A DNA stretch of 64,000 bases from Chitinophagales bacterium (GTDB lineage: Bacteria > Bacteroidota > Bacteroidia > Chitinophagales > Chitinophagaceae): positions 1 to 64,000 of the forward strand of contig JAATGQ010000074.1 of NCBI GenBank assembly GCA_015654595.1, given 5' to 3'. Both the position numbers and the translations under genes were made by a program. Positions 1 to 64,000 of this stretch are shown here, piece after piece (position 1 is the stretch's first letter; every line of letters begins with the position of its first letter). The notes under the pieces were generated by a model. That model was not told the DNA's origin, did not search any database, and saw only the letters and a list, made by a program, of their open reading frames with translations.

Positions 1-90
1 CTCCTCCTGCACCAAAAAGCAGCCCCCCCCCACCCCAAAAGGAGCCGCCCCACTACCCCAAAAGAGCCCCCCCCCAGCCACCCCCCCCCA

Positions 91-126
91 GCCTAAACCC
101 GCCCAAACCCGCCTAAACCCGCCAAC
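91..126. repeat. short C-rich 10-base tandem repeat
   Basis: Three and a half units of a 10-base repeat, GCCTAAACCC / GCCCAAACCC, follow a run of C tracts (positions 21-90). The first 130 bases hold no convincing gene. The stretch is downstream of the minus-strand gene ending at 196 and is probably a low-complexity spacer. Confidence 0.6.
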
Positions 127-138
127 CATCCCAAAACC

Positions 139-166
139 AAGAAGCCCGGCGTCAGCCGGGCTTCTT
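139..166 (-). terminator. terminator of the YXWGXW-type gene
   Basis: Perfect 12-base stem (139-150 with 155-166) and a four-base GTCA loop, about 30 bases past the stop of the minus-strand gene. The T tract on the minus strand is short (GGTTTTGG), so efficiency is uncertain. Confidence 0.6.
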
Positions 167-195
167 CTTAATAAAAATACAATGTTTAAATTTGA

Positions 196-510
196 CTAGC
201 GTCTTGCCCAATGACCGGGCACCCACTGTTCACCGCGACGATCATGTATCCAGTGACCAGAGATCCAAACCCAGCCTGGGTGAGGAGGCAGAGCCCAGTA
301 ACCGCCGGTATGAACATAGACGCCATTTCTCACAGTCCATTCTTCACCAATCCACACGTGTCTTGGGCTGGGAGCGGTTGTTCTTACAACAACAGGAGCG
401 GCGGGACGAACTTTAACGAAGATCTGCGCAGAAGCCGAATAAGAGCTCGCAGCGATGATAAGACCACCAAGGATAGTAATCCTCAACAGGTACTTTTTAC
501 TCACGCCCAT
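196..510 (-). CDS. secreted YXWGXW repeat-containing protein
   Basis: Small exported protein of about 104 residues. From the chosen start (MGVSKKYLL) it has a lysine/arginine N-terminus and a hydrophobic stretch ending SYSASAQ, typical of a Sec signal peptide cut after AQ. The mature part has three aromatic-rich repeats ending GEEW, GYW/SGHW and PGHW, spaced by proline and glycine, as in YXWGXW-type envelope proteins of unknown role. The frame stays open upstream to 603, with Met at 585 and 534, but those starts would put a polar 31-residue or shorter tail in front of the signal peptide, so 510 is preferred. A hairpin terminator follows. Function is unknown; periplasmic or surface location is inferred from the signal peptide. 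Confidence 0.7.
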   Translation of the reverse strand: MGVSKKYLLRITILGGLIIAASSYSASAQIFVKVRPAAPVVVRTTAPSPRHVWIGEEWTVRNGVYVHTGGYWALPPHPGWVWISGHWIHDRRGEQWVPGHWARR

Positions 511-741
511 GATCGATTTTTTAGCGGAGTTCATGAATGCTGTGCATTTACTCACGTTCACATTAGAACCGGTAGAGGTGTTCATGATTACTTCGTAATT
601 CATATGTTGGTTTTTAAGTTTGACTATTGGATCGTAAGAGAAGCCAAAGGTTAAAAAGCCCCCTCATATATTTCACCCGCTCATCCCTTCACAGGGACCA
701 TCAATCATAAAAAAGCCCTGCCGCCCCTGTGGCCAGACGCA

Positions 742-772
742 AAAAAGCCCCGCCGTTCCGGCGGGGCTTTTT
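742..772 (-). terminator. fusA terminator
   Basis: A 14-base perfect stem (742-755 with 759-772) around a TTC loop; the arms end in A5/T5 so it can work in both directions. It lies 18 bases past the fusA stop. Confidence 0.85.
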
Positions 773-789
773 CATTTATAAGTCAGGGA

Positions 790-2937
790 TCAGGCGTTAA
801 CCTTCTTTCCCTTAACCTTTGCGATAACTTCTTCAGCGATATTGTTCGGAGCCGGAGCGTAGTGCGAGAACTCCATAGTGGAAGTCGCACGGCCAGAGCT
901 CATGGAACGCAGTTCCGTTACATATCCGAACATTTCCTTCAGAGGCACTTTAGCCTTGATAACCTGCAGGTTGTTACGGCTGTCCATACCTTCCAGGATA
1001 CCGCGGCGACGGTTAAGGTCACCCGTTACGTCGCCCATGTATTGGTCGGGAGTCAGTACTTCAACCTTCATGATCGGCTCGAGCAGCTGTGGCTTAGCCT
1101 TTACGCCTGCCTCACGGAAACCGGATTTAGCGCAAAGCTCGAAGGACATCGCATCAGAATCCACGTCATGGTAGCTGCCATCGAATACGCGGACCTTCAT
1201 GCTCGTCAGCGGATAGCCAGCCAGAACGCCAGTTGACATACAGCTTTCAAAACCCTTCTGGATAGGCTGGATGAATTCCTTGGGGATAGAACCACCAAAG
1301 ATATCGTTGATGAACTGGAATTCCTTGCCTTCATTCTCCTTCAGCCATTCCTCGTCGGCAGGTCCGATTTCGAACTGGATGTCGGCGAATTTACCACGAC
1401 CACCCGTTTGTTTCTTCAGCACTTCACGGTGTTCGACAGCCTTTGTAAAGGCTTCCTTATAGGCAACCTGGGGAGCACCCTGGTTTACTTCAACTTTGAA
1501 TTCACGCTTCATACGGTCGATGATGATTTCCAGGTGCAGTTCACCCATACCACGAAGGATGGTCTGGCCTGTATCTTCATCCATATTTACACGCAAGGTG
1601 GGATCTTCTTCCACCAGCTTGGCGATAGCCATACCCATCTTATCGACGTCAGCCTGGGTCTTAGGCTCAACAGCGATCGCGATAACGGGCTCAGGAATAA
1701 ACATATTCTCAAGCGTGATCGGATGATCTTCATCGCAAAGCGTATCCCCGGTCTTGATTTCCTTGAAACCAACAGCCGCGCCGATATCACCAGCTTCGAT
1801 AAAATCGATCGGATTCTGCTTGTTTGCAAACATCTTCATGATACGGCTGATACGCTCTTTCTTACCGCTTCTTACGTTCAGAACGTAGGAGCCGGCATCA
1901 AGGTGGCCGCTATAGCACCGGAAGAACGCGAGACGACCTACGAATGGGTCGGTCATGATCTTGAAAGCCAGTGCGGAGAAAGGTTCCTTTGCATTGGGCT
2001 TACGAGTGATCGTTTCGCCTGTGTTAGGATCAGTACCGATTGTGTCTTCGATGTCTACAGGAGAAGGCAGGTAACGGCAAACCGCGTCAAGCGCAGTCTG
2101 TACACCCTTGTTCTTGAAGGAAGAACCGCACATCATCGGGACGATGCTCAGGTCAAGCGTAGCCTTGCGGATAGCTTCGTGCATTTCCGCTTCAGTGATG
2201 CTATTGGGGTCTTCGAAGAACTTCTCCATCAGGTTGTCGTCGTATTCAGCAACAGCTTCAACCAGCTTTCCTCTCCATTCGTTTGCTTCTTCAATCATGT
2301 CAGCAGGCACGTCGATCTCGTCGAAAGTCATACCTTCCGTTTCCATGTGCCAGATGATACCCTTCATCTTGATCAGATCCACAACACCCTTGAAATCATC
2401 TTCAGCACCGATAGGCAGCTGCAGCGGAACCGCCTTAGCGCCCAACATTTCACGAACCTGGTTGACAACCATAAGGAAGTCAGCGCCGCTGCGGTCCATC
2501 TTGTTGACGAAACCGATACGGGGAACCTTATAACGATTGGCCTGGCGCCAAACCGTCTCAGACTGAGGCTCAACGCCGTCTACAGCAGAGAACAAAGCGA
2601 TCAGACCATCCAGTACACGCATGGAACGTTCTACTTCTACAGTAAAGTCCACGTGACCCGGAGTATCGATGATATTGAAATAATACTTTTTGGTATTGGC
2701 ATCCGCCTTACCCTTTACGGTAGGGAAATTCCATTGGCAGCTTACAGCAGCAGAGGTAATGGTGATACCTCTCTCCTTTTCCTGCTCCATCCAGTCGGTG
2801 GTAGCCGCACCGTCATGCACCTCACCGATTTTGTGAATCATCCCCGTGTAGCGCAAGATACGCTCCGTGGTGGTGGTTTTGCCGGCGTCGATGTGAGCCG
2901 CAATTCCGAAGTTTCTTTGAAATTTTAAGTCTGCCAT
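790..2937 (-). CDS. fusA: elongation factor G
   Basis: Translocation GTPase of the ribosome, 715 residues, the usual length. GTPase motifs are visible: AHIDAGKT at 14-21, DTPGH at 91-95 and NKMD at 145-148, followed by the EF-G domains II to V. It moves tRNA and mRNA after peptide bond formation and acts with ribosome recycling factor. It is third in the rpsL-rpsG-fusA order of str operons but is separated from rpsG by a 620-base spacer with a terminator and a dispersed repeat, and has its own -7 box at 2967-2974, so it is probably transcribed alone. tuf does not follow. Identity is secure. Confidence 0.97.
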
Positions 2938-2966
2938 TGTTAATTGTTATAATTTAATTCGGTGCG

Positions 2967-2974
2967 CAAAGGTA
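2967..2974 (-). promoter_or_regulatory. fusA -7 promoter box
   Basis: Minus-strand TACCTTTG fits the Bacteroidota TAnnTTTG box, 30 bases before the fusA ATG. A TTTTG lies 16 bases upstream, closer than the usual 19-21. Confidence 0.5.
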
Positions 2975-3071
2975 ATTAAAAATCTCCATGCAAAATGCAG
3001 CCCCCTGCTTCCTTCCAGACAAAATTTGCCATCCGCCCCCGAATTGCACTTAATTTTCGATACCAGTACCG

Positions 3072-3420
3072 GGGCGCCTCCCTCCGGGTCCTTCGTTCCT
3101 CCGTTCCCTCCGGGCCGGGCTGTCCGCGGTGCACGGCACCCTGCTCCCATCCCTGGCGCATCCCCTTCAGCCTATTCCTGTAGAAGGGTCCGCTAACCGG
3201 CCCCAAACGGCTGAAAGATTTCCCCTTTCCGTCCAGGAGGGCCGTCTCATGGCTGTCCTATAAGCGTCTTCGCCACGACGGATCTCGCGAGAGGGCAAGG
3301 CGCCTCGCATGGATCGCCCGGCTATCTTCCCCGCCGATCCACCGCCGGCCCAACAAAACGTCCCCCGCCCAATCACAGGAATGCGCAGCGCCGGAGCGGT
3401 CATGCCCCGCGGCCCAAGCC
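3072..3420. repeat. dispersed two-block intergenic repeat, copy A
   Basis: Block 1 (3072-3159) is about 90% identical by eye to 37105-37191. Block 2 (3293-3420) matches 37281-37409, sharing for example AGCGCCGGAGCGGTCATGCC. The middle (3160-3292) does not align with the other copy and is 44 bases longer. Both copies lie between two minus-strand genes, just past the terminator of the upstream one. Open frames across it (for example 3167-3484 minus and 3309-3554 plus) look incidental. It may be a non-autonomous mobile element or a structured RNA; I do not recognise a family. Confidence 0.75.
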
Positions 3421-3509
3421 CCCAAAACCTGCCCCAAAGTCCCGCTCCCAAACCCACATCGCCATCCGCCCGGCTAAAACCCAAACCCTACCCCAAAGGC
3501 AAAAAACAA

Positions 3510-3533
3510 AAACCCCGGCTGACGCCGGGGTTT
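3510..3533 (-). terminator. rpsG terminator
   Basis: Perfect 10-base stem AAACCCCGGC with its complement around a 4-base loop, followed on the minus strand by TTGTTTTTTG. It separates rpsG from the repeat and fusA. Confidence 0.85.
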
Positions 3534-3558
3534 CCCCAATATATAAAGTCTTAAAAAC

Positions 3559-4026
3559 CTAAACTTTAAAGTGAGCAAAAGCCTTATTCGCTTCCGCCAT
3601 TCTATGCGTATCTTCCTTCTTCTTGAACGCTCCGCCTTCGCCCTTAGCCGCAGCTACGATTTCATTCGCCAGCTTCTCAGCCATACTACGACCGTTTCTT
3701 TCACGGCTGTAACGGATCAACCATTTCATAGAAAGACTGATCTTTCTGTCAGGACGAACTTCAGAAGGGATCTGGAAAGTCGCACCGCCAATACGACGGC
3801 TGCGGACTTCTACGGCCGGGGTGACATTCGAAAGAGCTCTCTTCCAGATATCATATCCGTCTTCGTTGGTTGTCTTAGCCACCTTCTCGATAGCGTCGTA
3901 AAAAATGTTATAGGCAGTGTTCTTCTTACCCTGCCACATCAGGTTGTTCACAAAACGTGTAACCAGGATATCGTTATAGCGGGCATCAGGGGCCAGCGGT
4001 AACTTTTTGGCTTGCGTTTTTCTCAT
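3559..4026 (-). CDS. rpsG: 30S ribosomal protein S7
   Basis: Primary 16S rRNA binding protein that nucleates the 30S head, 155 residues, normal length. The protein starts [14 protein letters not shown] and contains the S7 signature region [17 protein letters not shown] and the basic stretch [16 protein letters not shown] near residue 75. It is second in the str group, 199 bases after rpsL, and ends in front of a strong terminator, so rpsL-rpsG is probably one short transcript. The 199-base gap (4027-4225) shows no other gene; it could hold a translational control structure but none was clear by eye. Confidence 0.97.
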
Positions 4027-4225
4027 TGTTTGAAAAAATTTTCAGGTCCTATGCTCCGGAAATTGATTACTCCGAAATACCCACCCCGGAACAGGTTTTA
4101 ACGATGGGGACTCTCGGTTGAGCCCTGATCGGGAGATATCCCAAATCAAAGCTGCCTTCACCGGTCTTCTGAACCTCGCCCGCCGCCGATCATCGACCGC
4201 AGGTTAAGCCCTCTGACCGCTATAG

Positions 4226-4624
4226 TTATTTCTTAGCTGCGGGTTTAGCGCCGGCTTTTTCTTTCTTAGTACCATACTTGGAACGGCTCTTCTTACGATC
4301 CTTAACACCAGCCGTATCCAGGCTGCCGCGAACGATATGATAACGAACACCAGGTAAGTCCTTGACACGACCACCGCGGATCAGCACGATGGAGTGCTCC
4401 TGCAGGTTGTGACCTTCACCCGGAATGTAGGCGATAACTTCAACCTTGTTTGTCAGACGAACCTTAGCCACCTTACGCAGCGCGGAGTTTGGCTTCTTAG
4501 GTGTAGTCGTGTAAACACGGGTACAAACACCACGACGTTGGGGACATGCATCCAACGCTCTGGATTTGCTCTTCGCCCGGATAATCTCTCTTCCTTTTCT
4601 TACTAATTGTTGTATAGTAGGCAT
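4226..4624 (-). CDS. rpsL: 30S ribosomal protein S12
   Basis: Decoding-centre ribosomal protein, 132 residues. Core motifs [20 protein letters not shown] and [13 protein letters not shown] are intact. The lysines that are changed in streptomycin-resistant strains (the KK of TPKKPNS and the K of RVKDLPG) are the wild-type residues. A lysine/alanine-rich C-terminal tail ([13 protein letters not shown]) is common in the phylum. First gene of the str group, with a well-formed promoter 26 bases upstream. Confidence 0.97.
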
Positions 4625-4649
4625 TCTGACCTATTTTATTTTGGGACTG

Positions 4650-4681
4650 CAAAAGTAGCACCCCGCTCGGAAATAAACAAA
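4650..4681 (-). promoter_or_regulatory. rpsL/str promoter
   Basis: On the minus strand a TTTG (4681-4678), a 20-base spacer and TACTTTTG (4657-4650) match the Bacteroidota -33/-7 consensus. Transcription would start near 4644, about 20 bases before the rpsL ATG. Confidence 0.8.
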
Positions 4682-4711
4682 TAAATTCATAAAAAACCCG
4701 GATAATGCCCC

Positions 4712-5776
4712 TTACACCTTAAACATCCATCCATGGGTGTCTTCTCTGCGGCCTTCCCGGATGTCCGTCAATATGCGCTTTACCGCAGGCGCGGCCTTCC
4801 AGGTATCCGTATCAAACTTCATCACAAAATCCTCATACTTCAACTCCCTGATCATCGAGATCGTCGCCGCAGTTCCCGTTCCAAACACCTCCTTCAACTC
4901 CCCTGCCTCATAAGCGCGAACCACGTCATCTATGTGAACAGGCTGTTCAACCACCTCATAGCCTTCCTCCCGCAAAACCTCGATCGCACTGTCCCTCGTT
5001 ACCCCTTCCAGGATCGTACCCGACTGAAGATCAGGAGTCACCACCTTATTGCCAATAACAAAGAAGACATTCATCGTACCGATCTCCTGGGCATATTTAT
5101 GCTCATAAGCATCCATCCACAACACCTGGTCATACCCCTGCTTCTTGGCAACCGCTGTGGCCATCATGCTCGCGCCATAATTACCCGCATTCTTTACAAA
5201 TCCAACACCGCCCCGCGCAGCACGGGTATACGTATCTTCCACATAAACCTTTACCGGGACAGAATAGTAAGGACCCGTCGGGCTCAGAAGAATAATAAAT
5301 TTATACGTTTCCGCCGCCTTTACGCCAAGCGTGCTGTCCGTAGAGAACATAAAAGGACGGATATATAAAGAATAATCGCTCTTCATCGGGATCCAATCCT
5401 TTTCCAGGTCTACCAGCCGGCGCATTCCCTCGATAAACAGCTCCTCCGGTATGGCCGGCATCTGCATGCGCTCAGCAGATAAATTGAACCTGCGGAAATT
5501 ATCGTAAGGACGGAAGATAAAAGGCTTCCCATCAGCATCCTTATACGCTTTGATCCCTTCGAAAATTGACTGCCCGTAATGAATTGCCGAGTTCGCCGGA
5601 GAGATCGACAGGTTTTCGACCGGTTTAATATGCGCCTGCTTCCACTCGCCGTCAGCATAATCCACTTCCAGCATGTGGTCTGTCAGAAACTTGCCAAAAG
5701 GCAAATTATTAAAATCGATTTCGTTTAACTTACTCTTTCCGGTTTTCGTAACTTGTAGGTCCAACTCGGCAATCAT
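4712..5776 (-). CDS. ilvE: branched-chain amino acid aminotransferase
   Basis: PLP-dependent fold-type IV transaminase that interconverts leucine, isoleucine and valine with their 2-keto acids using 2-oxoglutarate/glutamate. 354 residues from the chosen start MIAELDLQ. The PLP lysine is K195 in GGVGFVKNAGNYG; SIFEGIKAY, the ARGG substrate loop and the phosphate-binding GTGTAATIS are present. The frame is open to 5809, but that longer start lies inside an inverted repeat of the divergent promoter region. It stands alone, divergent from the gene at 5892, with palindromes between them that could regulate either. Confidence 0.93.
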   Translation of the reverse strand: MIAELDLQVTKTGKSKLNEIDFNNLPFGKFLTDHMLEVDYADGEWKQAHIKPVENLSISPANSAIHYGQSIFEGIKAYKDADGKPFIFRPYDNFRRFNLSAERMQMPAIPEELFIEGMRRLVDLEKDWIPMKSDYSLYIRPFMFSTDSTLGVKAAETYKFIILLSPTGPYYSVPVKVYVEDTYTRAARGGVGFVKNAGNYGASMMATAVAKKQGYDQVLWMDAYEHKYAQEIGTMNVFFVIGNKVVTPDLQSGTILEGVTRDSAIEVLREEGYEVVEQPVHIDDVVRAYEAGELKEVFGTGTAATISMIRELKYEDFVMKFDTDTWKAAPAVKRILTDIREGRREDTHGWMFKV

Positions 5777-5794
5777 ATGCTTGTAAATTTTGTT

Positions 5795-5823
5795 GACACA
5801 AAGAAACAAACAATCTTTGTGTC
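5795..5823. promoter_or_regulatory. inverted repeat, possible operator 1
   Basis: GACACAAAG (5795-5803) and CTTTGTGTC (5815-5823) form a perfect 9-base dyad with an 11-base spacer, between the divergent genes at 5776 and 5892. Confidence 0.55.
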
Positions 5824-5833
5824 GGCAAAATCA

Positions 5834-5855
5834 GAAACTAACAATTGTTAGTTTC
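5834..5855. promoter_or_regulatory. 22-base perfect palindrome, possible operator 2
   Basis: GAAACTAACAA is directly followed by its exact reverse complement, giving a 22-base palindrome without a loop. It lies 36 bases before the ATG at 5892 and 57 bases before ilvE. Lack of a loop favours a protein-binding site over a terminator. Confidence 0.6.
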
Positions 5856-5891
5856 GACGGTTGTATTTTTCAATTGCTTTTCACATCTATT

Positions 5892-6545
5892 ATGAGTCTC
5901 AACGACATCCAGTTAAAGGATTTTATCGTCGCCGAATGGTACAAGGATGCCCTTCTCGAATCCCCCGATGGCCCTCCGGCCATCCGGCGCTCCGCAACCG
6001 TCACGCCGGCTTCGACCGCTCCCGCAATCCCGCCGGCAGCACCGCCGACACCGCCCTCGCCTGCCCCGATAGAAACCATCCCGCCGGCGCAGCCAAAACC
6101 AGCCGCGCCTCAACCGGTCGAGCCAATCCAGGTTCAGCCCCCTTCCGCATATAAATTCCTTGGAAAAAATCTCCGCAGGATCAGTATCCTCGTCGACGCA
6201 AAAGACGCGGCCTTCCTCCCCGATGACCAGCTCAACTTTCTGTCGAAGATCCTCGAAGCCTGCCGCATGAACGTAGGCGACGTCGCCATCGTCAACCACG
6301 CCGTCCAGCCGGTGAACATCACAGCCCTCCGCGGACAGCTGCAGCCATCCGTGGTGCTGCTCTTCGGCATCGACCCAACGAATATCAAACTGCCTATCAA
6401 CTTTCCGGAATTCAAAGTGCAGCCCTACGACGACTGCACTTATCTGCTGGCCCCATCGCTGACAACGATGGTAATGCCCAATGACGAAGCCCGCCTGTTA
6501 AAAAGCAAACTATGGATTTGCCTGAAAACCCTCTTTCAAATATGA
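5892..6545 (+). CDS. conserved hypothetical, proline-rich linker plus psi-like C-terminal domain
   Basis: 217 residues from the start MSLNDIQLKDF. An N-terminal segment of about 25 residues is followed by a proline/alanine linker (about 30-90) and a globular C-terminal domain (about 95-217) containing LRRISILVDAKD and LLFGIDPTN. The last helix, NDEARLLKSKLWICLK, resembles the C-terminal end of the HolD (DNA polymerase III psi) fold, which suggests a clamp-loader-type adaptor; this is a weak motif-level inference. Its stop overlaps the rdgB start in an ATGA, so the two are translationally coupled. Confidence 0.75.
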   Translation: MSLNDIQLKDFIVAEWYKDALLESPDGPPAIRRSATVTPASTAPAIPPAAPPTPPSPAPIETIPPAQPKPAAPQPVEPIQVQPPSAYKFLGKNLRRISILVDAKDAAFLPDDQLNFLSKILEACRMNVGDVAIVNHAVQPVNITALRGQLQPSVVLLFGIDPTNIKLPINFPEFKVQPYDDCTYLLAPSLTTMVMPNDEARLLKSKLWICLKTLFQI

Positions 6546-7141
6546 GTACACAAGCAAACCGACTGCAAATCGTCTTCGCCACCAACAACGCCCACAAGGT
6601 AGAAGAGATCCAGGCCGCCATAGGCCCCGATCTGGATGTCATCAGCCTCAAACAGGCCGGCATCGATATCGATATACCCGAACCGCACGATACCCTGGAA
6701 GCAAACGCGACCGAAAAATCAACGACTATCCACCGGCTCACAGGCGCCAATTGCTTTAGCGAGGATACCGGAATGGAAATCACCGCCCTTGGCGGGGAAC
6801 CCGGCGTAAAAAGCGCCCGCTATGCAGGCGAAGACAGGAGCTTTCAAAACAACGTAGACAAAGTGCTGCAAAAACTAAAAGGTAAGCCAGACCGCAGCGC
6901 CCGCTTTCGCACCGTCATCTCCCTGATCTGGGAAGGCAAAGAATATCTCTTCCAGGGAATATGCAGCGGCCGGATACTCGAAGCACCCGCAGGCGACGGC
7001 GGATTCGGCTACGATCCCATCTTTGTTCCCGATGGCGACACCCGCAGCTTTGCCCAGATGACCCTCGAAGAAAAAAACAAATACAGCCATCGCAGAAAGG
7101 CGGCCGACCAGCTCGTCGAATTTCTAAAAACCGCGCAATAA
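6542..7141 (+). CDS. rdgB: non-canonical purine NTP pyrophosphatase (RdgB/HAM1)
   Basis: House-cleaning enzyme that hydrolyses dITP, ITP and XTP to the monophosphate and pyrophosphate. 199 residues from MSTQANRLQIVFATNN. Family motifs: FATNNAHKVEEI at the N-terminus, FSEDTGMEI with GEPGVKSARYAG in the middle, and GFGYDPIF and SHRRKA near the end. The ATG overlaps the upstream TGA by four bases, which decides against the longer frame from 6512. The thioesterase gene follows after 6 bases. Confidence 0.94.
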   Translation: MSTQANRLQIVFATNNAHKVEEIQAAIGPDLDVISLKQAGIDIDIPEPHDTLEANATEKSTTIHRLTGANCFSEDTGMEITALGGEPGVKSARYAGEDRSFQNNVDKVLQKLKGKPDRSARFRTVISLIWEGKEYLFQGICSGRILEAPAGDGGFGYDPIFVPDGDTRSFAQMTLEEKNKYSHRRKAADQLVEFLKTAQ

Positions 7142-7147
7142 GAACGT

Positions 7148-7579
7148 ATGCCCCGCACCAAACTCACGCTCCCCGATCAATTCACTTTCACGACATCCAT
7201 CCCTGTCCGTATCACCGATCTCAACTATGGCGGCCACGTGGGCAACGATTCCATACTGTCGCTCATCCACGAGATAAGGGTACAATTCCTCGCGCATCAC
7301 AACTATAAAGAACTCGACATGGCAGGAGTAGGACTCATCATGGCCGACGTGGCCATCGAGTTCAAAAGCGAAGCCTTCTACGGCGACCTGCTTCGCGCCT
7401 CCGTAGCCGCCGGCGAATTCTCCCGCGTTGGATTTGATTTGTACTATAAGCTGGAAAAGCAAGCCGGCGAAAAATGGATCCCCGTCACCCTGGCCCGGAC
7501 CGGAATGGTCTGCTTTGACTATACCACAAAAAAAGTGGCTTCCGTACCACAGGAAGCCATCACAAAATTACAAGGCTAA
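7148..7579 (+). CDS. acyl-CoA thioesterase, 4HBT family
   Basis: 143-residue single hotdog-fold protein of the 4-hydroxybenzoyl-CoA thioesterase family. The N-terminal active-site region reads RITDLNYGGHVGND, with the Asn/His-Gly pattern of the group, and FYGDLLRASV matches the core strand. Such enzymes hydrolyse acyl-CoA esters in the cytoplasm; the substrate cannot be told. Third gene of the run starting at 5892. It converges on aroE with only 34 bases between. Confidence 0.88.
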   Translation: MPRTKLTLPDQFTFTTSIPVRITDLNYGGHVGNDSILSLIHEIRVQFLAHHNYKELDMAGVGLIMADVAIEFKSEAFYGDLLRASVAAGEFSRVGFDLYYKLEKQAGEKWIPVTLARTGMVCFDYTTKKVASVPQEAITKLQG

Positions 7580-7613
7580 AAGCAGGTCCTATCGCCCGAT
7601 CCCGGAAGAGCCG

Positions 7614-8351
7614 TCATTTTGCATTCCAGATCCTCCAGCTCTCCTCGGCCTGGCCGATCAGCATGTCGTACCCATTCTCTACGACAGCGCCCCTCTCTTC
7701 CCCCCTTAAAAGGAAGAGCGTCCTCGCCGGGTTATAGATCAGGTCAAAAAGATAATGCTCCGACGTCAACGCGGCATAAGGCAAAGGGGGAGCCTCCTCC
7801 ACCTTCGGATACATCCCCAAAGGCGTCGTATTGATAATAAGCGTATAAGAAGCAAGCAACGCCGCATCCACCTGCTCATAACGCAAATCCTCAAAACCTG
7901 GGCGCAGTGACCGCGTCACTACCTTATATTCGATCCCCAGTTTGCGCAGCACATACAGCACAGCCTTGGAAGCGCCGCCGGTCCCCAAAACCAACGCCCG
8001 CCGATGATGTGGAGAAAGCTTCGGGATCAGCGATTGCTCAAAACCCACCACATCCGTATTATACCCCGTCAGCACAGAGCCTTCGATCTTTATACAATTG
8101 CAAGCCCCGATCTCCGCAGCGACAGGATGCAGCGAAGTCAGAAAAGGCATCACCTTTTCCTTATAAGGAATCGTCACATTCAACCCGCACAACGACGGAT
8201 CAGCAAGAACGGCATGAAGCTCACTTATATCAGAAAGAGAAAAATTCGAATAGGAACATTCTGTTAAATGCTCCCGTTCGAACTTTTCTGCAAAAAACTT
8301 TTCCGAGAAAGAATGAGACAGCGGGTATCCTATCAACCCATATCTCCTCAT
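7614..8351 (-). CDS. aroE: shikimate dehydrogenase
   Basis: NADPH-dependent reduction of 3-dehydroshikimate to shikimate in the aromatic amino acid pathway. 245 residues from MRRYGLIGYPLSHSFS. Shikimate-binding SHSFS, the catalytic lysine in NVTIPYKEKV, NTDVVGF and the dinucleotide loop LGTGGASKA are all present; the C-terminus has the usual NGYDMLIGQA. The frame is open to 8516, but the ATG at 8351 overlaps the stop of the upstream comA-like gene (ATGA), which marks the true start and shows coupling. Confidence 0.94.
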   Translation of the reverse strand: MRRYGLIGYPLSHSFSEKFFAEKFEREHLTECSYSNFSLSDISELHAVLADPSLCGLNVTIPYKEKVMPFLTSLHPVAAEIGACNCIKIEGSVLTGYNTDVVGFEQSLIPKLSPHHRRALVLGTGGASKAVLYVLRKLGIEYKVVTRSLRPGFEDLRYEQVDAALLASYTLIINTTPLGMYPKVEEAPPLPYAALTSEHYLFDLIYNPARTLFLLRGEERGAVVENGYDMLIGQAEESWRIWNAK

Positions 8352-9121
8352 AACGCGGCGTCTTTGTCGAGGAATAAATGGAAGGTGTCTCCACGAAGCC
8401 CAACCCGCATCGCTTCCATAGCGATCACTTCTGTAGGAGCAATATTGCCCAGGTTGACATTGCAGCCGATCAATTCGATAAAATACAACTGCTGCGCTTT
8501 TTGCGGCGCTTCCCAAAGGATCTTTTCAGCAGGGATCTGCGTCAGGATCTCCTGTACCAGCCCTTCCCGAACTTCTCCGCTGCCGCGGTAAATACCCACA
8601 TTACCAGCTTCACGCGCTTCAGCAATAACATAAGAAGCGCCGGCATTCAACTCCGCAGACATCAGCTCGATCCACTTGTAAGGAGGAATGATATGCGCTG
8701 CATCCTTGCTGCCTACTTCGCTGAAAACGGTACCATGCTTGGTCAGCTTCTCGATATAGCCGCACTTCTCATTATGAGGGATAGTAATGGAACCATCACT
8801 CACTTCCATATGCGTAATGCCGTAATCCTTAAGCACTGAAATATAGTCGTCGAACTGACCTCTGATCAAAAAGGCTTCAAACAAAGTACCGCCAAAATAT
8901 ACAGGAAGACCGTAGGACTGATAGACTTCGATCTTCTCCCGAAGATTCGGCGTCACAAAAGACGTCCCAAATCCCAACTTCACTACATCCACATGCGGGT
9001 GCGCCACACTCAAAAAATTCTTTGCTTCTTCGATGCTCAACCCCTTGTCCATTACCATTGTAATACCATTCGTCCTGGGCTTCTCCAGCCGCTCGGGCAT
9101 TTGCGTAAGTTTAAAGTTCAT
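8348..9121 (-). CDS. phosphosulfolactate synthase (ComA) family protein
   Basis: 257-residue TIM-barrel protein of the ComA family, which in methanogens joins phosphoenolpyruvate and sulfite to (R)-phosphosulfolactate for coenzyme M. Visible family features: RTNGITMVMDKG near the start, KLGFGTS, VYFGGTLFE, SDGSITIPHNEKCGYI and AEAREAGNVGIYRGSG. No other coenzyme M gene is nearby. In Bacteroidota a link to sulfonate or sulfonolipid precursors is possible but inferred. It is translationally coupled to aroE (4-base overlap). A possible -7 box lies at 9193-9200. Confidence 0.88.
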   Translation of the reverse strand: MNFKLTQMPERLEKPRTNGITMVMDKGLSIEEAKNFLSVAHPHVDVVKLGFGTSFVTPNLREKIEVYQSYGLPVYFGGTLFEAFLIRGQFDDYISVLKDYGITHMEVSDGSITIPHNEKCGYIEKLTKHGTVFSEVGSKDAAHIIPPYKWIELMSAELNAGASYVIAEAREAGNVGIYRGSGEVREGLVQEILTQIPAEKILWEAPQKAQQLYFIELIGCNVNLGNIAPTEVIAMEAMRVGLRGDTFHLFLDKDAAL

Positions 9122-9192
9122 CCTGTTTATTTCCGGTTTTAATGAAAGTTAATAGAATCGGATTTTAAAAAGACGGTTTATAACAACCGCCG

Positions 9193-9200
9193 CAAAAATA
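9193..9200 (-). promoter_or_regulatory. comA-like/aroE -7 box
   Basis: Minus-strand TATTTTTG fits TAnnTTTG, 72 bases before the ATG at 9121. The -33 element is not well placed. The rest of the 9122-9353 spacer holds two copies of GCGCCTCCGCCG (near 9280 and 9306) and no gene. Confidence 0.4.
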
Positions 9201-9353
9201 GGAAACTATCGCATACAATGCGGAATGACAACAAGTGATAGAATATTATAATGTAATTAAAATTGCACACCCCCGTAAGCGCCTCCGCCGGTCGGGTCTG
9301 CGAGCGCCTCCGCCGACGATGTCCGCCCCCTTGCGATCAAGCGTTCTTTAGCC

Positions 9354-10778
9354 CTACTGCTGTGATTTTGATTTCTTATACCGGGCGATCAGATCGACCA
9401 CCGGCTGATATTGTAGAATAACCGGGTTGAGCTCCAACAGCTTCTTCAACAGCTTAGGCGCCTTCGTCATCGCCGTCTCCAGCTGTATCATGCCCTCCCG
9501 ACTCTTTCCAAGAGCAAAATTGACGGCGGAAAGATAAAAAATAAACAATGGCTTTCCCCCAGTGATCTTGATAGCCGCCTCGACCTGCTCCAGCGCCTCC
9601 TCAAAATACTCCGCATTATAAAGACAACGGATCAGCGCTTCCCAGCTGGATACATTACGCGGTCTGATCCTGACCACATTCGAAAAGAACTGGATCGCCT
9701 CCTTGAAATCCCCCATCTGCATCTTACACTCCCCCATCGCCAGGTTATACTCCGGCTGCAAAGGATGGATACGAATGGCCGCCTCCAGTTGCTTTACCCC
9801 CTGCACCCATTGCTCCTCGTTGATATAAGTACACGCCAGCTTATAATACAACTTGCTGTCATCGGGATTCAAATGCGACGCTTTTCTATAGTAAAAACGA
9901 GCCTGCGCATAATTGTCAAGCTTATCATAACAATGCCCGATCGCCTCATAGATCACATCCTCAGGTCTCGATAACTCGATCACCTTTTCCAGCGCCTCGA
10001 TCGCATCTTTATATTTTCTAAGCCGGATATAAGCGTCGCCCATATTCCGGTAAGCATAATCGAACTTCTCATCGATAACCAGCGCATACTTGTAGGCGTC
10101 AACCGCCTTCTCGTACAACTTCAACCCCTGAAACGCCGCCGCGAGGTTGAACCACGCCAGTTCGTTATAAGGTATCTCATCGATGATCTGCTGATGCAGC
10201 CTTATACTCTCTTCGTTCCGACCCGTAAAATCCGTCCAGAAACAAATCTTATACAAGGCCTCTTCATTACCCGGGTCCTGCTCCAGAACCAGCTTCAGAC
10301 AATCGAATATCTTATCGAATTCTTCATAATCATCATACACATCCGCCAGCTCGAACAAAAGCTCCAGCCGCTCCTCTCCCTCAAAATGCAAAAGCGCGCT
10401 CTCCAGCAGCCCGGCCGCCTTTTGAGGCTGGTCCAGCGCCAGATACGCATCCGTTTTTAAAATGTAAAGATTAATGTCGCTGCCGTCGAGTAATTCCACC
10501 TGCTCAAGAATTGCCAGCGCCTCGTGATAGCGCCGTGTCGCAATCATCAGGTCTGCTTTTTTGATCAGTAAGGCCGAAGAATAAGGATACTGCTCAATCC
10601 CCAACTCCACCGCTTCAATAGCCTGGATCAGATCTTCCGTGTCATCAAAATAGTCAATTATCCTCTCAAATGCTTCTTCCTCCAGAAAACTATGACGACG
10701 GCCGCTTTTCAAATCCTGGTACTGCTTCAATAACTCCTTCATTTCTTCCCGATCCTGATGGTATGGATTTTCTTGCAT
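9354..10778 (-). CDS. tetratricopeptide repeat protein
   Basis: 474 residues without a signal peptide, built almost wholly of TPR units of 34 residues; clear ones carry the A-x-Y/F pattern (for example AWFNLAAAFQGLKLYEKAVD and AYRNMGDAYIRLRKYKDAIE). TPR superhelices bind protein partners, so a cytoplasmic scaffold role is likely, but the partner is unknown. The N-terminus (MQENPYHQDREEMKELLKQY) is charged and may be a coiled coil. It stands alone between two spacers and shows no catalytic domain. Confidence 0.88.
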   Translation of the reverse strand: MQENPYHQDREEMKELLKQYQDLKSGRRHSFLEEEAFERIIDYFDDTEDLIQAIEAVELGIEQYPYSSALLIKKADLMIATRRYHEALAILEQVELLDGSDINLYILKTDAYLALDQPQKAAGLLESALLHFEGEERLELLFELADVYDDYEEFDKIFDCLKLVLEQDPGNEEALYKICFWTDFTGRNEESIRLHQQIIDEIPYNELAWFNLAAAFQGLKLYEKAVDAYKYALVIDEKFDYAYRNMGDAYIRLRKYKDAIEALEKVIELSRPEDVIYEAIGHCYDKLDNYAQARFYYRKASHLNPDDSKLYYKLACTYINEEQWVQGVKQLEAAIRIHPLQPEYNLAMGECKMQMGDFKEAIQFFSNVVRIRPRNVSSWEALIRCLYNAEYFEEALEQVEAAIKITGGKPLFIFYLSAVNFALGKSREGMIQLETAMTKAPKLLKKLLELNPVILQYQPVVDLIARYKKSKSQQ

Positions 10779-11183
10779 GTGTTAAAGGTTATCGTAAGTT
10801 ACACGAATAAAATCTGACTTCCGAAAATAGTTATCCCCCTGCAAAGCACATATAAACCCTCCCTGCGCGCATAATCTATCCCACAGACCCTGCACTCACC
10901 TTTTACTGTATTCCCCATGCCGGTAAAAAGCATAATATCCCTCCAGGATTAAAAGATCATCCACTGGCAACCCGCAGCCGCATAACAGCGTAATTAATAA
11001 GGGAAAACACCGGAAAAAACCCTAAAAGGTTAGAAAGCATTAAAAACCTAACTTATAAGGGTCTAAAGATCAAAGCGTTAAAGGTTTATTAAATTTAATG
11101 CTCAACGGTTAAAAAATACCCAAATTTATTTTCTATATTTGTGTTTAGAAATGCTTATACCAAGTAACATAGGAGCGAGGAAA
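10779..11183. other. AT-rich promoter spacer
   Basis: 405 bases between divergent genes. No gene found. From about 11000 to 11130 it is AT-rich with scattered AAAGGTT and AAAACCT motifs, and it ends in the -7 box listed separately. Confidence 0.6.
11134..11141 (+). promoter_or_regulatory. -7 box for the small secreted protein
   Basis: TATATTTG fits TAnnTTTG exactly; no TTG is seen 19-21 bases upstream. Transcription would start near 11148, about 35 bases before the ATG. Confidence 0.55.
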
Positions 11184-11543
11184 ATGATGCGCAAATTGCT
11201 CATCAGCACCATGCTGGTTGCAGTGGTAGGGTTAGCCTTTGCCAGCAAAGGCGGCGGCGGAGAAAAGAAAGCCAATACCAGCATTCCGTTAAAAACAACT
11301 TTTACCCCCGTCAGGACCACCAATGGCTTTACGCTCAAAGCCGGCCCGTCCTACGCAGGCAGCTATCTGCTGAATACGGAAAAAACCAGCGGATACACCT
11401 CCTTCAACACACTGATCACCTATCAGAAAGGCAATAGCATCTATATCATGCCCTACAGATACAAGATCAACACTTCCATGTACCTCAACAACAGCGGCAG
11501 CAACCTGCAGCTGCTTGATCTGCGGGTAAATCTTCACAGATAA
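11184..11543 (+). CDS. small secreted hypothetical protein
   Basis: 119 residues from ATG-ATG at 11184 (MMRKLLIS), preceded by the purine-rich GGAGCGAGG. A signal peptide (MMRKLLISTMLVAVVGLAFA) is followed by a glycine/lysine stretch SKGGGGEKK and a mature domain of about 90 residues rich in T, N and Y. No family recognised. The next bases (11544-11633) are a C-rich spacer. The convergent gene at 11634 is on the other strand. Confidence 0.7.
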   Translation: MMRKLLISTMLVAVVGLAFASKGGGGEKKANTSIPLKTTFTPVRTTNGFTLKAGPSYAGSYLLNTEKTSGYTSFNTLITYQKGNSIYIMPYRYKINTSMYLNNSGSNLQLLDLRVNLHR

Positions 11544-11633
11544 CCTTGCGCCCCTCCCAAGCGACACATCCCCTGTCCTCAATTGCATAACTATGCAATC
11601 CCCTCGCCTCCGCCACGCCGCAGCCCCATATCC

Positions 11634-12290
11634 CTATCCCCCGATATTCATTTTCTTGCTCTCCTCGTAATTCAACTCGCGGTAACCAGAACTCGGAATG
11701 TCAAACTTTGACTCAGGCACCGGATTCAGATTGATCCGTGAGATCCGATAGCTGATCTTCACACTCCCATTCGTCAGGTCATACTCCAATGGCACCCCGT
11801 CCAGCGCCCGGAAAGGAGGCTCATACTGCCTGTTCTCCACCAATATGTCCCTGGTATAATAAACGGAAATAATAGCCCCGGATTTGGTCTGCCCCACCGC
11901 CTTGATACAGTGATACCCGGCAATCTCCTTTGTTTCTGTCGTGTTCTTAAACACAATGCCGTCATACAGCTTGTTCCGCTCCGCCCAGTTATCCGCATTC
12001 AGCCTGATCAACAGCTTTTGGCCGCTAACCTCTTTTAAGATAACCGCCAGACCCGTATTGGCATCAAAAAATGTAGTGGAAGAAAAAAGAGAGCTGGTCA
12101 TTTCCGACCGGCTCTTATTACCTTTTATATACACCGTATGAACGGCGCTTTCAATATTCTTGTCCTGCGACGTAACGGAATAATCGTACACCAGCGTAAG
12201 CTCGGAAACCTTCTTTTGAGCCTCGGCCTTGAAAAGAGGTCCCAAAACAAAACTCAACAGCAAAAAGACAACGTAGATCGGATTTCTCAT
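11634..12290 (-). CDS. exported hypothetical protein, DUF4412/GLPGLI-like
   Basis: 218 residues from MRNPIYVVFLL. The signal peptide ends FKAEAQKK. The mature part reads like outer-envelope beta-strand proteins of the DUF4412/GLPGLI type: a TLVYDYSVTSQ opening, the KGNKSRSEM strand, EIAGYHCIKAVG and a YTRDILVENRQYEPPFRAL stretch. Such proteins are common in Bacteroidota and have no known biochemical role. The frame extends to 12500, but that part is low-complexity basic sequence overlapping the end of yidC. The spacer 12291-12471 is C-rich and empty. Confidence 0.72.
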   Translation of the reverse strand: MRNPIYVVFLLLSFVLGPLFKAEAQKKVSELTLVYDYSVTSQDKNIESAVHTVYIKGNKSRSEMTSSLFSSTTFFDANTGLAVILKEVSGQKLLIRLNADNWAERNKLYDGIVFKNTTETKEIAGYHCIKAVGQTKSGAIISVYYTRDILVENRQYEPPFRALDGVPLEYDLTNGSVKISYRISRINLNPVPESKFDIPSSGYRELNYEESKKMNIGG

Positions 12291-12471
12291 AATATTTGAA
12301 GGGATTTCATCGGATAAGCCGATAAAAATAAGAAACCCCCTCCAAACCTGCAAATCCCCGCCGGCCACGCCCAAATCCATTCGTCTGGATACCTGCCCCC
12401 GTCCTCCCCACTGGCTGCAGCAGCGCTCACGCCGCTCCCTGCGCCTGCTCACGCACCCATGGCCCAATCCC

Positions 12472-14289
12472 CTATTTCTTTCCCTGTCTTTTCTGGGCAT
12501 CCTTCTGCGCCTCCTGGATCTGCTCCATCCGCTGCTGCCATTTCGACTTTACCTTCGGCTTAGCCCTGTTCTCCTGCAGCTTTACCAGGATCTTCTCATG
12601 ATCGATAATATAGTTCTGAATAACAAACTGGAGAATCAGCGTTATAAGATTCGAAACGGTATAATACCACGTCAACGCACTCGGCAGCCCGTTAAAGAAG
12701 ATCAACAGGAATACCGGCATGATATAAGGCATATACTTCATCGCCGGATTGCTCTGATCAGGCGTCATGCTCATACCATACAAAGAGATCAAAAAGCTTG
12801 TCGTAACAGCCGTCAGCGCGAAAAGACTGATATGATCCCAACCCAGGATTGAAAACCCGAAATTCAAGATGCTGTCATAAGAAGACAGATCATGCGACCA
12901 CAAAAAGCTCTCTCCCCGCAGTCCGATATTGGAGTTGAAGAAACTATACAACGCAAAGAAGATCGGGATCTGCAACAACGCCGGTATACATCCCCCCAGC
13001 GGATTCACGCCCGCCTCCCGGAAAAGTTTCATCTGCTCCATCCCCACAGCCTGTTGATCATCCCCAACCCGCTTCTTCATCGCCTCGATCTCAGGACGTA
13101 ATGCCTTCATCTTCGCGCCGCTGAGATAACTGCTGTAAACCAGCGGGGAAGTGAAAAGACGAATAAACAAGGTCAACAACAAAATAGCTATGCCAAAACT
13201 GGCAATGTGTTGTTTGAAGAAACCAAACACGGGCATGATAATATAAACGTTGATAGGACGCACAAAAGCATACATACCCCTCCCCAGATCGATGATCCGC
13301 GTCATTCCCGGCGCCTGCTTTTCCAGGATCGAAAAATCATTGGGGCCGTAATACAACTGGAAGTTCAGCGCAGTCGACGCAGCAGCCGGGATCTTGGCCT
13401 GCAATGCCGCATCCACCCTCGAAACCATCACAGACGAGTCGGCCGTCTCCTTCGCCATATGCACTACACCAGAAGTAAACGGTTCCTTGGCGATCAGCGT
13501 CATGTTGAAGAACTGCTGAGAGATAGACAGCCACTGAACCGGCTTTTCAAAAGTCCGCTCGGTCTTCGAAACCATATAATCGAACTGACCGTCTTCGTAA
13601 TAGGACAAACCAGCAAGCCGGCGTTCGTACTTAGCGTCCTTTTGCGTTTTTGCAACGCGCGCCTGCCAGGCCAGATTGAAATTATTCTGTGTGAAAAGTT
13701 TGTCCGGACTTCCAATATTGATCTTCCAGTCGATCAGGTAGTCGTTCGGGCGGATCGTATACGCATGAACCAACGACTGCCCGGCAGGCGTTGGAAGACG
13801 AAACATCACCGTCTGACTTCCATCCGCATTCTTCGTTACCTCCCCATCCCTGAAATAAAGACTGGCAATCTGCGAAGACTGCCCCTGAGCCGTATTGATC
13901 GTATAGTCGAATTGATTGTCGGAACCAGGCCTGATCAAATGAACCTGGGTGCTGTCATATGCTTTGAAATTCTTAAGCTCCACGCTTACCGGCTGACCAC
14001 CCTTATTGCTGAAAATAACCTTGATCACCTCGTTCTCAACCGTCGTGAAATGCTCTTTACCGGTGAATGCTGCCGCAAAACTGTTAGAGTCCACCGCAGC
14101 AGGAACCGACGCAGTTGCAGTATCCTTCGCCTTCTCTTCAGCAGCCTGCCTGGCCTTCACCAGGGCGGCACTGTCAGCCTGGTGCTTTCTGATCGCCTCC
14201 AGCTCATGGCTGTTTTTGGTCGATATGAACAAATAAGCGAAGAGCAAAACCCCCAGCAGCACAAAACCAATAACCGTATTACGATCCAT
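12472..14289 (-). CDS. yidC: membrane protein insertase YidC
   Basis: Inserts inner-membrane proteins alone or with SecYEG. 605 residues from MDRNTVIGFVLLG (Met at 14295 is an alternative two codons earlier). An N-terminal membrane anchor, a large periplasmic domain (about 60-350) and the C-terminal bundle of about five helices with MKALRPEIEAMKKR and the GGCIPALLQIPIFFALYSF segment fit gram-negative YidC. A basic C-terminal tail (KVKSKWQQRMEQIQEAQKD) probably contacts the ribosome. It follows pyrG but has its own -7 box. Confidence 0.95.
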   Translation of the reverse strand: MDRNTVIGFVLLGVLLFAYLFISTKNSHELEAIRKHQADSAALVKARQAAEEKAKDTATASVPAAVDSNSFAAAFTGKEHFTTVENEVIKVIFSNKGGQPVSVELKNFKAYDSTQVHLIRPGSDNQFDYTINTAQGQSSQIASLYFRDGEVTKNADGSQTVMFRLPTPAGQSLVHAYTIRPNDYLIDWKINIGSPDKLFTQNNFNLAWQARVAKTQKDAKYERRLAGLSYYEDGQFDYMVSKTERTFEKPVQWLSISQQFFNMTLIAKEPFTSGVVHMAKETADSSVMVSRVDAALQAKIPAAASTALNFQLYYGPNDFSILEKQAPGMTRIIDLGRGMYAFVRPINVYIIMPVFGFFKQHIASFGIAILLLTLFIRLFTSPLVYSSYLSGAKMKALRPEIEAMKKRVGDDQQAVGMEQMKLFREAGVNPLGGCIPALLQIPIFFALYSFFNSNIGLRGESFLWSHDLSSYDSILNFGFSILGWDHISLFALTAVTTSFLISLYGMSMTPDQSNPAMKYMPYIMPVFLLIFFNGLPSALTWYYTVSNLITLILQFVIQNYIIDHEKILVKLQENRAKPKVKSKWQQRMEQIQEAQKDAQKRQGKK

Positions 14290-14315
14290 TCCCATATTAT
14301 GTTTTTTAGGAAGTG

Positions 14316-14323
14316 CAAATATA
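14316..14323 (-). promoter_or_regulatory. yidC -7 box
   Basis: Minus-strand TATATTTG, 27 bases before the yidC ATG at 14289. Confidence 0.5.
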
Positions 14324-14337
14324 GGGTAAATGAAGAA

Positions 14338-14366
14338 CGGCGCAGCGGAGAAACCCCACTGCGCCG
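14338..14366 (-). terminator. hairpin after pyrG
   Basis: CGGCGCAG pairs with CTGCGCCG (8-base stem, 13-base loop) between the pyrG stop and the yidC promoter; tail only weakly T-rich. Confidence 0.45.
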
Positions 14367-14394
14367 GTGAAATTTAGGCTAAAGCTCAGGTAAT

Positions 14395-16047
14395 TTAGAT
14401 CATCTCGCTCTGCAGCAACGGATTCCGGACCGAATTCTTCAATTCGGAGAAGTCCTTGGCAGCCTTGATAAAATGTACAAATATCGGTTGGGGATTCTCC
14501 ACCGTGCTCTTCAATTCCGGATGGTACTGCACCCCGAAAAAGAAAGGATGCGTCGGCAGCTCGATGATCTCGACAAGACCGCTTTCCGGATTGGAACCGC
14601 TGGCAACCAGCCCCGCCTGCTCCATCTGTTGCAGATACGCATTATTGAACTCCCAGCGATGCCGGTGTCTTTCCGTGATCTCAGACTTGCCGCCATAGAT
14701 CTTCGACGCCAGAGACCCTTCCTTTAATGTACAGGGATAGGATCCAAGCCGCATTGTCCCGCCCTTGGCAGTCACCTTCTTTTGCTCTTCCATCAGATCA
14801 ATAACAGGGTAAGGAGTATGCACGTTCATTTCCGTCGAATGCGCGTCAGTCAATCCCAGCACATTACGCGCATATTCAATGACCGCCATCTGCATCCCCA
14901 GGCAGATGCCAAAGAAAGGCAGCTTGTTCTCACGGGCATACTTTACGGCAATGATCTTCCCTTCTACACCCCGGTGTCCAAACCCCGGGGTAACCAATAA
15001 CCCATCCAGGTTCCCCAGCTTCTCGGCCACATTCTCTTCGGTGATAAACTCACTGTGCACATTCACTACCTGAACCTTGCACTCATTCATAGCGCCCGCA
15101 TGCACAAAAGACTCCAGGATGGATTTATATGCATCCTGCAGCTCGATATATTTTCCGATCAGGCCGATCGTAACCTTGCTCTTTGGATATTTCAACTTGT
15201 CCAGGAATTCCTTCCAGACACCCAGCTCCGGCTCATGATAATGCGTGATGTTCATTTTCTTCAGACAGATCAGATCCAGCTTCTCCCGCATCATCGTCAA
15301 CGGCACCTCATAAATAGTAGGCATATCCGCAGCCTCGATCACCGCCTCCGGCTTTACATTACAAAAAAGCGCAATCTTCTTGCGGATATCCGGAGACAAA
15401 GGCTCCTCCGTTCGACATACAATAATATTAGGATGTACCCCTTCCTGGCTCAACATCCGAACGCTATGCTGCGTCGGCTTCGTCTTCAATTCCTTTGCCG
15501 CCTTCAGATAAGGGATCAGCGTCAAATGGATCACCAAACAATCCTCCTCCGGCATCTCCCATTGCAGCTGACGAACCGCCTCGATAAAAGGCAGCGACTC
15601 GATATCACCTACCGTTCCACCCAGCTCCGTAATGATAATATCATATTTATTACCCTGCCCCAGCAACAACATCCTCCGCTTGATCTCATCGGTAATATGC
15701 GGAATGACCTGTACCGTCTTTCCAAGATAAGCCCCTTCCCGCTCCTTGTTGATCACCGTCTGGTAGATCTTACCCGTCGTCACGTTATTCGCCTGCGAGG
15801 TAAAAATATTCAGAAAACGCTCGTAATGCCCCAGATCCAGATCCGTCTCGGCGCCATCCTCCGTCACAAAACACTCGCCATGCTCGTAAGGATTCAAGGT
15901 CCCCGGATCCACATTGATATAAGGATCGAACTTCTGAATAGTAACTCTAAGCCCCCTGGCTTGCAATAATTTAGCAAGCGAAGCTGCAATAATTCCCTTT
16001 CCGAGCGAAGACGTTACGCCACCTGTTACAAAAATATACTTAGCCAT
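14395..16047 (-). CDS. pyrG: CTP synthase
   Basis: Makes CTP from UTP, ATP and glutamine. 550 residues. The synthetase domain (1 to about 275) opens [19 protein letters not shown] with the P-loop, and has [15 protein letters not shown] and [11 protein letters not shown]. The class I glutamine amidotransferase domain carries the nucleophile C382 in FFGICLGMQ and the His-Pro-Glu near residue 520 (GVQYHPE). Feedback by CTP is expected for the family. The 5' spacer (16048-16140) is AT-rich; no clear promoter was found. Confidence 0.97.
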
Positions 16048-16360
16048 AAAATGGTCAATTAATTACTACTCAATTAATTTATTATTAAATGCGATGTTGT
16101 GTTATTGCGCGACAGGCGATATATAATATCTTAGCATTCTTCGCTTCTAACTAAACTCCTCATTTGTCACTGGCATAAAAAGCAATACGCCAGCGATCAA
16201 ATGTCTTTCGGTAACATTTAATTCAGACCCGATACCCGAGTCCTGGTCACTGTTTGACCTGATGAAAAAAACTACAAAGGGGAAATTCCAAGAGGTCATG
16301 CAAAGATACATAAAAAAACAGACCACCTCTTCAGCCGGTCTATTTTCCAACAAAGATTTT

Positions 16361-16490
16361 CTTTGCCGGACATAAGACAAAAAAAGCGCCGCCTACTTTT
16401 ACCAGTAGGCGGCCCCCTGGCAAAGTTCCCCTTTGCCAGGACATAAGACAAAAAATTGCCGCCTACTTTTAACAAGAGGCGGCAATTTCC
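16361..16490 (-). repeat. tandem duplicated terminator units
   Basis: Two 70-base units start with CTTTGCC(A)GGACATAAGAC (16361 and 16431) and each holds a hairpin: stem 16388-16396/16405-16413 with an 8-base loop, and stem 16455-16463/16478-16486 with a 14-base loop. On the minus strand the stems are followed by GCTTTTTTTG and TTTTTTG, so both look like intrinsic terminators for the gene ending at 16515. The remaining part of 16048-16514 has no supported gene. Confidence 0.75.
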
Positions 16491-16514
16491 TTCTATTACA
16501 TAACTTCTTATTTT

Positions 16515-16703
16515 CTACTTGAACGCCGCCAGCGTATAGGACGTCTTTACTTTCATATCCTGGCTGACTTCTGCGCTCGCATTCCGGGTAAATTCCTTGG
16601 CGGAGGCTTTTTCAGATTGATTGATCTTGACTGCGTGTAAAACTGCGATACAGGCTATCTCAGCGACTAATACTAAGGCTGTCAGGGTCTTTCCTTTCTT
16701 CAT
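16515..16703 (-). CDS. small membrane-anchored or secreted hypothetical protein
   Basis: 62 residues. MKKGKTLTALVLVAEIACIA is a lysine start followed by a hydrophobic helix, then a polar tail with a short amphipathic character (SEKASAKEFTRNASAEVSQD). No family recognised. A coding call is supported by the leader and by the strong double terminator immediately downstream. The hydrophobic part contains no lipobox; a single membrane anchor or a cleaved signal are both possible. Confidence 0.55.
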   Translation of the reverse strand: MKKGKTLTALVLVAEIACIAVLHAVKINQSEKASAKEFTRNASAEVSQDMKVKTSYTLAAFK

Positions 16704-16973
16704 GGTATAATTGGATTTACAATGTCGGAAAATGTTCTAAGGGTTTTCTGCTCTGCGCGGTCACAAATTACGACCACAAAAACATAAACGCAAGTCAATA
16801 CTGAAATATTTTACTTAAAAGGCCAGAATCTACCCATCAACCTCCAGGAAAGCGTGCTTATCTTCCTTATTTTTATATTTTCCTAAAATTCTAGCAGTCC
16901 TTTACATATATGGATAAATTCTATTTACTGACTATGAATTTATTGCTATTTTGTTCTTGCTATTAATCCAACT

Positions 16974-18023
16974 ATGAAACACACCCTCGCTTTTCTGGCG
17001 TTTCTCCTGTCTTTTCTGAACAATACCCCGGCTCAAACACCCTTTTCCGCCCTGCCGGTTACCCGGATCGAACTTCCCGTTCACCCACAGCCCGAGCCCA
17101 GCTCCCAGCTCATCTATAACCATATCGAAGTACTGGACCAACGACCCGACACCGCCAGGATAGGTATCCATACCTCCGAATCCCTGCTGGCAGCGAAAAC
17201 CGGCCAGCTTGCATTTATATCCCCGGCAGCCGCGGCCCTCTCCGACTGGTTTAATCTCCATTATACACGACCCGACGCGGCCTATTCCGCCCTGATCGTA
17301 TTTCGGACCCTCTGGCTCTCGGACGCCAACTTTATAAGAGAGGATATCGTTAAACAGCCCGAACTAAACAATGCCCAAACCTGCCTCCGCGTAAAAGCAG
17401 AGGTCTACGCAGGGCGCGATGGCCAATACCTTCCCCTCTTCCGGATGGATACCCTGCTGATCAACCTTTACCCCGGATCAGGCTATCAGATAAAAGCGCC
17501 ATACGGAGACTGGAAAAAACAACTGACCGACCTGCTCATAGAGATGATCGAAAGATCCGCCGCAACCATCGCCTGGAAAGAAGTCAATAGCTCTCCCATT
17601 AGCCGGATGAAGATCGACTCATTCAACCACACACGCTTCAACTATCCCGTCGATACTGTCACCGCCCTGGCTCCCGGCGTTTATGCCAGCTTTAACGAAT
17701 TCCGGAACAATGCCCCGTCCATCCGGTCATACCAGATTCAGATGGATGGAAAAGACCAGTTACTCTATCTCCAGGATGCCGCAGGTAAATACTATTACTC
17801 CCACGAATCATGGGGCTACAGCGATGGAAAAACAATATTTGTAATGAGGAATGGCAAACTTTGCCCTGCATGGAGGGAAAGACAAGCACTATACTTTTTC
17901 GATACCAGCGAAAAACTGGTCACCCCCTTTATCCGGACACAAGGCCCATATAACAGTAAGAGAACCAAAAAGACCAAACACATCATCTACACCGTAGATA
18001 TGGACAAAGGCGGATCTTACTAA
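16974..18023 (+). CDS. secreted hypothetical protein
   Basis: 349 residues. The signal peptide MKHTLAFLAFLLSFLNNTPA is cut around AQ. The rest shows alternating strands and helices with no catalytic motif I know; two stretches stand out, LNNAQTCLRVKAEVYAGRDG and YYYSHESWGYSDGKTIFVM. It has two cysteines in the mature part. It is flanked by spacers on both sides (16704-16973, 270 bases, with no clear gene; 18024-18156, C-rich) and so is probably a single-gene unit. Function unknown. Confidence 0.72.
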   Translation: MKHTLAFLAFLLSFLNNTPAQTPFSALPVTRIELPVHPQPEPSSQLIYNHIEVLDQRPDTARIGIHTSESLLAAKTGQLAFISPAAAALSDWFNLHYTRPDAAYSALIVFRTLWLSDANFIREDIVKQPELNNAQTCLRVKAEVYAGRDGQYLPLFRMDTLLINLYPGSGYQIKAPYGDWKKQLTDLLIEMIERSAATIAWKEVNSSPISRMKIDSFNHTRFNYPVDTVTALAPGVYASFNEFRNNAPSIRSYQIQMDGKDQLLYLQDAAGKYYYSHESWGYSDGKTIFVMRNGKLCPAWRERQALYFFDTSEKLVTPFIRTQGPYNSKRTKKTKHIIYTVDMDKGGSY

Positions 18024-18156
18024 CCAAACCGCCGACCCGTCAGCCCGGCCTTCGGCAGTTCCCGCGCCGCGCCTTCGGCGATTCACCCTGCCAGGCCCCT
18101 GCCGGCCCTTCTTCAGCCCAACCCTGTTCCATTCACCCCGCGTCGCCCCGCCGGAG

Positions 18157-18954
18157 CTATGGCTTATTGATCTTCTCGTAACTCGCCACCACCCCCTTGA
18201 TCAGCGAGGAGCTAAAGCCCTGGTGCTCCATCTCATTGAACCCCGCGATCGTACACCCCTTCGGAGTCGTCACCTTGTCGATCTCCTGCTCCGGATGCGT
18301 TCCCCTCAGCAATAACAATTCCGCAGCCCCCTTTACAGTCTGCGCCGCAATAAGATTCGCCGTTGCCGCATCGAACCCGATCTCGATCCCACCCTGTATA
18401 TTCGCACGGATATATCGCATCGCAAAAGCAATTCCGCAAGCGCCAAGCACCGTCGCCGCATCCATCAGCTTCTCATCGATACAAACCGCCTTACCCAGCT
18501 GGTTGAAAATATCCAATACATACTGAAGATACTCCGCCGGAACATTCCGGGAAGCAATACAGGTCATACTCTGCTGGATCGCAATTGCCGTGTTCGGCAT
18601 CGCACGCACCACCGGCACCTTGTTGTCAAGCTGCGCCGATAAATGCTCGATGCTGATACCCGTTACAACGGAAACCAATATCTGCTTTTCCGGCTTGAAC
18701 TCATCCCTGAGAGCCGATAAAATATCATTTACCTGGAATGGCTTTACCGCCAGGATTACCAGGTCCGCGTATCGGACGGCTTCCTCGTTCCTGTCGCTCA
18801 CCACAACCCCCTTCTGCTCCAGCCCATCCAGCGTACGAACGTTCCGCTTGGTAATAAGAATATCCTTGGGAGAAATAAACCCGCTTTGTATCAATCCTTC
18901 AGCAATGGCAACCCCCAGGTTACCACCGCCGATAATGGCGATCTTCTTATTCAT
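18157..18954 (-). CDS. proC: pyrroline-5-carboxylate reductase
   Basis: Last step of proline synthesis: NAD(P)H-dependent reduction of pyrroline-5-carboxylate. 265 residues. Rossmann motif IIGGGNLGVAIAEGL at the N-terminus, AVKPFQV in the coenzyme domain, VRAMPNTA as the hinge, and the C-terminal dimer domain with GCTIAGFNEMEHQGFSS. Normal length. hldD lies 58 bases upstream on the same strand. Confidence 0.95.
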   Translation of the reverse strand: MNKKIAIIGGGNLGVAIAEGLIQSGFISPKDILITKRNVRTLDGLEQKGVVVSDRNEEAVRYADLVILAVKPFQVNDILSALRDEFKPEKQILVSVVTGISIEHLSAQLDNKVPVVRAMPNTAIAIQQSMTCIASRNVPAEYLQYVLDIFNQLGKAVCIDEKLMDAATVLGACGIAFAMRYIRANIQGGIEIGFDAATANLIAAQTVKGAAELLLLRGTHPEQEIDKVTTPKGCTIAGFNEMEHQGFSSSLIKGVVASYEKINKP

Positions 18955-19012
18955 AATCGTGAAGATAAAAAGAAAAGCAGTACGAAGACCCGTCTACCTA
19001 TCAAGGCGTCGA

Positions 19013-19999
19013 CTAGTAAAAAGATTCCTTTGCCAGATAATTGCGGACATAGTCATCGACCCCTTTCTCCAGGGAATAAAATTCATCTTTATAACCAGCA
19101 TCCTTGAGCTTCTGCATATTGGCTTCAGTGAAGTACTGATATTTATCCCGTATATCCACCGGCATATCGATGTACTCGATGTTCGGGGCCTTATCCAATC
19201 CCGCAAAAGTAGCCTTTACCAGGTCTTCAAAAGAACGGGCCTTACCCGTCCCCAGGTTATAAATACCCGGCGCAGGCTGGTTTTGCATCAGCCAGTAACA
19301 AACCTTTATCACATCCTTTACATACACAAAATCCCGCAGCTGCTGACCGTCCTTGAAGTCAGGACGATGCGACCTGAACAGCTTTACCACTCCGTTCTGG
19401 CGTATCTGGTTAAAAGAATGAAAGATCACACTAGCCATCCTGGCCTTGTGATACTCGTTGGGACCATAAACATTAAAAAACTTCAACCCGGCCCAGAAAG
19501 GAGGCTGAGTCGTCTGCTGGAGTATCCACTTGTCTACCTCATTCTTGGATATGCCGTATGGGTTCAGCGGCTTCAGTTCATTGATCACGGCATGACTGTC
19601 GTCATATCCCTTCTCGCCCGCACCATACGTAGCAGCGGAAGAAGCATATACCAACGGCACCTGCTGCTCCGTACAATAAGCCCAGACCTGCTTCGTATAT
19701 TCTACATTCAAACGTTCATGAACGGCATAATCGAACTCTGTCGTATCCGTCCTTGCGCCGATATGAAACACAAACTTTACCGCCGGCTTCTGCTTTGCCA
19801 GCCAGTCAAAGAAACCATCCCTTTCCACCTTCTCAGCAAATGTCTTCCCATCCAGGTTCGGTGTCTTATCCAACCGGTCAAACTCATCTACCAATATAAG
19901 ATTTGTATACCCCTGCTGATTTAAGAAACCCGCCAGCACACTCCCAATAAACCCCGCAGCACCGGTAACAACAATACAATCATTCTTTGCAATGGCCAT
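19013..19999 (-). CDS. hldD: ADP-L-glycero-D-manno-heptose-6-epimerase
   Basis: Extended SDR that makes the heptose donor for lipopolysaccharide inner core. 328 residues. NAD-binding VVTGAAGFIGSVLAGFL, HIGARTDTTE, the serine of YASSAATYG, the YGISK catalytic pair and KFFNVYGPNEYHKARMAS typical of HldD rather than of UDP-sugar epimerases. The family's usual partners (hldE, gmhA) are not in the window. It sits 18 bases after purL, probably co-transcribed with purL and proC. Confidence 0.92.
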   Translation of the reverse strand: MAIAKNDCIVVTGAAGFIGSVLAGFLNQQGYTNLILVDEFDRLDKTPNLDGKTFAEKVERDGFFDWLAKQKPAVKFVFHIGARTDTTEFDYAVHERLNVEYTKQVWAYCTEQQVPLVYASSAATYGAGEKGYDDSHAVINELKPLNPYGISKNEVDKWILQQTTQPPFWAGLKFFNVYGPNEYHKARMASVIFHSFNQIRQNGVVKLFRSHRPDFKDGQQLRDFVYVKDVIKVCYWLMQNQPAPGIYNLGTGKARSFEDLVKATFAGLDKAPNIEYIDMPVDIRDKYQYFTEANMQKLKDAGYKDEFYSLEKGVDDYVRNYLAKESFY

Positions 20000-20017
20000 A
20001 TTTGTCTGATTAGTTGA

Positions 20018-22240
20018 TTATTCCATTTCTACCAGCTTCTTCATATGATTTTCGATGCTGCGGTCATACCTGTCCTTCCATTCTGCAACCGTTCCCCATT
20101 CCATACCGTCAACATCAAAATTGCCAGCCGTTACAAAACCCAGCTCCACAAAAGGATGGCTGCCCAGCGCCTTCTTAAAGGCATCCGCATCCGAAGGACG
20201 CACACTGACCACAACACGGCTCTGCGCCTCTCCAAACCAATACGCATCCTTACGGATATTCGCATCCGATGCCACTACATCAAATCCCAGCCCACGAGGG
20301 AAAGCAGACTCAGCCAGCGTGATGAACAAACCGCCTTCGCTGACGTCATGCGCACTGCGGATCAGCTTCTTACCGATCAGCTCGGCCACCTTTTCCTGCA
20401 GACGAAACTCTTCATCGATATCAAAATAAGGAGCAGGACTGAATTCAACCTTCTTGATCTTGTGTAGATATTCAGAAGAACCGATATCATCCCTGTTGAC
20501 ACCCAACAGGAAAATCAGATCACCCTCTTCTTTAAAATCCAGCGTCATCTTATTCTCTACGCTTTCCAGTAAACCAACCATTCCGATCGTCGGTGTCGGA
20601 TAAACAGCCCCATCAGGATTCTGATTGTAGAAACTGACGTTACCGCCAGTGACAGGCGTATCAAACTTGCGGCACGCATCCCCCATCCCCCTGATCGCAT
20701 TCACGAACTGATAATATACCTGGGGATCATAAGGATTTCCGAAGTTCAGACAGTTCGTGACACCCAGCGGCTGACCGCCGCTGACGACGATATTACGGGC
20801 CGCTTCCGCCACAGCGATCGAAGCGCCCTTATAAGGATCGGCGTATACATAACGGCTGTTACAATCCGTCGTCACAGCAACGGCCTTCCCTCCCGTACCT
20901 TTAGCTAACACCACAGCCGCATCACTGGGCTCATTCGTAGAGGTATTCGCAGCGCCAACCGTGCTGTCGTACTGAACAGCAACCCAACGCTTGGAAGCGA
21001 TGTTAGGTAATGCCGCCAGTTCCTCCGCCACTTCCCGCAGATCATCCGGAACAGCGACCTGGGCAGGATCGAACGCCTTTATCTTAGCCAGATAAGCCGG
21101 CTCGCTATAAGGACGATCGTATTGCGGAGCGCCGCCGCCTAATACCAGCTCGTAAGCAGGGATCTCAGCTTCCAGCTCCCCATTCATGTAAAACTTTAAC
21201 AGCCCGTCATCCGTGACCTGGCCAATCTCCGCTACCGGCAGATCCCACTTTTCGAATATCTCGATAACAGCTTTCTCTTTTCCTTTCTCAACCACCATCA
21301 ACATCCGCTCCTGGCTTTCGCTCAAAAGCAATTCCCAGGCTTTCATATTATCCTGGCGCGTAGGAACCTTATCCAGGTCGATCCTCATCCCTACTTCACC
21401 CTTTGCGCTCATTTCCGCTGTGCTGCAGATTATACCGGCAGCGCCCATATCCTGCATCCCGACGACAACGCCGGTCTTGATCACTTCCAGGCAGGCTTCC
21501 AGCAGCTTCTTTTCCTGAAAAGGATCCCCAACCTGGACAGCAGGCAGCTCCTTGGTACTTTCGCCAGTGATGTCCGCCGAAGCAAAAGAGGCGCCCCCAA
21601 TACCATCCTTACCCGTTGCACTGCCTACAAAAATGACCGGGTTGCCCGTTCCTTTTGCAGTAGCAGAGATCGTTTCTCCATTCTTCAGAATGCCAACGCT
21701 CATCGCGTTGACCAGCGGGTTCGTATGATAACAGTCTTCAAAATAAATTTCACCCCCAACCGTCGGTACGCCAAAACAGTTCCCGTAATGGCCGATACCA
21801 TGCACAACACCGGACAACAAATGCTGCGTCTTGGCTTCTTTCAGGTTTCCGAAACGAAGCGAATTCAACGAAGCGATCGGCCTGGCGCCCATCGTAAAGA
21901 TATCGCGATGAATACCGCCAACACCCGTAGCAGCCCCCTGAAAAGGTTCCAGGGCGGAGGGATGATTATGCGATTCGATCTTAAATACAACGCCATAACC
22001 GCCGCCAATATCCATTAACCCCGCATTCTCTTCGCCGGCTTTCACCAGCATCTTCTTTCCCTCTCTTGGCAATGTCTTAAGCCACTTAATAGAATTCTTA
22101 TAACTGCAGTGTTCGCTCCACATGGCACTAAAAGCGCATAATTCGGTGAAATTAGGTGTCCTCCCAAGCTTTTGCTGGATCAGACTGAATTCTTCTTCAG
22201 TAAGTCTTAGCTGCTGTGCGGTTTTTACGGTTATTTCCAT
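20018..22240 (-). CDS. purL: phosphoribosylformylglycinamidine synthase, PurL subunit
   Basis: ATP-dependent amidation of FGAR to FGAM in purine synthesis. 740 residues, the small PurL type that needs separate PurQ and PurS, neither of which is in the window. Visible: FSAMWSEHCSYKNS, GDGYG-type motif as MDIGGGYGVVFKIESHNHPS, VGGIHRDIFTMGARPIA, and the second half with CLNFGNPYDPQ and TGGNVSFYNQN. The start METVK-like MEITVKTAQQL at 22240 is chosen over 22345 because a -7 box (22268-22275) lies between them. Confidence 0.95.
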   Translation of the reverse strand: MEITVKTAQQLRLTEEEFSLIQQKLGRTPNFTELCAFSAMWSEHCSYKNSIKWLKTLPREGKKMLVKAGEENAGLMDIGGGYGVVFKIESHNHPSALEPFQGAATGVGGIHRDIFTMGARPIASLNSLRFGNLKEAKTQHLLSGVVHGIGHYGNCFGVPTVGGEIYFEDCYHTNPLVNAMSVGILKNGETISATAKGTGNPVIFVGSATGKDGIGGASFASADITGESTKELPAVQVGDPFQEKKLLEACLEVIKTGVVVGMQDMGAAGIICSTAEMSAKGEVGMRIDLDKVPTRQDNMKAWELLLSESQERMLMVVEKGKEKAVIEIFEKWDLPVAEIGQVTDDGLLKFYMNGELEAEIPAYELVLGGGAPQYDRPYSEPAYLAKIKAFDPAQVAVPDDLREVAEELAALPNIASKRWVAVQYDSTVGAANTSTNEPSDAAVVLAKGTGGKAVAVTTDCNSRYVYADPYKGASIAVAEAARNIVVSGGQPLGVTNCLNFGNPYDPQVYYQFVNAIRGMGDACRKFDTPVTGGNVSFYNQNPDGAVYPTPTIGMVGLLESVENKMTLDFKEEGDLIFLLGVNRDDIGSSEYLHKIKKVEFSPAPYFDIDEEFRLQEKVAELIGKKLIRSAHDVSEGGLFITLAESAFPRGLGFDVVASDANIRKDAYWFGEAQSRVVVSVRPSDADAFKKALGSHPFVELGFVTAGNFDVDGMEWGTVAEWKDRYDRSIENHMKKLVEME

Positions 22241-22267
22241 GATAATTGTAGAGATTGATCGAAGGCG

Positions 22268-22275
22268 CAAAAGTA
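22268..22275 (-). promoter_or_regulatory. purL -7 box
   Basis: Minus-strand TACTTTTG, 28 bases before the purL ATG. Confidence 0.5.
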
Positions 22276-22356
22276 CGAAACCCCTTCCCATTCTCCTTCC
22301 TTTATTTAAGATTTTATCCACCCGTAGACCCCATTCGGCTAACAAATAGTTAAAAA

Positions 22357-22387
22357 TTGAATAAGTCCCAATGAATTGCTAGGTTTG
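22357..22387 (+). promoter_or_regulatory. promoter of the glycosyltransferase gene
   Basis: TTG (22357-22359), 20 bases, TAGGTTTG (22380-22387). Predicted transcription start falls at or within a few bases of the ATG at 22394, so the mRNA may be leaderless. Confidence 0.7.
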
Positions 22388-22393
22388 CTGGCT

Positions 22394-23571
22394 ATGGCGG
22401 CCAAACGAAGTATTGCTTTTGTAGCCAATACCAGCTGGAGTATCTACAAATTCAGACTCTACCTTATTGAACAACTCATAAATGACGGATTCTCCATCTT
22501 CATACTGGCCCCCCGTGACCAATATACAGCATACTTCGACGCCAACCCCGGTATCACCTATGTCGAACTGACCCGGCTGAAAAGCAATAGCATTTCCCCC
22601 GGAAGCGACAGCCTGCTTTATTGGGAATTACTGGGCCACATCGCCGGCTGAAACCCGACCTGATCTTTCATTATACGATAAAAGCCAACGTCTACGGAAC
22701 ACTGGCCGCCTCCCGCGCCCGGCTCCCCTCCGTCAGCGTCATCACCGGACTCGGATATACCTTTTCCGGTAACGGCTGGCTCCAATCGATCGTCAGGCGG
22801 CTTTATAAAATCGTCCTGCACCGAAATGAACAGATATGGTTCCTGAATGAAGACGATCGCAGCTTTTTTACGGATCATCACCTCGTCGATCCAGCCAAAA
22901 CCTTTCTGCTCCCCGGCGAAGGAGTCGATACAAAAAAATTTTTCCCGGCGCCCTGCCAGTCCGGCAAAAAAGACCTCACCTTTTTACTGATCGGCAGGCT
23001 GATCCGCCACAAAGGGATCATAGAATTTGTCGAAGCCGCCAGAATTCTGAAGACACGCGGCCTGCGGGTCAACTGCCAGATACTCGGTTTCTTTGACGAA
23101 AAAAACCCGGTCGCCATCGCCCCTTCCATGCTGAAAGAATGGACCGATCAGCAGCTCATAACTTATCTGGGACATACCGACAATGTCGTCCCCTTTATAG
23201 AAAAGGCAGACTGCATCGTACTGCCCTCCTATAGAGAAGGCCTTCCCATCAGCCTGCTCGAAGGCGCCAGTATGTGCAAAGCACTGATCGCCTCGGATAC
23301 CCCGGGCTGCCGCGCCATCATTATCCCTGATCGGAATGGTTTACTTTGCCAGCCAGGATCAGCCGCAGACCTGGCCGAAAAGATGCAGGCCTACTGCCGA
23401 CTCGATGACAACGCCCGGCTCCGGATGGGCCTCGAAGGCAGAGAGATCGTACTCGCCCGCTATACCCAGGAGATCGTTGCCGATATCTACCGGCAAAAAA
23501 TTCGCCGCCTTCTTCACCCGGAAACCAGGACAGCCATTTCCTCACATCAACCCAGCCCACAACAACCTTGA
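22394..23571 (+). pseudogene. glycosyltransferase family 4, interrupted by a frameshift
   Basis: Two frames make one GT-B protein of about 390 residues. The first (22394-22651) gives MAAKRSIAFVANTSWSIYKF to YWELLGHIAG and then stops. The second (from about 22621) continues RRLKPDLIFHYTIKANVYG and carries the donor domain with LLIGRLIRHKGIIEFVEAAR and the EX7E motif in REGLPISLLEGA, ending at 23571. The junction (about 22620-22650) fits loss of one base. Relatives of this CapM/WbpT-like type transfer sugars to lipid-linked exopolysaccharide or O-antigen precursors in the cytoplasm. No slippery heptamer was seen, so mutation or a sequencing error is more likely than programmed shifting. The downstream frame overlaps the next gene by four bases. 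Confidence 0.8.
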
Positions 23572-24983
23572 TCCTCCATATTCTACTCTTCCTTATCTAT
23601 AGTGTCGGACTGAGCTACGCCCTTCTCCGTATCCCCTTCGTTCGAAAAAGCCGGATCCGCCCCGCTTTCCTGCTGCTCTTCTTTGCCATACACGTCGCTG
23701 CCGGGCTGATCCATAATAGCATCGCCTGGCGCTATTATCCCGCACACGGCGATATCTGGTATCATTTCCAAATGAGCTTTCTTTATCGCCAGCGCCTGAC
23801 CAGCGACATCCACCAGTTTATCGCCGACAACAATACCTGGACCTATTTCACCCACAACAGCATCATTTTTATAAATATGGTCCTCAACCTTTTCTCGGCT
23901 GATAACCTTGCTATAAATACTCTCCTCTTTTCCTTTCCCGTCTTTTTAGGATCAATCGCTCTCTTCCACACTTTCCGCCAACACTTTCCCCATACGCCGC
24001 TCGCCGCCCTCGCCGTTCTGCTCCTTCCATCTACTGTATTCTGGACGGCATGCATCCACCGCGAAGGCATCCTCTATATGCTGATCGGCTTTCTCTGTTA
24101 CACTTTCAGCCGGCTCCTGCCCCCCTCCGCCGCCGCCCCCTCTGCCACCATCGACACGCCGCCCGCCCCTTCCAGCCTCAACACAACCAGCACCAGCGCC
24201 ATGCCTCGCGGCCTCGACACCTTGCCTTCCAGCGCCAGCACCACCACCCCCGCCGTCGACACACCAGCCGCTAAATCAGCTGCCGCCCCCCAATACCTGA
24301 CCCTGCTGATACTCATCCTCCTCATCTCCTACTTCCGGATCGTCGTCACCCTCAGCCTGCTCCCAGGCCTTTTTATCTGGTGGACCACCCAAAAAAAATG
24401 GCCCGCAAAAAAGACCTTACTCTTCTGCGCAGCCCCCCTCCTGTTGCTGACCGTTCTCCTCTATTGCAGCCCTTTTATCCTCGACACCATCATCAACCGC
24501 CAGCACGAATTCCTGGCACAGGAAAGCCACTCCCGCCTTCCCCTCCCGGCCCTCGAACATTCCTGGCAGAGCGTCGCCCAGCTTATACCCCGCGCTTTTT
24601 TAAACGGGCTCTTCCAACCCCTCCCCGGCTCGGGCGGCCAGCTCATTTATACCGCTTTCTCCCTTGAGCTTCTTGCCATCTGGATCGTAACTCTTTTCGC
24701 CATCCTCATCATACTGTTCCGCCTCAACGCCATGCAGCAGCTTATGAAAAACACCAGCCCGCCCTCCGCTTTTCACGCCCCCGCCGCCCCCTTCGCCTAT
24801 TTCTGCATAACCACGAGCGTCATCGGACTGCTCCTCATCGGCTGCATGATCCCTGCAGCAGGCGCCATTGTCAGATACCGCAGCATCTACCTCCCCCTGC
24901 TGCTCGGCCCCTCTCTCTATATTCTTCGGGAAGGCCGGCCCAGCCGCTGGCTCGAAAAACGCCTGTTCGTCGCCCAATACTGA
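23568..24983 (+). CDS. polytopic membrane protein, possible polysaccharide assembly protein
   Basis: 471 residues with about nine or more hydrophobic helices. No in-frame ATG exists early; a TTG at 23568 overlaps the preceding TGA (TTGA), which supports coupling. Motifs AHGDIWYHFQMSFLY and LLPSTVFWTACIHREGILYM recall Bacteroidota membrane proteins of GT-C or Wzy-like architecture, but the family is not certain. Residues about 185-240 are a low-complexity insert of A, T, S and P (24120-24290). Together with the upstream glycosyltransferase it may build a surface polysaccharide. Confidence 0.75.
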   Translation: MILHILLFLIYSVGLSYALLRIPFVRKSRIRPAFLLLFFAIHVAAGLIHNSIAWRYYPAHGDIWYHFQMSFLYRQRLTSDIHQFIADNNTWTYFTHNSIIFINMVLNLFSADNLAINTLLFSFPVFLGSIALFHTFRQHFPHTPLAALAVLLLPSTVFWTACIHREGILYMLIGFLCYTFSRLLPPSAAAPSATIDTPPAPSSLNTTSTSAMPRGLDTLPSSASTTTPAVDTPAAKSAAAPQYLTLLILILLISYFRIVVTLSLLPGLFIWWTTQKKWPAKKTLLFCAAPLLLLTVLLYCSPFILDTIINRQHEFLAQESHSRLPLPALEHSWQSVAQLIPRAFLNGLFQPLPGSGGQLIYTAFSLELLAIWIVTLFAILIILFRLNAMQQLMKNTSPPSAFHAPAAPFAYFCITTSVIGLLLIGCMIPAAGAIVRYRSIYLPLLLGPSLYILREGRPSRWLEKRLFVAQY

Positions 24984-25328
24984 CCAAACCAAAGCACTTC
25001 CTCAACCCAACCCTCCCCCGCGATAAGTCCAAGCCTCCCCAACACCTAAAAACCGATACACCTCAGGCTATCCATCACCTAAACCGATTCGCCTCAGGCT
25101 CCCCCAACCTCCCCCGCGACAAGCATGCAGCCCCCTCCTCCCATACCCTTCACGGTTAGGGGAATACACATACATAAAACAAGTTCATCATGTCATATAA
25201 ATGGATAAATTAAAAATATTAATATGATAAAAAACATGACCCTAATCAGGGCCAAAACAGCTAAAACTTTCCTTTTTTTAGTTTTTTTATTGTGAATTCT
25301 CCATTTTTACCCGAGCAAAGCCAAAAAA
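24984..25328. other. spacer with short direct repeats
   Basis: C-rich up to 25140, then AT-rich. Two diverged direct repeat pairs: CTCCCCCGCGA(T/C)AAG near 25013 and 25111, and CACCTAAA(AA)CCGAT with CCTCAGGCT near 25040 and 25077. No gene found. The AT-rich part leads into the glnA promoter. Confidence 0.5.
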
Positions 25329-25360
25329 TTGTTTTATATCCGCACAATAATTTAGTTTCG
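25329..25360 (+). promoter_or_regulatory. glnA promoter
   Basis: TTG (25329-25331), 21 bases, TAGTTTCG (25353-25360, one mismatch to TAnnTTTG). The ATG is at 25376, giving a very short leader. Confidence 0.5.
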
Positions 25361-25375
25361 CTAAAATTTACAAGC

Positions 25376-27559
25376 ATGTCCTCATTAAGATTTAAAGCCA
25401 TTGACAATCTAAACACTTCTGGTGAAGACCAGATCCCAGGTGCGGCGAAAATAACCGCGATCTTCGGCGAGAATGTTTTCACTCTGAAAACAGCACGTGA
25501 GTTCCTGAATGATGAAGCCTACAAAAGCTTGTTAGCCTCCATAAAAGGTGGAAAGAAGATAGATCGCACCGTAGCCAACCAGATCGGTTCCGGTATGCGC
25601 CAATGGGCTGAAGCAAAAGGTGTTACCCACTTCACACACTGGTTCCAACCCCTGACGGGAACAACCGCTGAAAAGCACGACTCCTTCTTTACTATAAAGA
25701 GTGACGGCACCCCCATTGAAGAATTCGACGGCGCTGCCCTCATCCAACAGGAACCCGATGCTTCTTCCTTCCCCAGCGGCGGTCTGCGCGCAACTTTCGA
25801 AGCCCGCGGTTACACCGCCTGGGATCCCTCTTCTCCTGCCTTCATCATGGAGATCGGAGCGGGCAAAACACTCTGCATTCCTACCATCTTCGTTTCCTAT
25901 ACCGGCGAATCACTCGACTACAAAGCTCCCCTGCTGAAAGCGCTTGCCGCTCTCGACAAGGCTGCTGTAGAAGTTTGCCACTATTTTGACAAGAACGTTT
26001 CCAAAGTCACTGCTACCCTCGGATGGGAACAGGAATACTTCATCATTGACGAAGGTCTGTTCAACGCCCGTCCTGACCTGGTCATGAGCGGCCGTACAGT
26101 CTTTGGCCACTCCCCCGCGAAAGGCCAGCAGCTGGAAGACCACTACTTCGGCAGCATCCCCGAAAGGATCTACGCCTTCATGCGCGACTACGAAAACGAA
26201 TCTTACAAGCTGGGAATTCCCCTGCGCACCCGCCACAACGAAGTTGCACCCGCTCAGTTCGAGTGCGCTCCTATCTTCGAAGAAGTAAGCGTTGCCGTTG
26301 ACCACAACACCCTGCTGATGGATGTCATGGACCGCGTTGCCCGCCGTCATCACCTGCGCGTGCTGATCCACGAAAAACCCTTCGCCAGCATCAACGGTTC
26401 CGGTAAGCACAACAACTGGAGTATGGCTACCGACACCGGCGTCAACCTGCTGGCTCCCGGCAAAACGCCGAAGACCAACCTCATGTTCCTGACCTTCTTC
26501 ATCAACACGATCAAGGCCGTTCATGAATATTCCGACGTACTGCGCGCTTCTATCGCCTCTGCCGGCAACGACTTCCGTCTTGGCGCCAACGAAGCTCCTC
26601 CCGCTATCATCTCCGTCTTTATCGGTGAATACCTGAGCAAAGTACTGGCTGACGTTAAGGAAAGAGTAGGCGACAAATTCGATGAACAGGACGAAGCGAT
26701 CCTGAAACTCGATCTGCACAGAAGCATCCCCGAACTGCTGCTCGACAACACCGACCGTAACAGAACTTCTCCTTTTGCCTTCACCGGCAACAAGTTCGAG
26801 TTCCGTGCCGTAGGTTCCAGCGCCAACTGCGCAAACGCTATGATCGCCGTTAACTCCATCATGGCTGAAACACTGAAGAAGTTCAAAAAAGAAGTAGATG
26901 CGCTGATCGAAAAGGGCGACAAAAAAGAGATCGCTATCATGCACGTTCTGCGCGAGTACGTCGTCAGCAGCGAAAAAGTTCTGTTCGAAGGCGACGGCTA
27001 CAGCGACGAATGGCACCACGAAGCAGAAAGACGCGGCCTGCCCAACGTCCGCACCACTCCGCTGGCGCTCGACGCAATGGTTACCGAAAAGGCCAAGCAC
27101 CTTTTTGAAGTCAACGGCGTCTATACGCACATCGAACTGGAAGCTCGCCACGAGATCGAGCTGGAAAAGTATATCAAGCGGGTACAGATCGAAGCCCGGA
27201 TCATGGGTGAGCTGGCAACCAGCCACATCCTGCCCCCGGCTATCAAGTATCAGAATATCCTGATCCAGAATATCAAGGGCCTGAAGGATATCGGCCTCAC
27301 CGCCGGCGCTCAGCAAGCCATCCTGGAAAAGATCTCCGAGCATATCTCCAAGGTCAGCGAACTGGTCGGAAAGATGATCGAAGCACGCAAAGTGGCCAAC
27401 GCCATCACCGACACCCGCACCAAGGCGATCGCTTACGAAAGCCAGGTAAAAGAACCCTACTTCGATACTATCCGCTATCATGTGGACAAACTCGAACTCC
27501 TTATCGACGACAAGGAATGGGTCCTTCCAAAGTACCGGGAAATGCTGTTCCTGCGCTAA
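25376..27559 (+). CDS. glnN: glutamine synthetase type III
   Basis: ATP-dependent synthesis of glutamine from glutamate and ammonia. 727 residues, the size of GSIII enzymes and far longer than GSI or GSII. Start MSSLRFKAIDNLN. GSIII features seen: FTHWFQPLTGTTAEKHDSF, LGWEQEYFIID, GHSPAKGQQLEDHYFG, RTRHNEVAPAQFE and ASINGSGKHNNWSM. The enzyme is cytoplasmic and forms double-hexamer rings in known cases. Codon use is strongly biased to C-ending codons, which suggests high expression. Monocistronic: own promoter and strong terminator. Confidence 0.95.
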   Translation: MSSLRFKAIDNLNTSGEDQIPGAAKITAIFGENVFTLKTAREFLNDEAYKSLLASIKGGKKIDRTVANQIGSGMRQWAEAKGVTHFTHWFQPLTGTTAEKHDSFFTIKSDGTPIEEFDGAALIQQEPDASSFPSGGLRATFEARGYTAWDPSSPAFIMEIGAGKTLCIPTIFVSYTGESLDYKAPLLKALAALDKAAVEVCHYFDKNVSKVTATLGWEQEYFIIDEGLFNARPDLVMSGRTVFGHSPAKGQQLEDHYFGSIPERIYAFMRDYENESYKLGIPLRTRHNEVAPAQFECAPIFEEVSVAVDHNTLLMDVMDRVARRHHLRVLIHEKPFASINGSGKHNNWSMATDTGVNLLAPGKTPKTNLMFLTFFINTIKAVHEYSDVLRASIASAGNDFRLGANEAPPAIISVFIGEYLSKVLADVKERVGDKFDEQDEAILKLDLHRSIPELLLDNTDRNRTSPFAFTGNKFEFRAVGSSANCANAMIAVNSIMAETLKKFKKEVDALIEKGDKKEIAIMHVLREYVVSSEKVLFEGDGYSDEWHHEAERRGLPNVRTTPLALDAMVTEKAKHLFEVNGVYTHIELEARHEIELEKYIKRVQIEARIMGELATSHILPPAIKYQNILIQNIKGLKDIGLTAGAQQAILEKISEHISKVSELVGKMIEARKVANAITDTRTKAIAYESQVKEPYFDTIRYHVDKLELLIDDKEWVLPKYREMLFLR

Positions 27560-27579
27560 TACATAACACCGAAAATAGA

Positions 27580-27619
27580 AGGAGGGTGTTTCCGATCAGG
27601 AAACACCCTCCTTTTTTTA
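27580..27619 (+). terminator. glnA terminator
   Basis: AGGAGGGTGTTTCC pairs with its complement (27599-27612), loop of five, then T7. Textbook intrinsic terminator, 20 bases past the stop. Confidence 0.93.
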
Positions 27620-27641
27620 TCCTGCCCAACGTCATTCCCGA

Positions 27642-28760
27642 TCAATCCAACAGCTGGTGAAGCTTTTTATTCAAGGCCTCACCGCGAAGGTTCTTACCAA
27701 TGATGACCCCCTGAGGATCGATCAGTAAATTCGAAGGAATCTGCTCAATATCATATAGCTTGGCAACGGCATTGTTCCAGAACTTCAGATCGGAAAGCTG
27801 CGTCCATTGAAGGCCATCCTTGTGGATAGCCTTAAGCCAGGCATCCTTCGCACCCGGACGATCCAGAGATATGCTCACCACCGTAAAATTTTTGTCATGG
27901 TACTTGCCATAGGCCGCAACGACATTGGGATTCTCGGCGCGACACGGAACACACCAGCTTGCCCAAAAGTCGAGCAGGACATACTTCCCCCTGAATTCCT
28001 TCAACGATACCGGGATCCCGGCAGTATCCGGCTGCGTGAAATCGGGGGCAGTCTTACCTATACCGGTAATGGCGTTGACCGCAATGCTATGAGCAAGCCG
28101 CTTGGCAGGTCCATTGTCCACCGCATCCGGCGACAACTGGGCAAAAAGCTCTGCTTTTTTATCCATATTCAACCGCGGCAATTCCCGCGCAATCAGCAAA
28201 GCAGCTATCGGCGAATGCTTGTGATCGAGCACCCATTGCTTAGTGTATTGTGCCGTCAGGGAATCCAGGATGATATATCGGCTTTGCATAGTGGAAAATC
28301 CAACGCTATCGTTGTTTTTTCGCATCCGGATGCTCTTTTCGATCAACGAATCTTTTTCCGCATATACGCTATGCTCCCTCTTATACTTCGCAAAAGCATT
28401 ATAATCAGCCTGACCATGGCCGCCGGTTACAACAGCATCCTGCAATGAATAAGAGGCTTTTATGTTGATGTCCCCTTCATCCAGGTAAATAAGCAGGAAG
28501 GGGACTTTCAGCTTATTTGCGCCAAACCGGATAATGTACAGGTCGCCCTGCCCCTTGGCTACCGGCATGGAAATTTTGAACTTCCCATCTTCTGCCTGCA
28601 CCGAATCCATCTGGCGGCTCTCGTTGAACGCTACACAATACACCCAGGTTCCAGGCTTCAGGTCACTGATAATACCCGTGATCCTCACAGGCAAAGCCTC
28701 CTGGGCAAACCCCAGAATGCCATATAATAAACCAATCAAAGAGAAGCATACTTTTCGCAT
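27642..28760 (-). CDS. TlpA-like thiol-disulfide oxidoreductase with N-terminal DUF4369-like domain
   Basis: 372 residues. MRKVCFSLIGLLYGILGFAQ is a signal peptide. A DUF4369-like beta domain (about 25-115) is followed by a helical linker and an AhpC/TSA-thioredoxin fold (about 235-372) with the redox centre WASWCVPC, C270 and C273, and the cis-proline region EQIPSNLLIDPQG. A periplasmic reductant role is expected. It is the last gene after susC-susD, as is common in these loci, separated by 112 bases that hold an 18-base direct repeat. Confidence 0.9.
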   Translation of the reverse strand: MRKVCFSLIGLLYGILGFAQEALPVRITGIISDLKPGTWVYCVAFNESRQMDSVQAEDGKFKISMPVAKGQGDLYIIRFGANKLKVPFLLIYLDEGDINIKASYSLQDAVVTGGHGQADYNAFAKYKREHSVYAEKDSLIEKSIRMRKNNDSVGFSTMQSRYIILDSLTAQYTKQWVLDHKHSPIAALLIARELPRLNMDKKAELFAQLSPDAVDNGPAKRLAHSIAVNAITGIGKTAPDFTQPDTAGIPVSLKEFRGKYVLLDFWASWCVPCRAENPNVVAAYGKYHDKNFTVVSISLDRPGAKDAWLKAIHKDGLQWTQLSDLKFWNNAVAKLYDIEQIPSNLLIDPQGVIIGKNLRGEALNKKLHQLLD

Positions 28761-28795
28761 AGTTATCGTGTTTATTTTACTGATTATTTTAGGCG

Positions 28796-28839
28796 TTATC
28801 GATCAAAATGAGGTCATCATCTTATCGATCAAAATGAGG
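28796..28839. repeat. 18-base exact direct repeat, period 26
   Basis: TTATCGATCAAAATGAGG occurs at 28796-28813 and 28822-28839, between susD and the TlpA-like gene. It may be a binding site pair or a slippage scar. Confidence 0.8.
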
Positions 28840-28872
28840 GATCATAAGCGTTGGTCATAATGGATGGTCACC

Positions 28873-30351
28873 TTATGGATTGTTGACCATCCCTGGGTTA
28901 TCGTTGATCACTTCCGTCGGAAACCGCAGCGTAAAACGCTGTGGCTGCTGCAGGGTAAATGTCTGGGGACCGGACGCAGACCTGTATAAATGAGTATAGG
29001 TCGCTCCGCTGAACAATGGATCGCCAGACAACCGGCGCATATCGAACCAACGCATACCCAATAGACCAAACTCGCGCAGCCTTTCCTGGATAACATAGAC
29101 GATTAGCTCGTTTTGGGACATGCCGTGCGCAACAGCGGCATCCGCCGAAGCCATTCTCGTCTGCCTAAGCGCCTGCAGATCAGCGATAGCAGCCGACATT
29201 GCACCCGTACGCGCTTCACATTCCGCACGCATCAGGTACATATCCGGCAAATTGACGCCATAAATATTACAATAGAAGGGACCAATCCTTCGAAGATCAC
29301 CCGCCGTATCCACAGCAGAAGCCCCGCCTAAAGAAAGGGTCGAATAAAAATCCAGCCGCAGATCGGAAGAATCGAATAGACTGGTAAAAGTCTTGGCCGC
29401 AAGCGCAGCCCCCCATTCGGCATTAAGACAATAAAACGGCTTGGCAAACACCGCTTCCTTATCCGTATTCGAATTGCTGAAGCCTGTTATATACAATTTA
29501 TTCGTCGTACCCGCCACATAACTGTAGGCCCCCGTAGGTGTCATTTCCACCGCCAGATTATAGAGCGCTACCGGCTGACCCGTATTTTGAGCCAGATCAG
29601 CAAAAGCCGCATCCAATTCGGTTAAAGCACTGTCATATTTACCCATGAACCAATAGGCCTTGCCCAGGATCGCTTCCGCCGCCGGACGCGACATCCGGTA
29701 TTTATTGGTCACGGAAAGCGGAAGCCAGGGAATCGCCCCCGCCAGGTTCTGCACGATGAATTGATAGGTACCCTCTACCGTACCACGGGAAAAAGCTGTC
29801 GTCGTCACATCGGAAGCCGTCACGATCGGAAATCCAGGATCTGTTCCGGAAGAAGCAGAACTGTAAGGCGCCCCGAAATAATTAATCAGCCACAGATAAG
29901 ACCATGCCCGGTCAGCCATCGCTTCCGCCCGGATAGCCGCCGGGCTTTCCGTATCGCCGGCACTATCCGCCGCCGACATGACCTCATTGATCACCTTGTT
30001 ATACGTATAGACAGGCCCCAGAAAAGCATACATCTCCCCGGCATGCTCCGTAGGCTGATAGACATCCGTCGCCCACTCGAAACCATACAGCAAATGCTGA
30101 TACGTAGCATTGGATGCTACAGAGGCAAGCGTAGGATCGATAGCTACCGCCTCATCTCCCATCATAATACCGATTTCCGGATCATAAGAAGAATTCAGGG
30201 TAGTTATATCCAGCAATTTGTCGTAATCGACGACATTCTGCGCCACCGCAAATCCTTTAGGCGTCGGCTCGAGAAAACCTTTGGAACAAGCGCTGACCGC
30301 GCCTGCCATACAAAAAATTACCAGGTGTAATAAAGTTCTTTGGATATTCAT
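28873..30351 (-). CDS. SusD/RagB family nutrient-binding outer membrane lipoprotein
   Basis: 492 residues. Lipoprotein signal with the lipobox ending VSAC at about residue 22, then the SusD start SKGFLEPTPKG. TPR-like helices (RAEAMADRAWSYLWLINYFG, RPAAEAILGKAYWFMGKYD) and the C-terminal ERLREFGLLGMRWFDMRR are typical. It forms the lid of the SusC transporter at the cell surface; the substrate is unknown. susC is 26 bases upstream and no glycan-degrading enzyme is nearby. Confidence 0.94.
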   Translation of the reverse strand: MNIQRTLLHLVIFCMAGAVSACSKGFLEPTPKGFAVAQNVVDYDKLLDITTLNSSYDPEIGIMMGDEAVAIDPTLASVASNATYQHLLYGFEWATDVYQPTEHAGEMYAFLGPVYTYNKVINEVMSAADSAGDTESPAAIRAEAMADRAWSYLWLINYFGAPYSSASSGTDPGFPIVTASDVTTTAFSRGTVEGTYQFIVQNLAGAIPWLPLSVTNKYRMSRPAAEAILGKAYWFMGKYDSALTELDAAFADLAQNTGQPVALYNLAVEMTPTGAYSYVAGTTNKLYITGFSNSNTDKEAVFAKPFYCLNAEWGAALAAKTFTSLFDSSDLRLDFYSTLSLGGASAVDTAGDLRRIGPFYCNIYGVNLPDMYLMRAECEARTGAMSAAIADLQALRQTRMASADAAVAHGMSQNELIVYVIQERLREFGLLGMRWFDMRRLSGDPLFSGATYTHLYRSASGPQTFTLQQPQRFTLRFPTEVINDNPGMVNNP

Positions 30352-30377
30352 ATCACTCGATTGATACTGTTAAATGA

Positions 30378-33300
30378 TTAGAAAGTTACGTGCGCACCGA
30401 CGCTAAGCATATCCTGCCCCACCGGCAAGGTCCGGACCGGGTAATTGAACCCATTGGCCCCCGCACCCGCATCCCTGCTTTGCAGGAATTCAGGATCTAT
30501 ACCGAAATGATTAGCTCGCCACAATAGCACATTTGAAATACCCGCACGCACCGATATGCCTTTGATCCTTGTTCTTCCAAACCAGGCAGCCGGAACAGCA
30601 TAAGACAAGGATAAATCACGCAGCTTCGCAAAGGAAGCACTGACGACATTCTGAGCCGCAAATATGTAATAGTTGAAGTCATAAGAGGCCGCCGACACCG
30701 CATTCTGCTGGAAACCGGGAATATTTGTCCTCTTCTCATCCCCAGGCTGCTTCCATCGGTTCGCCATCGCACCTGCAAGATTGGTGGTCACGTTACCGGA
30801 AAACGTGCTGGGCACGTCCCGGCGCATTACATTGCCTCCTTCGAAAATGATGTTTGCCGTCAGTGTGAAAGCCTTATATCTGAAGGTATTGATCAAGCCG
30901 CCTTCCCACAAAGGCTGATAACTCCCTTTATTGATCATATCAGCCGGAGTAGCGACATTCTTCTTGCCGGTAACAGAACCATTCGCCAGCTTTATCTGAG
31001 GATGCCCGGCAGAATCCAGACCAGCATAATTATAAGCGAAAATCGTCTGGGCAGGATGCCCCACCACATATGTAGTCGACGTGCTGATCATCTGCGAACC
31101 CAGCGTGTAAGGAACTGAACTCAATATTTTGGTGATCTTGTTTTTATTATACCCCAGATTTACCGTCGTGCTCCAGGAAAAATCCCGCTGTTTGACATTC
31201 AAAGAAGTCACACCCAGCTCCACCCCCTTGTTTTCCATATCGCCATAATTCCCTGTGATCGTAGCGTAACCCGTGAAAGGATCCAGCGGCAAAAGGCCGA
31301 TAAGATTGCTTGTTTTTTTCTCGTAAAGATCGATCGAGCCGGAAAGTCTGTCCTGCAGTACACTGAAATCCAAACCAAGATTGGCCGTCTTCGTCTCCTC
31401 CCAGGTAAGAGCCCTGTTCGCAGGCGTAGAAATCGTCAGACCCCCATTCGGAAAAATGGCCGAAGAAGTTGCTGTCAGAATATCGAAAGATGCAGCAGAG
31501 CCCGGAGAAGGCGCATTCCCTGTAATCCCATAAGTGGCCCGGATCGATAGCCGGTTCAACCATTGCAAAGGATCCATCCATTTTTCATCCGATAGCAGCC
31601 ACGCAGCCCCGGCACTCCATACCGGCCTGCGCTGCGCCGACCGGTCCTCCCCAAAAAGACTGGACTGATCGTTCCGCCAGCTGCCATTGACCGTATACTT
31701 TCGGTCAAATGTGTAAGCGCCATTGGCATAATAAGAAACGAAACGGTAATCACTCTCGGCAACCGTATAGTTGTGGGGAATGATCTTGATGCCCGAATTG
31801 ACCGTCTCTACAGGGTTGGTGACAACAGTAGTAGAAAGCGAAGCATAATTGATCGGCGTATATGTCAGCAGCTGAGGATCGTAACCATATTCGGTTAAGG
31901 TATACAAATCAGAAAGATTCTTCTGCGCTTCCTGGCCCAATAGCAATGTCAGCTGATGCTTCCCAAAGAAATTCTTGTCGTAAACCAATTGATTGCGAAC
32001 GGTCCAATTGGTAGTTTTGCTGTTATAGGTCTTATACAGACCGCCCGTCATAGGCAGGTAATGGGTCGGAGCACCCCCGGCTGTGGCCGGCCGCGAAGTC
32101 GCAGCCAGCTGAAGAGACCGGACCGTCCAGCTATCCGCATCATCAAAACTGGTAGACTGACCATTGTCCTTCTCCATTCCATAGACACCTTCGAACCTTA
32201 GCCCATCGATTAAACGAATTGTAATGCCCGCATTCACCCTCGTGTTGAGTGAAGTACTGTCCGTATAGCCATTATTGGCCTCGTCCAATGGAATATAAGC
32301 AGTGCCTATCCCACTCAATGCCTGGTAATTGGCAGCTATTGAATCAGAAAAGTGTAACCACGAAAGATTGAGATTCTGTCCCTTATTGCGATATAACGCA
32401 TAAGGAACAACGCTGAGGTCGGTGGCGGGACGTACGCTCGAATATCGCTTACCCGACGACTCATTGTCTTTTACCTGTGCAATGAGATAAACCTGCACCC
32501 GCTTGCTGAAATTGAAATCATTACGCAGCAGCAAATTGTAATTGTGGTTATGATCGGCAGGGGTGTTGTCAAGGTTATCGGTGAACGAAAATGACGCCCG
32601 CAGACTGTAAAGGCCGCCGCCGCCTGCCACAGACAATGTGTGATTGCCCAATACCGGGGCCCGGTAGAACAAAGACCTGATCTGGTGGGTATTGTCGATA
32701 CCGGCAAGACTGTCCAGCGAAGCTGACGCCTGGGCAGAAGAAATCTTTCCAAGGTATTCGTTACGCAGAATCTGGTAATGCGGAGGAACGGCCGTCAGCC
32801 CAGGTGTATTATCCAATGGTGTATTTCCAGCCCAGAAAGCAGGCGTATAGATCTCCTGCATCGCCTGGATATACTGCCTGCTATCCATCAGCCGGAGATA
32901 ACCGAAATCGGGTTTTTGCTGAAAACTATAATTGACATCATAATCCACCTGCAACTGGTTTCCATGCGCCCTTCGGGTAGTGATCACGATCACTCCATTG
33001 GCCGCACGCGCTCCCCAGATAGACGCAGCAGTAGCATCCTTCAGCACAGTGATCGATTCCACATCGTTGTAATTGATGTCATTGATGTTGTTGGCCGGCA
33101 AACCATCCACTACATATAAAGGAGAAGTCCCCGCATTGATAGAGGTGATCCCCCGGATCGTAATGCCCGGCTGCGTAGGTGAATTGTTGATGACCAGGCC
33201 CGGAACAAGTCCGTCCAGCCGGCTGATCAGGCTTGCGCCACCGGAATTGGCAACCGAAAAACTCTTTATATCGGGGTTATAAAAGGCCCCCGCACTTCTC

Positions 33301-33989
33301 TCTCGCGATAACGTCTGGTATCCCGTATTGATCGTCACCTTATCCAGCTCATGCTCGCTTAATCGCATGACAACGTTGAGCGGCCCGGCTTCGCCTACTA
33401 CCACCGCCTGCGTCTTATAACCGACATAGCTGAACACGATCCTGTCTCCCTTTTGCGCAAGCAGCCTGAATTCTCCATTCGCATCGGTAAGCGTATAACC
33501 ATTGGCACGACCCCGGTTCTCATCCAGGACACTGACGTTCTGCAGGGGATGTCCCGCAGAATCCGTGACGCGCCCCCTGATAGTCTCCAGAGCAAAAACC
33601 CCTTGGACTCCCCCGCTGGCTGAGACCCCCGAACGGGGAATGATAACAATATTCCTGCCCTCCATCTCATAGGTATAAGGAAGACCACTCAGAATTTTAT
33701 CCAGTGCGTCCCGAAGCGATACATCCTTTAGATCTACATCGATCGGCTTAGTCTTTTCCAGGCTCGTTTCCGACCAGAAAATAGTATACCCGGTTTGTTT
33801 GTGAATTTCCCTGAGAGATGCAGATACACTGATCTGCTTTTTAGTAAGCGTCACCCTTTGCCCCATGCTTCTGGCACTGACATGCACGATGGCTAAAGTA
33901 AGGAAGAGAGCAGTTAATTTCATGAAGCGTAAAATAGTATGCACACAGGAAACCCGTACGCATAAAATTTGAGCAAAAATTTTATACAT
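30378..33989 (-). CDS. SusC/RagA TonB-linked outer membrane protein with STN domain
   Basis: 1203 residues. After the signal region (Met at 33923 is an alternative start, MKLTALFLTLAIVHVSARS) come an STN/secretin-like signalling domain (about 45-118), a carboxypeptidase-regulatory-like domain (about 135-210, IRGRVTDSAGHPLQNVSV), the plug (about 215-340, TVLKDATAASIWGARAANG) and a 22-strand-type barrel ending SVGAHVTF. The STN domain is the part that touches FecR, so this is a transducer that can signal import through FecR to the sigma factor. Energised by TonB. Confidence 0.95.
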   Translation of the reverse strand: MYKIFAQILCVRVSCVHTILRFMKLTALFLTLAIVHVSARSMGQRVTLTKKQISVSASLREIHKQTGYTIFWSETSLEKTKPIDVDLKDVSLRDALDKILSGLPYTYEMEGRNIVIIPRSGVSASGGVQGVFALETIRGRVTDSAGHPLQNVSVLDENRGRANGYTLTDANGEFRLLAQKGDRIVFSYVGYKTQAVVVGEAGPLNVVMRLSEHELDKVTINTGYQTLSRERSAGAFYNPDIKSFSVANSGGASLISRLDGLVPGLVINNSPTQPGITIRGITSINAGTSPLYVVDGLPANNINDINYNDVESITVLKDATAASIWGARAANGVIVITTRRAHGNQLQVDYDVNYSFQQKPDFGYLRLMDSRQYIQAMQEIYTPAFWAGNTPLDNTPGLTAVPPHYQILRNEYLGKISSAQASASLDSLAGIDNTHQIRSLFYRAPVLGNHTLSVAGGGGLYSLRASFSFTDNLDNTPADHNHNYNLLLRNDFNFSKRVQVYLIAQVKDNESSGKRYSSVRPATDLSVVPYALYRNKGQNLNLSWLHFSDSIAANYQALSGIGTAYIPLDEANNGYTDSTSLNTRVNAGITIRLIDGLRFEGVYGMEKDNGQSTSFDDADSWTVRSLQLAATSRPATAGGAPTHYLPMTGGLYKTYNSKTTNWTVRNQLVYDKNFFGKHQLTLLLGQEAQKNLSDLYTLTEYGYDPQLLTYTPINYASLSTTVVTNPVETVNSGIKIIPHNYTVAESDYRFVSYYANGAYTFDRKYTVNGSWRNDQSSLFGEDRSAQRRPVWSAGAAWLLSDEKWMDPLQWLNRLSIRATYGITGNAPSPGSAASFDILTATSSAIFPNGGLTISTPANRALTWEETKTANLGLDFSVLQDRLSGSIDLYEKKTSNLIGLLPLDPFTGYATITGNYGDMENKGVELGVTSLNVKQRDFSWSTTVNLGYNKNKITKILSSVPYTLGSQMISTSTTYVVGHPAQTIFAYNYAGLDSAGHPQIKLANGSVTGKKNVATPADMINKGSYQPLWEGGLINTFRYKAFTLTANIIFEGGNVMRRDVPSTFSGNVTTNLAGAMANRWKQPGDEKRTNIPGFQQNAVSAASYDFNYYIFAAQNVVSASFAKLRDLSLSYAVPAAWFGRTRIKGISVRAGISNVLLWRANHFGIDPEFLQSRDAGAGANGFNYPVRTLPVGQDMLSVGAHVTF

Positions 33990-34048
33990 TTGTTTGTCTG
34001 TTTAAATAGAAGGGATGTTAAGCCACCAGCTTCGTTTAACAGATCTAT

Positions 34049-34072
34049 ACGGAGGTGTAACGGCACCTCCGT
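34049..34072. terminator. hairpin between fecR and susC
   Basis: ACGGAGGTG pairs with CACCTCCGT around a six-base loop. It has little T tract on the minus strand and GTCGTTTTT on the plus strand. It could limit read-through from sigma-fecR into susC. The rest of 33990-34145 shows nothing. Confidence 0.5.
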
Positions 34073-34145
34073 GTCGTTTTTACGAAGCAGCTAATTTTGG
34101 TAAAAATGTATTGAGCAGTTTGTTTTATTTCATGCTTCCTGGGAT

Positions 34146-35363
34146 TTATTTAGTGATTATAATTTGGTTGCCATTCATTTTAAAACGCACATTCCCCGCT
34201 TTGCCTAATAGATTCAGAACCTCCGATACACGGGATAACCTCGGAATACTGCCTGCGAACACCTGGTCTTCCTGCGAATGATCCTCAAATACTACGTCTA
34301 CATCATACCATCTCGCGATTTCCCTCATGATGCTGGCGAGATTCTTGTTGTCGAACATAAAATAGCCATTCTTCCAGGCAATCGCCGCTTCAGGATCAAT
34401 CGCGGCAGCAGTAAGAACCCCCTGCTTGTTAATGGATTGCTGATCCGCATGCAGGACCTTATTGCCGCCTGACGTCTCTACCCGGACCGCACCCTCTGTC
34501 ACCGTAGTCAGAATCCCAGGCTCATCCTTATAGGCATTGATGTTGAACTGTGTTCCCAGAACCTTCACCGTTTGCCTGCCGGTGACGACCTCGAATGGCA
34601 GTTTGGAGTTGGCCGACACCTCGAAAAATCCTTCTCCGGAAAGCTCGACTTTGCGTTCCCGCTCTCTGAAAACGACCGGGTACTTCAAAGTCGACTCCGA
34701 ATTGAGCCACACATGAGAGCCATCCGGTAAAGTCACCCGGAATTGTTCGTGCCTGGCCGTGGTCAGCATATTTATCACCGGGACATTGAGATCGGTACTG
34801 GCCTGCTCCTTACGATAAACGATCTCCCCCTTGTCCGTCTGTTCAATAACCATCCCGCCTTCCCTCGCGAGGGTCACCCCTATCCCCCGGTCACGGATAG
34901 CCCCACTATCCTGGCTCCCCTCCTCGTTAACGGCATCCCCCAGCCGTATCTTCCGGCCGTCAGCCAATGTGAGCGTCGCTGTATAGGCTGCCGGAGCTAT
35001 ATCTACCACACTTTGATTAGCCGTTTGCCCCTTTCCCTTATCACCAGTATGAAACCACATTACGCCGGCAAAGATGATCACCACTGCCGCCGCCCCGGCA
35101 GCATAAAAATAAATCCACTTTGAAACAGGACGCTTTTCAGATAATACCCGTCCTCGCTTTACGACCTCATCCAACACCTTTTCTTTATCGGTTAGCCCGT
35201 CCACACGGTATGCCGGGTTACTAAATGCTGCCTTCATAAGCTCATCCATCAAAGCCGCATGCCCGGGCCGAATAAACTCCTTCCTGAGCTCCAGCAGCTC
35301 TTCCCCCGAAAGCAACCCCTCGAGATAGCCAGTAAACAATTGTTTGAGCCGATCTTCAGTCAT
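34146..35363 (-). CDS. FecR family anti-sigma factor
   Basis: 405 residues. The N-terminal cytoplasmic part (about 1-85) binds the sigma factor; one membrane helix follows (WIYFYAAGAAAVVIIFAGVM, about 83-103); the periplasmic FecR domain has FRVTLPDGSHVWLNSESTL and GEGFFEVS, and the last 75 residues form a DUF4974/STN-like region. It holds the sigma factor until the STN domain of SusC signals ligand. Encoded 91 bases after the sigma gene and before susC. Confidence 0.95.
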   Translation of the reverse strand: MTEDRLKQLFTGYLEGLLSGEELLELRKEFIRPGHAALMDELMKAAFSNPAYRVDGLTDKEKVLDEVVKRGRVLSEKRPVSKWIYFYAAGAAAVVIIFAGVMWFHTGDKGKGQTANQSVVDIAPAAYTATLTLADGRKIRLGDAVNEEGSQDSGAIRDRGIGVTLAREGGMVIEQTDKGEIVYRKEQASTDLNVPVINMLTTARHEQFRVTLPDGSHVWLNSESTLKYPVVFRERERKVELSGEGFFEVSANSKLPFEVVTGRQTVKVLGTQFNINAYKDEPGILTTVTEGAVRVETSGGNKVLHADQQSINKQGVLTAAAIDPEAAIAWKNGYFMFDNKNLASIMREIARWYDVDVVFEDHSQEDQVFAGSIPRLSRVSEVLNLLGKAGNVRFKMNGNQIIITK

Positions 35364-35454
35364 AAGATAATATGTTATAATACGTCATCTGAGCGCACTT
35401 ATGAATAATGACGACAAATCACTATAACCTAAGACAAGAAATGATGAAATTTTA

Positions 35455-36063
35455 TTAAAATTCCTTACGAATAGCAATAATGAAAAGAATAGCCGGAAGG
35501 ATGCTGAGTGTATTGCTTGTATTCCGAGCCATAAAAATCCGGATCTCCTGGAGGGCCCGGACGATATACGTCTTGGAAGAAGTGATGGATATCCCAAGAC
35601 GCGCTGCTATCTGCTCATGGGTAAGACCTTCCTGGCGACTGAGCAGAAAAACCAATTTTACCTTTCCCTTCAGACTGTCAACAGCCGTTTGAAGAGAAAC
35701 CTGCAGCTCGCGAAATTCCAGCTGCCCAAGCGGGTCCTGCCCCTCGTCAATAAAAAAATGCAGGAGCTTGTCCAGGTTTTCTTCTGAAAAAACTTTTATC
35801 CGTAAATAATCTACAATCGTATTTCGGGAAATAGTATAAATATAGGCAGCCGCATTTCGAACCTCAGGCAGCTTGTGCCTGTTCTCCCATATCTTGATAA
35901 AGATCTCCTGGCTAAGATCGAGGGCGAGCTCGTGTGATTTGGTCATATGCAGGCAGGTTCCATAAACCTGGTCCCAATGAAGATGAAAAAAACTGGTAAA
36001 GGCATCTTTGTCGCCGTCCGCCACCTTTTTCAACACTCCTTTACTATTCAGCTCCCTTACCAT
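35455..36063 (-). CDS. ECF RNA polymerase sigma factor
   Basis: 202 residues. Region 2 contains ELALDLSQEIFIKIWENRHK and region 4 the HTH around LTHEQIAARLGISITSSKTY. It is of the FecI-like group found beside FecR and SusC in Bacteroidota. The C-terminus adds a hydrophobic tail, TLSILPAILFIIAIRKEF, longer than in a minimal ECF factor and perhaps membrane-seeking. Likely drives the fecR-susC-susD-tlpA genes and itself. Confidence 0.94.
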   Translation of the reverse strand: MVRELNSKGVLKKVADGDKDAFTSFFHLHWDQVYGTCLHMTKSHELALDLSQEIFIKIWENRHKLPEVRNAAAYIYTISRNTIVDYLRIKVFSEENLDKLLHFFIDEGQDPLGQLEFRELQVSLQTAVDSLKGKVKLVFLLSRQEGLTHEQIAARLGISITSSKTYIVRALQEIRIFMARNTSNTLSILPAILFIIAIRKEF

Positions 36064-36364
36064 ATCGACGAAGGTAAAAAATTTCTGGTTCTTCAGGCAA
36101 CCGAAGCCGCTTACAGCATTTCACTTCCACATTCTCACTTCCCCTTTCAATAACCCGCCCGCTCCTATATTCTCAACCTGGCTCACTTCTACATCCACTC
36201 CCTCGACGGCCTATACATCTCCCCCCTCCGCAGCGGCAACCTCGCCCCCCACCTCGCATCTCGCGGCCCCAGAGGCAATCCTCGCCCCTGCCTCACCCTC
36301 ATCTCCAACGCGGCTCCCGGCGCCCACCTCACCTCTCGCCCCACACCTCCCCCGGCCGCCCCAT
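36064..36364. other. pyrimidine-rich spacer
   Basis: About 300 bases between cmk and the sigma gene. From 36130 the + strand is nearly all C and T. Short open frames occur, but codon pattern and lack of a start give no support for a gene. Confidence 0.5.
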
Positions 36365-37039
36365 CTACATCCGTTCCCTCGCCCACTTCTTCGCAATCTC
36401 CAGCTGCTCCTTCATCGTCAGATGCGAATTATCCAGCACGATTGCATCCTCTGCCTGTCGCAAAGGACTCACCTCCCGGTGGCTGTCTATATAATCCCGA
36501 TGCGCCAGATTTGCCTTTACCTCCTCCAGCGTTACGTTCGGGTTCTTTTCATACAATTCCTTAAATCTGCGCCGCACCCGCACATCTTCGTCCGCCGTCA
36601 TAAAGATCTTCAGCTCCGCATTCGGAAAAACCGTTGTCCCAATATCCCTCCCATCCATTACAATCCCCTTGTGCTTACCCATTTCCTGCTGACGCGCTAC
36701 CGCAAAGGTCCTGACATCCTTTACCGCCGCCACCTCACTCACCTTCTCCGCAATGACCAGGTCCCGGATCACATACTCCACATTCTCACCATTCAACCAC
36801 ATCTCCGTCTGGCCATTCTTATGATTGGTCGCAAACTCCAGCTTGATATCCTTTAAGGCCGCATCCACAGCATTCACATCCTCCCAATCCACATGATGCC
36901 GCAAAAAATAAAGCGTGATCGCCCGATACATAGCCCCGCTGTCGATGTACACAAAGTGCAGCTCCTTCGCCAATTGCTTCGCCAGCGTACTCTTCCCGCA
37001 TGACGACCAGCCGTCGATAGTGATGATGATCTTTTCCAT
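36365..37039 (-). CDS. cmk: cytidylate kinase
   Basis: Phosphorylates CMP and dCMP with ATP. 224 residues from MEKIIITIDGWSSCGKST; P-loop GWSSCGKST at 9-17, SGAMYRAITLYF, DGRDIGTTVFPNAELKIFMTA and the LID region RRRFKELYEKN are present. The frame is open to 37243, but that extension runs through the dispersed repeat and should not be included. No terminator was obvious at the 3' end. Confidence 0.95.
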   Translation of the reverse strand: MEKIIITIDGWSSCGKSTLAKQLAKELHFVYIDSGAMYRAITLYFLRHHVDWEDVNAVDAALKDIKLEFATNHKNGQTEMWLNGENVEYVIRDLVIAEKVSEVAAVKDVRTFAVARQQEMGKHKGIVMDGRDIGTTVFPNAELKIFMTADEDVRVRRRFKELYEKNPNVTLEEVKANLAHRDYIDSHREVSPLRQAEDAIVLDNSHLTMKEQLEIAKKWARERM

Positions 37040-37104
37040 TTCGTACACAAAAATGCAGAAAAAAAACCAACCGCAATCAGGCTTCTTTCCGCAGCATAAG
37101 GTCT

Positions 37105-37409
37105 GGGCGCCTCCCTCCGGGACCCTCGTTCCTCGGCCCCTCCGGGCCGGGCTGTCCGCCGTGCACGGCACGCTGCTCCCATCCCTGGCGCTTTCCCAAA
37201 CGCAGGGACCGCACCCTCTTCTCCCCCACACACACTTTAACAAAACCCGCCCTTCAGCGACCGAGGCCGCGGGGTATGCCGGGCAAGGCGCCTTGCATGG
37301 ATCGCCTGGCTATCTCCCTCGTCGATCAAACGTCGGCCCAACAAGGCCCAACCGCTCAATCACAATCATGCACAGCGCCGGAGCGGTCATGCCCCGCGGC
37401 CCCCAGCCC
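37105..37409. repeat. dispersed two-block intergenic repeat, copy B
   Basis: Block 1 (37105-37191) and block 2 (37281-37409) align with copy A at 3072-3159 and 3293-3420. Block 2 opens with a perfect palindrome GCAAGGCGCCTTGC (37283-37296), imperfect in copy A. The 89-base middle differs from copy A. As in copy A, it lies just downstream of a terminator (here of clpC) and upstream of a minus-strand gene. Confidence 0.75.
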
Positions 37410-37448
37410 AAAAACACAGCTGACAACCCCACTCCCAAAAACAAAAGA

Positions 37449-37470
37449 GCTTCCCGATTTATCGGGAAGC
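37449..37470 (-). terminator. clpC terminator
   Basis: GCTTCCCGAT and ATCGGGAAGC around TT, then TCTTTTGTTTTTG on the minus strand; 30 bases past the clpC stop. Confidence 0.88.
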
Positions 37471-37499
37471 CCTTTCCATTTATCTTAAATCCTCAGCTT

Positions 37500-40025
37500 T
37501 TAAGCCTCGGACTTTTCCTTTGTCTTTTCCTTCAGAGAAAACTTGATCTTCGAATTCTCCTTATCAAGATCCGCGATAAGAACATCCCCGTTCTTGATAT
37601 TCATGTTCAGGATCTCCTCAGCTAAAGGATCTTCCAGGTATTTCTGGATCGCCCTATGAAGGGGCCTTGCCCCAAACTGCGAATCGTATCCTTTATCCGC
37701 AATGAAATTCTTCGCCTCCTCCGTCAACTCAAGCGTAAAGCCCAGGTTGTTCAGACGCTTCAACACGCCCTTCATCAGGATGTCGATGATCTCGAAGATA
37801 TTGTCCTTCGTCAGCGAATTGAAGATGACCACATCATCGATACGGTTCAGGAACTCAGGGCTGAACGTACGCTTCAACGCCTTCTCGATCACAGCCTTGT
37901 TGTTCTCGTCAGCACTCTGCTGTCTTGCAGCAGTAGCAAAACCAACGCCTTCGCCGAAATCCTTCAACTGACGAACCCCGATATTGGACGTCATGATGAT
38001 CAACGTATTCTTAAAGTCGACCTTACGGCCCAGACCATCCGTCAACTGACCATCATCCAACACCTGCAGCAGGATATTGTAAATGTCCGGGTGAGCCTTT
38101 TCGATCTCATCCAACAAAATCACAGAGTAAGGTTTCCTGCGGACGCGTTCCGTTAGCTGACCGCCTTCTTCATAACCCACATATCCGGGAGGCGCACCGA
38201 TCAGACGGCTTACCGTAAATTTCTCCATGTACTCACTCATATCGATCCGGATCAGGCTGTCTTCGGAATCGAACATGTGACGAGCAAGAGCCCTTGCCAA
38301 TTCCGTCTTACCAACCCCCGTAGGACCAAGGAAGATAAAGGTACCGATCGGCTTCTTAGGATCTTTCAAACCAACCCGGTTACGCTGAATAGCCTTGACC
38401 ACCTTGGTGATCGCATCGTCCTGGCCGATAACCATTCCGCGCATATCGACAGACATATTCCTCAACTTCTCCGTTTCAGCCTGCACCATCCTCTTGACCG
38501 GAATACCCGTCATCATACTGACGACTTCAGCGATATTCTCTTCGTCGATGGGATAACGTTTGTGCTTGCTTTCCTCTTCCCACTCGGCTTTCGCCTTTTC
38601 CAACTCTTCCTGCAAACGCTTTTCCGTGTCCCGCAGAGAAGCAGCTTCTTCAAACTTCTGGCTCTTCACCACCTTATTCTTCTCGTTCTTCACATCCTCG
38701 ATCTTCTTTTCCAGATCAACGATGTTTTGCGGAACATTGATGTTCTTCAGGTGAACCCTTGCTCCAACCTCATCCAGTACGTCGATAGCCTTGTCCGGCA
38801 ACAAACGGTCCGTCATGTAACGGTCACTCAGCTTCACACAAGCGTCGATCGCATCGTCAGAATAAGTAACGTTGTGATAGTCCTCGTATTTGGATTTGAT
38901 ATTGTTCAGGATCTGAATGGTTTCATCCACACTTGGGGGATCTACCATGACCTTCTGGAACCGGCGGTCAAGCGCACCGTCCTTCTCGATATACATCCGG
39001 TACTCATCCAGCGTAGAAGCACCAATGCACTGGAGCTCGCCGCGGGCAAGAGCCGGCTTGAAGATATTCGATGCATCCAGCGAACCGCTCGCTCCACCAG
39101 CGCCGACGATCGTGTGGATCTCATCGATGAACAGGATCACATCCCTGTTCTTTTCCAACTCGTTCATGATCGCCTTCATCCTTTCTTCAAACTGTCCGCG
39201 ATACTTGGTTCCGGCAACCAATGCCGCCAGATCCAGGGAGATCACACGCTTGTCGAAGAGGACCCGCGAAACCTTCCGCTGAACGATCCGCAAAGCAAGA
39301 CCTTCAACGATCGCCGTCTTACCAACACCAGGTTCGCCGATCAGGATGGGGTTATTCTTCTTGCGACGGGAAAGGATCTGCGATACACGCTCGATCTCCT
39401 CTTCGCGGCCTACTATCGGATCCAACGCCCCCATTTCTGCCAGACGCGTAATATCACGACCAAAATTATCTAGCACAGGAGTCTTGCTCTTCGCATTCCC
39501 TGTCGCCCTTGCCTTTTGCTGCGAATACTTTTTCTCATCATCAAAATCATCATCATTCTCCTCTGCGTACTCACTCCGGACATCGTTGCTTTTCACAACG
39601 CCAAGTTCGTTTCTGAATAGATCGTAATCCACGTCGAATTGATTTAAGATTTGAGTAGCAATATTTTCTTTGTTCTTCAGGATAGAGAGCATCAGATGTT
39701 CAGTCTCTACTGTTGGGCTTTTCAAAGCCTTTGCTTCAAGAACCGTCACTCGTATCACTTTCTCCGCTTGTTTTGTCAAGGGAAGACTATTGATATTAGC
39801 GATGTTTTTACCGGTCTTATCCTTTACTGCCATTTCCACCTCCTTCCGTAATTCATACAGATCCACATTGAAACTCTTTAAAATGCGGACAGCTGTATTA
39901 TCACCCTCACGGATCAACCCCAGCAATAAATGCTCCGTACCGATAAAATCGTTCCCCAGACGCAAAGCTTCCTCCCTGCTGAACGAAATAATCTCCTTTA
40001 CCTGGGCTGAAAAATTATTATCCAT
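37500..40025 (-). CDS. clpC: ATP-dependent Clp protease ATP-binding subunit ClpC
   Basis: Hsp100 unfoldase feeding ClpP. 841 residues: Clp N repeat domain (about 1-140), AAA1 with [10 protein letters not shown] and [10 protein letters not shown], a UVR-like coiled middle region (about 420-480, [19 protein letters not shown]), AAA2 with [12 protein letters not shown] and [13 protein letters not shown], and the ClpP-binding tripeptide VGF in [10 protein letters not shown]. Full length. Divergent from the STAS-like gene; no clpP or mcsA/ctsR is near. Confidence 0.95.
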
Positions 40026-40035
40026 TTTTAAGTAA

Positions 40036-40068
40036 TTGAGCTTTATACAATAATAACGAATATTTTTG
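40036..40068 (+). promoter_or_regulatory. promoter of the STAS-like gene
   Basis: TTG (40036-40038), 22 bases, TATTTTTG (40061-40068). Transcription would start near 40074, about 48 bases before the ATG. Confidence 0.55.
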
Positions 40069-40121
40069 ACTTCTGTTTCCGCTGATTTATTAACGGCGGT
40101 TAATATTCTTTAAGTGTATTT

Positions 40122-40502
40122 ATGCAAGTCAAAATTGATACCAGAGAAAAATTTCATGCCATTAGTATCCAGGAACCCATTCTTGCTGCTAATATGACAG
40201 AAGACCTCGACCTGTGTTTACTGCCTTTCCTCGAAAAAGACGTTAAAAACGTAATTCTCATTCTTCGGGATATCCAAACCATCGAAGAGGCAGCAGCCGA
40301 AGCCCTTGTCCGCATCCAGCAAGCATTCTACGACAACAGTTCCTCCTTTGTTATCTGCGAGCTGACAGCATCCGTAGAAAAAGCGCTGGAAGACTCCGGT
40401 CTGCTCGAAATGATGAACGTAACCCCCACCGAAAGCGAAGCCTGGGATATCATCCATCTCGAAGAGATCGAACGCGAACTGCTGAATGGCCCCGACCTCT
40501 AA
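40122..40502 (+). CDS. STAS domain-like protein
   Basis: 126 residues, no signal peptide. The strand-helix pattern (FHAISIQEPILA, KNVILILRDIQTIEEAAAEALVRIQ, SSFVICELTASVEKALEDSGLLEMM) and the final acidic part fit the STAS/anti-anti-sigma fold. The usual phosphorylatable serine position (D-x-S-G before helix 2) reads RDIQTIEEAA, so a classical SpoIIAA serine is not evident. A regulatory binding role is inferred. Next gene on the strand lies 630 bases away. Confidence 0.72.
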   Translation: MQVKIDTREKFHAISIQEPILAANMTEDLDLCLLPFLEKDVKNVILILRDIQTIEEAAAEALVRIQQAFYDNSSSFVICELTASVEKALEDSGLLEMMNVTPTESEAWDIIHLEEIERELLNGPDL

Positions 40503-41134
40503 ACAGCCGCTTTCCATCCCACCTGTTCACCCGGCCAGCCAAGCGGTCCGCGCTCCCATCCCGATCTGCCAACCCGCTTCTCCGCGGGCCCATAGCCGCC
40601 GGCCCACCCAACCGGATTGCTTGCCCTTACCACGCCCAGTCGCCAGCCTGCGTCAGCCGCCGGCTAACCCCTTACCGCGCCCGTCGCCAGCCTGCGCCAA
40701 CCGCCGGTTAACCCCTCACCGCACCCAGTCGCCGACCTGCGCCGGCCGCCAGCTAACCCCTCACCAATCATCGGTCTGCCCCTTCACCGTCCTGCCCCTG
40801 CAAACCCCTGCCCCTGCACGCTTGACGCATACCAGCACGGACAACAGACAGAACGTCAGTACTACATATCGATAAAACAAAAACGAGAAAATCTATCGGC
40901 GGGATGCCCGGGAATATTTATCGGACCATTCAAGAAGCCCCTGGAGTATTTACGAAAAATAACAGATGTAGGTTCTGTAAGTTTAGCTTATTACAAATAA
41001 TTTACACCAAATTCGGCGCTTTTAACGTCCGTTCGTTCTATATTCGCCGATCAGGGTATTTCCCTGAATGATGCAGCAAAAGCTCACATTTGCCGTCTAA
41101 TCAACGGAATAGGTCGTCACTTTAAAAACGCGTA
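40503..41134. other. long spacer before RNase Z
   Basis: 632 bases without a supported gene. It contains the 45-base tandem repeat listed next, a CCCCTGC-rich stretch (about 40785-40820) and an AT-richer end. The open frame at 40486-40875 is an effect of C-rich sequence; its repeat is not a multiple of three throughout. Confidence 0.6.
40629..40762. repeat. three tandem units of about 45 bases
   Basis: Units 40629-40673 (45), 40674-40717 (44) and 40718-40762 (45) share ACC-CGCCC-GTCGCC-CCTGCG-C-CCGCC-G-TAACCCCT. Unit 2 is one base shorter, arguing against a coding repeat. Confidence 0.8.
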
Positions 41135-42037
41135 ATGCTGGCTGTCACAATCTTAGGCAACAATTCTGCTCTCCCGGCTTTCGATCGCCACCCCACCTCC
41201 CAGGTCGTCACCATGGACGATCAGATCTTTTTGGTGGACTGCGGCGAAGGTACCCAGACGCAAATGGCCAGGTACAAGATCCGCCGCAGCAAGATCAACC
41301 ATATCTTCATCTCCCACCTCCACGGCGACCACTACTTCGGCCTCATCGGCCTGCTGACCAGCATGGGACTGCTCGGACGCACCCAGGAAATGCACGTCTT
41401 CGCCCCCGCTCCGCTGCAGGACATCATCCACCTCCAGCTAAAGGTAGCCGACGTACACCTGCCCTATGCCCTCCATTTTCACCCCCTGCAACAGGAAGGC
41501 ATCCTCGTCCGCGAAAGTAAATTCGAGGTCAGCTGCTTCCCCGTCTTCCACCGGATCGAATGCTGGGGCTTTATCTTCAGGGAAGTCAGACCCTTCCGCC
41601 GGGTAAACCCCGAAAAAGCCCGGCAGCACGAAGTCCCCTCCTCTTTCTTCGACCGCCTCAAATGGGGAGAAGACTATCTCAGAAAAGATGGCGTCCTCGT
41701 AAGCAACCAGCTCGTCACAGAACCCGCTGCGAAAGCCAGATCCTACGCCTACTCCGCAGATACGCTCTTCGACGAACGCGTAGCGGCCAGCGTCAAAGGC
41801 GTCGACATGCTCTACCATGAAACGACCTACCTGAAGGACCTCGAGCAACAAGCCGGCAAACGGTTTCACAGCACAACCACACAAGCCGCCACCATCGCCC
41901 GCCTGGCTGGCGTTCAACGCCTCCTGATCGGCCACTTCAGCTCCAAATACGAAAAACTCAGCCCCTTCGAAACAGAAGCCCGGGAAGTCTTCCCCAATAC
42001 TGAACTGGCCGCCGAAGGCGTTACCTATAAGATCTAA
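41135..42037 (+). CDS. rnz: ribonuclease Z
   Basis: Metallo-beta-lactamase-fold endonuclease for tRNA 3' processing. 300 residues, the short RNase Z form. Motifs: VDCGEGTQTQMARY, the metal site SHLHGDHYFGLIGLL, SADT near residue 209, YHETTY and the last metal His in LLIGHFSSKY. Relevant here because tRNA-Asp in this window ends without an encoded CCA. Start ATG at 41135 follows a 632-base spacer. Confidence 0.95.
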   Translation: MLAVTILGNNSALPAFDRHPTSQVVTMDDQIFLVDCGEGTQTQMARYKIRRSKINHIFISHLHGDHYFGLIGLLTSMGLLGRTQEMHVFAPAPLQDIIHLQLKVADVHLPYALHFHPLQQEGILVRESKFEVSCFPVFHRIECWGFIFREVRPFRRVNPEKARQHEVPSSFFDRLKWGEDYLRKDGVLVSNQLVTEPAAKARSYAYSADTLFDERVAASVKGVDMLYHETTYLKDLEQQAGKRFHSTTTQAATIARLAGVQRLLIGHFSSKYEKLSPFETEAREVFPNTELAAEGVTYKI

Positions 42038-42158
42038 AACCGGCCGCCTCCCGGGGCATTCCCGCCCCAAAACTCCCGAAAAATACCCATCCCTCAAACG
42101 AAGATGCCCATCACCACCGGCAGAACCAGCAGTGAAGGGCACCCTGAATATAATCCGG

Positions 42159-43049
42159 CTACTTTATCGTCTTCACCGTAAAAGCCTTGATCTTCTCCTG
42201 CAATCCCTCACTCACGGGCACAACCGGAAGCCGAAGGTGGTTACCGATCAATCCCAGCTCGGCCATAGCCGCCTTTACACCCGCAGGATTGTTCTCGGCA
42301 AACAAAAGATCGTACCCTTCAATAAGACGGTCATTCGCCGCCTTAGCCGCCTTAAAATCGCCTTTCAAAGAAAACGACACCATTTCCGCGAAAGCCTTGG
42401 GCCAGCTATTCGCCGCCACACTGATCACACCCTCCATCCCACAGGCGATCTGCGGCAAAGCCAGGCTGTCATCCCCGCTCACGATCAGGAAATCGGAAGG
42501 CGCATCCCGCAGCATCTCCATACACTGAGCCATGTCCCCGCTGGCTTCCTTGATACCCGCAATGTTCTTTACCTCGCGGGCAAGACGAACAGTCGTCGCT
42601 GCCGTCATATTCCGGCCTGTACGCCCCGGAACATTATAGAGCAGGATCGGCTTTGGCGAAACCGCCGCCAGGGCCTTATAATGCTGAAAGATCCCTTCCT
42701 GGGAAGGCTTGCTGTAGTAAGGACTGGCGCTCAGCACAGCTACCGCCTTATCCAGCGGGAAGGACTGAAGCTCGCTGATCAGCTCAGCCGTATTGTTCCC
42801 GCCAATCCCAACCACGACAGGAACCCTGCCGGCCACCTTATCGTAGGTAAACAAAACGATAGCTTTCTTCTCCTCTTTTGACAAAGTAGGCGTTTCACCC
42901 GTCGTACCAAGCGTTACTACATAATTTACCCCCCCCGAAATAACGTGATCGATCACCCTGCCCAACGCAGGATAATCCACACTTCCATCAGCCTGAAAAG
43001 GGGTTACCAATGCCACTCCGGTTCCACGGAGTCGTTCACGAAGACTCAT
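42159..43049 (-). CDS. dapA: 4-hydroxy-tetrahydrodipicolinate synthase
   Basis: Condenses pyruvate and aspartate semialdehyde in the lysine/diaminopimelate pathway. 296 residues. GTTGETPTLS substrate loop near 47-56, catalytic tyrosine in LLYNVPGRTG, Schiff-base lysine in NIAGIKEASGD, and VVGIGGNNTAE. Usual length. Converges with rnz; the spacer 42038-42158 has only weak dyads. accA lies upstream on the same strand with 93 bases between. Confidence 0.96.
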   Translation of the reverse strand: MSLRERLRGTGVALVTPFQADGSVDYPALGRVIDHVISGGVNYVVTLGTTGETPTLSKEEKKAIVLFTYDKVAGRVPVVVGIGGNNTAELISELQSFPLDKAVAVLSASPYYSKPSQEGIFQHYKALAAVSPKPILLYNVPGRTGRNMTAATTVRLAREVKNIAGIKEASGDMAQCMEMLRDAPSDFLIVSGDDSLALPQIACGMEGVISVAANSWPKAFAEMVSFSLKGDFKAAKAANDRLIEGYDLLFAENNPAGVKAAMAELGLIGNHLRLPVVPVSEGLQEKIKAFTVKTIK

Positions 43050-43142
43050 TATAATCTGAGTTATAAAAATTAAAAGTTGTTGTTAAAAGCTTATAAGGGG
43101 ATCATTCCTTTCATTGGCGCCCCTATGAGTTTAAAACCAGGA

Positions 43143-44120
43143 CTAAGCAGGCAGCTCGTTCCAGAAACCCATCTTACCAAACTTCTCGATCCGCTTCTCC
43201 ACCCGCTCCTCCGGGGACAACTTCCGCAATTCCTTCAATGCCTCGATCAATTTCGGCTTCAACATATCGGCCGCCTCCGTATAATCCCAATGCGCCCCCC
43301 CCAATGGCTCCGGCACAATGGTGTCGATCAAACCAAAATTATGCATCTTGTCAGACGTCAGCTTCAACTCCTCAGCCGCCTTCTCCTTCTGATCCCAGCT
43401 GCGCCACAAAATAGAACTGCAGTTCTCAGGACTGATCACCGTATACCAGGCGTTTTCCAACATAAAGATCCTGTCGCCAACCCCAATTCCCAAAGCGCCG
43501 CCAGACGCCCCTTCCCCAATCACCACACAGATAACCGGCACCTTCAACCGCATCATCTCATAAATATTACGGGCAATAGCCTCCCCCTGTCCTCTTTCCT
43601 CCGCTTCCATCCCCGGATATGCTCCCGGGGTATCGATCAACGTAATAATAGGCTTATTGAACTTCTCCGCCAGCCGCATCAACCGCAACGCCTTCCGGTA
43701 ACCTTCCGGATTAGCCATCCCGAAATTCCGCAGCTGACGCAGCTTCGTATTCGTTCCCTTCTGCTGCCCGATCAACATCACCGTCTCCCCGTCCAGCTGC
43801 GCAAAACCGCCAACCATTGCCTTGTCATCCCGGACATTCCGATCCCCGAACAGCTCCACAAAATTCGTACACATCTTCTCGATATACTTGAACGTATATG
43901 GACGATCCGGATGACGACTCAACTGGACACGCTGCCAGGGAGTCAGGTGCAGAGTAATCTCACGACGCTTTTCAATGACCTGGTCTTCCAGCTTCTTGAT
44001 GGAATCACTAAGATCCACCTTGGTCTTTTCAGCTGTCTGCTTGAGCTTCTCAATCTCATCAAACAGCTCTTTTATCGGTTTTTCAAAATCAAGGAACTGT
44101 CGATTCTTTGCTTGGGGCAT
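43143..44120 (-). CDS. accA: acetyl-CoA carboxylase carboxyltransferase subunit alpha
   Basis: Alpha half of the carboxyltransferase that makes malonyl-CoA for fatty acids. 325 residues. The N-terminal coiled region ([20 protein letters not shown]), [37 protein letters not shown] and the oxyanion/turn region [17 protein letters not shown] are typical. accD is not in the window. Encoded ahead of dapA on the minus strand, with the tRNA gene divergent. Confidence 0.96.
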
Positions 44121-44233
44121 AGTCTATTAAATGTATGTTATATGCAGTACGCATACGCGTACCCCCGGTACAATTAACCGGTTACGGTGTAAAATTAAGG
44201 GAAGCAAAATTTTCTGTGAAAGTTTTATTGCAG

Positions 44234-44267
44234 TTTGTTGGAGAAAATCAAAAAACTCCTATCTTTG
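44234..44267 (+). promoter_or_regulatory. tRNA-Asp promoter
   Basis: TTTGTTG (44234-44240), exactly 19 bases, TATCTTTG (44260-44267): a full match to the Bacteroidota housekeeping consensus. Transcription starts near 44273, about 60 bases before the tRNA. Confidence 0.88.
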
Positions 44268-44334
44268 CAATCCCGAAATTTTAAAGGCGCCCCCGCTTAA
44301 CAGCTGAAAGCCCCTAAAACCAGGGACTTAGGTT

Positions 44335-44408
44335 GGATCGGTAGTTCAGTTGGTTAGAATGCCGCCCTGTCATGGCGGAGGTCGCGGGTTCGAGTCCCGT
44401 CCGGTCCG
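44335..44408 (+). tRNA. tRNA-Asp (GTC)
   Basis: Acceptor stem GGATCGG pairs with CCGGTCC (one G-T pair). Anticodon arm CCGCC-CT-GTC-AT-GGCGG gives anticodon GTC. T arm is GCGGG-TTCGAGT-CCCGT. Discriminator G at 44408; the following CAG means CCA is not encoded. 74 bases. It has its own promoter and terminator and lies next to a recombinase remnant, so its 3' part may have been an attachment site. Confidence 0.95.
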
Positions 44409-44411
44409 CAG

Positions 44412-44452
44412 AAGGGGACTTATCATCAAAATAATGATAGTCCCCTTTTTTT
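44412..44452 (+). terminator. terminator after tRNA-Asp
   Basis: AAGGGGACTTATCAT and ATGATAGTCCCCTT pair with one bulge around CAAAATA, followed by T7. Confidence 0.9.
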
Positions 44453-44720
44453 ATGTAGAAGTTATTGCCTGTCTGGCAATAGTTTTGAAAATGAAATTTA
44501 TCTCAGGGGTTCGAAATGCCCGGATTTCGCGATCATACACAATTCCTTCCGGAAACAACACTTTTTGGAGTCCCTCCTTTCGCTTAATATCGCTGGAAAC
44601 CCATACTGGATTGAGTTTGGAAGTAAATTGCAATACTTCTCTAAGGCTCTCGGATAGGTTCGAAATACCCAACTCATATTTCTCCAATAATTTGAGGATT
44701 TGTATCGTCCAGAATATGGT
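44451..44720 (-). pseudogene. remnant of a serine recombinase (C-terminal end)
   Basis: About 89 residues remain open on the minus strand between an in-frame TAA at 44721-44723 and the native-looking stop. The text (LEKYELGISNLSESLREV, KRKEGLQKVLFPEGIVYD, AFRTPEINFIF) matches by memory the C-terminal end of large serine recombinases of Bacteroidota mobile elements. The catalytic domain and start are missing. Its position right after tRNA-Asp suggests decay of an element once integrated here. Confidence 0.6.
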
Positions 44721-44739
44721 TTACACATGGGTTATGTAA

Positions 44740-45027
44740 TTACTCGAATGTAATCTCGAATTTAATATAATCGATAGATATTTTACCAAACTTTTGCAAA
44801 GCGGACTGGCCAAATAGCAAGCATACCTCGAACATAAAAAGAAAAGGTTCCCCACCGAAGTCTTCGACATTCCGGTTAGTGAAAATGAGGCATTTCTTTT
44901 AAATGCCGCGAATCTTAGAGACAATTTCCGTCAGCGCTATGAGGCGACAAAAGCCCTTTATTATAAGGGCCAACCATCTTTTGCCGAGCTTCTATTACGC
45001 ATTGAAAAATATGTCCAGCACTTGTAG
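44740..45027 (+). pseudogene. unidentified gene remnant with in-frame stop
   Basis: Frame from 44740 reads FNIIDRYFTKLLQSGLAK, a TAG at 44815-44817, then QAYLEHKKKRFPTEVFDIP, NAANLRDNFRQRYEATKAL and AELLLRIEKYVQHL to a TAG at 45025. The composition looks coding and charged but lacks a start and is interrupted. I do not recognise the family; with the recombinase remnant it probably belongs to a decayed insertion. Confidence 0.45.
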
Positions 45028-45301
45028 CCAGGCCCAAAATGGGATAGGCTTTTAACAACTATGTTATGCATTAGTAGACTTGCAAATTAATAGCGCCCAA
45101 GTTAGCAACTGAAGAAAGAGAAAAGCCGCTGGAGCATGTGAAAGCGTTATATACAAAAGAGATGGCAGACAACGAACTTTGCTTATGCCGCTTGATTTTC
45201 TTGCGAAGACCGCCCAGAACGACGATTTATTTTATCACTGTAATGCACATTCCTTGCCCACGCCACTCGCAAATTCTCTTCTTTCAAAAGTTTGATTTCA
45301 T

Positions 45302-45309
45302 TAATTTTG
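45302..45309 (+). promoter_or_regulatory. -7 box of the AraC-type gene
   Basis: TAATTTTG fits TAnnTTTG. It is so close to the ATG at 45314 that the mRNA would be leaderless, or translation starts at the later Met at 45353. No good -33 element. The preceding 45028-45301 shows no gene. Confidence 0.5.
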
Positions 45310-45313
45310 CATC

Positions 45314-46201
45314 ATGGCAATCGACAGGGTATCCGAAATTCCGGGATTAGATATGGAAGACCTGAAACTGAAAGGTTTTAAGGTGCACGAACTGCCCGTA
45401 TCCTCTCATACCACGGTTTCCCCTGGCAGACGGGATTTTTATAAAATGGGCCTGATAACCGGCGATAGTGATATGATTGTTTCCTACGGTGATAAAATTT
45501 TACAAATAAACGATACTGTTCTCCTTTTTATCAATCCAAATGTACCCCATTCTGTTGTCCGTCATTCGAAAAAGACAACTGGCTATGCCTGTCTTTTTAC
45601 CGAAGCTTTTATTACAGGCAAGCACCGGTCCGAGATATTGAAAAGCTCTCCGTTATTCCATATCGGCGATAGCCCCGTAATTCAGCTCAACAGCGAACAG
45701 GCCGCGTTTATGACGGGCATTTTTCAAAAAATGCTGGCCGTGTATAGCGGCAATTATCTTTATAAGGGAGAATTGATCAGAAACTGCGTAGAACTGGTCA
45801 TTCACGAAGCATTGAGGATACAGCCATCGCAAAATGTGTCGCAATTCAAAAACGCGGCTACCAGAATCACCCATTTATTTATGGATCTGCTGGAGAGGCA
45901 ATTTCCCATAGAGCGCAACGGTGAACCGCTCAGGCTAAGAACCGCGCATGACTTCGCTGCAGATCTCTCTGTCCATGTGAACTACCTAAACCGCTCCGTA
46001 AAGGAAGTTACCGGCAAACCTACATCCATGCACATCGCAGAACGCATAACCGCCGAAGCAAAAGCCCTTCTGCAGCACACCGACTGGAGCGTGGCGGACA
46101 TTGCCTATACCCTCGGTTTCGAATATCCCACCTACTTCAACAATTATTTCAAGCGGGTGACCGGCATTACCCCAAAATCTCTCAGAAAAGGAAAGGTTTG
46201 A
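45314..46201 (+). CDS. AraC family transcriptional regulator
   Basis: 295 residues: an N-terminal cupin-like ligand domain (about 40-150, with YKMGLITGDSDMIVSYGDK and LFINPNVPHSVVRH) and a C-terminal double HTH (about 200-295) with SVADIAYTLGFEYPTYFNNY and the signature end FKRVTGITPKSLRKG. Likely activator of the oxidoreductase gene 85 bases downstream on the same strand. Start 45314 is used; 45353 is possible. Base composition is less C-rich than the surrounding core genes, in line with acquisition together with the next gene. Confidence 0.9.
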   Translation: MAIDRVSEIPGLDMEDLKLKGFKVHELPVSSHTTVSPGRRDFYKMGLITGDSDMIVSYGDKILQINDTVLLFINPNVPHSVVRHSKKTTGYACLFTEAFITGKHRSEILKSSPLFHIGDSPVIQLNSEQAAFMTGIFQKMLAVYSGNYLYKGELIRNCVELVIHEALRIQPSQNVSQFKNAATRITHLFMDLLERQFPIERNGEPLRLRTAHDFAADLSVHVNYLNRSVKEVTGKPTSMHIAERITAEAKALLQHTDWSVADIAYTLGFEYPTYFNNYFKRVTGITPKSLRKGKV

Positions 46202-46286
46202 AAATCATACTTGTTGGTTTGATTATCATTACAACATGCACTGTTTTATTCAGAGCTTTGCATCATAAATTTTAAAGAATAACAGT

Positions 46287-47147
46287 ATGAAAATTTTAGT
46301 CACAGGTGCTACGGGAAAGGTGGGTAGCAGATTGGTGCCACGCATGTTGGCAAAAGGCCATGACGTTCGTATCCTTATACGTGATCCGGCGAAGGCTTCA
46401 GCATTGGTTGAGCTTGGCGCCAGGGCTGCTATCGGGGATTTATATAGTGAAGAAACTTTGCCGCCGGCGGTGGAAGGTATTGATGCGATAATACACCTGG
46501 CTGCGCTTTTCCGAACCTTTACCGATAATGAAGGTATTGTAAAGACAAATCATGAGGGAACTGTAGCTCTTGCAAATGCGTCCATTAAGGCAGGTGTAAA
46601 AAGATTTGTTTTTGCCAGTACCGGCAATGTATATGGAACAAGCTACCGGCGACCTTCGAAAGAAGACGATTTAGTTGACGTCAATGACCCCAGGCCTTAT
46701 TCGTCCAGCAAAATCGCAGCGGAGCGGGATCTCATTTCTTTTCATAAAACCAATGGCTTTGATGTACGTGTCCTGCGTTTGGGTTTTGTCTATGGGGATA
46801 GAGATCCTCACATAGAGGAGATAATACCTATGCTGAAGAAGTTTAAACGGCACTCCGGATCGAGAATGCACATGGTTCATCACCTGGATGTCGCGCAGGC
46901 TTTGACTTTACTGCTTCATACCGATGGGCTAAATGGAGAGATATTCAATGTGGCGGATGATTCGCCTATCAGCATGTATGAACTTGCTGATTCTTTTGGA
47001 CTGACGGGGGATACATTTGACCCGGCTGAAGGGGCACTGCTTAATCCATTTGAAGGCATAATGGACATTTCAAAACTTAAGAACAAGACGGGCTTTAGGC
47101 CACTGGTGCCGAGTTATTATCTGGCGCGTGATTTGGGCGTTTTGTAA
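46287..47147 (+). CDS. NAD-dependent epimerase/dehydratase (extended SDR)
   Basis: 286 residues. Rossmann motif [16 protein letters not shown] at the N-terminus, [11 protein letters not shown], the active-site STGNVYG with the YSSSK pair, and [12 protein letters not shown]. The C-terminal part binds the substrate, which cannot be assigned; the family includes sugar epimerases and small-aldehyde or ketone reductases. It follows the AraC regulator and probably is its target. Its base composition is more AT-rich and T-ending than the neighbouring housekeeping genes. Confidence 0.88.
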
Positions 47148-47165
47148 TTATATTTCAAACAGACT

Positions 47166-47376
47166 TTAGTTCGTGCCTTCAACGCTGGCTCCCAGCACTT
47201 TTCGGATGCCGATCTCTTTCCTGCGACGCTCGGCCGATAAGGTGGCCAAGCCGAACAAACCGATACATGATAAAGATGGTTATTATCGCTCCAAAGCTTA
47301 CGATTGGCTTCCACCTGGCTTCCTGGTCATATTTCCCGGCAATCTCCGCATCTTTGAATTTATATTGATAAGGCAT
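47166..47376 (-). pseudogene. FtsX/MacB-type permease remnant, frameshifted
   Basis: The minus strand gives FKDAEIAGKYDQEARWKPIV then FGAIITIFI, and after a one-base shift CIGLFGLATLSAERRRKEIG followed by IRKVLGASVEGTN and a stop. This is the periplasmic-end plus TM2-TM3 loop of MacB-like ABC permeases (the ERRKEIGIRKVLGAS signature). The N-terminal three quarters and the last helices are missing. The rest of 47148-47666 has no intact gene; a stretch near 47380-47480 may be a further scrap. Confidence 0.6.
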
Positions 47377-47601
47377 AAAGATGAAGGCCTAATTTACGAA
47401 GGATACAATAAGCGTTGGGAAAATACAAGGCCAGTTGTCGGGATAAAGTCTTTATCGCCACTAAATTCGGGTTGCGGTCCGTGATGGTATCGCCGGACCC
47501 AGCCGGTGATCGTCGGAACTGATCATGCAGATGTGGTCCCGGCTTAGACCCTGATCCTATATATCGCAAGCTGGATGTAACAACAGGCAGGAAGAATCAC
47601 A

Positions 47602-47634
47602 AGACAGGGCCGACCCCAAAGGGAGGCCCTGTCT
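47602..47634 (-). terminator. hairpin after the radical SAM gene
   Basis: AGACAGGGCC (47602-47611) pairs with GGCCCTGTCT (47625-47634), 13-base loop; T tail weak. Confidence 0.55.
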
Positions 47635-47666
47635 ATCTCCGGCCGGAATCCACCAAACCCCGAACA

Positions 47667-49871
47667 CTATAACATCAACAACCCCACCTTATACAAGGTA
47701 TTCACCGGCTTATTATCCCAGAAAAGCTCAAAATCCTCCAACCCTGCCGCGGCATAATTATCCATCACCTCCTGCAACGTAAGCAACTTCGTATTAGCAA
47801 CCGACAACCTCCCCAATATTTCAGCCAGCCAATTACCCTGCTCACGGGATACACTGATACTATACGGCTTGCGCTTATCCTGAAAGGTCAGCGAAGCCAC
47901 TTCCCAGCTATTGCCTTTTTTGCTTTTTACAATATGTTCTACAACAGGCGGCCTGCCCAGGTAAACAATCTTTGTCGTAGGTTTCGCCGCACTGTACTCT
48001 TCCTTTTCCAGGATCTTCTGAATATGATCAGGCGCCACCTTCGTTTTCGGCACCTTGAAATCAAACCATTTCCCCAGCGGGTCGTTAAGTCCAATGCCAT
48101 GCATATAGTTGAATAACGACTTCTTCAGTCCAAATGCAAACTCTTCATGCCTGGCGCCTGTTTCATCGATATGTTCAAGATCATTGTTGGCAAAGGCCCC
48201 CACAAGCGCTGACACTCTTTTCACGTTGAACTTCCCGGGTTGCATGCCAATAGGACTATGCGCCGTCATGGTAAACAAATGCCAGAAAGCCGACTGCAAT
48301 ATACCCGCCGCAAATAACTGACGAACCATCTCCAGCGAATCGATCGTCTCCTGCTCAGTTTGCGTGGGAAATCCATACATCAGGTAAGCATGCACCATGA
48401 TACCCGCCTCCGTAAAATGCCGGTTAACCTGGGCTACCTGCGCTACAGTAATGCCTTTTTGAATAAGCTCCAGCAGTCGGTCACTTGCCACTTCCAGCCC
48501 CCCGGAAATAGCAATGCAGCCGGAATGTTTTAGTAAAAAACAAAGATCACGGGTAAAACTCTTTTCAAAACGAACATTGGCCCACCAGCTTACCGTAAGC
48601 TTGCGCCGGATGATCTCCAATGCCAACGCCCGCATCATGGCCGGCGGAGCAGCCTCATCTACAAAGTGAAACCCATTCTGCCCCGTCTGTTTCATCATCT
48701 CCTCCATCCTGTCTACCAGTAAAGAAGCGGCTATCGGTTCATAGAGTTTGATATAATCGAGTGAAATATCACAAAAGGTACATTTCCCCCAATAACAGCC
48801 ATGCGCCATGGTAAGTTTATTCCATCGTCCATCACTCCACATCCGGTGCATGGGGTTTACCACCTCGATAGCAGAAATATATTTATCGAGCAAGAGATCG
48901 CTATAATCGGGCGTTCCCACCTGCGCCTGCTTATAATCGGGGCAACTTGTATTGTTGATATATTGTACCGCTACATCCCGCAGCGTAAACGTTCTTTTTA
49001 ATTCCCCGGCAGACTGATCTCCTTCTACGAGCCGCACCAGCTGTTCAAGAGGCGCTTCGCCATCGTCGAGCGTTATAAAATCGAAGAACCCGAACACACG
49101 CGGGTCGCTGAGAGAACGCAGTTCTGTATTGGCAAAGCCACCGCCCATAGCCACTTTCACTTCGGGATAGTGCTGCTTGATCCATTGCCCGCAACGCAAA
49201 GAAGTATACAAGTTGCCGGGAAAAGGAACAGAAATAGCCGCCAATCTTGGTTGCAGCCTTTCCATATGCGCCTTCAACAGCCTGATCAGCAATTCATCGA
49301 CAAACGTATACTCCTTTTGAAGCGCGCCATACAACTCGTCAAAGCTGTTGGCGGAACGTCCCAGCTTTTCGGCATAACGGCTGAAACCAAAATGCTCGTC
49401 CACACACTCGCTTATAAGGTCGGAAAGATCCTCCAGGTACATCGTTCCGAAATGCTTGCCTTTGTCCTGTATCCCCATCGAGCCAAAAGCCCAGTCCAGG
49501 TCCTCCAACTGCGCAAACCGGCTGGCTTCCGGAAGAAAATCCCTTTTGCATATACGATGCGCCAGGGTAGGATTCCGCCCCTGCAGGAAACCAACGACGT
49601 CATCGATGGTATCGATATAATCCTCCCGCAAAGCCACCATACGGGCTGCATTCCCGGACAACGGCTGCCCAAGCCGGTCGATACGATCGAACAATTCCTG
49701 TAACCCCTCACGGCAAAACAACGCCAAAGTCACCTCAATCCCCAGATCGCTCTGAAAGGAACGGATATTTTTGGTGTTCAGAAAGCCCTTCAGATAAGCA
49801 GTCGCCGGGTAAGGCGTGTTAAGCTGGGTGAAAGGTGGAGTAAGCAAAAAGACAGGAACGCTCAATATCAA
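47667..49871 (-). CDS. B12-binding domain radical SAM protein
   Basis: About 734 residues from a TTG at 49871 (or 49865); the frame is open to 49952, but a full promoter (49912-49881) sits inside that extension. The N-terminal part has VFLLTPPFTQLNTPYPAT and a cobalamin-type Rossmann region with VKVAMGGGFANTEL and FITLDDGE. The radical SAM barrel carries the cluster HGCYWGKCTFCDIS (C-x4-C-x2-C), and GGLEVASDRLLELIQKGIT, then a C-terminal extension of about 180 residues. Members methylate or rearrange unactivated carbons; substrate unknown and no pathway genes are adjacent. Confidence 0.88.
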   Translation of the reverse strand: MILSVPVFLLTPPFTQLNTPYPATAYLKGFLNTKNIRSFQSDLGIEVTLALFCREGLQELFDRIDRLGQPLSGNAARMVALREDYIDTIDDVVGFLQGRNPTLAHRICKRDFLPEASRFAQLEDLDWAFGSMGIQDKGKHFGTMYLEDLSDLISECVDEHFGFSRYAEKLGRSANSFDELYGALQKEYTFVDELLIRLLKAHMERLQPRLAAISVPFPGNLYTSLRCGQWIKQHYPEVKVAMGGGFANTELRSLSDPRVFGFFDFITLDDGEAPLEQLVRLVEGDQSAGELKRTFTLRDVAVQYINNTSCPDYKQAQVGTPDYSDLLLDKYISAIEVVNPMHRMWSDGRWNKLTMAHGCYWGKCTFCDISLDYIKLYEPIAASLLVDRMEEMMKQTGQNGFHFVDEAAPPAMMRALALEIIRRKLTVSWWANVRFEKSFTRDLCFLLKHSGCIAISGGLEVASDRLLELIQKGITVAQVAQVNRHFTEAGIMVHAYLMYGFPTQTEQETIDSLEMVRQLFAAGILQSAFWHLFTMTAHSPIGMQPGKFNVKRVSALVGAFANNDLEHIDETGARHEEFAFGLKKSLFNYMHGIGLNDPLGKWFDFKVPKTKVAPDHIQKILEKEEYSAAKPTTKIVYLGRPPVVEHIVKSKKGNSWEVASLTFQDKRKPYSISVSREQGNWLAEILGRLSVANTKLLTLQEVMDNYAAAGLEDFELFWDNKPVNTLYKVGLLML

Positions 49872-49880
49872 AAATTTATG

Positions 49881-49912
49881 CAAAAATAGGCTAAAACAAG
49901 CCTGCTCGCAAA
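49881..49912 (-). promoter_or_regulatory. radical SAM gene promoter
   Basis: Minus-strand TTTG (49912-49909), 20 bases, TATTTTTG (49888-49881). Start of transcription near 49874, essentially at the TTG start codon. Confidence 0.75.
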
Positions 49913-50022
49913 TCCCCGTAAGGCTGCCCCCAACCCAGGCGCTTTCCCGCACTACTAAAAAAATGAGCCCATAAACCTCCCTCCCTATCCATACCTTAGC
50001 TATCTAATTACAATCCAGATAT

Positions 50023-51096
50023 ATGCGCAAAATATTCTGCCTTTTGCTCGCCATTTCTGCCCTAACGATCCAATCAATTGCCCAGCAGGTCTTAAAAGTA
50101 GGCGTCGCCGGCCTTAACCACGACCACGTCTACGGCCTCATGGAACAATACCGGAAAGGCAAAGTCGTCATCCTCGGCATCGCAGAAGCCGACACACAGC
50201 TTATAAGAAAATACAAAACAAGATACGCTCTTCCCGATTCGCTTTTCTACCCTAACGTATCAGCGATGCTGGAACACATACACCCCGATGCTGTCCTCGC
50301 CTACAACGCGATCGTAGACCACCTGTCGGTTGTGGAAGCGGCGGCGCCAAAAGGAATTTCAGTAATGGTCGAAAAACCATTAGCAATGAACATGACGCAA
50401 GCCAGTAAAATGGAAGAACTCGTCAAAAAATATCATATTCAGCTACTGACCAACTACGAGACAACCTGGTACCCGACCAACCAACAACTGGCCCGAATGA
50501 CCCGGGATCAGCAAGCCATCGGCACAGTCCGGAAAATGGTCGTACACGATGGGCACCAGGGACCAAAAGAGATCGGATGCAGCCCCGATTTCCTGAAGTG
50601 GTTGACCGATCCGGAAAAAAACGGCGGCGGAGCCATCGTCGACTTCGGATGCTACGGAGCCAACCTGATGACAGGGATCATGAACGGACAAGCGCCAATC
50701 GCAGTAACCGCCATCACCCGCCACTACAAACCCGACGTATACCCGAAAGTTGACGACGACGCCACCATCCTGCTGGAATACCCCGGAGCAACAGGCATCA
50801 TCGAAGCCTCCTGGAACTGGCCCTTCAGCATAAAAGACTGGGAAGTCTTTGGAAGCACAGGCTACCTGCACGCACTAAACGACAAAACGCTCCAGGAACG
50901 GCTTAAAAATTCATACACAGACATCGACGTACAGCCGGCTGCCTACACCGACAACCTCGCCTACCTCGCCGACGTATTAAGCGGCAAGATCAACGCCGAA
51001 CACGATCTTTCTGGCCTGTCCTATAACCTGATCGTTGTTAAAATACTCGATGCAGCACGCCGGTCAGCAAAAGAAGGCCGCCGGATCACACTGTAA
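50023..51096 (+). CDS. secreted Gfo/Idh/MocA family oxidoreductase
   Basis: 357 residues. Signal peptide MRKIFCLLLAISALTIQSIA cut near AQQ, then the NAD(P)-binding fold (VLKVGVAGLNHDHVYGLMEQ, AEADTQLIRKY) and the family motif MVEKPLAMNM near residue 117. The C-terminal half is the substrate-binding sheet with GGGAIVDFGCYGANLMTG. Exported members of this family occur in Bacteroidota and act on sugars or sugar derivatives. A Sec leader without a twin arginine is unusual for an NAD-dependent enzyme. Confidence 0.88.
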   Translation: MRKIFCLLLAISALTIQSIAQQVLKVGVAGLNHDHVYGLMEQYRKGKVVILGIAEADTQLIRKYKTRYALPDSLFYPNVSAMLEHIHPDAVLAYNAIVDHLSVVEAAAPKGISVMVEKPLAMNMTQASKMEELVKKYHIQLLTNYETTWYPTNQQLARMTRDQQAIGTVRKMVVHDGHQGPKEIGCSPDFLKWLTDPEKNGGGAIVDFGCYGANLMTGIMNGQAPIAVTAITRHYKPDVYPKVDDDATILLEYPGATGIIEASWNWPFSIKDWEVFGSTGYLHALNDKTLQERLKNSYTDIDVQPAAYTDNLAYLADVLSGKINAEHDLSGLSYNLIVVKILDAARRSAKEGRRITL

Positions 51097-51174
51097 TCTC
51101 GCTCCGCCAACTCAAGGATGCACCACCCACTCATGCGGGGCCACCATTGATAGCATTCCACCAACTCATTCATC

Positions 51175-51202
51175 AAATAGCCGGCAGCACTGCCGGCTAT
51201 TT
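51175..51202. terminator. bidirectional terminator overlapping the HxlR gene end
   Basis: AAATAGCCGGCA and TGCCGGCTATTT pair perfectly around GCAC. The HxlR stop codon (51197-51199) lies inside the stem; the plus-strand gene ending at 51096 can use it as well. Confidence 0.75.
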
Positions 51203-51547
51203 GCCTATTATCTCCTTCCGATGCTTCACACCCCACTCTGTCAGACTGTCGATAATCGTCTGTATAGACTTTCCATGAGGCGTAAGCTCATACTGAACCG
51301 TTATAGGCTGCGTATCCAGGACAGTCCGCTTGATTAGCTTGTTCAACTCCAATTCCTTCAACTCCTTGCTCAACATCTTGTTCGAGATCCCCGTCACATC
51401 CGCCAGGATATCCGAAAACCTCCTCGAATTATAAAAGCAGAGGGAAGAAAGAATGGTCAGCTTCCATTTCCCGTATAACACGTCCATCGAATCCTGGACA
51501 GCCCTTAGCCTCCCCTTGCAATCCCTTTCAAATTTGTTGCATTCCAT
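51197..51547 (-). CDS. HxlR family transcriptional regulator
   Basis: 116 residues, winged helix. C10 in the N-terminal RDCKGRL, then VLYGKWKLTILSSL, the recognition part ISNKMLSKELKELELNKLI and the wing TVQYELTPHGKSI. Thiol or aldehyde sensing is known in relatives with a conserved N-terminal cysteine. It is divergent from an SDR gene with five GTTAC motifs in the shared promoter, so it probably represses both. Confidence 0.92.
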   Translation of the reverse strand: MECNKFERDCKGRLRAVQDSMDVLYGKWKLTILSSLCFYNSRRFSDILADVTGISNKMLSKELKELELNKLIKRTVLDTQPITVQYELTPHGKSIQTIIDSLTEWGVKHRKEIIGK

Positions 51548-51552
51548 GATAA

Positions 51553-51628
51553 GTTACTTTGTTACCTGCAGGTTACTGTTACTTTTGGTTACAAAAGTAC
51601 CAAAATAAACAAGACCCCTCTAATTTTG
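51553..51628. promoter_or_regulatory. divergent HxlR/SDR promoter with five GTTAC motifs
   Basis: GTTAC occurs at 51553, 51561, 51572, 51578 and 51588. A minus-strand TACTTTTG (51599-51592) serves the HxlR gene and a plus-strand TAATTTTG (51621-51628) the SDR gene. The motif run covers the HxlR transcription start, fitting autorepression. Confidence 0.65.
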
Positions 51629-51653
51629 TAGCTCAAGAATAAAACAAAGAAAC

Positions 51654-52409
51654 ATGAGCAAACTAAAAGACAAAGTAGCAATCGTTACAGGCGCATCAAA
51701 AGGAATAGGAGCTTCTATCGCAAAACACTTCGCGGCAGAAGGAGCAAAAGTCGTTGTAAACTACGCATCAAGCAAAGCAGACGCAGAGAAAGTCGTCAGA
51801 TCCATAACGGAAAAAGGAGGAACAGCCATCGCAGTACAAGGCGACGTAGCAAAAAGCGCGGACGTGACCCGGCTGTTTGAAGAAACAAAAAAGGCTTACG
51901 GCAAACTCGATATCCTGGTCAACAATGCTGGTGTCTACGCATTCATACCAATCGAACAGGTGTCCGAAGACTTCTTTCACCAGCAATTCAACACCAATGT
52001 GCTGGGCTCTATCCTCTCCATCCAGGCAGCTTTAAACCTGTTTGGCGACAAAGGCGGCAACATCATCAACATCAGTTCCTGCGCCAGCAAAACCCCTATG
52101 TCAACAGCATCGGTTTATTCAGCAACAAAGGCGGCACTGGATGCCATTACGGTTGCCCTGTCAAAAGAACTGGGAGCAAAAAAGATCCGTATCAACTCCA
52201 TCCTTCCCGGCCCTGTAGAAACAGAAGGCACCCATACCGCGGGAATGATCGGCAGCGATATGGCAAAGCTCCTGGTCGCAAACACCCCGCTCGGCCGCAT
52301 GGGCCAGCCAGAAGACATTTCAAAGGCAGCCGTATTCCTTGCTTCCGACGAAGCATCCTGGGTAACAGGCGAACTGATCTCTGTCGGGGGCGGCATCTAC
52401 GGCTTCTAA
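51654..52409 (+). CDS. SDR family oxidoreductase
   Basis: 251 residues, classical SDR: TGASKGIG cofactor loop near residue 13, NNAGVYAF, catalytic Ser in NISSCAS, YSATK, and a PGPVETEGTH segment. NADPH preference is suggested by the NYASSKADAEK basic/polar loop. Closest types by sequence are 3-oxoacyl-ACP reductase-like and glucose-1-dehydrogenase-like enzymes, often under HxlR control and active on quinones or aldehydes. Single gene with a good terminator. Confidence 0.93.
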   Translation: MSKLKDKVAIVTGASKGIGASIAKHFAAEGAKVVVNYASSKADAEKVVRSITEKGGTAIAVQGDVAKSADVTRLFEETKKAYGKLDILVNNAGVYAFIPIEQVSEDFFHQQFNTNVLGSILSIQAALNLFGDKGGNIINISSCASKTPMSTASVYSATKAALDAITVALSKELGAKKIRINSILPGPVETEGTHTAGMIGSDMAKLLVANTPLGRMGQPEDISKAAVFLASDEASWVTGELISVGGGIYGF

Positions 52410-52434
52410 CACCCCTCTAACACCCTCCTCAAAA

Positions 52435-52463
52435 CAAACAAGGCAGCCTTGCTGCCTTGTTTG
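52435..52463. terminator. bidirectional terminator after the SDR gene
   Basis: CAAACAAGGCAG and CTGCCTTGTTTG, 12-base stem with a five-base loop, ending in GTTTGTATAAAA on the plus strand. Confidence 0.75.
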
Positions 52464-52472
52464 TATAAAAGA

Positions 52473-52721
52473 CTATAATACCCCAAAGAGTCTGTTCTTA
52501 TAATCAATTATTACAGTATTCTTCAAAAAGAAAACATTCCCCGTCAGACCCCAGATTTTTGCAAACTTATAAAAGTCATTGAAAGTGTTCTTTTCATCGT
52601 AATAGACAAGAGATCCGCTAAGCGCTTTACTTCCAAACTTTACAACTTTTTTAGTCCTGACTCCATAAAAAGTCAGCTGCTTCCCCCAACTAGAGACGAC
52701 CAAAGCATCTTCCCTCCTCAA
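52473..52721 (-). pseudogene. short remnant, aspartyl-protease-like C-terminus
   Basis: 82 residues from a TTG; the frame stays open upstream without an ATG. The end, GLTGNVFFLKNTVIIDYKNR, resembles the last strands of retropepsin-like aspartyl proteases of Bacteroidota (the FFKN-IDYKN pattern), but the catalytic DTG half is missing. It could be a scrap or a small unknown gene. Bases here are AT-richer than in the flanks. Confidence 0.35.
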
Positions 52722-52795
52722 AAAACCAACGCAAACGTTTGCTCCACCCCAGAAACCAAAATGCGGTTAATTTTAAACGATCCAAAACGCATATC

Positions 52796-53911
52796 ATGAC
52801 CCGTTCGAAGTCTCTTCTCTTTCTGCTTCTCCTCCCCTTTCAATACCTCCAAGCCCAGCTGTCATGCCCAAAATGGGGCCCCTATGTAGTCACTACCCAG
52901 TTCAAAAATCAAAGCGGCATCCTGATGATGTCCGACGTCCTGTTCCCTTCGAAAGGAATAGCCCCCTATACCTACGCCAGCTCTATAAATTTCAAGATCG
53001 GTCACAGCGGCGGCTATTGTGGCATCCAGCAGGCAGGCTTCGAAGAAAAGCGAAAAGGCAATAACATATTTTCTATCTGGGACTTCCCAAACAAGATCCA
53101 GATCCTCGCCAGCTATAAAGACCCCGAAACCTTTGTCAGCGGCTTCGGCGGCGAAGGCACAGGCCTCCACTCCCACAGCGATTTCGGATGGAAAGCCGAT
53201 CATTGGTATACCAACATCGTCCGTGCCTGGGACAATGATGACTCTACTACCAGCGTCGGCTACTGGCTCTACGATCAATCAGAAAATACCTGGCGCCACT
53301 ACGTCACCTTTGTCGTCCCCGAAGCGCACGCTATGCTGAGCGACGACATCGGCAGCTTCCTTGAAAACTTTGCCGACGACAAAAAGACATCCAGAACCGG
53401 GGCCTACCGGGGTTACTGGTTCCTCAAAGCAGACGGCAGCTGGCATCATCCCGATTCCCTGGTCGCCAAGGCAGGTGCGGGCTCCTGGAAAGCAGAAAAG
53501 TACGGCCCTGACGGCGTCATTCTCACCTCCTGCGGATCAAAACCAGGCCCCGCCCAATATTCCTTCCCCGTTAGCATGCCCGACCGGCCCGCCTTTATAA
53601 AAACACCCGCCATCTTCGACGCAGGCGCCTACTACGATAAGACCAGCCACAAAATATGCGTCGACTGGACCATTACCCGTAACGATATGCCCCAGCTAAG
53701 CTATACCGTTACCCTCTATGACAACCCATCCTATAGCGGAACCCCGCTCGCCACAACCTCGGGAACAAACCCCGAAACAACCATGACCGCCCTCTCCGTC
53801 CAGGGCATCGAACTCCAAAAACAAAGCTATTATATAACCGTCCAGGTAAAAGACATCTTCGGCCAGTCATCCGAACTCAAAAAAATAATCCTCCAGGACC
53901 TCAAACCATAG
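52796..53911 (+). CDS. DUF3472 domain-containing secreted protein
   Basis: 371 residues from MTRSKSLLFLLLL, with signal peptide ending LQAQ. The DUF3472 pattern is visible: NIFSIWDFPNKIQ, GGEGTGLHSHSDFGWKADH, then GYWLYDQSENTW and GAYRGYWFLKADGSWH. Members are secreted and of unknown biochemistry, some near carbohydrate-active genes. The C-terminal 100 residues (from about 275) form a fibronectin-like domain. No operon partner; next gene starts 358 bases on. Confidence 0.82.
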   Translation: MTRSKSLLFLLLLPFQYLQAQLSCPKWGPYVVTTQFKNQSGILMMSDVLFPSKGIAPYTYASSINFKIGHSGGYCGIQQAGFEEKRKGNNIFSIWDFPNKIQILASYKDPETFVSGFGGEGTGLHSHSDFGWKADHWYTNIVRAWDNDDSTTSVGYWLYDQSENTWRHYVTFVVPEAHAMLSDDIGSFLENFADDKKTSRTGAYRGYWFLKADGSWHHPDSLVAKAGAGSWKAEKYGPDGVILTSCGSKPGPAQYSFPVSMPDRPAFIKTPAIFDAGAYYDKTSHKICVDWTITRNDMPQLSYTVTLYDNPSYSGTPLATTSGTNPETTMTALSVQGIELQKQSYYITVQVKDIFGQSSELKKIILQDLKP

Positions 53912-54098
53912 CCCCAATCCGTCCTGGTCTATCCACCTCTTGTTAACTATCGGATTTTCAATTTTCAACCATTTTAGCAAACAGTAAAAAAACGTCTATA
54001 GATCAACGATAAATCCAATCGACGCCCTATAATCCACGTCAATCAAAGACTTTTTTTAAAAAAATTATTTGCATTAACAGTTATCGAAAGATTTAAGT

Positions 54099-54106
54099 TA
54101 TATTTG
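54099..54106 (+). promoter_or_regulatory. -7 box ahead of the peptide cluster
   Basis: TATATTTG matches TAnnTTTG; no TTG at 19-21 bases upstream. Transcription near 54112 would put the ATG of the 28-codon ORF about 12 bases in. Confidence 0.5.
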
Positions 54107-54123
54107 GATATAAACCTAGATAT

Positions 54124-54210
54124 ATGAAAATGCCAAACCTAATCTGCAAACCAATCTCGTATTACTCATTCCTTAATCGCCCCCTTCATTACATCCCGTT
54201 CAGATCCTGA
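54124..54210 (+). CDS. possible 28-residue leader or small peptide ORF
   Basis: ATG at 54124 to TGA at 54208-54210. The product begins MKMPNLICKP and ends RPLHYIPFRS, rich in proline and aromatic residues. It sits directly after the promoter and 59 bases ahead of the glycosyltransferase ATG. Too short for a composition test; could be chance. Confidence 0.25.
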   Translation: MKMPNLICKPISYYSFLNRPLHYIPFRS

Positions 54211-54269
54211 CTTTTTTTACTGAACCTGCTTCTTATTAATCGATCCGATCTTTGGCTGAAGGGTCTTTT

Positions 54270-55679
54270 ATGCCTTTCAAAATCGGCTATCCGTCGCCGG
54301 TATCGGATACAATAAACCACTGCTTTATGCCTTTATCCTCAGTCAATTCCCTTAGCGCAAGGAACACGCCATTATTTAAATATGGCATACCAACCCCCAA
54401 CAAGCTCATCAATGCTCTATCGCTTGTTATTATCGCATTCGTCATCTACCTGCCCGTCTTTCATCATACCTTTTTAACGATGTGGGACGACCAATGGGTT
54501 GTCGTCAACCGATATACCACAACAGGCATAACGCCCGAAAACCTGTGGAATGTGCTTACCGAATACTACCACGGCCAGTACGCACCCATCAATGAATATC
54601 TCTACATTACACTGCACGCCATCTTTGGCTACAATGCTACGGCTTTTCATATAGCCAGCCTGCTCATTCACTGTAGTAATATCGTTCTTGTTTATACGCT
54701 GCTGTTGAGGCTGCTCAGATTAAGCAATAAATTTCAAGAGGTCTCCATAAACAGGATCGCATTTTTTACAGCGCTCCTCTTTACGATCCACCCATTCCTC
54801 GTCGAAGCCGTATCCTGGCTCTCTGCATCGAAAAATATCATCTACGCCACCTTCTACCTGATCGCACTCCATTATTATATATCCTATCTGCAAACACAAA
54901 AATGGAAGTTCTATCTGGCCGCTATCCTATTCTTTATTATCTCCTACGGCGGCAAAGAACAAGCAGTGACACTACCCGTCTGCCTCCTCCTGATGGATTA
55001 CAGCCTGGCAAGAAAATTCAACCGAAAACTCTGGCTTGAAAAATTGCCTTTCTTTGTTCTTGCCCTCTTCTTTGGATATATCTCCATGGACTCCCAGGCA
55101 GCCAATGGGGAAGGCATGCTGGTCGGCGGCCGCTACTACCCCCTTACTCAGCGCATCCCATTGGCTTGCTATACGGTATCGGAATATCTCACCAAATGCC
55201 TTATTCCTATAAAACTATCCTACCTGTATCCCTTCCCCAACCAGATCGGGGAACCACTTGAAACAAGATTCTGGATATATCCTCTGGCAGCCGCACTGAT
55301 CATCGCCGCCTTCTGGAAAGTATTCCGGCCTCGTTGGATGTTCTTCGGTATCGCATTCTTCCTCATTCATATCCTGCTTGTCTCCAACATTCTCTCACTC
55401 TCCCGCTTCGCCATGGTTGCCGATCGATACGTATATCTGGCATCCGTTGGCATTTTTTTCACCCTTGCCTTCCTCTTCGACAAATGGCTGACAGAAAAAC
55501 CCGCCGCACGGCCCTTTGCCTTTCTTCTGGCTGGCATCTATGTACTCTATCTCGGTGTATATACCAATCAGCGCTGTAAAGTCTGGCATGATACAGACAG
55601 CCTGAAGTACGAGTTGAGACAAGTAATAAAAGGGCGGGACGACTATCCGGAAATCCAAAAACAAATACAAATGCAATGA
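54270..55679 (+). CDS. GT-C fold glycosyltransferase, TMTC/PMT-like
   Basis: 469 residues from MPFKIGYPSP (54327 is another possible Met). About ten membrane helices. The first periplasmic loop carries TMWDDQWVVVNRYTT, the acidic pair expected of GT-C enzymes, and HPFLVEAVSWLSASKNIIYA matches the TMTC/DUF1736-type HPxxxEAVxW signature. No TPR tail follows. Such enzymes move a sugar from a polyprenyl-phosphate donor to protein or lipid outside the inner membrane. First gene of the cluster; the peptide precursor gene follows after 112 bases with a small hairpin (55715-55730). Confidence 0.78.
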   Translation: MPFKIGYPSPVSDTINHCFMPLSSVNSLSARNTPLFKYGIPTPNKLINALSLVIIAFVIYLPVFHHTFLTMWDDQWVVVNRYTTTGITPENLWNVLTEYYHGQYAPINEYLYITLHAIFGYNATAFHIASLLIHCSNIVLVYTLLLRLLRLSNKFQEVSINRIAFFTALLFTIHPFLVEAVSWLSASKNIIYATFYLIALHYYISYLQTQKWKFYLAAILFFIISYGGKEQAVTLPVCLLLMDYSLARKFNRKLWLEKLPFFVLALFFGYISMDSQAANGEGMLVGGRYYPLTQRIPLACYTVSEYLTKCLIPIKLSYLYPFPNQIGEPLETRFWIYPLAAALIIAAFWKVFRPRWMFFGIAFFLIHILLVSNILSLSRFAMVADRYVYLASVGIFFTLAFLFDKWLTEKPAARPFAFLLAGIYVLYLGVYTNQRCKVWHDTDSLKYELRQVIKGRDDYPEIQKQIQMQ

Positions 55680-55714
55680 CAACCTGCATCCGGTTTCTCC
55701 GCCAATTCTGGTAA

Positions 55715-55730
55715 CTCTCCGGAAGGAGAG
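55715..55730 (+). other. small hairpin ahead of the peptide gene
   Basis: CTCTCC-GGAA-GGAGAG, a six-base stem capped by a GGAA tetraloop, 61 bases before the ATG at 55792. Might stabilise the 5' end of a peptide mRNA. Confidence 0.4.
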
Positions 55731-55791
55731 ATATACATGCCAAAACAGTAAAAAATCAAACATGCATTTAACGCACATTAAACATTAACTT

Positions 55792-56232
55792 ATGACAAAA
55801 AAGATCATCAGAATCTCAGGCATCGCTGCGATCGTATTCGCACTAGTTGCAAATCTTCAATACGCCCTCTTTAATTACGGCCTTAAAAATCATTCCATCG
55901 GTCTCGCCGTTATGGCCCAGACAAGCACCTCCAGCGGCGGCGGAACCACGACTGGCGGTGGAACCACCGACGATTCGGATCCCTGGGTAACGACCATGCC
56001 TTCCGATATAGACGACAGCGAAGACGATAGCGGCGACTACTCTAATGACACAAGCGTCGGTCTCTCCGGAACAGGATATCAATTGGTCCAGGTAAGATGT
56101 ATAAAAGTGGGCTTCGTTATCCAGCTTCCTATCAAGAATAGCCAATTGCAAATCGCGCTGGGCTATAGAATGAAATGTAAAAAAATGGCAGAAGTTACCT
56201 GCGATGGCACAAAAGTAACCCCCTGTTCTTAA
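55792..56232 (+). CDS. secreted peptide precursor with NVEALA-like leader
   Basis: 146 residues. The leader MTKKIIRISGIAAIVFALVA is followed by NLQYALFNYGL and HSIGLAVMAQTSTSSGG, the layout of NVEALA-type leaders (basic start, hydrophobic core, conserved Asn, Leu/Ala-rich end), although the literal NVEALA is replaced by GLAVMAQ. Then comes a Gly/Thr/Ser linker (45-62), an acidic stretch (63-86) and a C-terminal domain with four cysteines, C103, C129, C137 and C145, enough for two disulfides. Next to a 6-bladed propeller lipoprotein gene as in known NVEALA contexts. The family assignment is an inference from leader shape and neighbourhood. Confidence 0.65.
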   Translation: MTKKIIRISGIAAIVFALVANLQYALFNYGLKNHSIGLAVMAQTSTSSGGGTTTGGGTTDDSDPWVTTMPSDIDDSEDDSGDYSNDTSVGLSGTGYQLVQVRCIKVGFVIQLPIKNSQLQIALGYRMKCKKMAEVTCDGTKVTPCS

Positions 56233-56252
56233 CCTGATTTTAAACAAAAAAA

Positions 56253-56280
56253 TAAATCGGAGTATACTCACTCCGATTTA
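56253..56280 (+). terminator. hairpin between peptide gene and lipoprotein gene
   Basis: TAAATCGGAGT pairs with ACTCCGATTTA, 11-base stem, six-base loop, 20 bases after the peptide stop. The T tract is poor, so partial termination or mRNA 3' protection is likely, leaving more peptide mRNA than downstream mRNA. Confidence 0.6.
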
Positions 56281-56294
56281 CCTTCCCTATTATA

Positions 56295-57494
56295 ATGAAA
56301 CCGATCAACCTCCTTATCCCGTTCCTGCTCCTCCTCCTCATGACCGCCTGCGCAAGAAGAAAGTATAATTATACCATTGTCGATCAATTACCAAAAGATT
56401 CGTCCTTCGAACAAATAGACCTGAAAAATGCAACAGGCGAAGACGTTGAATTGTCCAGCCTCGTAAAAAAGATCAGCTATATAAAATTGGAAACCAAAGA
56501 AAATTGCCTGATCGGCAATATCGATAAGATACAGTTATTCAACGATAAGATCTATATCTGTGATGAAACAAAGTCCATAGCAGTTTTTGTCTTTGACAAA
56601 CAGGGACATTTCCTTTTCAAACTCGCAAGAGGCATTGGCGCACCCGGAGAATTCACGAATCTGTCCGATTTTGTCGTCAACGAACGCGACTCCTGCATCT
56701 ATATCCTCAGCAGAAACCAGAACATGTTGCTCAAATACAGCCCTACAGGAAAATTCATCCATAACATTCACATACCGCCCTATATCGATAACTTTCAGGC
56801 ACTCAACGATGGATCATTTCTGCTGTACCGTGAATTCTGCTCGATAAAAGGCGACCCTCTTAGTAATAGCAGGCTGATGGTACTACAGCCAGATGGGAGA
56901 ATAAAGATCGGCTGGTTTACAAAAGCCATCAACACAAACATAGCCGTCTCCATTCCCGACCCCATCGTCAGCTCTATAGCCGGAACCTACTCTATTTCAC
57001 GCCCCTTCGAAAACACGATCTATTCCTTCTCACCCGGTAACCAAACCACCAAAATAAAGTACTACATAGATTTTGGCAACAACGATCTCATACAACTGGC
57101 CTCCCTGAAAAGCTTCCCCGAACTCAACCAGTTTCAACAAGCCCATTCCTTCCTGGCCGGTAATGTCATCGACAAATCCAACTACCTGTACTTTATGTTC
57201 TTTGACCGTCAACAGGCAAAATTCTATTTTAAAAATAGAAAAAACGCTGTACCTCGGGCCACCGTAATAAAACGATTGATCAACGACATTGACTTTATCC
57301 CTAACTATCCATTTTTATACGGAACGGACAGCAGCCTTGTCTCAATACTACCCTCTTACCAGCTAAAAGAACTTTATGATGCTAGTAATAAACAACAGGA
57401 CGGCAGCAAAAAAGGCCTCGATACGCTATATAAATACGGCGCCATCACACAAGAGACTGATAATCCATTAATCGCTGTATATACTCTCCAATAA
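56295..57494 (+). CDS. 6-bladed beta-propeller lipoprotein (BF3164-like)
   Basis: 399 residues. Lipoprotein signal with C19 in LLMTACARRK. The body starts EQIDLKNATGEDVELSSLV and YIKLETKENCLIGNIDKI, then the propeller blade repeats FNDKIYICDETKSIAVFVFD, GHFLFKLARGIGAPGEFTNL and GKFIHNIHIPPYIDNF, the typical text of BF3164-like proteins. They lie beside NVEALA peptide genes in Bacteroidota. Likely outer-membrane anchored, perhaps binding the peptide. Confidence 0.88.
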   Translation: MKPINLLIPFLLLLLMTACARRKYNYTIVDQLPKDSSFEQIDLKNATGEDVELSSLVKKISYIKLETKENCLIGNIDKIQLFNDKIYICDETKSIAVFVFDKQGHFLFKLARGIGAPGEFTNLSDFVVNERDSCIYILSRNQNMLLKYSPTGKFIHNIHIPPYIDNFQALNDGSFLLYREFCSIKGDPLSNSRLMVLQPDGRIKIGWFTKAINTNIAVSIPDPIVSSIAGTYSISRPFENTIYSFSPGNQTTKIKYYIDFGNNDLIQLASLKSFPELNQFQQAHSFLAGNVIDKSNYLYFMFFDRQQAKFYFKNRKNAVPRATVIKRLINDIDFIPNYPFLYGTDSSLVSILPSYQLKELYDASNKQQDGSKKGLDTLYKYGAITQETDNPLIAVYTLQ

Positions 57495-57503
57495 GCCATT
57501 CCC

Positions 57504-58172
57504 ATGCCCAACAAAAAAGCGCCATTCTTATTGTTTCTTTTGTCTGTCTATGCATTGTCTTTTTCTTCCTGTAAAGCGATCCTTATACGACACGTTTTCA
57601 ACGGATACCACCAATACTCCGGCCAGGAATTCCCAAACCTGCAAGTAGCAAAGGAAGATGGGACACATACTGAACTTTATGCCTATAAAGGCAAGGCTGT
57701 CTACCTCAATATATGGGCAACCTGGTGTAAACCTTGTATCGAAGACTTTACCTATATACAGAAAATGAATACGCTCATCACACCGTACAAAGACATCGTC
57801 ATAATCAATTTGTGCGTAAATGGTCCCAAAGAGCAATGGCTGAAAATGATCCATGAACACCCGGAGACAGGCTTGCAACTATTTTTGACAGACACCTCGA
57901 AATATGCTTTCCTTTTAAAACGCTTCAAAATTGAAGACAAAGGATTCCCCTCCTTCTTTATCCTTGACAGCAGCGACACCATCCAGGGCTCCAATATCGG
58001 CCCCGACCAGGGCATCCTGACCACATACTGTCTCGTTCAGGCACAAAAAAAGATCGACACCAGGACCGCCGCTTATAATTTCCTGAGACTGTCAAAAGAA
58101 ATGAAGCAAAAAGACAATGCCGAAACAAAGGAATTTGTCGACTTTCTAACGACCGTCTCTGCAAAACAATAA
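57504..58172 (+). CDS. TlpA-like thioredoxin-fold lipoprotein
   Basis: 222 residues. N-terminal LSVYALSFSSCKAILI has a lipobox-like cysteine at C23. The thioredoxin domain (about 42-190) has the active site WATWCKPC, C75 and C78, and a GFPSFFILD cis-proline loop. Periplasmic disulfide reductase or oxidase. It sits between the propeller lipoprotein (9 bases) and the DUF1573 fusion (17 bases), in one operon, and may act on the cysteines of the upstream peptide. Confidence 0.88.
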   Translation: MPNKKAPFLLFLLSVYALSFSSCKAILIRHVFNGYHQYSGQEFPNLQVAKEDGTHTELYAYKGKAVYLNIWATWCKPCIEDFTYIQKMNTLITPYKDIVIINLCVNGPKEQWLKMIHEHPETGLQLFLTDTSKYAFLLKRFKIEDKGFPSFFILDSSDTIQGSNIGPDQGILTTYCLVQAQKKIDTRTAAYNFLRLSKEMKQKDNAETKEFVDFLTTVSAKQ

Positions 58173-58189
58173 CCGACAATATTTCGACA

Positions 58190-59137
58190 ATGAAGCCTTT
58201 TTCCCTTATCCTCCTTTTACTCTCTCTGTCAGGCAGTATCCTGCTGGGTATCCTCTATATCAAACAACAAAAACTCATCCCTAAAGAAAAACAACAGGCG
58301 TATATCGATCATCTGCTACAAACCCATGTCTGCATGCAATCGCTCTACTCACCCCTGATCCTGAAACCTGGTACAAATGTAAAAGATGAATACAACCGAT
58401 CGTTTTCCCTGGATTCCATTATTACCAGCACTCCAGGCGAAAAACTGGTCTTTCGATTCACCGAAAACAACTGTATCGATTGTATAAAAGCGGAACTCCT
58501 GCATTTGGAAAAAATAGCGCCCGTAATCGGAAAAGACAATATCATCTTACTGGCGTCCTACACCGGAACCAATGATCTCAAATTATTCCGGAAAGCCTAT
58601 AACCCGCCTTTCTCCATCTATAATACCCCACTTGAATCTCTCGCCGGCAACCAGCTGGAAGACGCCAACCTCCCCTATTATTTCGTCCTGAACAAAGATC
58701 TTTCCCCACATCTTCTTTTTATCCCGGAAAAAACGCTTGCCGAACTGACAGAACAGTATTACAAAATGATGACAGACTACGTCACCCATAAAGCGCTCTT
58801 TAGCGACCAAAAACTCGCGGCCAACGAAACAACGATCTTCTTCCCCGACACCACCCACAACTTGAACCAACTCAAACCCGGGCGGCACATTGAAACAAAA
58901 TTCCCATTTAGAAATACAGGTAACGCTCCTCTCTTGATCAAGCTTGTAAAACCCGACTGTGGATGCACCATTGCAGAGTACCCCCGATACGCAATAAAAC
59001 CCGGCGACAGCGCCTCCATCGACATCACCTATACGACCGGCGAAACGGGGTACTTCTCCCGGCAAATCAAGGTATACAGTAATTCTATTAAAAGCCCTGC
59101 AGTGTTAAAGCTATATGGAAAGGTTTATGACAACTGA
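58190..59137 (+). CDS. thioredoxin-like plus DUF1573 fusion protein
   Basis: 315 residues. An N-terminal membrane anchor (about 5-25), a thioredoxin-like region (about 60-210) with a CIDC motif at 95-98 (FTENNCIDCIKAEL) and LPYYFVLNKD, and a C-terminal DUF1573 Ig-like domain (about 220-315) with the signature VKPDCGCTIAEYP and the IDITYTTGETG strand. The protein faces the periplasm. The pairing of a CxxC unit with DUF1573 in one chain suggests a redox partner that is docked by its Ig-like end. Its last 23 bases overlap the next gene. Confidence 0.82.
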   Translation: MKPFSLILLLLSLSGSILLGILYIKQQKLIPKEKQQAYIDHLLQTHVCMQSLYSPLILKPGTNVKDEYNRSFSLDSIITSTPGEKLVFRFTENNCIDCIKAELLHLEKIAPVIGKDNIILLASYTGTNDLKLFRKAYNPPFSIYNTPLESLAGNQLEDANLPYYFVLNKDLSPHLLFIPEKTLAELTEQYYKMMTDYVTHKALFSDQKLAANETTIFFPDTTHNLNQLKPGRHIETKFPFRNTGNAPLLIKLVKPDCGCTIAEYPRYAIKPGDSASIDITYTTGETGYFSRQIKVYSNSIKSPAVLKLYGKVYDN

Positions 59138-60635
59138 ACTCATCCAGCCCGTTTCCATCTCCATGCATATCTTTCACAGGATCTGCCTGATCATTGCGCT
59201 ATTCCTCTACCTGACAACAGCCGTCAATAGCAGCGGCTATTACCATCCCGACGAACACTACCAGATCATTGAATTCGCCGAGCTCAAACTCGGAAAAGCC
59301 ATCCCCCAGGATCTGCCCTGGGAATATAACGCCAGGATAAGATCAGCCATACAACCTTTTATCTGCTACAACATCATCGCCCTGGCTAACAGCATTGGAA
59401 TACAAGACCCCTATGACCAGGCCATTATCTTGCGTAGTCTCACAGCACTGCTGGCGCTTATATGCATACAGTCATTCGTCCGGTCCACCCTGTCCCTCGT
59501 AGAACCAGCCCTCCAAAAAAGCTATATTCTTCTGGCCTATTTTTTATGGTTTCTTCCCTTTATCAACGTCCGCTTCTCTTCGGAAACCTGGTCCGGCTTC
59601 TCCTTTCTCGCAGCCCTAGCCATCCTGCTGCGCCAGCCCCCCCAAAAAACCATCTCCTTCCTGGCCACAGGCGCATTACTTGGATTCAGTTTCCTCTGCC
59701 GCTTTCAATCGGCCATCCTGACCCTTACTCTATTTATATGGCTCCTTGTCATCCAAAAGGAAAAAGCTAAAAATCTGGCCTATATGCTTTCCTCCTTTTT
59801 GGCAGTCCTTGCGCTGGGACTACTGGCTGACAAATGGCTATATGGGCAATACACTTTTACAAGCTGGAACTACTTTAGCACAAATATTTTAAAAGATGTA
59901 TCCAGTCACTTTGGGAAAGCCCCCTGGTATTTCTACCTCCAGGAAATAGTCCTGCAACCTCTTTTTCCCCTCGGTATACTATTATCCTGCGCAATCTTGA
60001 TATTGGCCGTAAAAAAAACCGATGGCCTGATCACCTGGCTAATCGCGCTATTCATACTTGTTCACTCTGTTATCCCCCACAAGGAAGATCGTTTTCTCTT
60101 CCCCCTGGCTAATCTCGCCCCCCTCATATTAGTGCTGGCAGCCCAGGAAATAACCCGATATCGCTTTAACAAAGGCATTCGCCTTTCGGGTATTTTCCTG
60201 CTGACCGTCTTTTCCCTGATCAATCTTACCGCCCTCTGCATCATGTCCGCAAGGAGCGCCGGAACAGGCAGAATGGCAATCACACAATACATACACCAGC
60301 ACTATAGGAACAAACCGGTTAACCTGATTACAGGACCTATTGCCAATCCCTATAACCCCTGGACAATCTTTAAAGACAACTTTTATAAAGACACTCAACT
60401 CACCGAAAAAGCAATGAATGATCCCGCCGAAATATCCACCCTCATAGACTCTGCAAAAGTCAACCTGGTTGTACTCAGCAATACAACGGCCTATAGCCAG
60501 GAATTCAAGGCCCGGCTCCACCAACTTGGTTTCCACAAAAAGATCCAAAGCATTCCTGCCTGGATAGTACATACCGACAATCTTTATTATCCGGACGACC
60601 CTGCCAGTATGCTTGTACTATACGAAAGGGACTAA
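59115..60635 (+). CDS. GT22-like mannosyltransferase (Alg9/PIG-B type)
   Basis: 506 residues, about ten or more membrane helices. The first loop has YYHPDEHYQIIEFAELKLG with the acidic pair expected of GT-C enzymes, and VHSVIPHKEDRFLFPLANL contains the HKEDRF motif of GT22 lipid-linked or GPI mannosyltransferases. The sugar is unproven. Start 59115 overlaps the upstream gene; Met at 59127 and 59163 are alternatives. Second GT-C enzyme in the cluster, so a glycan is probably built on a membrane lipid or on the exported peptide. Confidence 0.82.
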   Translation: MERFMTTELIQPVSISMHIFHRICLIIALFLYLTTAVNSSGYYHPDEHYQIIEFAELKLGKAIPQDLPWEYNARIRSAIQPFICYNIIALANSIGIQDPYDQAIILRSLTALLALICIQSFVRSTLSLVEPALQKSYILLAYFLWFLPFINVRFSSETWSGFSFLAALAILLRQPPQKTISFLATGALLGFSFLCRFQSAILTLTLFIWLLVIQKEKAKNLAYMLSSFLAVLALGLLADKWLYGQYTFTSWNYFSTNILKDVSSHFGKAPWYFYLQEIVLQPLFPLGILLSCAILILAVKKTDGLITWLIALFILVHSVIPHKEDRFLFPLANLAPLILVLAAQEITRYRFNKGIRLSGIFLLTVFSLINLTALCIMSARSAGTGRMAITQYIHQHYRNKPVNLITGPIANPYNPWTIFKDNFYKDTQLTEKAMNDPAEISTLIDSAKVNLVVLSNTTAYSQEFKARLHQLGFHKKIQSIPAWIVHTDNLYYPDDPASMLVLYERD

Positions 60636-60651
60636 ATCAAAATAGACGTTT

Positions 60652-61764
60652 ATGACCCATACAAAAAAACATTTTCGCCTTATCCCCTTCCTTATATGTG
60701 TCTCACATATAGGAATATCCTGCCATTCGGATCTGAAAAAGACAACACTGCCGCTCGTTCTGGCAGAAAAGGAATATAGCTCTTCCACCATCGTCGAAAC
60801 AGCCAGGGCGGTAAAACGTCCCTTCCTGTATCTGCTTTCCGCCAACGGTAAGATCCGGTCGCTCTCGGAAGAATTGATCAACGCACCCGCCAACGGCAGA
60901 GTCGTCATCTCCAATGCCATAACCGGATCACACTTTGACAAAGGAGCCCTTATAGCACAACTGGAAACGATCACCGCCGAACTCAAACTGGAAAGAGCCC
61001 AGCTAAGCAGATTCAATGCTGAAAAGGAATACGAAAGCCAACTCCTTGGCTATCGCACACTGATAGAAAGCAAGGACTCCTCAAAAGCAGCCGCGATAAA
61101 AATGAAACTACGCATCAGCTCAGGTCTTTCATCCGCAGAACAGGATATAAAAGAAGCCAATTATGAGCTTTCCCGCTGCTATATCAAAGCCCCCTTCCCC
61201 TGCCGCTTATCCGATGTAAAGATTTTGGGACAACAGGATATAAAAGAAGGGCAGGAATTGTTCAGGATCTATGACTATAGCAATCTCGTATTGGAAATGA
61301 AGATCCTGGAGTCGGATATAAGCCTCTGCCGGAAGGGTATGCAAGCTGCCATCTCACCTATCGGTAATCCTGGAAAAAAATATGTCGCCTGCGTCTATGA
61401 CATAAACCCCTATGTAGACGACAATGGAATGGTGACCATCCGGTTAAAGATAATAACCGGCGGCCAGGAACTATTCCCCGGCATGAATTGCACCGCGGAA
61501 ATAAAGATCCCCAAAGAAAGTTCTGTCGTTGTCCCCAGGGAAGCCATCGTGTTGAAAAATGACAAACCAGTCGTGTTTGTACTCAACAAAGGATTGGCAG
61601 AATGGCATTATGTTGTTCTGGGAAAAGAAAATAGCCAGGAAGTAGAAATCGTCAACGGTCTCCACGGCGGAGAAAAAGTCATCACTTCCAACAACCTGCA
61701 ACTATCCCACGAAGCTCCTGTAAAGGAAAAACAGACCGACACAACACAGACTCAGTCCCTGTAA
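60652..61764 (+). CDS. HlyD-type RND periplasmic adaptor lipoprotein
   Basis: 370 residues. Lipobox at C24 (HIGISCHS). A barrel-sandwich half-motif APANGRVVISNAITGSHFDK, a helical hairpin (about 105-165, ELKLERAQLSRFNAEKEYE) and the second half CYIKAPFPCRLSDVKI, then beta-barrel and membrane-proximal domains ending LHGGEKVITSNNLQLSHEAP. It links the RND pump to an outer membrane channel. Encoded 22 bases before the pump gene. Confidence 0.93.
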   Translation: MTHTKKHFRLIPFLICVSHIGISCHSDLKKTTLPLVLAEKEYSSSTIVETARAVKRPFLYLLSANGKIRSLSEELINAPANGRVVISNAITGSHFDKGALIAQLETITAELKLERAQLSRFNAEKEYESQLLGYRTLIESKDSSKAAAIKMKLRISSGLSSAEQDIKEANYELSRCYIKAPFPCRLSDVKILGQQDIKEGQELFRIYDYSNLVLEMKILESDISLCRKGMQAAISPIGNPGKKYVACVYDINPYVDDNGMVTIRLKIITGGQELFPGMNCTAEIKIPKESSVVVPREAIVLKNDKPVVFVLNKGLAEWHYVVLGKENSQEVEIVNGLHGGEKVITSNNLQLSHEAPVKEKQTDTTQTQSL

Positions 61765-61786
61765 ACCCAGCAAATCAATCAAGCCG

Positions 61787-64000
61787 ATGATCCGGTATCT
61801 TATCCATCGCCCCGTCGCCGTTCTTATATCCTTTCTGGCCGTCCTGATCGCCGGCATGGCCCTTCTGCAAAAGATCCCCGTTTCCCTGCTGCCTTCTATA
61901 GACGTCCCCAGAATCGTCATCGTCGTCAACTATCCCAATACACCCGCTGCCCAGATCCAACAAAACGTCATCCGCCCTATCCAGGAAGCATTCGCCGGCG
62001 TCAGCCATCTCGCCAACATCGAAAGCGAAACCTCCGATCACACCGGGTCTGTTTACCTGACCTTTGACTATGGAACGAGAATGGACCTGGCCTATATCGA
62101 AGTCAATGAAAAAATAGATCTCCTTTCTAATTCTTTTCCACGGGATATGCCAAGACCACAGGTCATGCGGATCAACACATCCGATATCCCCGTCCTGCAT
62201 ATCCAGGTTATACCCTCCCCCGGAACAAACATGTCCGAACTTTCAACCCTGGCTGAAAAATACCTCCGACGCCGGATAGAACAGCTTGACGGTGTTTCCC
62301 TCGTCGATATGAACGGCCTTCAGCACTCCATCGTATCGGTTAACCCAGACAAACAAGCACTGGCAGCGCTCGGCGAAGATGAATCCATCCTATCGCAAAC
62401 CATCCGAAGCGTGAATCAGGACCTGGGAAGAATGACCGTACAGGAAGGTCACTACCGCTATTTCGTAACAGTAAGCAACACCGTCGGATCTATCAATGAA
62501 CTCTCAGCCCTACCCGTCAGACTAAGATCCGGCTCGATAGTCCCTCTAAAACAATTGGCCGTCATCAGCTCCCAACCTGAAACAATCTCAGGCTGCCACT
62601 TATTCAATGGAAAACAAGGGATCGTCATCACTGTCGGAAAAAGATCGGATAGCAAAATGAATGTACTCGTCCCCAAACTAAAATCACTCGTCAACCAGTT
62701 TACAAAACATTACCCTGATCTATCCTTTTCCATCACACAGGATCAAACCTTTCTTCTTGACGCTGGTATAAGCAACCTCTACCAGGACATCATTATCGGA
62801 GGCATCCTGACGATAAGCCTGCTATTCTTGTTTCTAGGAAACTGGGCCTCGCCAACATTGATGAGCATCAGCATCCCGGTATCCCTGGTGCTGACTTTCC
62901 TGTTTTTCTATTCCTTTCACCTTTCATTCAATATTATCTCCCTCTCCGGCCTCGCCCTCGGTATAGGCATGCTGATCGACAACTCGATCATTGTCGTTGA
63001 CAATATCACAAAAAAATACAACGAAAATATACCATTGACCGAAAGCTGTATAACCGGAACCAACGAAGTCGTCGTCCCCGTCATCAGCCAGGTGCTTACC
63101 ACCGTAGCCGTCTACGCTCCACTCGTGCTGCTCAATGGCATGGCCAGCTCTCTCGTAGCCGACCAAAGCATCGCCCTGACAATCTCCCTTGCCGTCTCCC
63201 TTCTCGTCGCATTTATCCTCTGCCCCATCTTGTACAACCTGTTCATGAAGGGATCCCCACAAAAAAAGAAGACAGACACCATCTTCTATATATGGATCTC
63301 GAAAGGCTACCACAAGATGGTTTACCACCTGCTAAAACACAAAGGACTCTATTTCTTTTTTACCATCGCCCTGATGCCCATCGGCTTTCTCCTCGTCAGA
63401 CAACTCCCCGTCTCAGCCCTACCCACTATCGAAAAAAGGGATGGACTGATCCTTCTCGACTGGAATACCGCCGTCTATATCAAAGAAAACCTACAACGAA
63501 CAAACCGCCTGCTGCAAGTACTTCAGCCCTTCTGCGAAACAACGGAAGCAGAAATAGGCCTACAGCAATTTCTGCAGCAACAGGAACAAAACAGCACACA
63601 AAAACTGACGCTGTATTATTCTTGTAAAACGGAATCACTCAAAAAAGCCGCGGACGAATCGATTCAAACCTTCCTTACACAAAATTACTCCAACGCTTTC
63701 CTCCGGATCATAGACGCCCCCAATGCCTTTGTCCAGCTCTTCAACGACAATACACCCTGGATTGAAGCCCGCCTGCGTCCCGTCAATGGCGATTGGAGCA
63801 ACATAGACCTCCCCCGGCTTCTCTCGCAACTCCACCAGCCCTGGACGAAAGGCTTAGGGATGATCCGACAACGCAACATGCGCATTACCCTCGACTATCA
63901 AAAAATGGCTCTGTACGGAGTCTCCAGAGCAGCCCTGGAAGATAAACTCCAACAACTCTTTGGCATATATACAATAACAGAAATGAAACACTTTGGAGAC
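61787..64000 (+). CDS. RND family efflux permease, partial at the window edge
   Basis: 738 codons are open to the end of the window; family proteins are about 1000-1040 residues, so roughly 280 are missing. Start MIRYLIHRPVAVLISFLAVL, then a periplasmic porter region and ISLSGLALGIGMLIDNSIIV as TM4. The proton-relay Asp-Asp of AcrB reads Asp-Asn here. Drives export by proton motive force, together with the adaptor just upstream. Given the cluster, the peptide or a glycolipid could be the cargo. Confidence 0.92.
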   Translation, partial: MIRYLIHRPVAVLISFLAVLIAGMALLQKIPVSLLPSIDVPRIVIVVNYPNTPAAQIQQNVIRPIQEAFAGVSHLANIESETSDHTGSVYLTFDYGTRMDLAYIEVNEKIDLLSNSFPRDMPRPQVMRINTSDIPVLHIQVIPSPGTNMSELSTLAEKYLRRRIEQLDGVSLVDMNGLQHSIVSVNPDKQALAALGEDESILSQTIRSVNQDLGRMTVQEGHYRYFVTVSNTVGSINELSALPVRLRSGSIVPLKQLAVISSQPETISGCHLFNGKQGIVITVGKRSDSKMNVLVPKLKSLVNQFTKHYPDLSFSITQDQTFLLDAGISNLYQDIIIGGILTISLLFLFLGNWASPTLMSISIPVSLVLTFLFFYSFHLSFNIISLSGLALGIGMLIDNSIIVVDNITKKYNENIPLTESCITGTNEVVVPVISQVLTTVAVYAPLVLLNGMASSLVADQSIALTISLAVSLLVAFILCPILYNLFMKGSPQKKKTDTIFYIWISKGYHKMVYHLLKHKGLYFFFTIALMPIGFLLVRQLPVSALPTIEKRDGLILLDWNTAVYIKENLQRTNRLLQVLQPFCETTEAEIGLQQFLQQQEQNSTQKLTLYYSCKTESLKKAADESIQTFLTQNYSNAFLRIIDAPNAFVQLFNDNTPWIEARLRPVNGDWSNIDLPRLLSQLHQPWTKGLGMIRQRNMRITLDYQKMALYGVSRAALEDKLQQLFGIYTITEMKHFGD

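Follow-up and report, generated by a model that had tools for sequence, protein, structure and literature searches.

A Bacteroidota locus that may make, modify and export a cysteine-rich secreted peptide alongside a beta-propeller lipoprotein

The window, a stretch of 64,000 nucleotides from a Chitinophagales bacterium (phylum Bacteroidota), ends inside an operon that runs on past it along a contig of 71,581 bases. Open reading frames and Pfam and TIGR profiles of the window bore out, at its noted position on the plus strand, every gene named in an earlier note on this DNA. The first encodes a short PMT/TMTC-like GT-C glycosyltransferase without TPR repeats (54270..55679; PF13231, 29.3 bits against a cut-off of 26.1), followed by the 146-residue precursor of a Cys-rich secreted peptide (55792..56232) and a six-bladed beta-propeller lipoprotein (DUF5128; 56295..57494; PF17170, 142.9 bits, cut-off 22.9). 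Next come a TlpA/Redoxin-type thioredoxin protein with a WCKPC motif (57504..58172; PF08534, 45.5 bits), a membrane-anchored thioredoxin (CIDC) fused to DUF1573 (58190..59137; PF07610, 90.3 bits) and a GT22 (ALG9-like) GT-C glycosyltransferase with an HPDEH motif (59115..60635; PF03901, 152.6 bits). An RND periplasmic adaptor of the HlyD type (60652..61764; TIGR01730, 134.1 bits, cut-off 94.9) and a 1,006-residue RND permease (61787..64000, ending at contig position 64807; PF00873, 500.1 bits over its full length) complete the window. Beyond it lie an outer-membrane efflux channel (contig 64804-66252; PF02321, 161.2 bits) and a second RND permease (contig 66249-69374; PF00873, 298.6 bits), such that adaptor, permease and channel stand together as in a tripartite RND system. 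The short same-strand gaps described earlier are right except that one is an overlap: the spacings downstream of the propeller gene are 9, 17, -23 (the overlap), 16 and 22 bases, and the peptide gene is flanked by larger gaps, with 112 bases before it and 62 after. A promoter-like TAnnTTTG box, which we take to be the Bacteroidota -7 consensus, matches at 54099..54106 on the plus strand as the sole copy on that strand between 53501 and 57000, but it is weak evidence because the whole window holds 17 copies on the plus strand and 25 on the minus strand. None of the eight locus proteins matched a PADLOC anti-phage defence model.

The peptide precursor falls into three parts, all on the plus strand. 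Its leader (55792..55917) has a hydrophobic stretch and, at residues 21-25, a conserved NLQYA; its distal A42/Q43 step resembles the ALA with which the NVEALA motif ends and is the probable site of cleavage. A Ser/Thr-Gly tract follows at residues 44-59, TSTSSGGGTTTGGGTT (55921..55968), in which 16 of 16 residues are S, T or G; it is the Ser/Thr linker that had been given as residues 45-62, and we propose that it is an O-glycan acceptor. The C-terminal part (56098..56229) holds the four cysteines that had been reported, C103, C129, C137 and C145. A structural model of the precursor was poor (pLDDT 52.7) and was used solely for a helix predicted at residues 3-28, for disorder (residues 34-99, pLDDT < 50) and for two low-confidence strands in the C-terminal part. 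In the gap between the peptide and propeller genes, the RNA is predicted to fold into a hairpin with an 11-bp stem and a 6-base loop (56253..56280, plus strand; z = -5.74, none of 200 shuffles as good), with no U-tract after it. Twenty such gaps were examined, one of which (L156) was left out of folding for its length, and a hairpin was found in all 19 that were folded.

The peptide had been called NVEALA-like. This holds for its architecture and for its adjacency to a propeller gene, which here spans 55792-57494 with the peptide gene and recurs at the NVEALA matches of genome G358; we take such adjacency to be an NVEALA trait. It does not hold for the family itself: the PF14055 profile found no match in the window peptide or in its own genome, and PF14055 was absent from the families matched by 28 related peptides at an E value of 0.5. 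The same search did obtain a match in the control genome, Bacteroides ihuae, and across 247 genomes of the phylum it matched in one genome only. Thus, the likeness to NVEALA is one of architecture and neighborhood only.

The peptide is single copy in its own genome, as judged with a sequence profile, and it is 43% identical over its whole length to its counterpart in Chitinophaga sp. YR627, a genome that keeps the full gene set at 32 to 50% identity. A single-sequence search of 39 relatives gave one clear match, the peptide itself, and the useful match in a second genome was weak (E = 0.0068), so that synteny was needed to find relatives. A search for the PMT family alone was swamped by long PMT-type proteins (mostly 550 to 780 residues), which we presume to carry TPR repeats; we therefore split the matches by reading-frame length and used the long ones as controls. 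The scan with the short type gave 33 loci, several of them from one genome (L169 with L171, L151 with L173) or from near species, and a propeller gene was present in 31 and a small Cys-rich secreted peptide in 30; the loci without them are truncated at the end of a contig. Three further short-PMT loci, found outside the 33, had neither. A peptide was called where a frame of 60 to 200 residues with at least two cysteines and a hydrophobic start lay no more than 900 bases upstream of the propeller gene and on its strand; counts made by this rule are uncorrected for the chance occurrence of such small frames before propellers in general. The peptides of L140 and L141, which lie between the propeller and PMT genes, were added by hand, and the rule's own pick in L141 was judged false. 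A propeller lay within 1.5 kb in 27 of 44 short-PMT windows, a number that includes duplicates of the same loci, versus 0 of 76 long-type control loci. Two loci, L152 and L184, have the full set except TlpA, and the stretch covered in them contains no gene for the channel.

The co-occurrence search that the note had suggested thus links the GT-C genes with the peptide in many genera, and its claim that the genes form a group is upheld against clean controls. Chance neighbors in a gene-dense region might have explained synteny in one genome alone, but the set recurs at low protein identity and in rearranged order, which means that it is more than chance; we give that explanation almost no weight.

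The pump gave a second handle. Its adaptor belongs to a distinct subfamily, far from ordinary adaptors (E <= 1e-118 versus >= 2.5e-36), that was found at E <= 1e-60 in only 5 of 294 family genomes, the window's included. Searching with the adaptor alone yielded four further loci, none with a PMT gene, and each had a propeller gene and one to three Cys-rich secreted peptides; a propeller was present in none of 20 ordinary RND-adaptor loci, hand-chosen from the search listing. DUF1573 and/or a CxxC-thioredoxin gene was kept in three of the four, and on the redox side the fourth (L180) has only a distant relative of an unnamed family. Loci retaining pump and adaptor but stripped of peptide and redox genes, which the earlier note had named as the observation that would count against it, were therefore not what this search returned. 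No locus had both OMP-type and RND-type genes in a confident operon, in numbers too few to claim mutual exclusion. These results also bear on a reading in which the locus protects the envelope, with the PMT-like enzyme as an ArnT-type lipid A glycosyltransferase, the pump expelling antimicrobials and the peptide acting as a sensor or regulator. Against it, this adaptor subfamily is distant from ordinary ones and tied to the peptide, and the Ser/Thr/Gly tracts would be left with no role; we consider it improbable.

Since the pump occurs without PMT and PMT without the pump, the single island that had been proposed stands as to the genes belonging together but is better described as a core with optional modules. 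That core is the peptide and the propeller, usually with thioredoxin/DUF1573. No other two genes stay together as constantly across the loci as those for peptide and propeller, tandem loci such as L160 and L167 always have a separate peptide for each propeller, thioredoxin-type genes are common, and 18 of the 19 thioredoxin(-DUF1573) relatives examined have CxxC. All of this except the last count could also be expected if the peptide were never exported and served instead as the small subunit, rich in disulfides, of an enzyme or receptor, with the propeller as the large subunit and the sugars and pump serving the complex or its product. The model for such an arrangement would be methylamine dehydrogenase, which has a small cross-linked subunit, a propeller subunit and the redox helpers MauD and MauE. 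Yet the peptides vary too much for a catalytic subunit (71 to 172 residues and 2 to 11 cysteines, with one invariant column when the window peptide is aligned with 27 others), and the Pfam scan of the window locus revealed no gene for maturation of a redox cofactor. We regard this as unlikely, if the strongest of the alternatives.

The enzymes themselves look like membrane glycosyltransferases. The PMT_2-type protein has an acidic pair, D71 D72, in the first outer loop that is invariant in 28 sequences, and a fold search assigned it a GT-C fold, although PMT sequence profiles against the PDB gave no match. It is not of the TMTC type with a C-terminal TPR part, having 469 residues in which the Pfam scan found solely PMT_2. 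The HPDEH motif of the GT22 enzyme is invariant in three relatives, whose profile matches human ALG9 at 3e-7. GT22 was rejected as a locus finder: most of the matches belonged to a different subfamily with unrelated neighbors. Of the 33 short-PMT loci, 22 have an additional gene of the sugar-enzyme or GtrA type, the labels GT2, GtrA and signal peptidase having been verified with Pfam on individual examples only, and two of the four pump loci without PMT have other sugar enzymes (Wzy_C-type in L181; GT7, Gb3-type and GT4 in L180). A multi-pass gene in several loci we take to be PIGV, a label that serves as a handle only, with no Pfam match at the thresholds used.

Of the 39 peptides at PMT loci, 18 have a Ser/Thr/Gly tract, versus 0 of 80 background stretches and 0 of 10 peptides where no glycosyltransferase was seen, this last group comprising L179 and L182, judged by profiles, and six NVEALA peptides of one genome, judged on 1.5-kb flanks alone. 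Four peptides, one from L180 and three from L181, were left out of this two-group comparison on account of the other sugar enzymes in their loci; they score 9, 10, 6 and 12 of 16. The leader motif occurs in 25 of the 39 peptides from which its pattern was itself drawn up. The tract is missing from 21 of the 39, as would be expected if the targets of the GT-C enzymes were the propeller lipoprotein or other surface proteins while the peptide stayed free of sugar, and a general Bacteroidota O-glycosylation with a D-S/T-hydrophobic motif is described in one report (PMC12871550). Against this, the window peptide has a single copy of that motif and 9 of the 39 peptides contain it, outside the tract, and strong-tract PMT loci are found in separate genera. 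Sugar on the peptide seems to us the better account, and its absence improbable, ranking between the two preceding alternatives.

Our preferred reading, to which we assign a probability of roughly 0.55, is that the genes of this locus together produce and process a single secreted peptide, disulfide-bonded and probably O-glycosylated, which is partnered by the propeller lipoprotein and, in this operon, served by a dedicated RND exporter. The precursor would be made probably in excess of the downstream proteins, because a strong hairpin is predicted after its stop codon. It would cross the inner membrane by the Sec route, directed by its hydrophobic leader, and be cut at the distal Ala site; signal peptidase-like genes occur in some relatives' loci. 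In the periplasm the TlpA-type protein and the thioredoxin-DUF1573 fusion, both with CxxC, may pair or isomerize its cysteines, while the short PMT-like enzyme would transfer a sugar from polyprenyl-phosphate to Ser/Thr of the disordered tract. The GT22 enzyme may extend that sugar; fold, motifs and linkage are what was observed for this sugar step. A GT2 enzyme could supply the donor: it is encoded in the locus in many relatives, and a homologue (30% identity) lies elsewhere in the window genome. Their co-conservation points to the propeller lipoprotein as the peptide's receptor, holder or immunity protein, and to the adaptor, two permeases and channel as the exporter of the mature peptide, which would likely act outside the cell. 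Glycosylation, export and role are all inferred.

More tentatively, such loci may represent a phylum-wide, undescribed class of Bacteroidota ribosomal peptides, Cys-rich and glycosylated on Ser/Thr-Gly tracts in the periplasm by polyprenyl-dependent GT-C enzymes (or by other sugar enzymes where PMT is missing), a subset of them RND-exported, with the propeller as receptor or immunity protein and a probable action between cells. We found no open-access paper joining these parts and none naming NVEALA, and one naming BF3164; a lead on iron regulation (PMC10434189) held no relevant operon in its available part. If correct, this would add modified secreted peptides of a new family, made with the help of periplasmic GT-C glycosylation, to a phylum that matters in the gut, in soil and on plants; RND pumps would gain a peptide cargo, and a testable role would be at hand for peptide and propeller families that are so far no more than names.

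Among known systems, the NVEALA and propeller families (PF14055; PF15869/PF17170) are known as families only. The locus shares with NVEALA a small secreted Cys-bearing peptide, a long leader that has an Ala site at its end and an adjoining propeller lipoprotein gene, and some NVEALA copies have DUF1573 and signal peptidase-like sequences nearby; the window peptide is longer and has the tract, and no GT-C genes or pump were seen within 1.5 kb of the six NVEALA matches that were read. MdtABC-like RND systems have two permeases and, like this one, an adaptor and an outer-membrane channel, whereas the pump here has a distinct adaptor subfamily and is linked to a secreted peptide. Glycocins are glycosylated, disulfide-bonded Gram-positive bacteriocins that use thioredoxin-type helpers, a cytoplasmic glycosyltransferase and an ABC peptidase exporter. 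A ribosomal peptide, disulfides, Ser/Thr sugar and thioredoxin-type helpers would be common to both; here the enzymes are GT-C membrane proteins and the exporter is RND-type, and the window genes scanned include no C39 peptidase/ABC exporter or cytoplasmic glycosyltransferase. With PMT/TMTC O-mannosyltransferases and ALG9/ALG12-type GT22 enzymes the locus shares Pfam families, the DD and HPDEH motifs and the GT-C fold, but its PMT has no TPR part and is linked to a peptide-propeller locus. The general Bacteroidota O-glycosylation system adds sugars to Ser/Thr of non-cytoplasmic proteins, and its locus is described as one of outer-glycan glycosyltransferases; it recognizes the D-S/T-hydrophobic motif, in contrast to the Ser/Thr-Gly tracts proposed here (PMC12871550).

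All eight genes named in the earlier note, which had proposed a peptide maturation and export island, were confirmed with Pfam and NCBIfam: a short PMT_2-type GT-C glycosyltransferase without TPR repeats (PMT; window positions 54270 to 55679), a peptide, a propeller lipoprotein (DUF5128), a TlpA protein, a thioredoxin-DUF1573 protein, GT22, an adaptor, and RND permease 1 (RND1), in that order and with intergenic gaps of 112, 62, 9, 17, −23, 16, and 22 bases. The operon runs on past the window into the 3′ part of the 71,581-base contig, of which the window covers the first 64,000 bases (the genome is in 265 contigs, with a listed completeness of 87%). RND1 ends at contig position 64807, and it is followed by an outer-membrane efflux channel (64804 to 66252) and a second permease, RND2 (66249 to 69374). 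The pump is therefore complete as a tripartite system and includes two permeases. Upstream of the operon lies a DUF3472 protein gene (window 52802 to 53911; PF11958, 167.8 bits), relatives of which also occur near the short PMT of genome G101 (locus L058).

Every part of this set was present in Chitinophaga sp. YR627, with identities to the window proteins of 50% (PMT), 43% (peptide), 42% (propeller), 32% (TlpA), 39% (thioredoxin-DUF1573), 35% (GT22), 42% (adaptor), 49% (RND1), 48% (channel), and 34% (RND2); GT22 and RND2 are on the opposite strand there. Chitinophaga cymbidii and genome G780 carry the PMT, peptide, propeller, thioredoxin, GT22, adaptor, and both permeases; TlpA was not found at either locus, nor was a channel gene within the stretch examined. 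At L022/L061 (G039:C319), a decayed fragment of a GT22 gene, carrying an in-frame TGA, lies close to a propeller gene and to an SDR gene resembling that at window 51654 to 52409; it is possibly what remains of a related locus.

The pairing of the peptide with a PMT-type GT-C enzyme was borne out more widely. Scanning the named genomes that carry short PMTs yielded 36 loci, 33 short-PMT and 3 long-PMT, the former from Chitinophaga, Pedobacter, Niabella, Sphingobacterium, Mucilaginibacter, Algoriphagus, Lunatimonas, Rhodonellum, Flavivirga, Tannerella, Parabacteroides, and Bacteroides, besides bins. The propeller was present in 31/33 short-PMT loci (exceptions, L162 and L173) and the peptide in 30/33 (exceptions, L162, L173, and L148), each exception being interrupted by a contig end; the long-PMT loci had neither (0/3 for both). 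With flanks of 1.5 kb, 27 of 44 short-PMT windows held a propeller; over the same distance, propeller, thioredoxin-DUF1573, GT22, and adaptor genes were all absent from 76 long PMT-type control loci. Three short PMTs from other searches (L055, L058, and L186) are without peptide or propeller, and one further short-PMT locus (L183) is cut. G007, a genome of the window's genus, has a PMT 43% identical to that of the window and, after it, genes for a peptide of 99 amino acids with four cysteines, a TolB-like propeller lipoprotein, a small protein with CxxC, and a large protein of the outer membrane; GT22 and RND are absent from this locus.

Other features of these loci were also seen. The PMT-peptide-propeller unit is repeated in tandem in Parabacteroides massiliensis (L160), where several copies each of the PMT and propeller genes lie within 21 kb. 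In Niabella defluvii (CP079215; L144), the PMT, OMP, propeller, and other genes are each split into several reading frames, which we read as sequencing error or decay. A family of ~205 amino acids, T207, is encoded at L138 to L146 and L055 to L057, and at 9 of the 33 short-PMT loci from the scan above it adjoins the PMT; the one example scanned had no confident Pfam match, and 6 of 12 copies have CxxC. Signal peptidase I-like genes, Pfam checked for L165 only, lie in or near PMT-peptide-propeller loci (L165:6546-7226, L160, L166, and L150) and possibly encode a dedicated leader peptidase.

Membership in the adaptor subfamily (profile search, E ≤ 1e-60) extended to 5 of 294 family genomes, the weakest at 1e-118; the best ordinary adaptor scored 2.5e-36 with the adaptor profile in a 60-genome search. 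The four loci besides the window (L179 to L182) all have the order one to three Cys-rich secreted peptides, propeller, adaptor, RND1, channel, with a DUF1573 and/or CxxC-thioredoxin gene in three and RND2 upstream, facing away, in three; PMT and GT22 were found in none. In place of the redox gene, L180 encodes just a protein weakly related to an unnamed family. None of 20 ordinary adaptor loci (10.6 to 18 kb) contained a member of the propeller, thioredoxin-DUF1573, or GT-C families described here (propeller, 4/4 versus 0/20; Fisher P = 9e-5). The earlier proposal, against which pump loci lacking the peptide and redox genes would speak, thus withstood this comparison. L180 (8084 to 11984, G697) also encodes a LanC-like protein and three glycosyltransferases (GT7C, Gb3-type, and GT4) in place of PMT/GT22, and L181 (10473 to 12332, G688) has, between the thioredoxin and adaptor genes, a 619-amino-acid protein with weak matches to Wzy_C (O-antigen ligase type) and TPR.

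The window peptide has a hydrophobic N-terminal start, NLQYA at residues 21 to 25, an Ala42-Gln43 step, a Ser/Thr-Gly tract (residues 44 to 59), and cysteines at 103, 129, 137, and 145. The D-S/T-hydrophobic motif given for Bacteroidota O-glycosylation in the review PMC12871550 occurs in it once, outside the tract. CxxC is present in 18/19 thioredoxin relatives. All 19 peptide-propeller gaps folded contain a strong hairpin (z, −2.15 to −8.93; below −3 in 16), even though the gap sequences differ. The hairpin suggests a higher dose of peptide message.

From the gene content, conservation, motifs, fold, and hairpin observed here, we infer each biochemical step, the pump cargo, and a role outside the cell. 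The peptide would be produced in excess, exported through Sec, cut, and oxidized; its tract would be O-glycosylated by the PMT-like enzyme, with GT22 extending the sugar; and it would be held or recognized by the propeller lipoprotein and, in the window organism, pushed out by the dedicated RND pump.

We can name no known kind of system in which a ribosomal peptide glycosylated by GT-C enzymes is combined with a propeller lipoprotein and RND export. The component families are already known by name, and the combined system, with its proposed function, is without description in the literature searched, mostly open papers, in which combinations of glycosylation, peptide, propeller, RND, and thioredoxin led to no account of such a locus. 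BF3164 is named in one paper of that literature, and no mention of NVEALA was found in it (mostly open papers, few subscription ones). The window peptide had no family match in Pfam or NCBIfam, and because 0/28 related peptides match Pfam NVEALA at a threshold E of 0.5, we do not assign it to that family. The earlier description "NVEALA-like" nevertheless stands for its plan: like the window peptide, the NVEALA peptides of genome G358 have a hydrophobic start, a spacer, an Ala-ending motif, and a Cys-bearing end, and their genes adjoin propeller-type genes.
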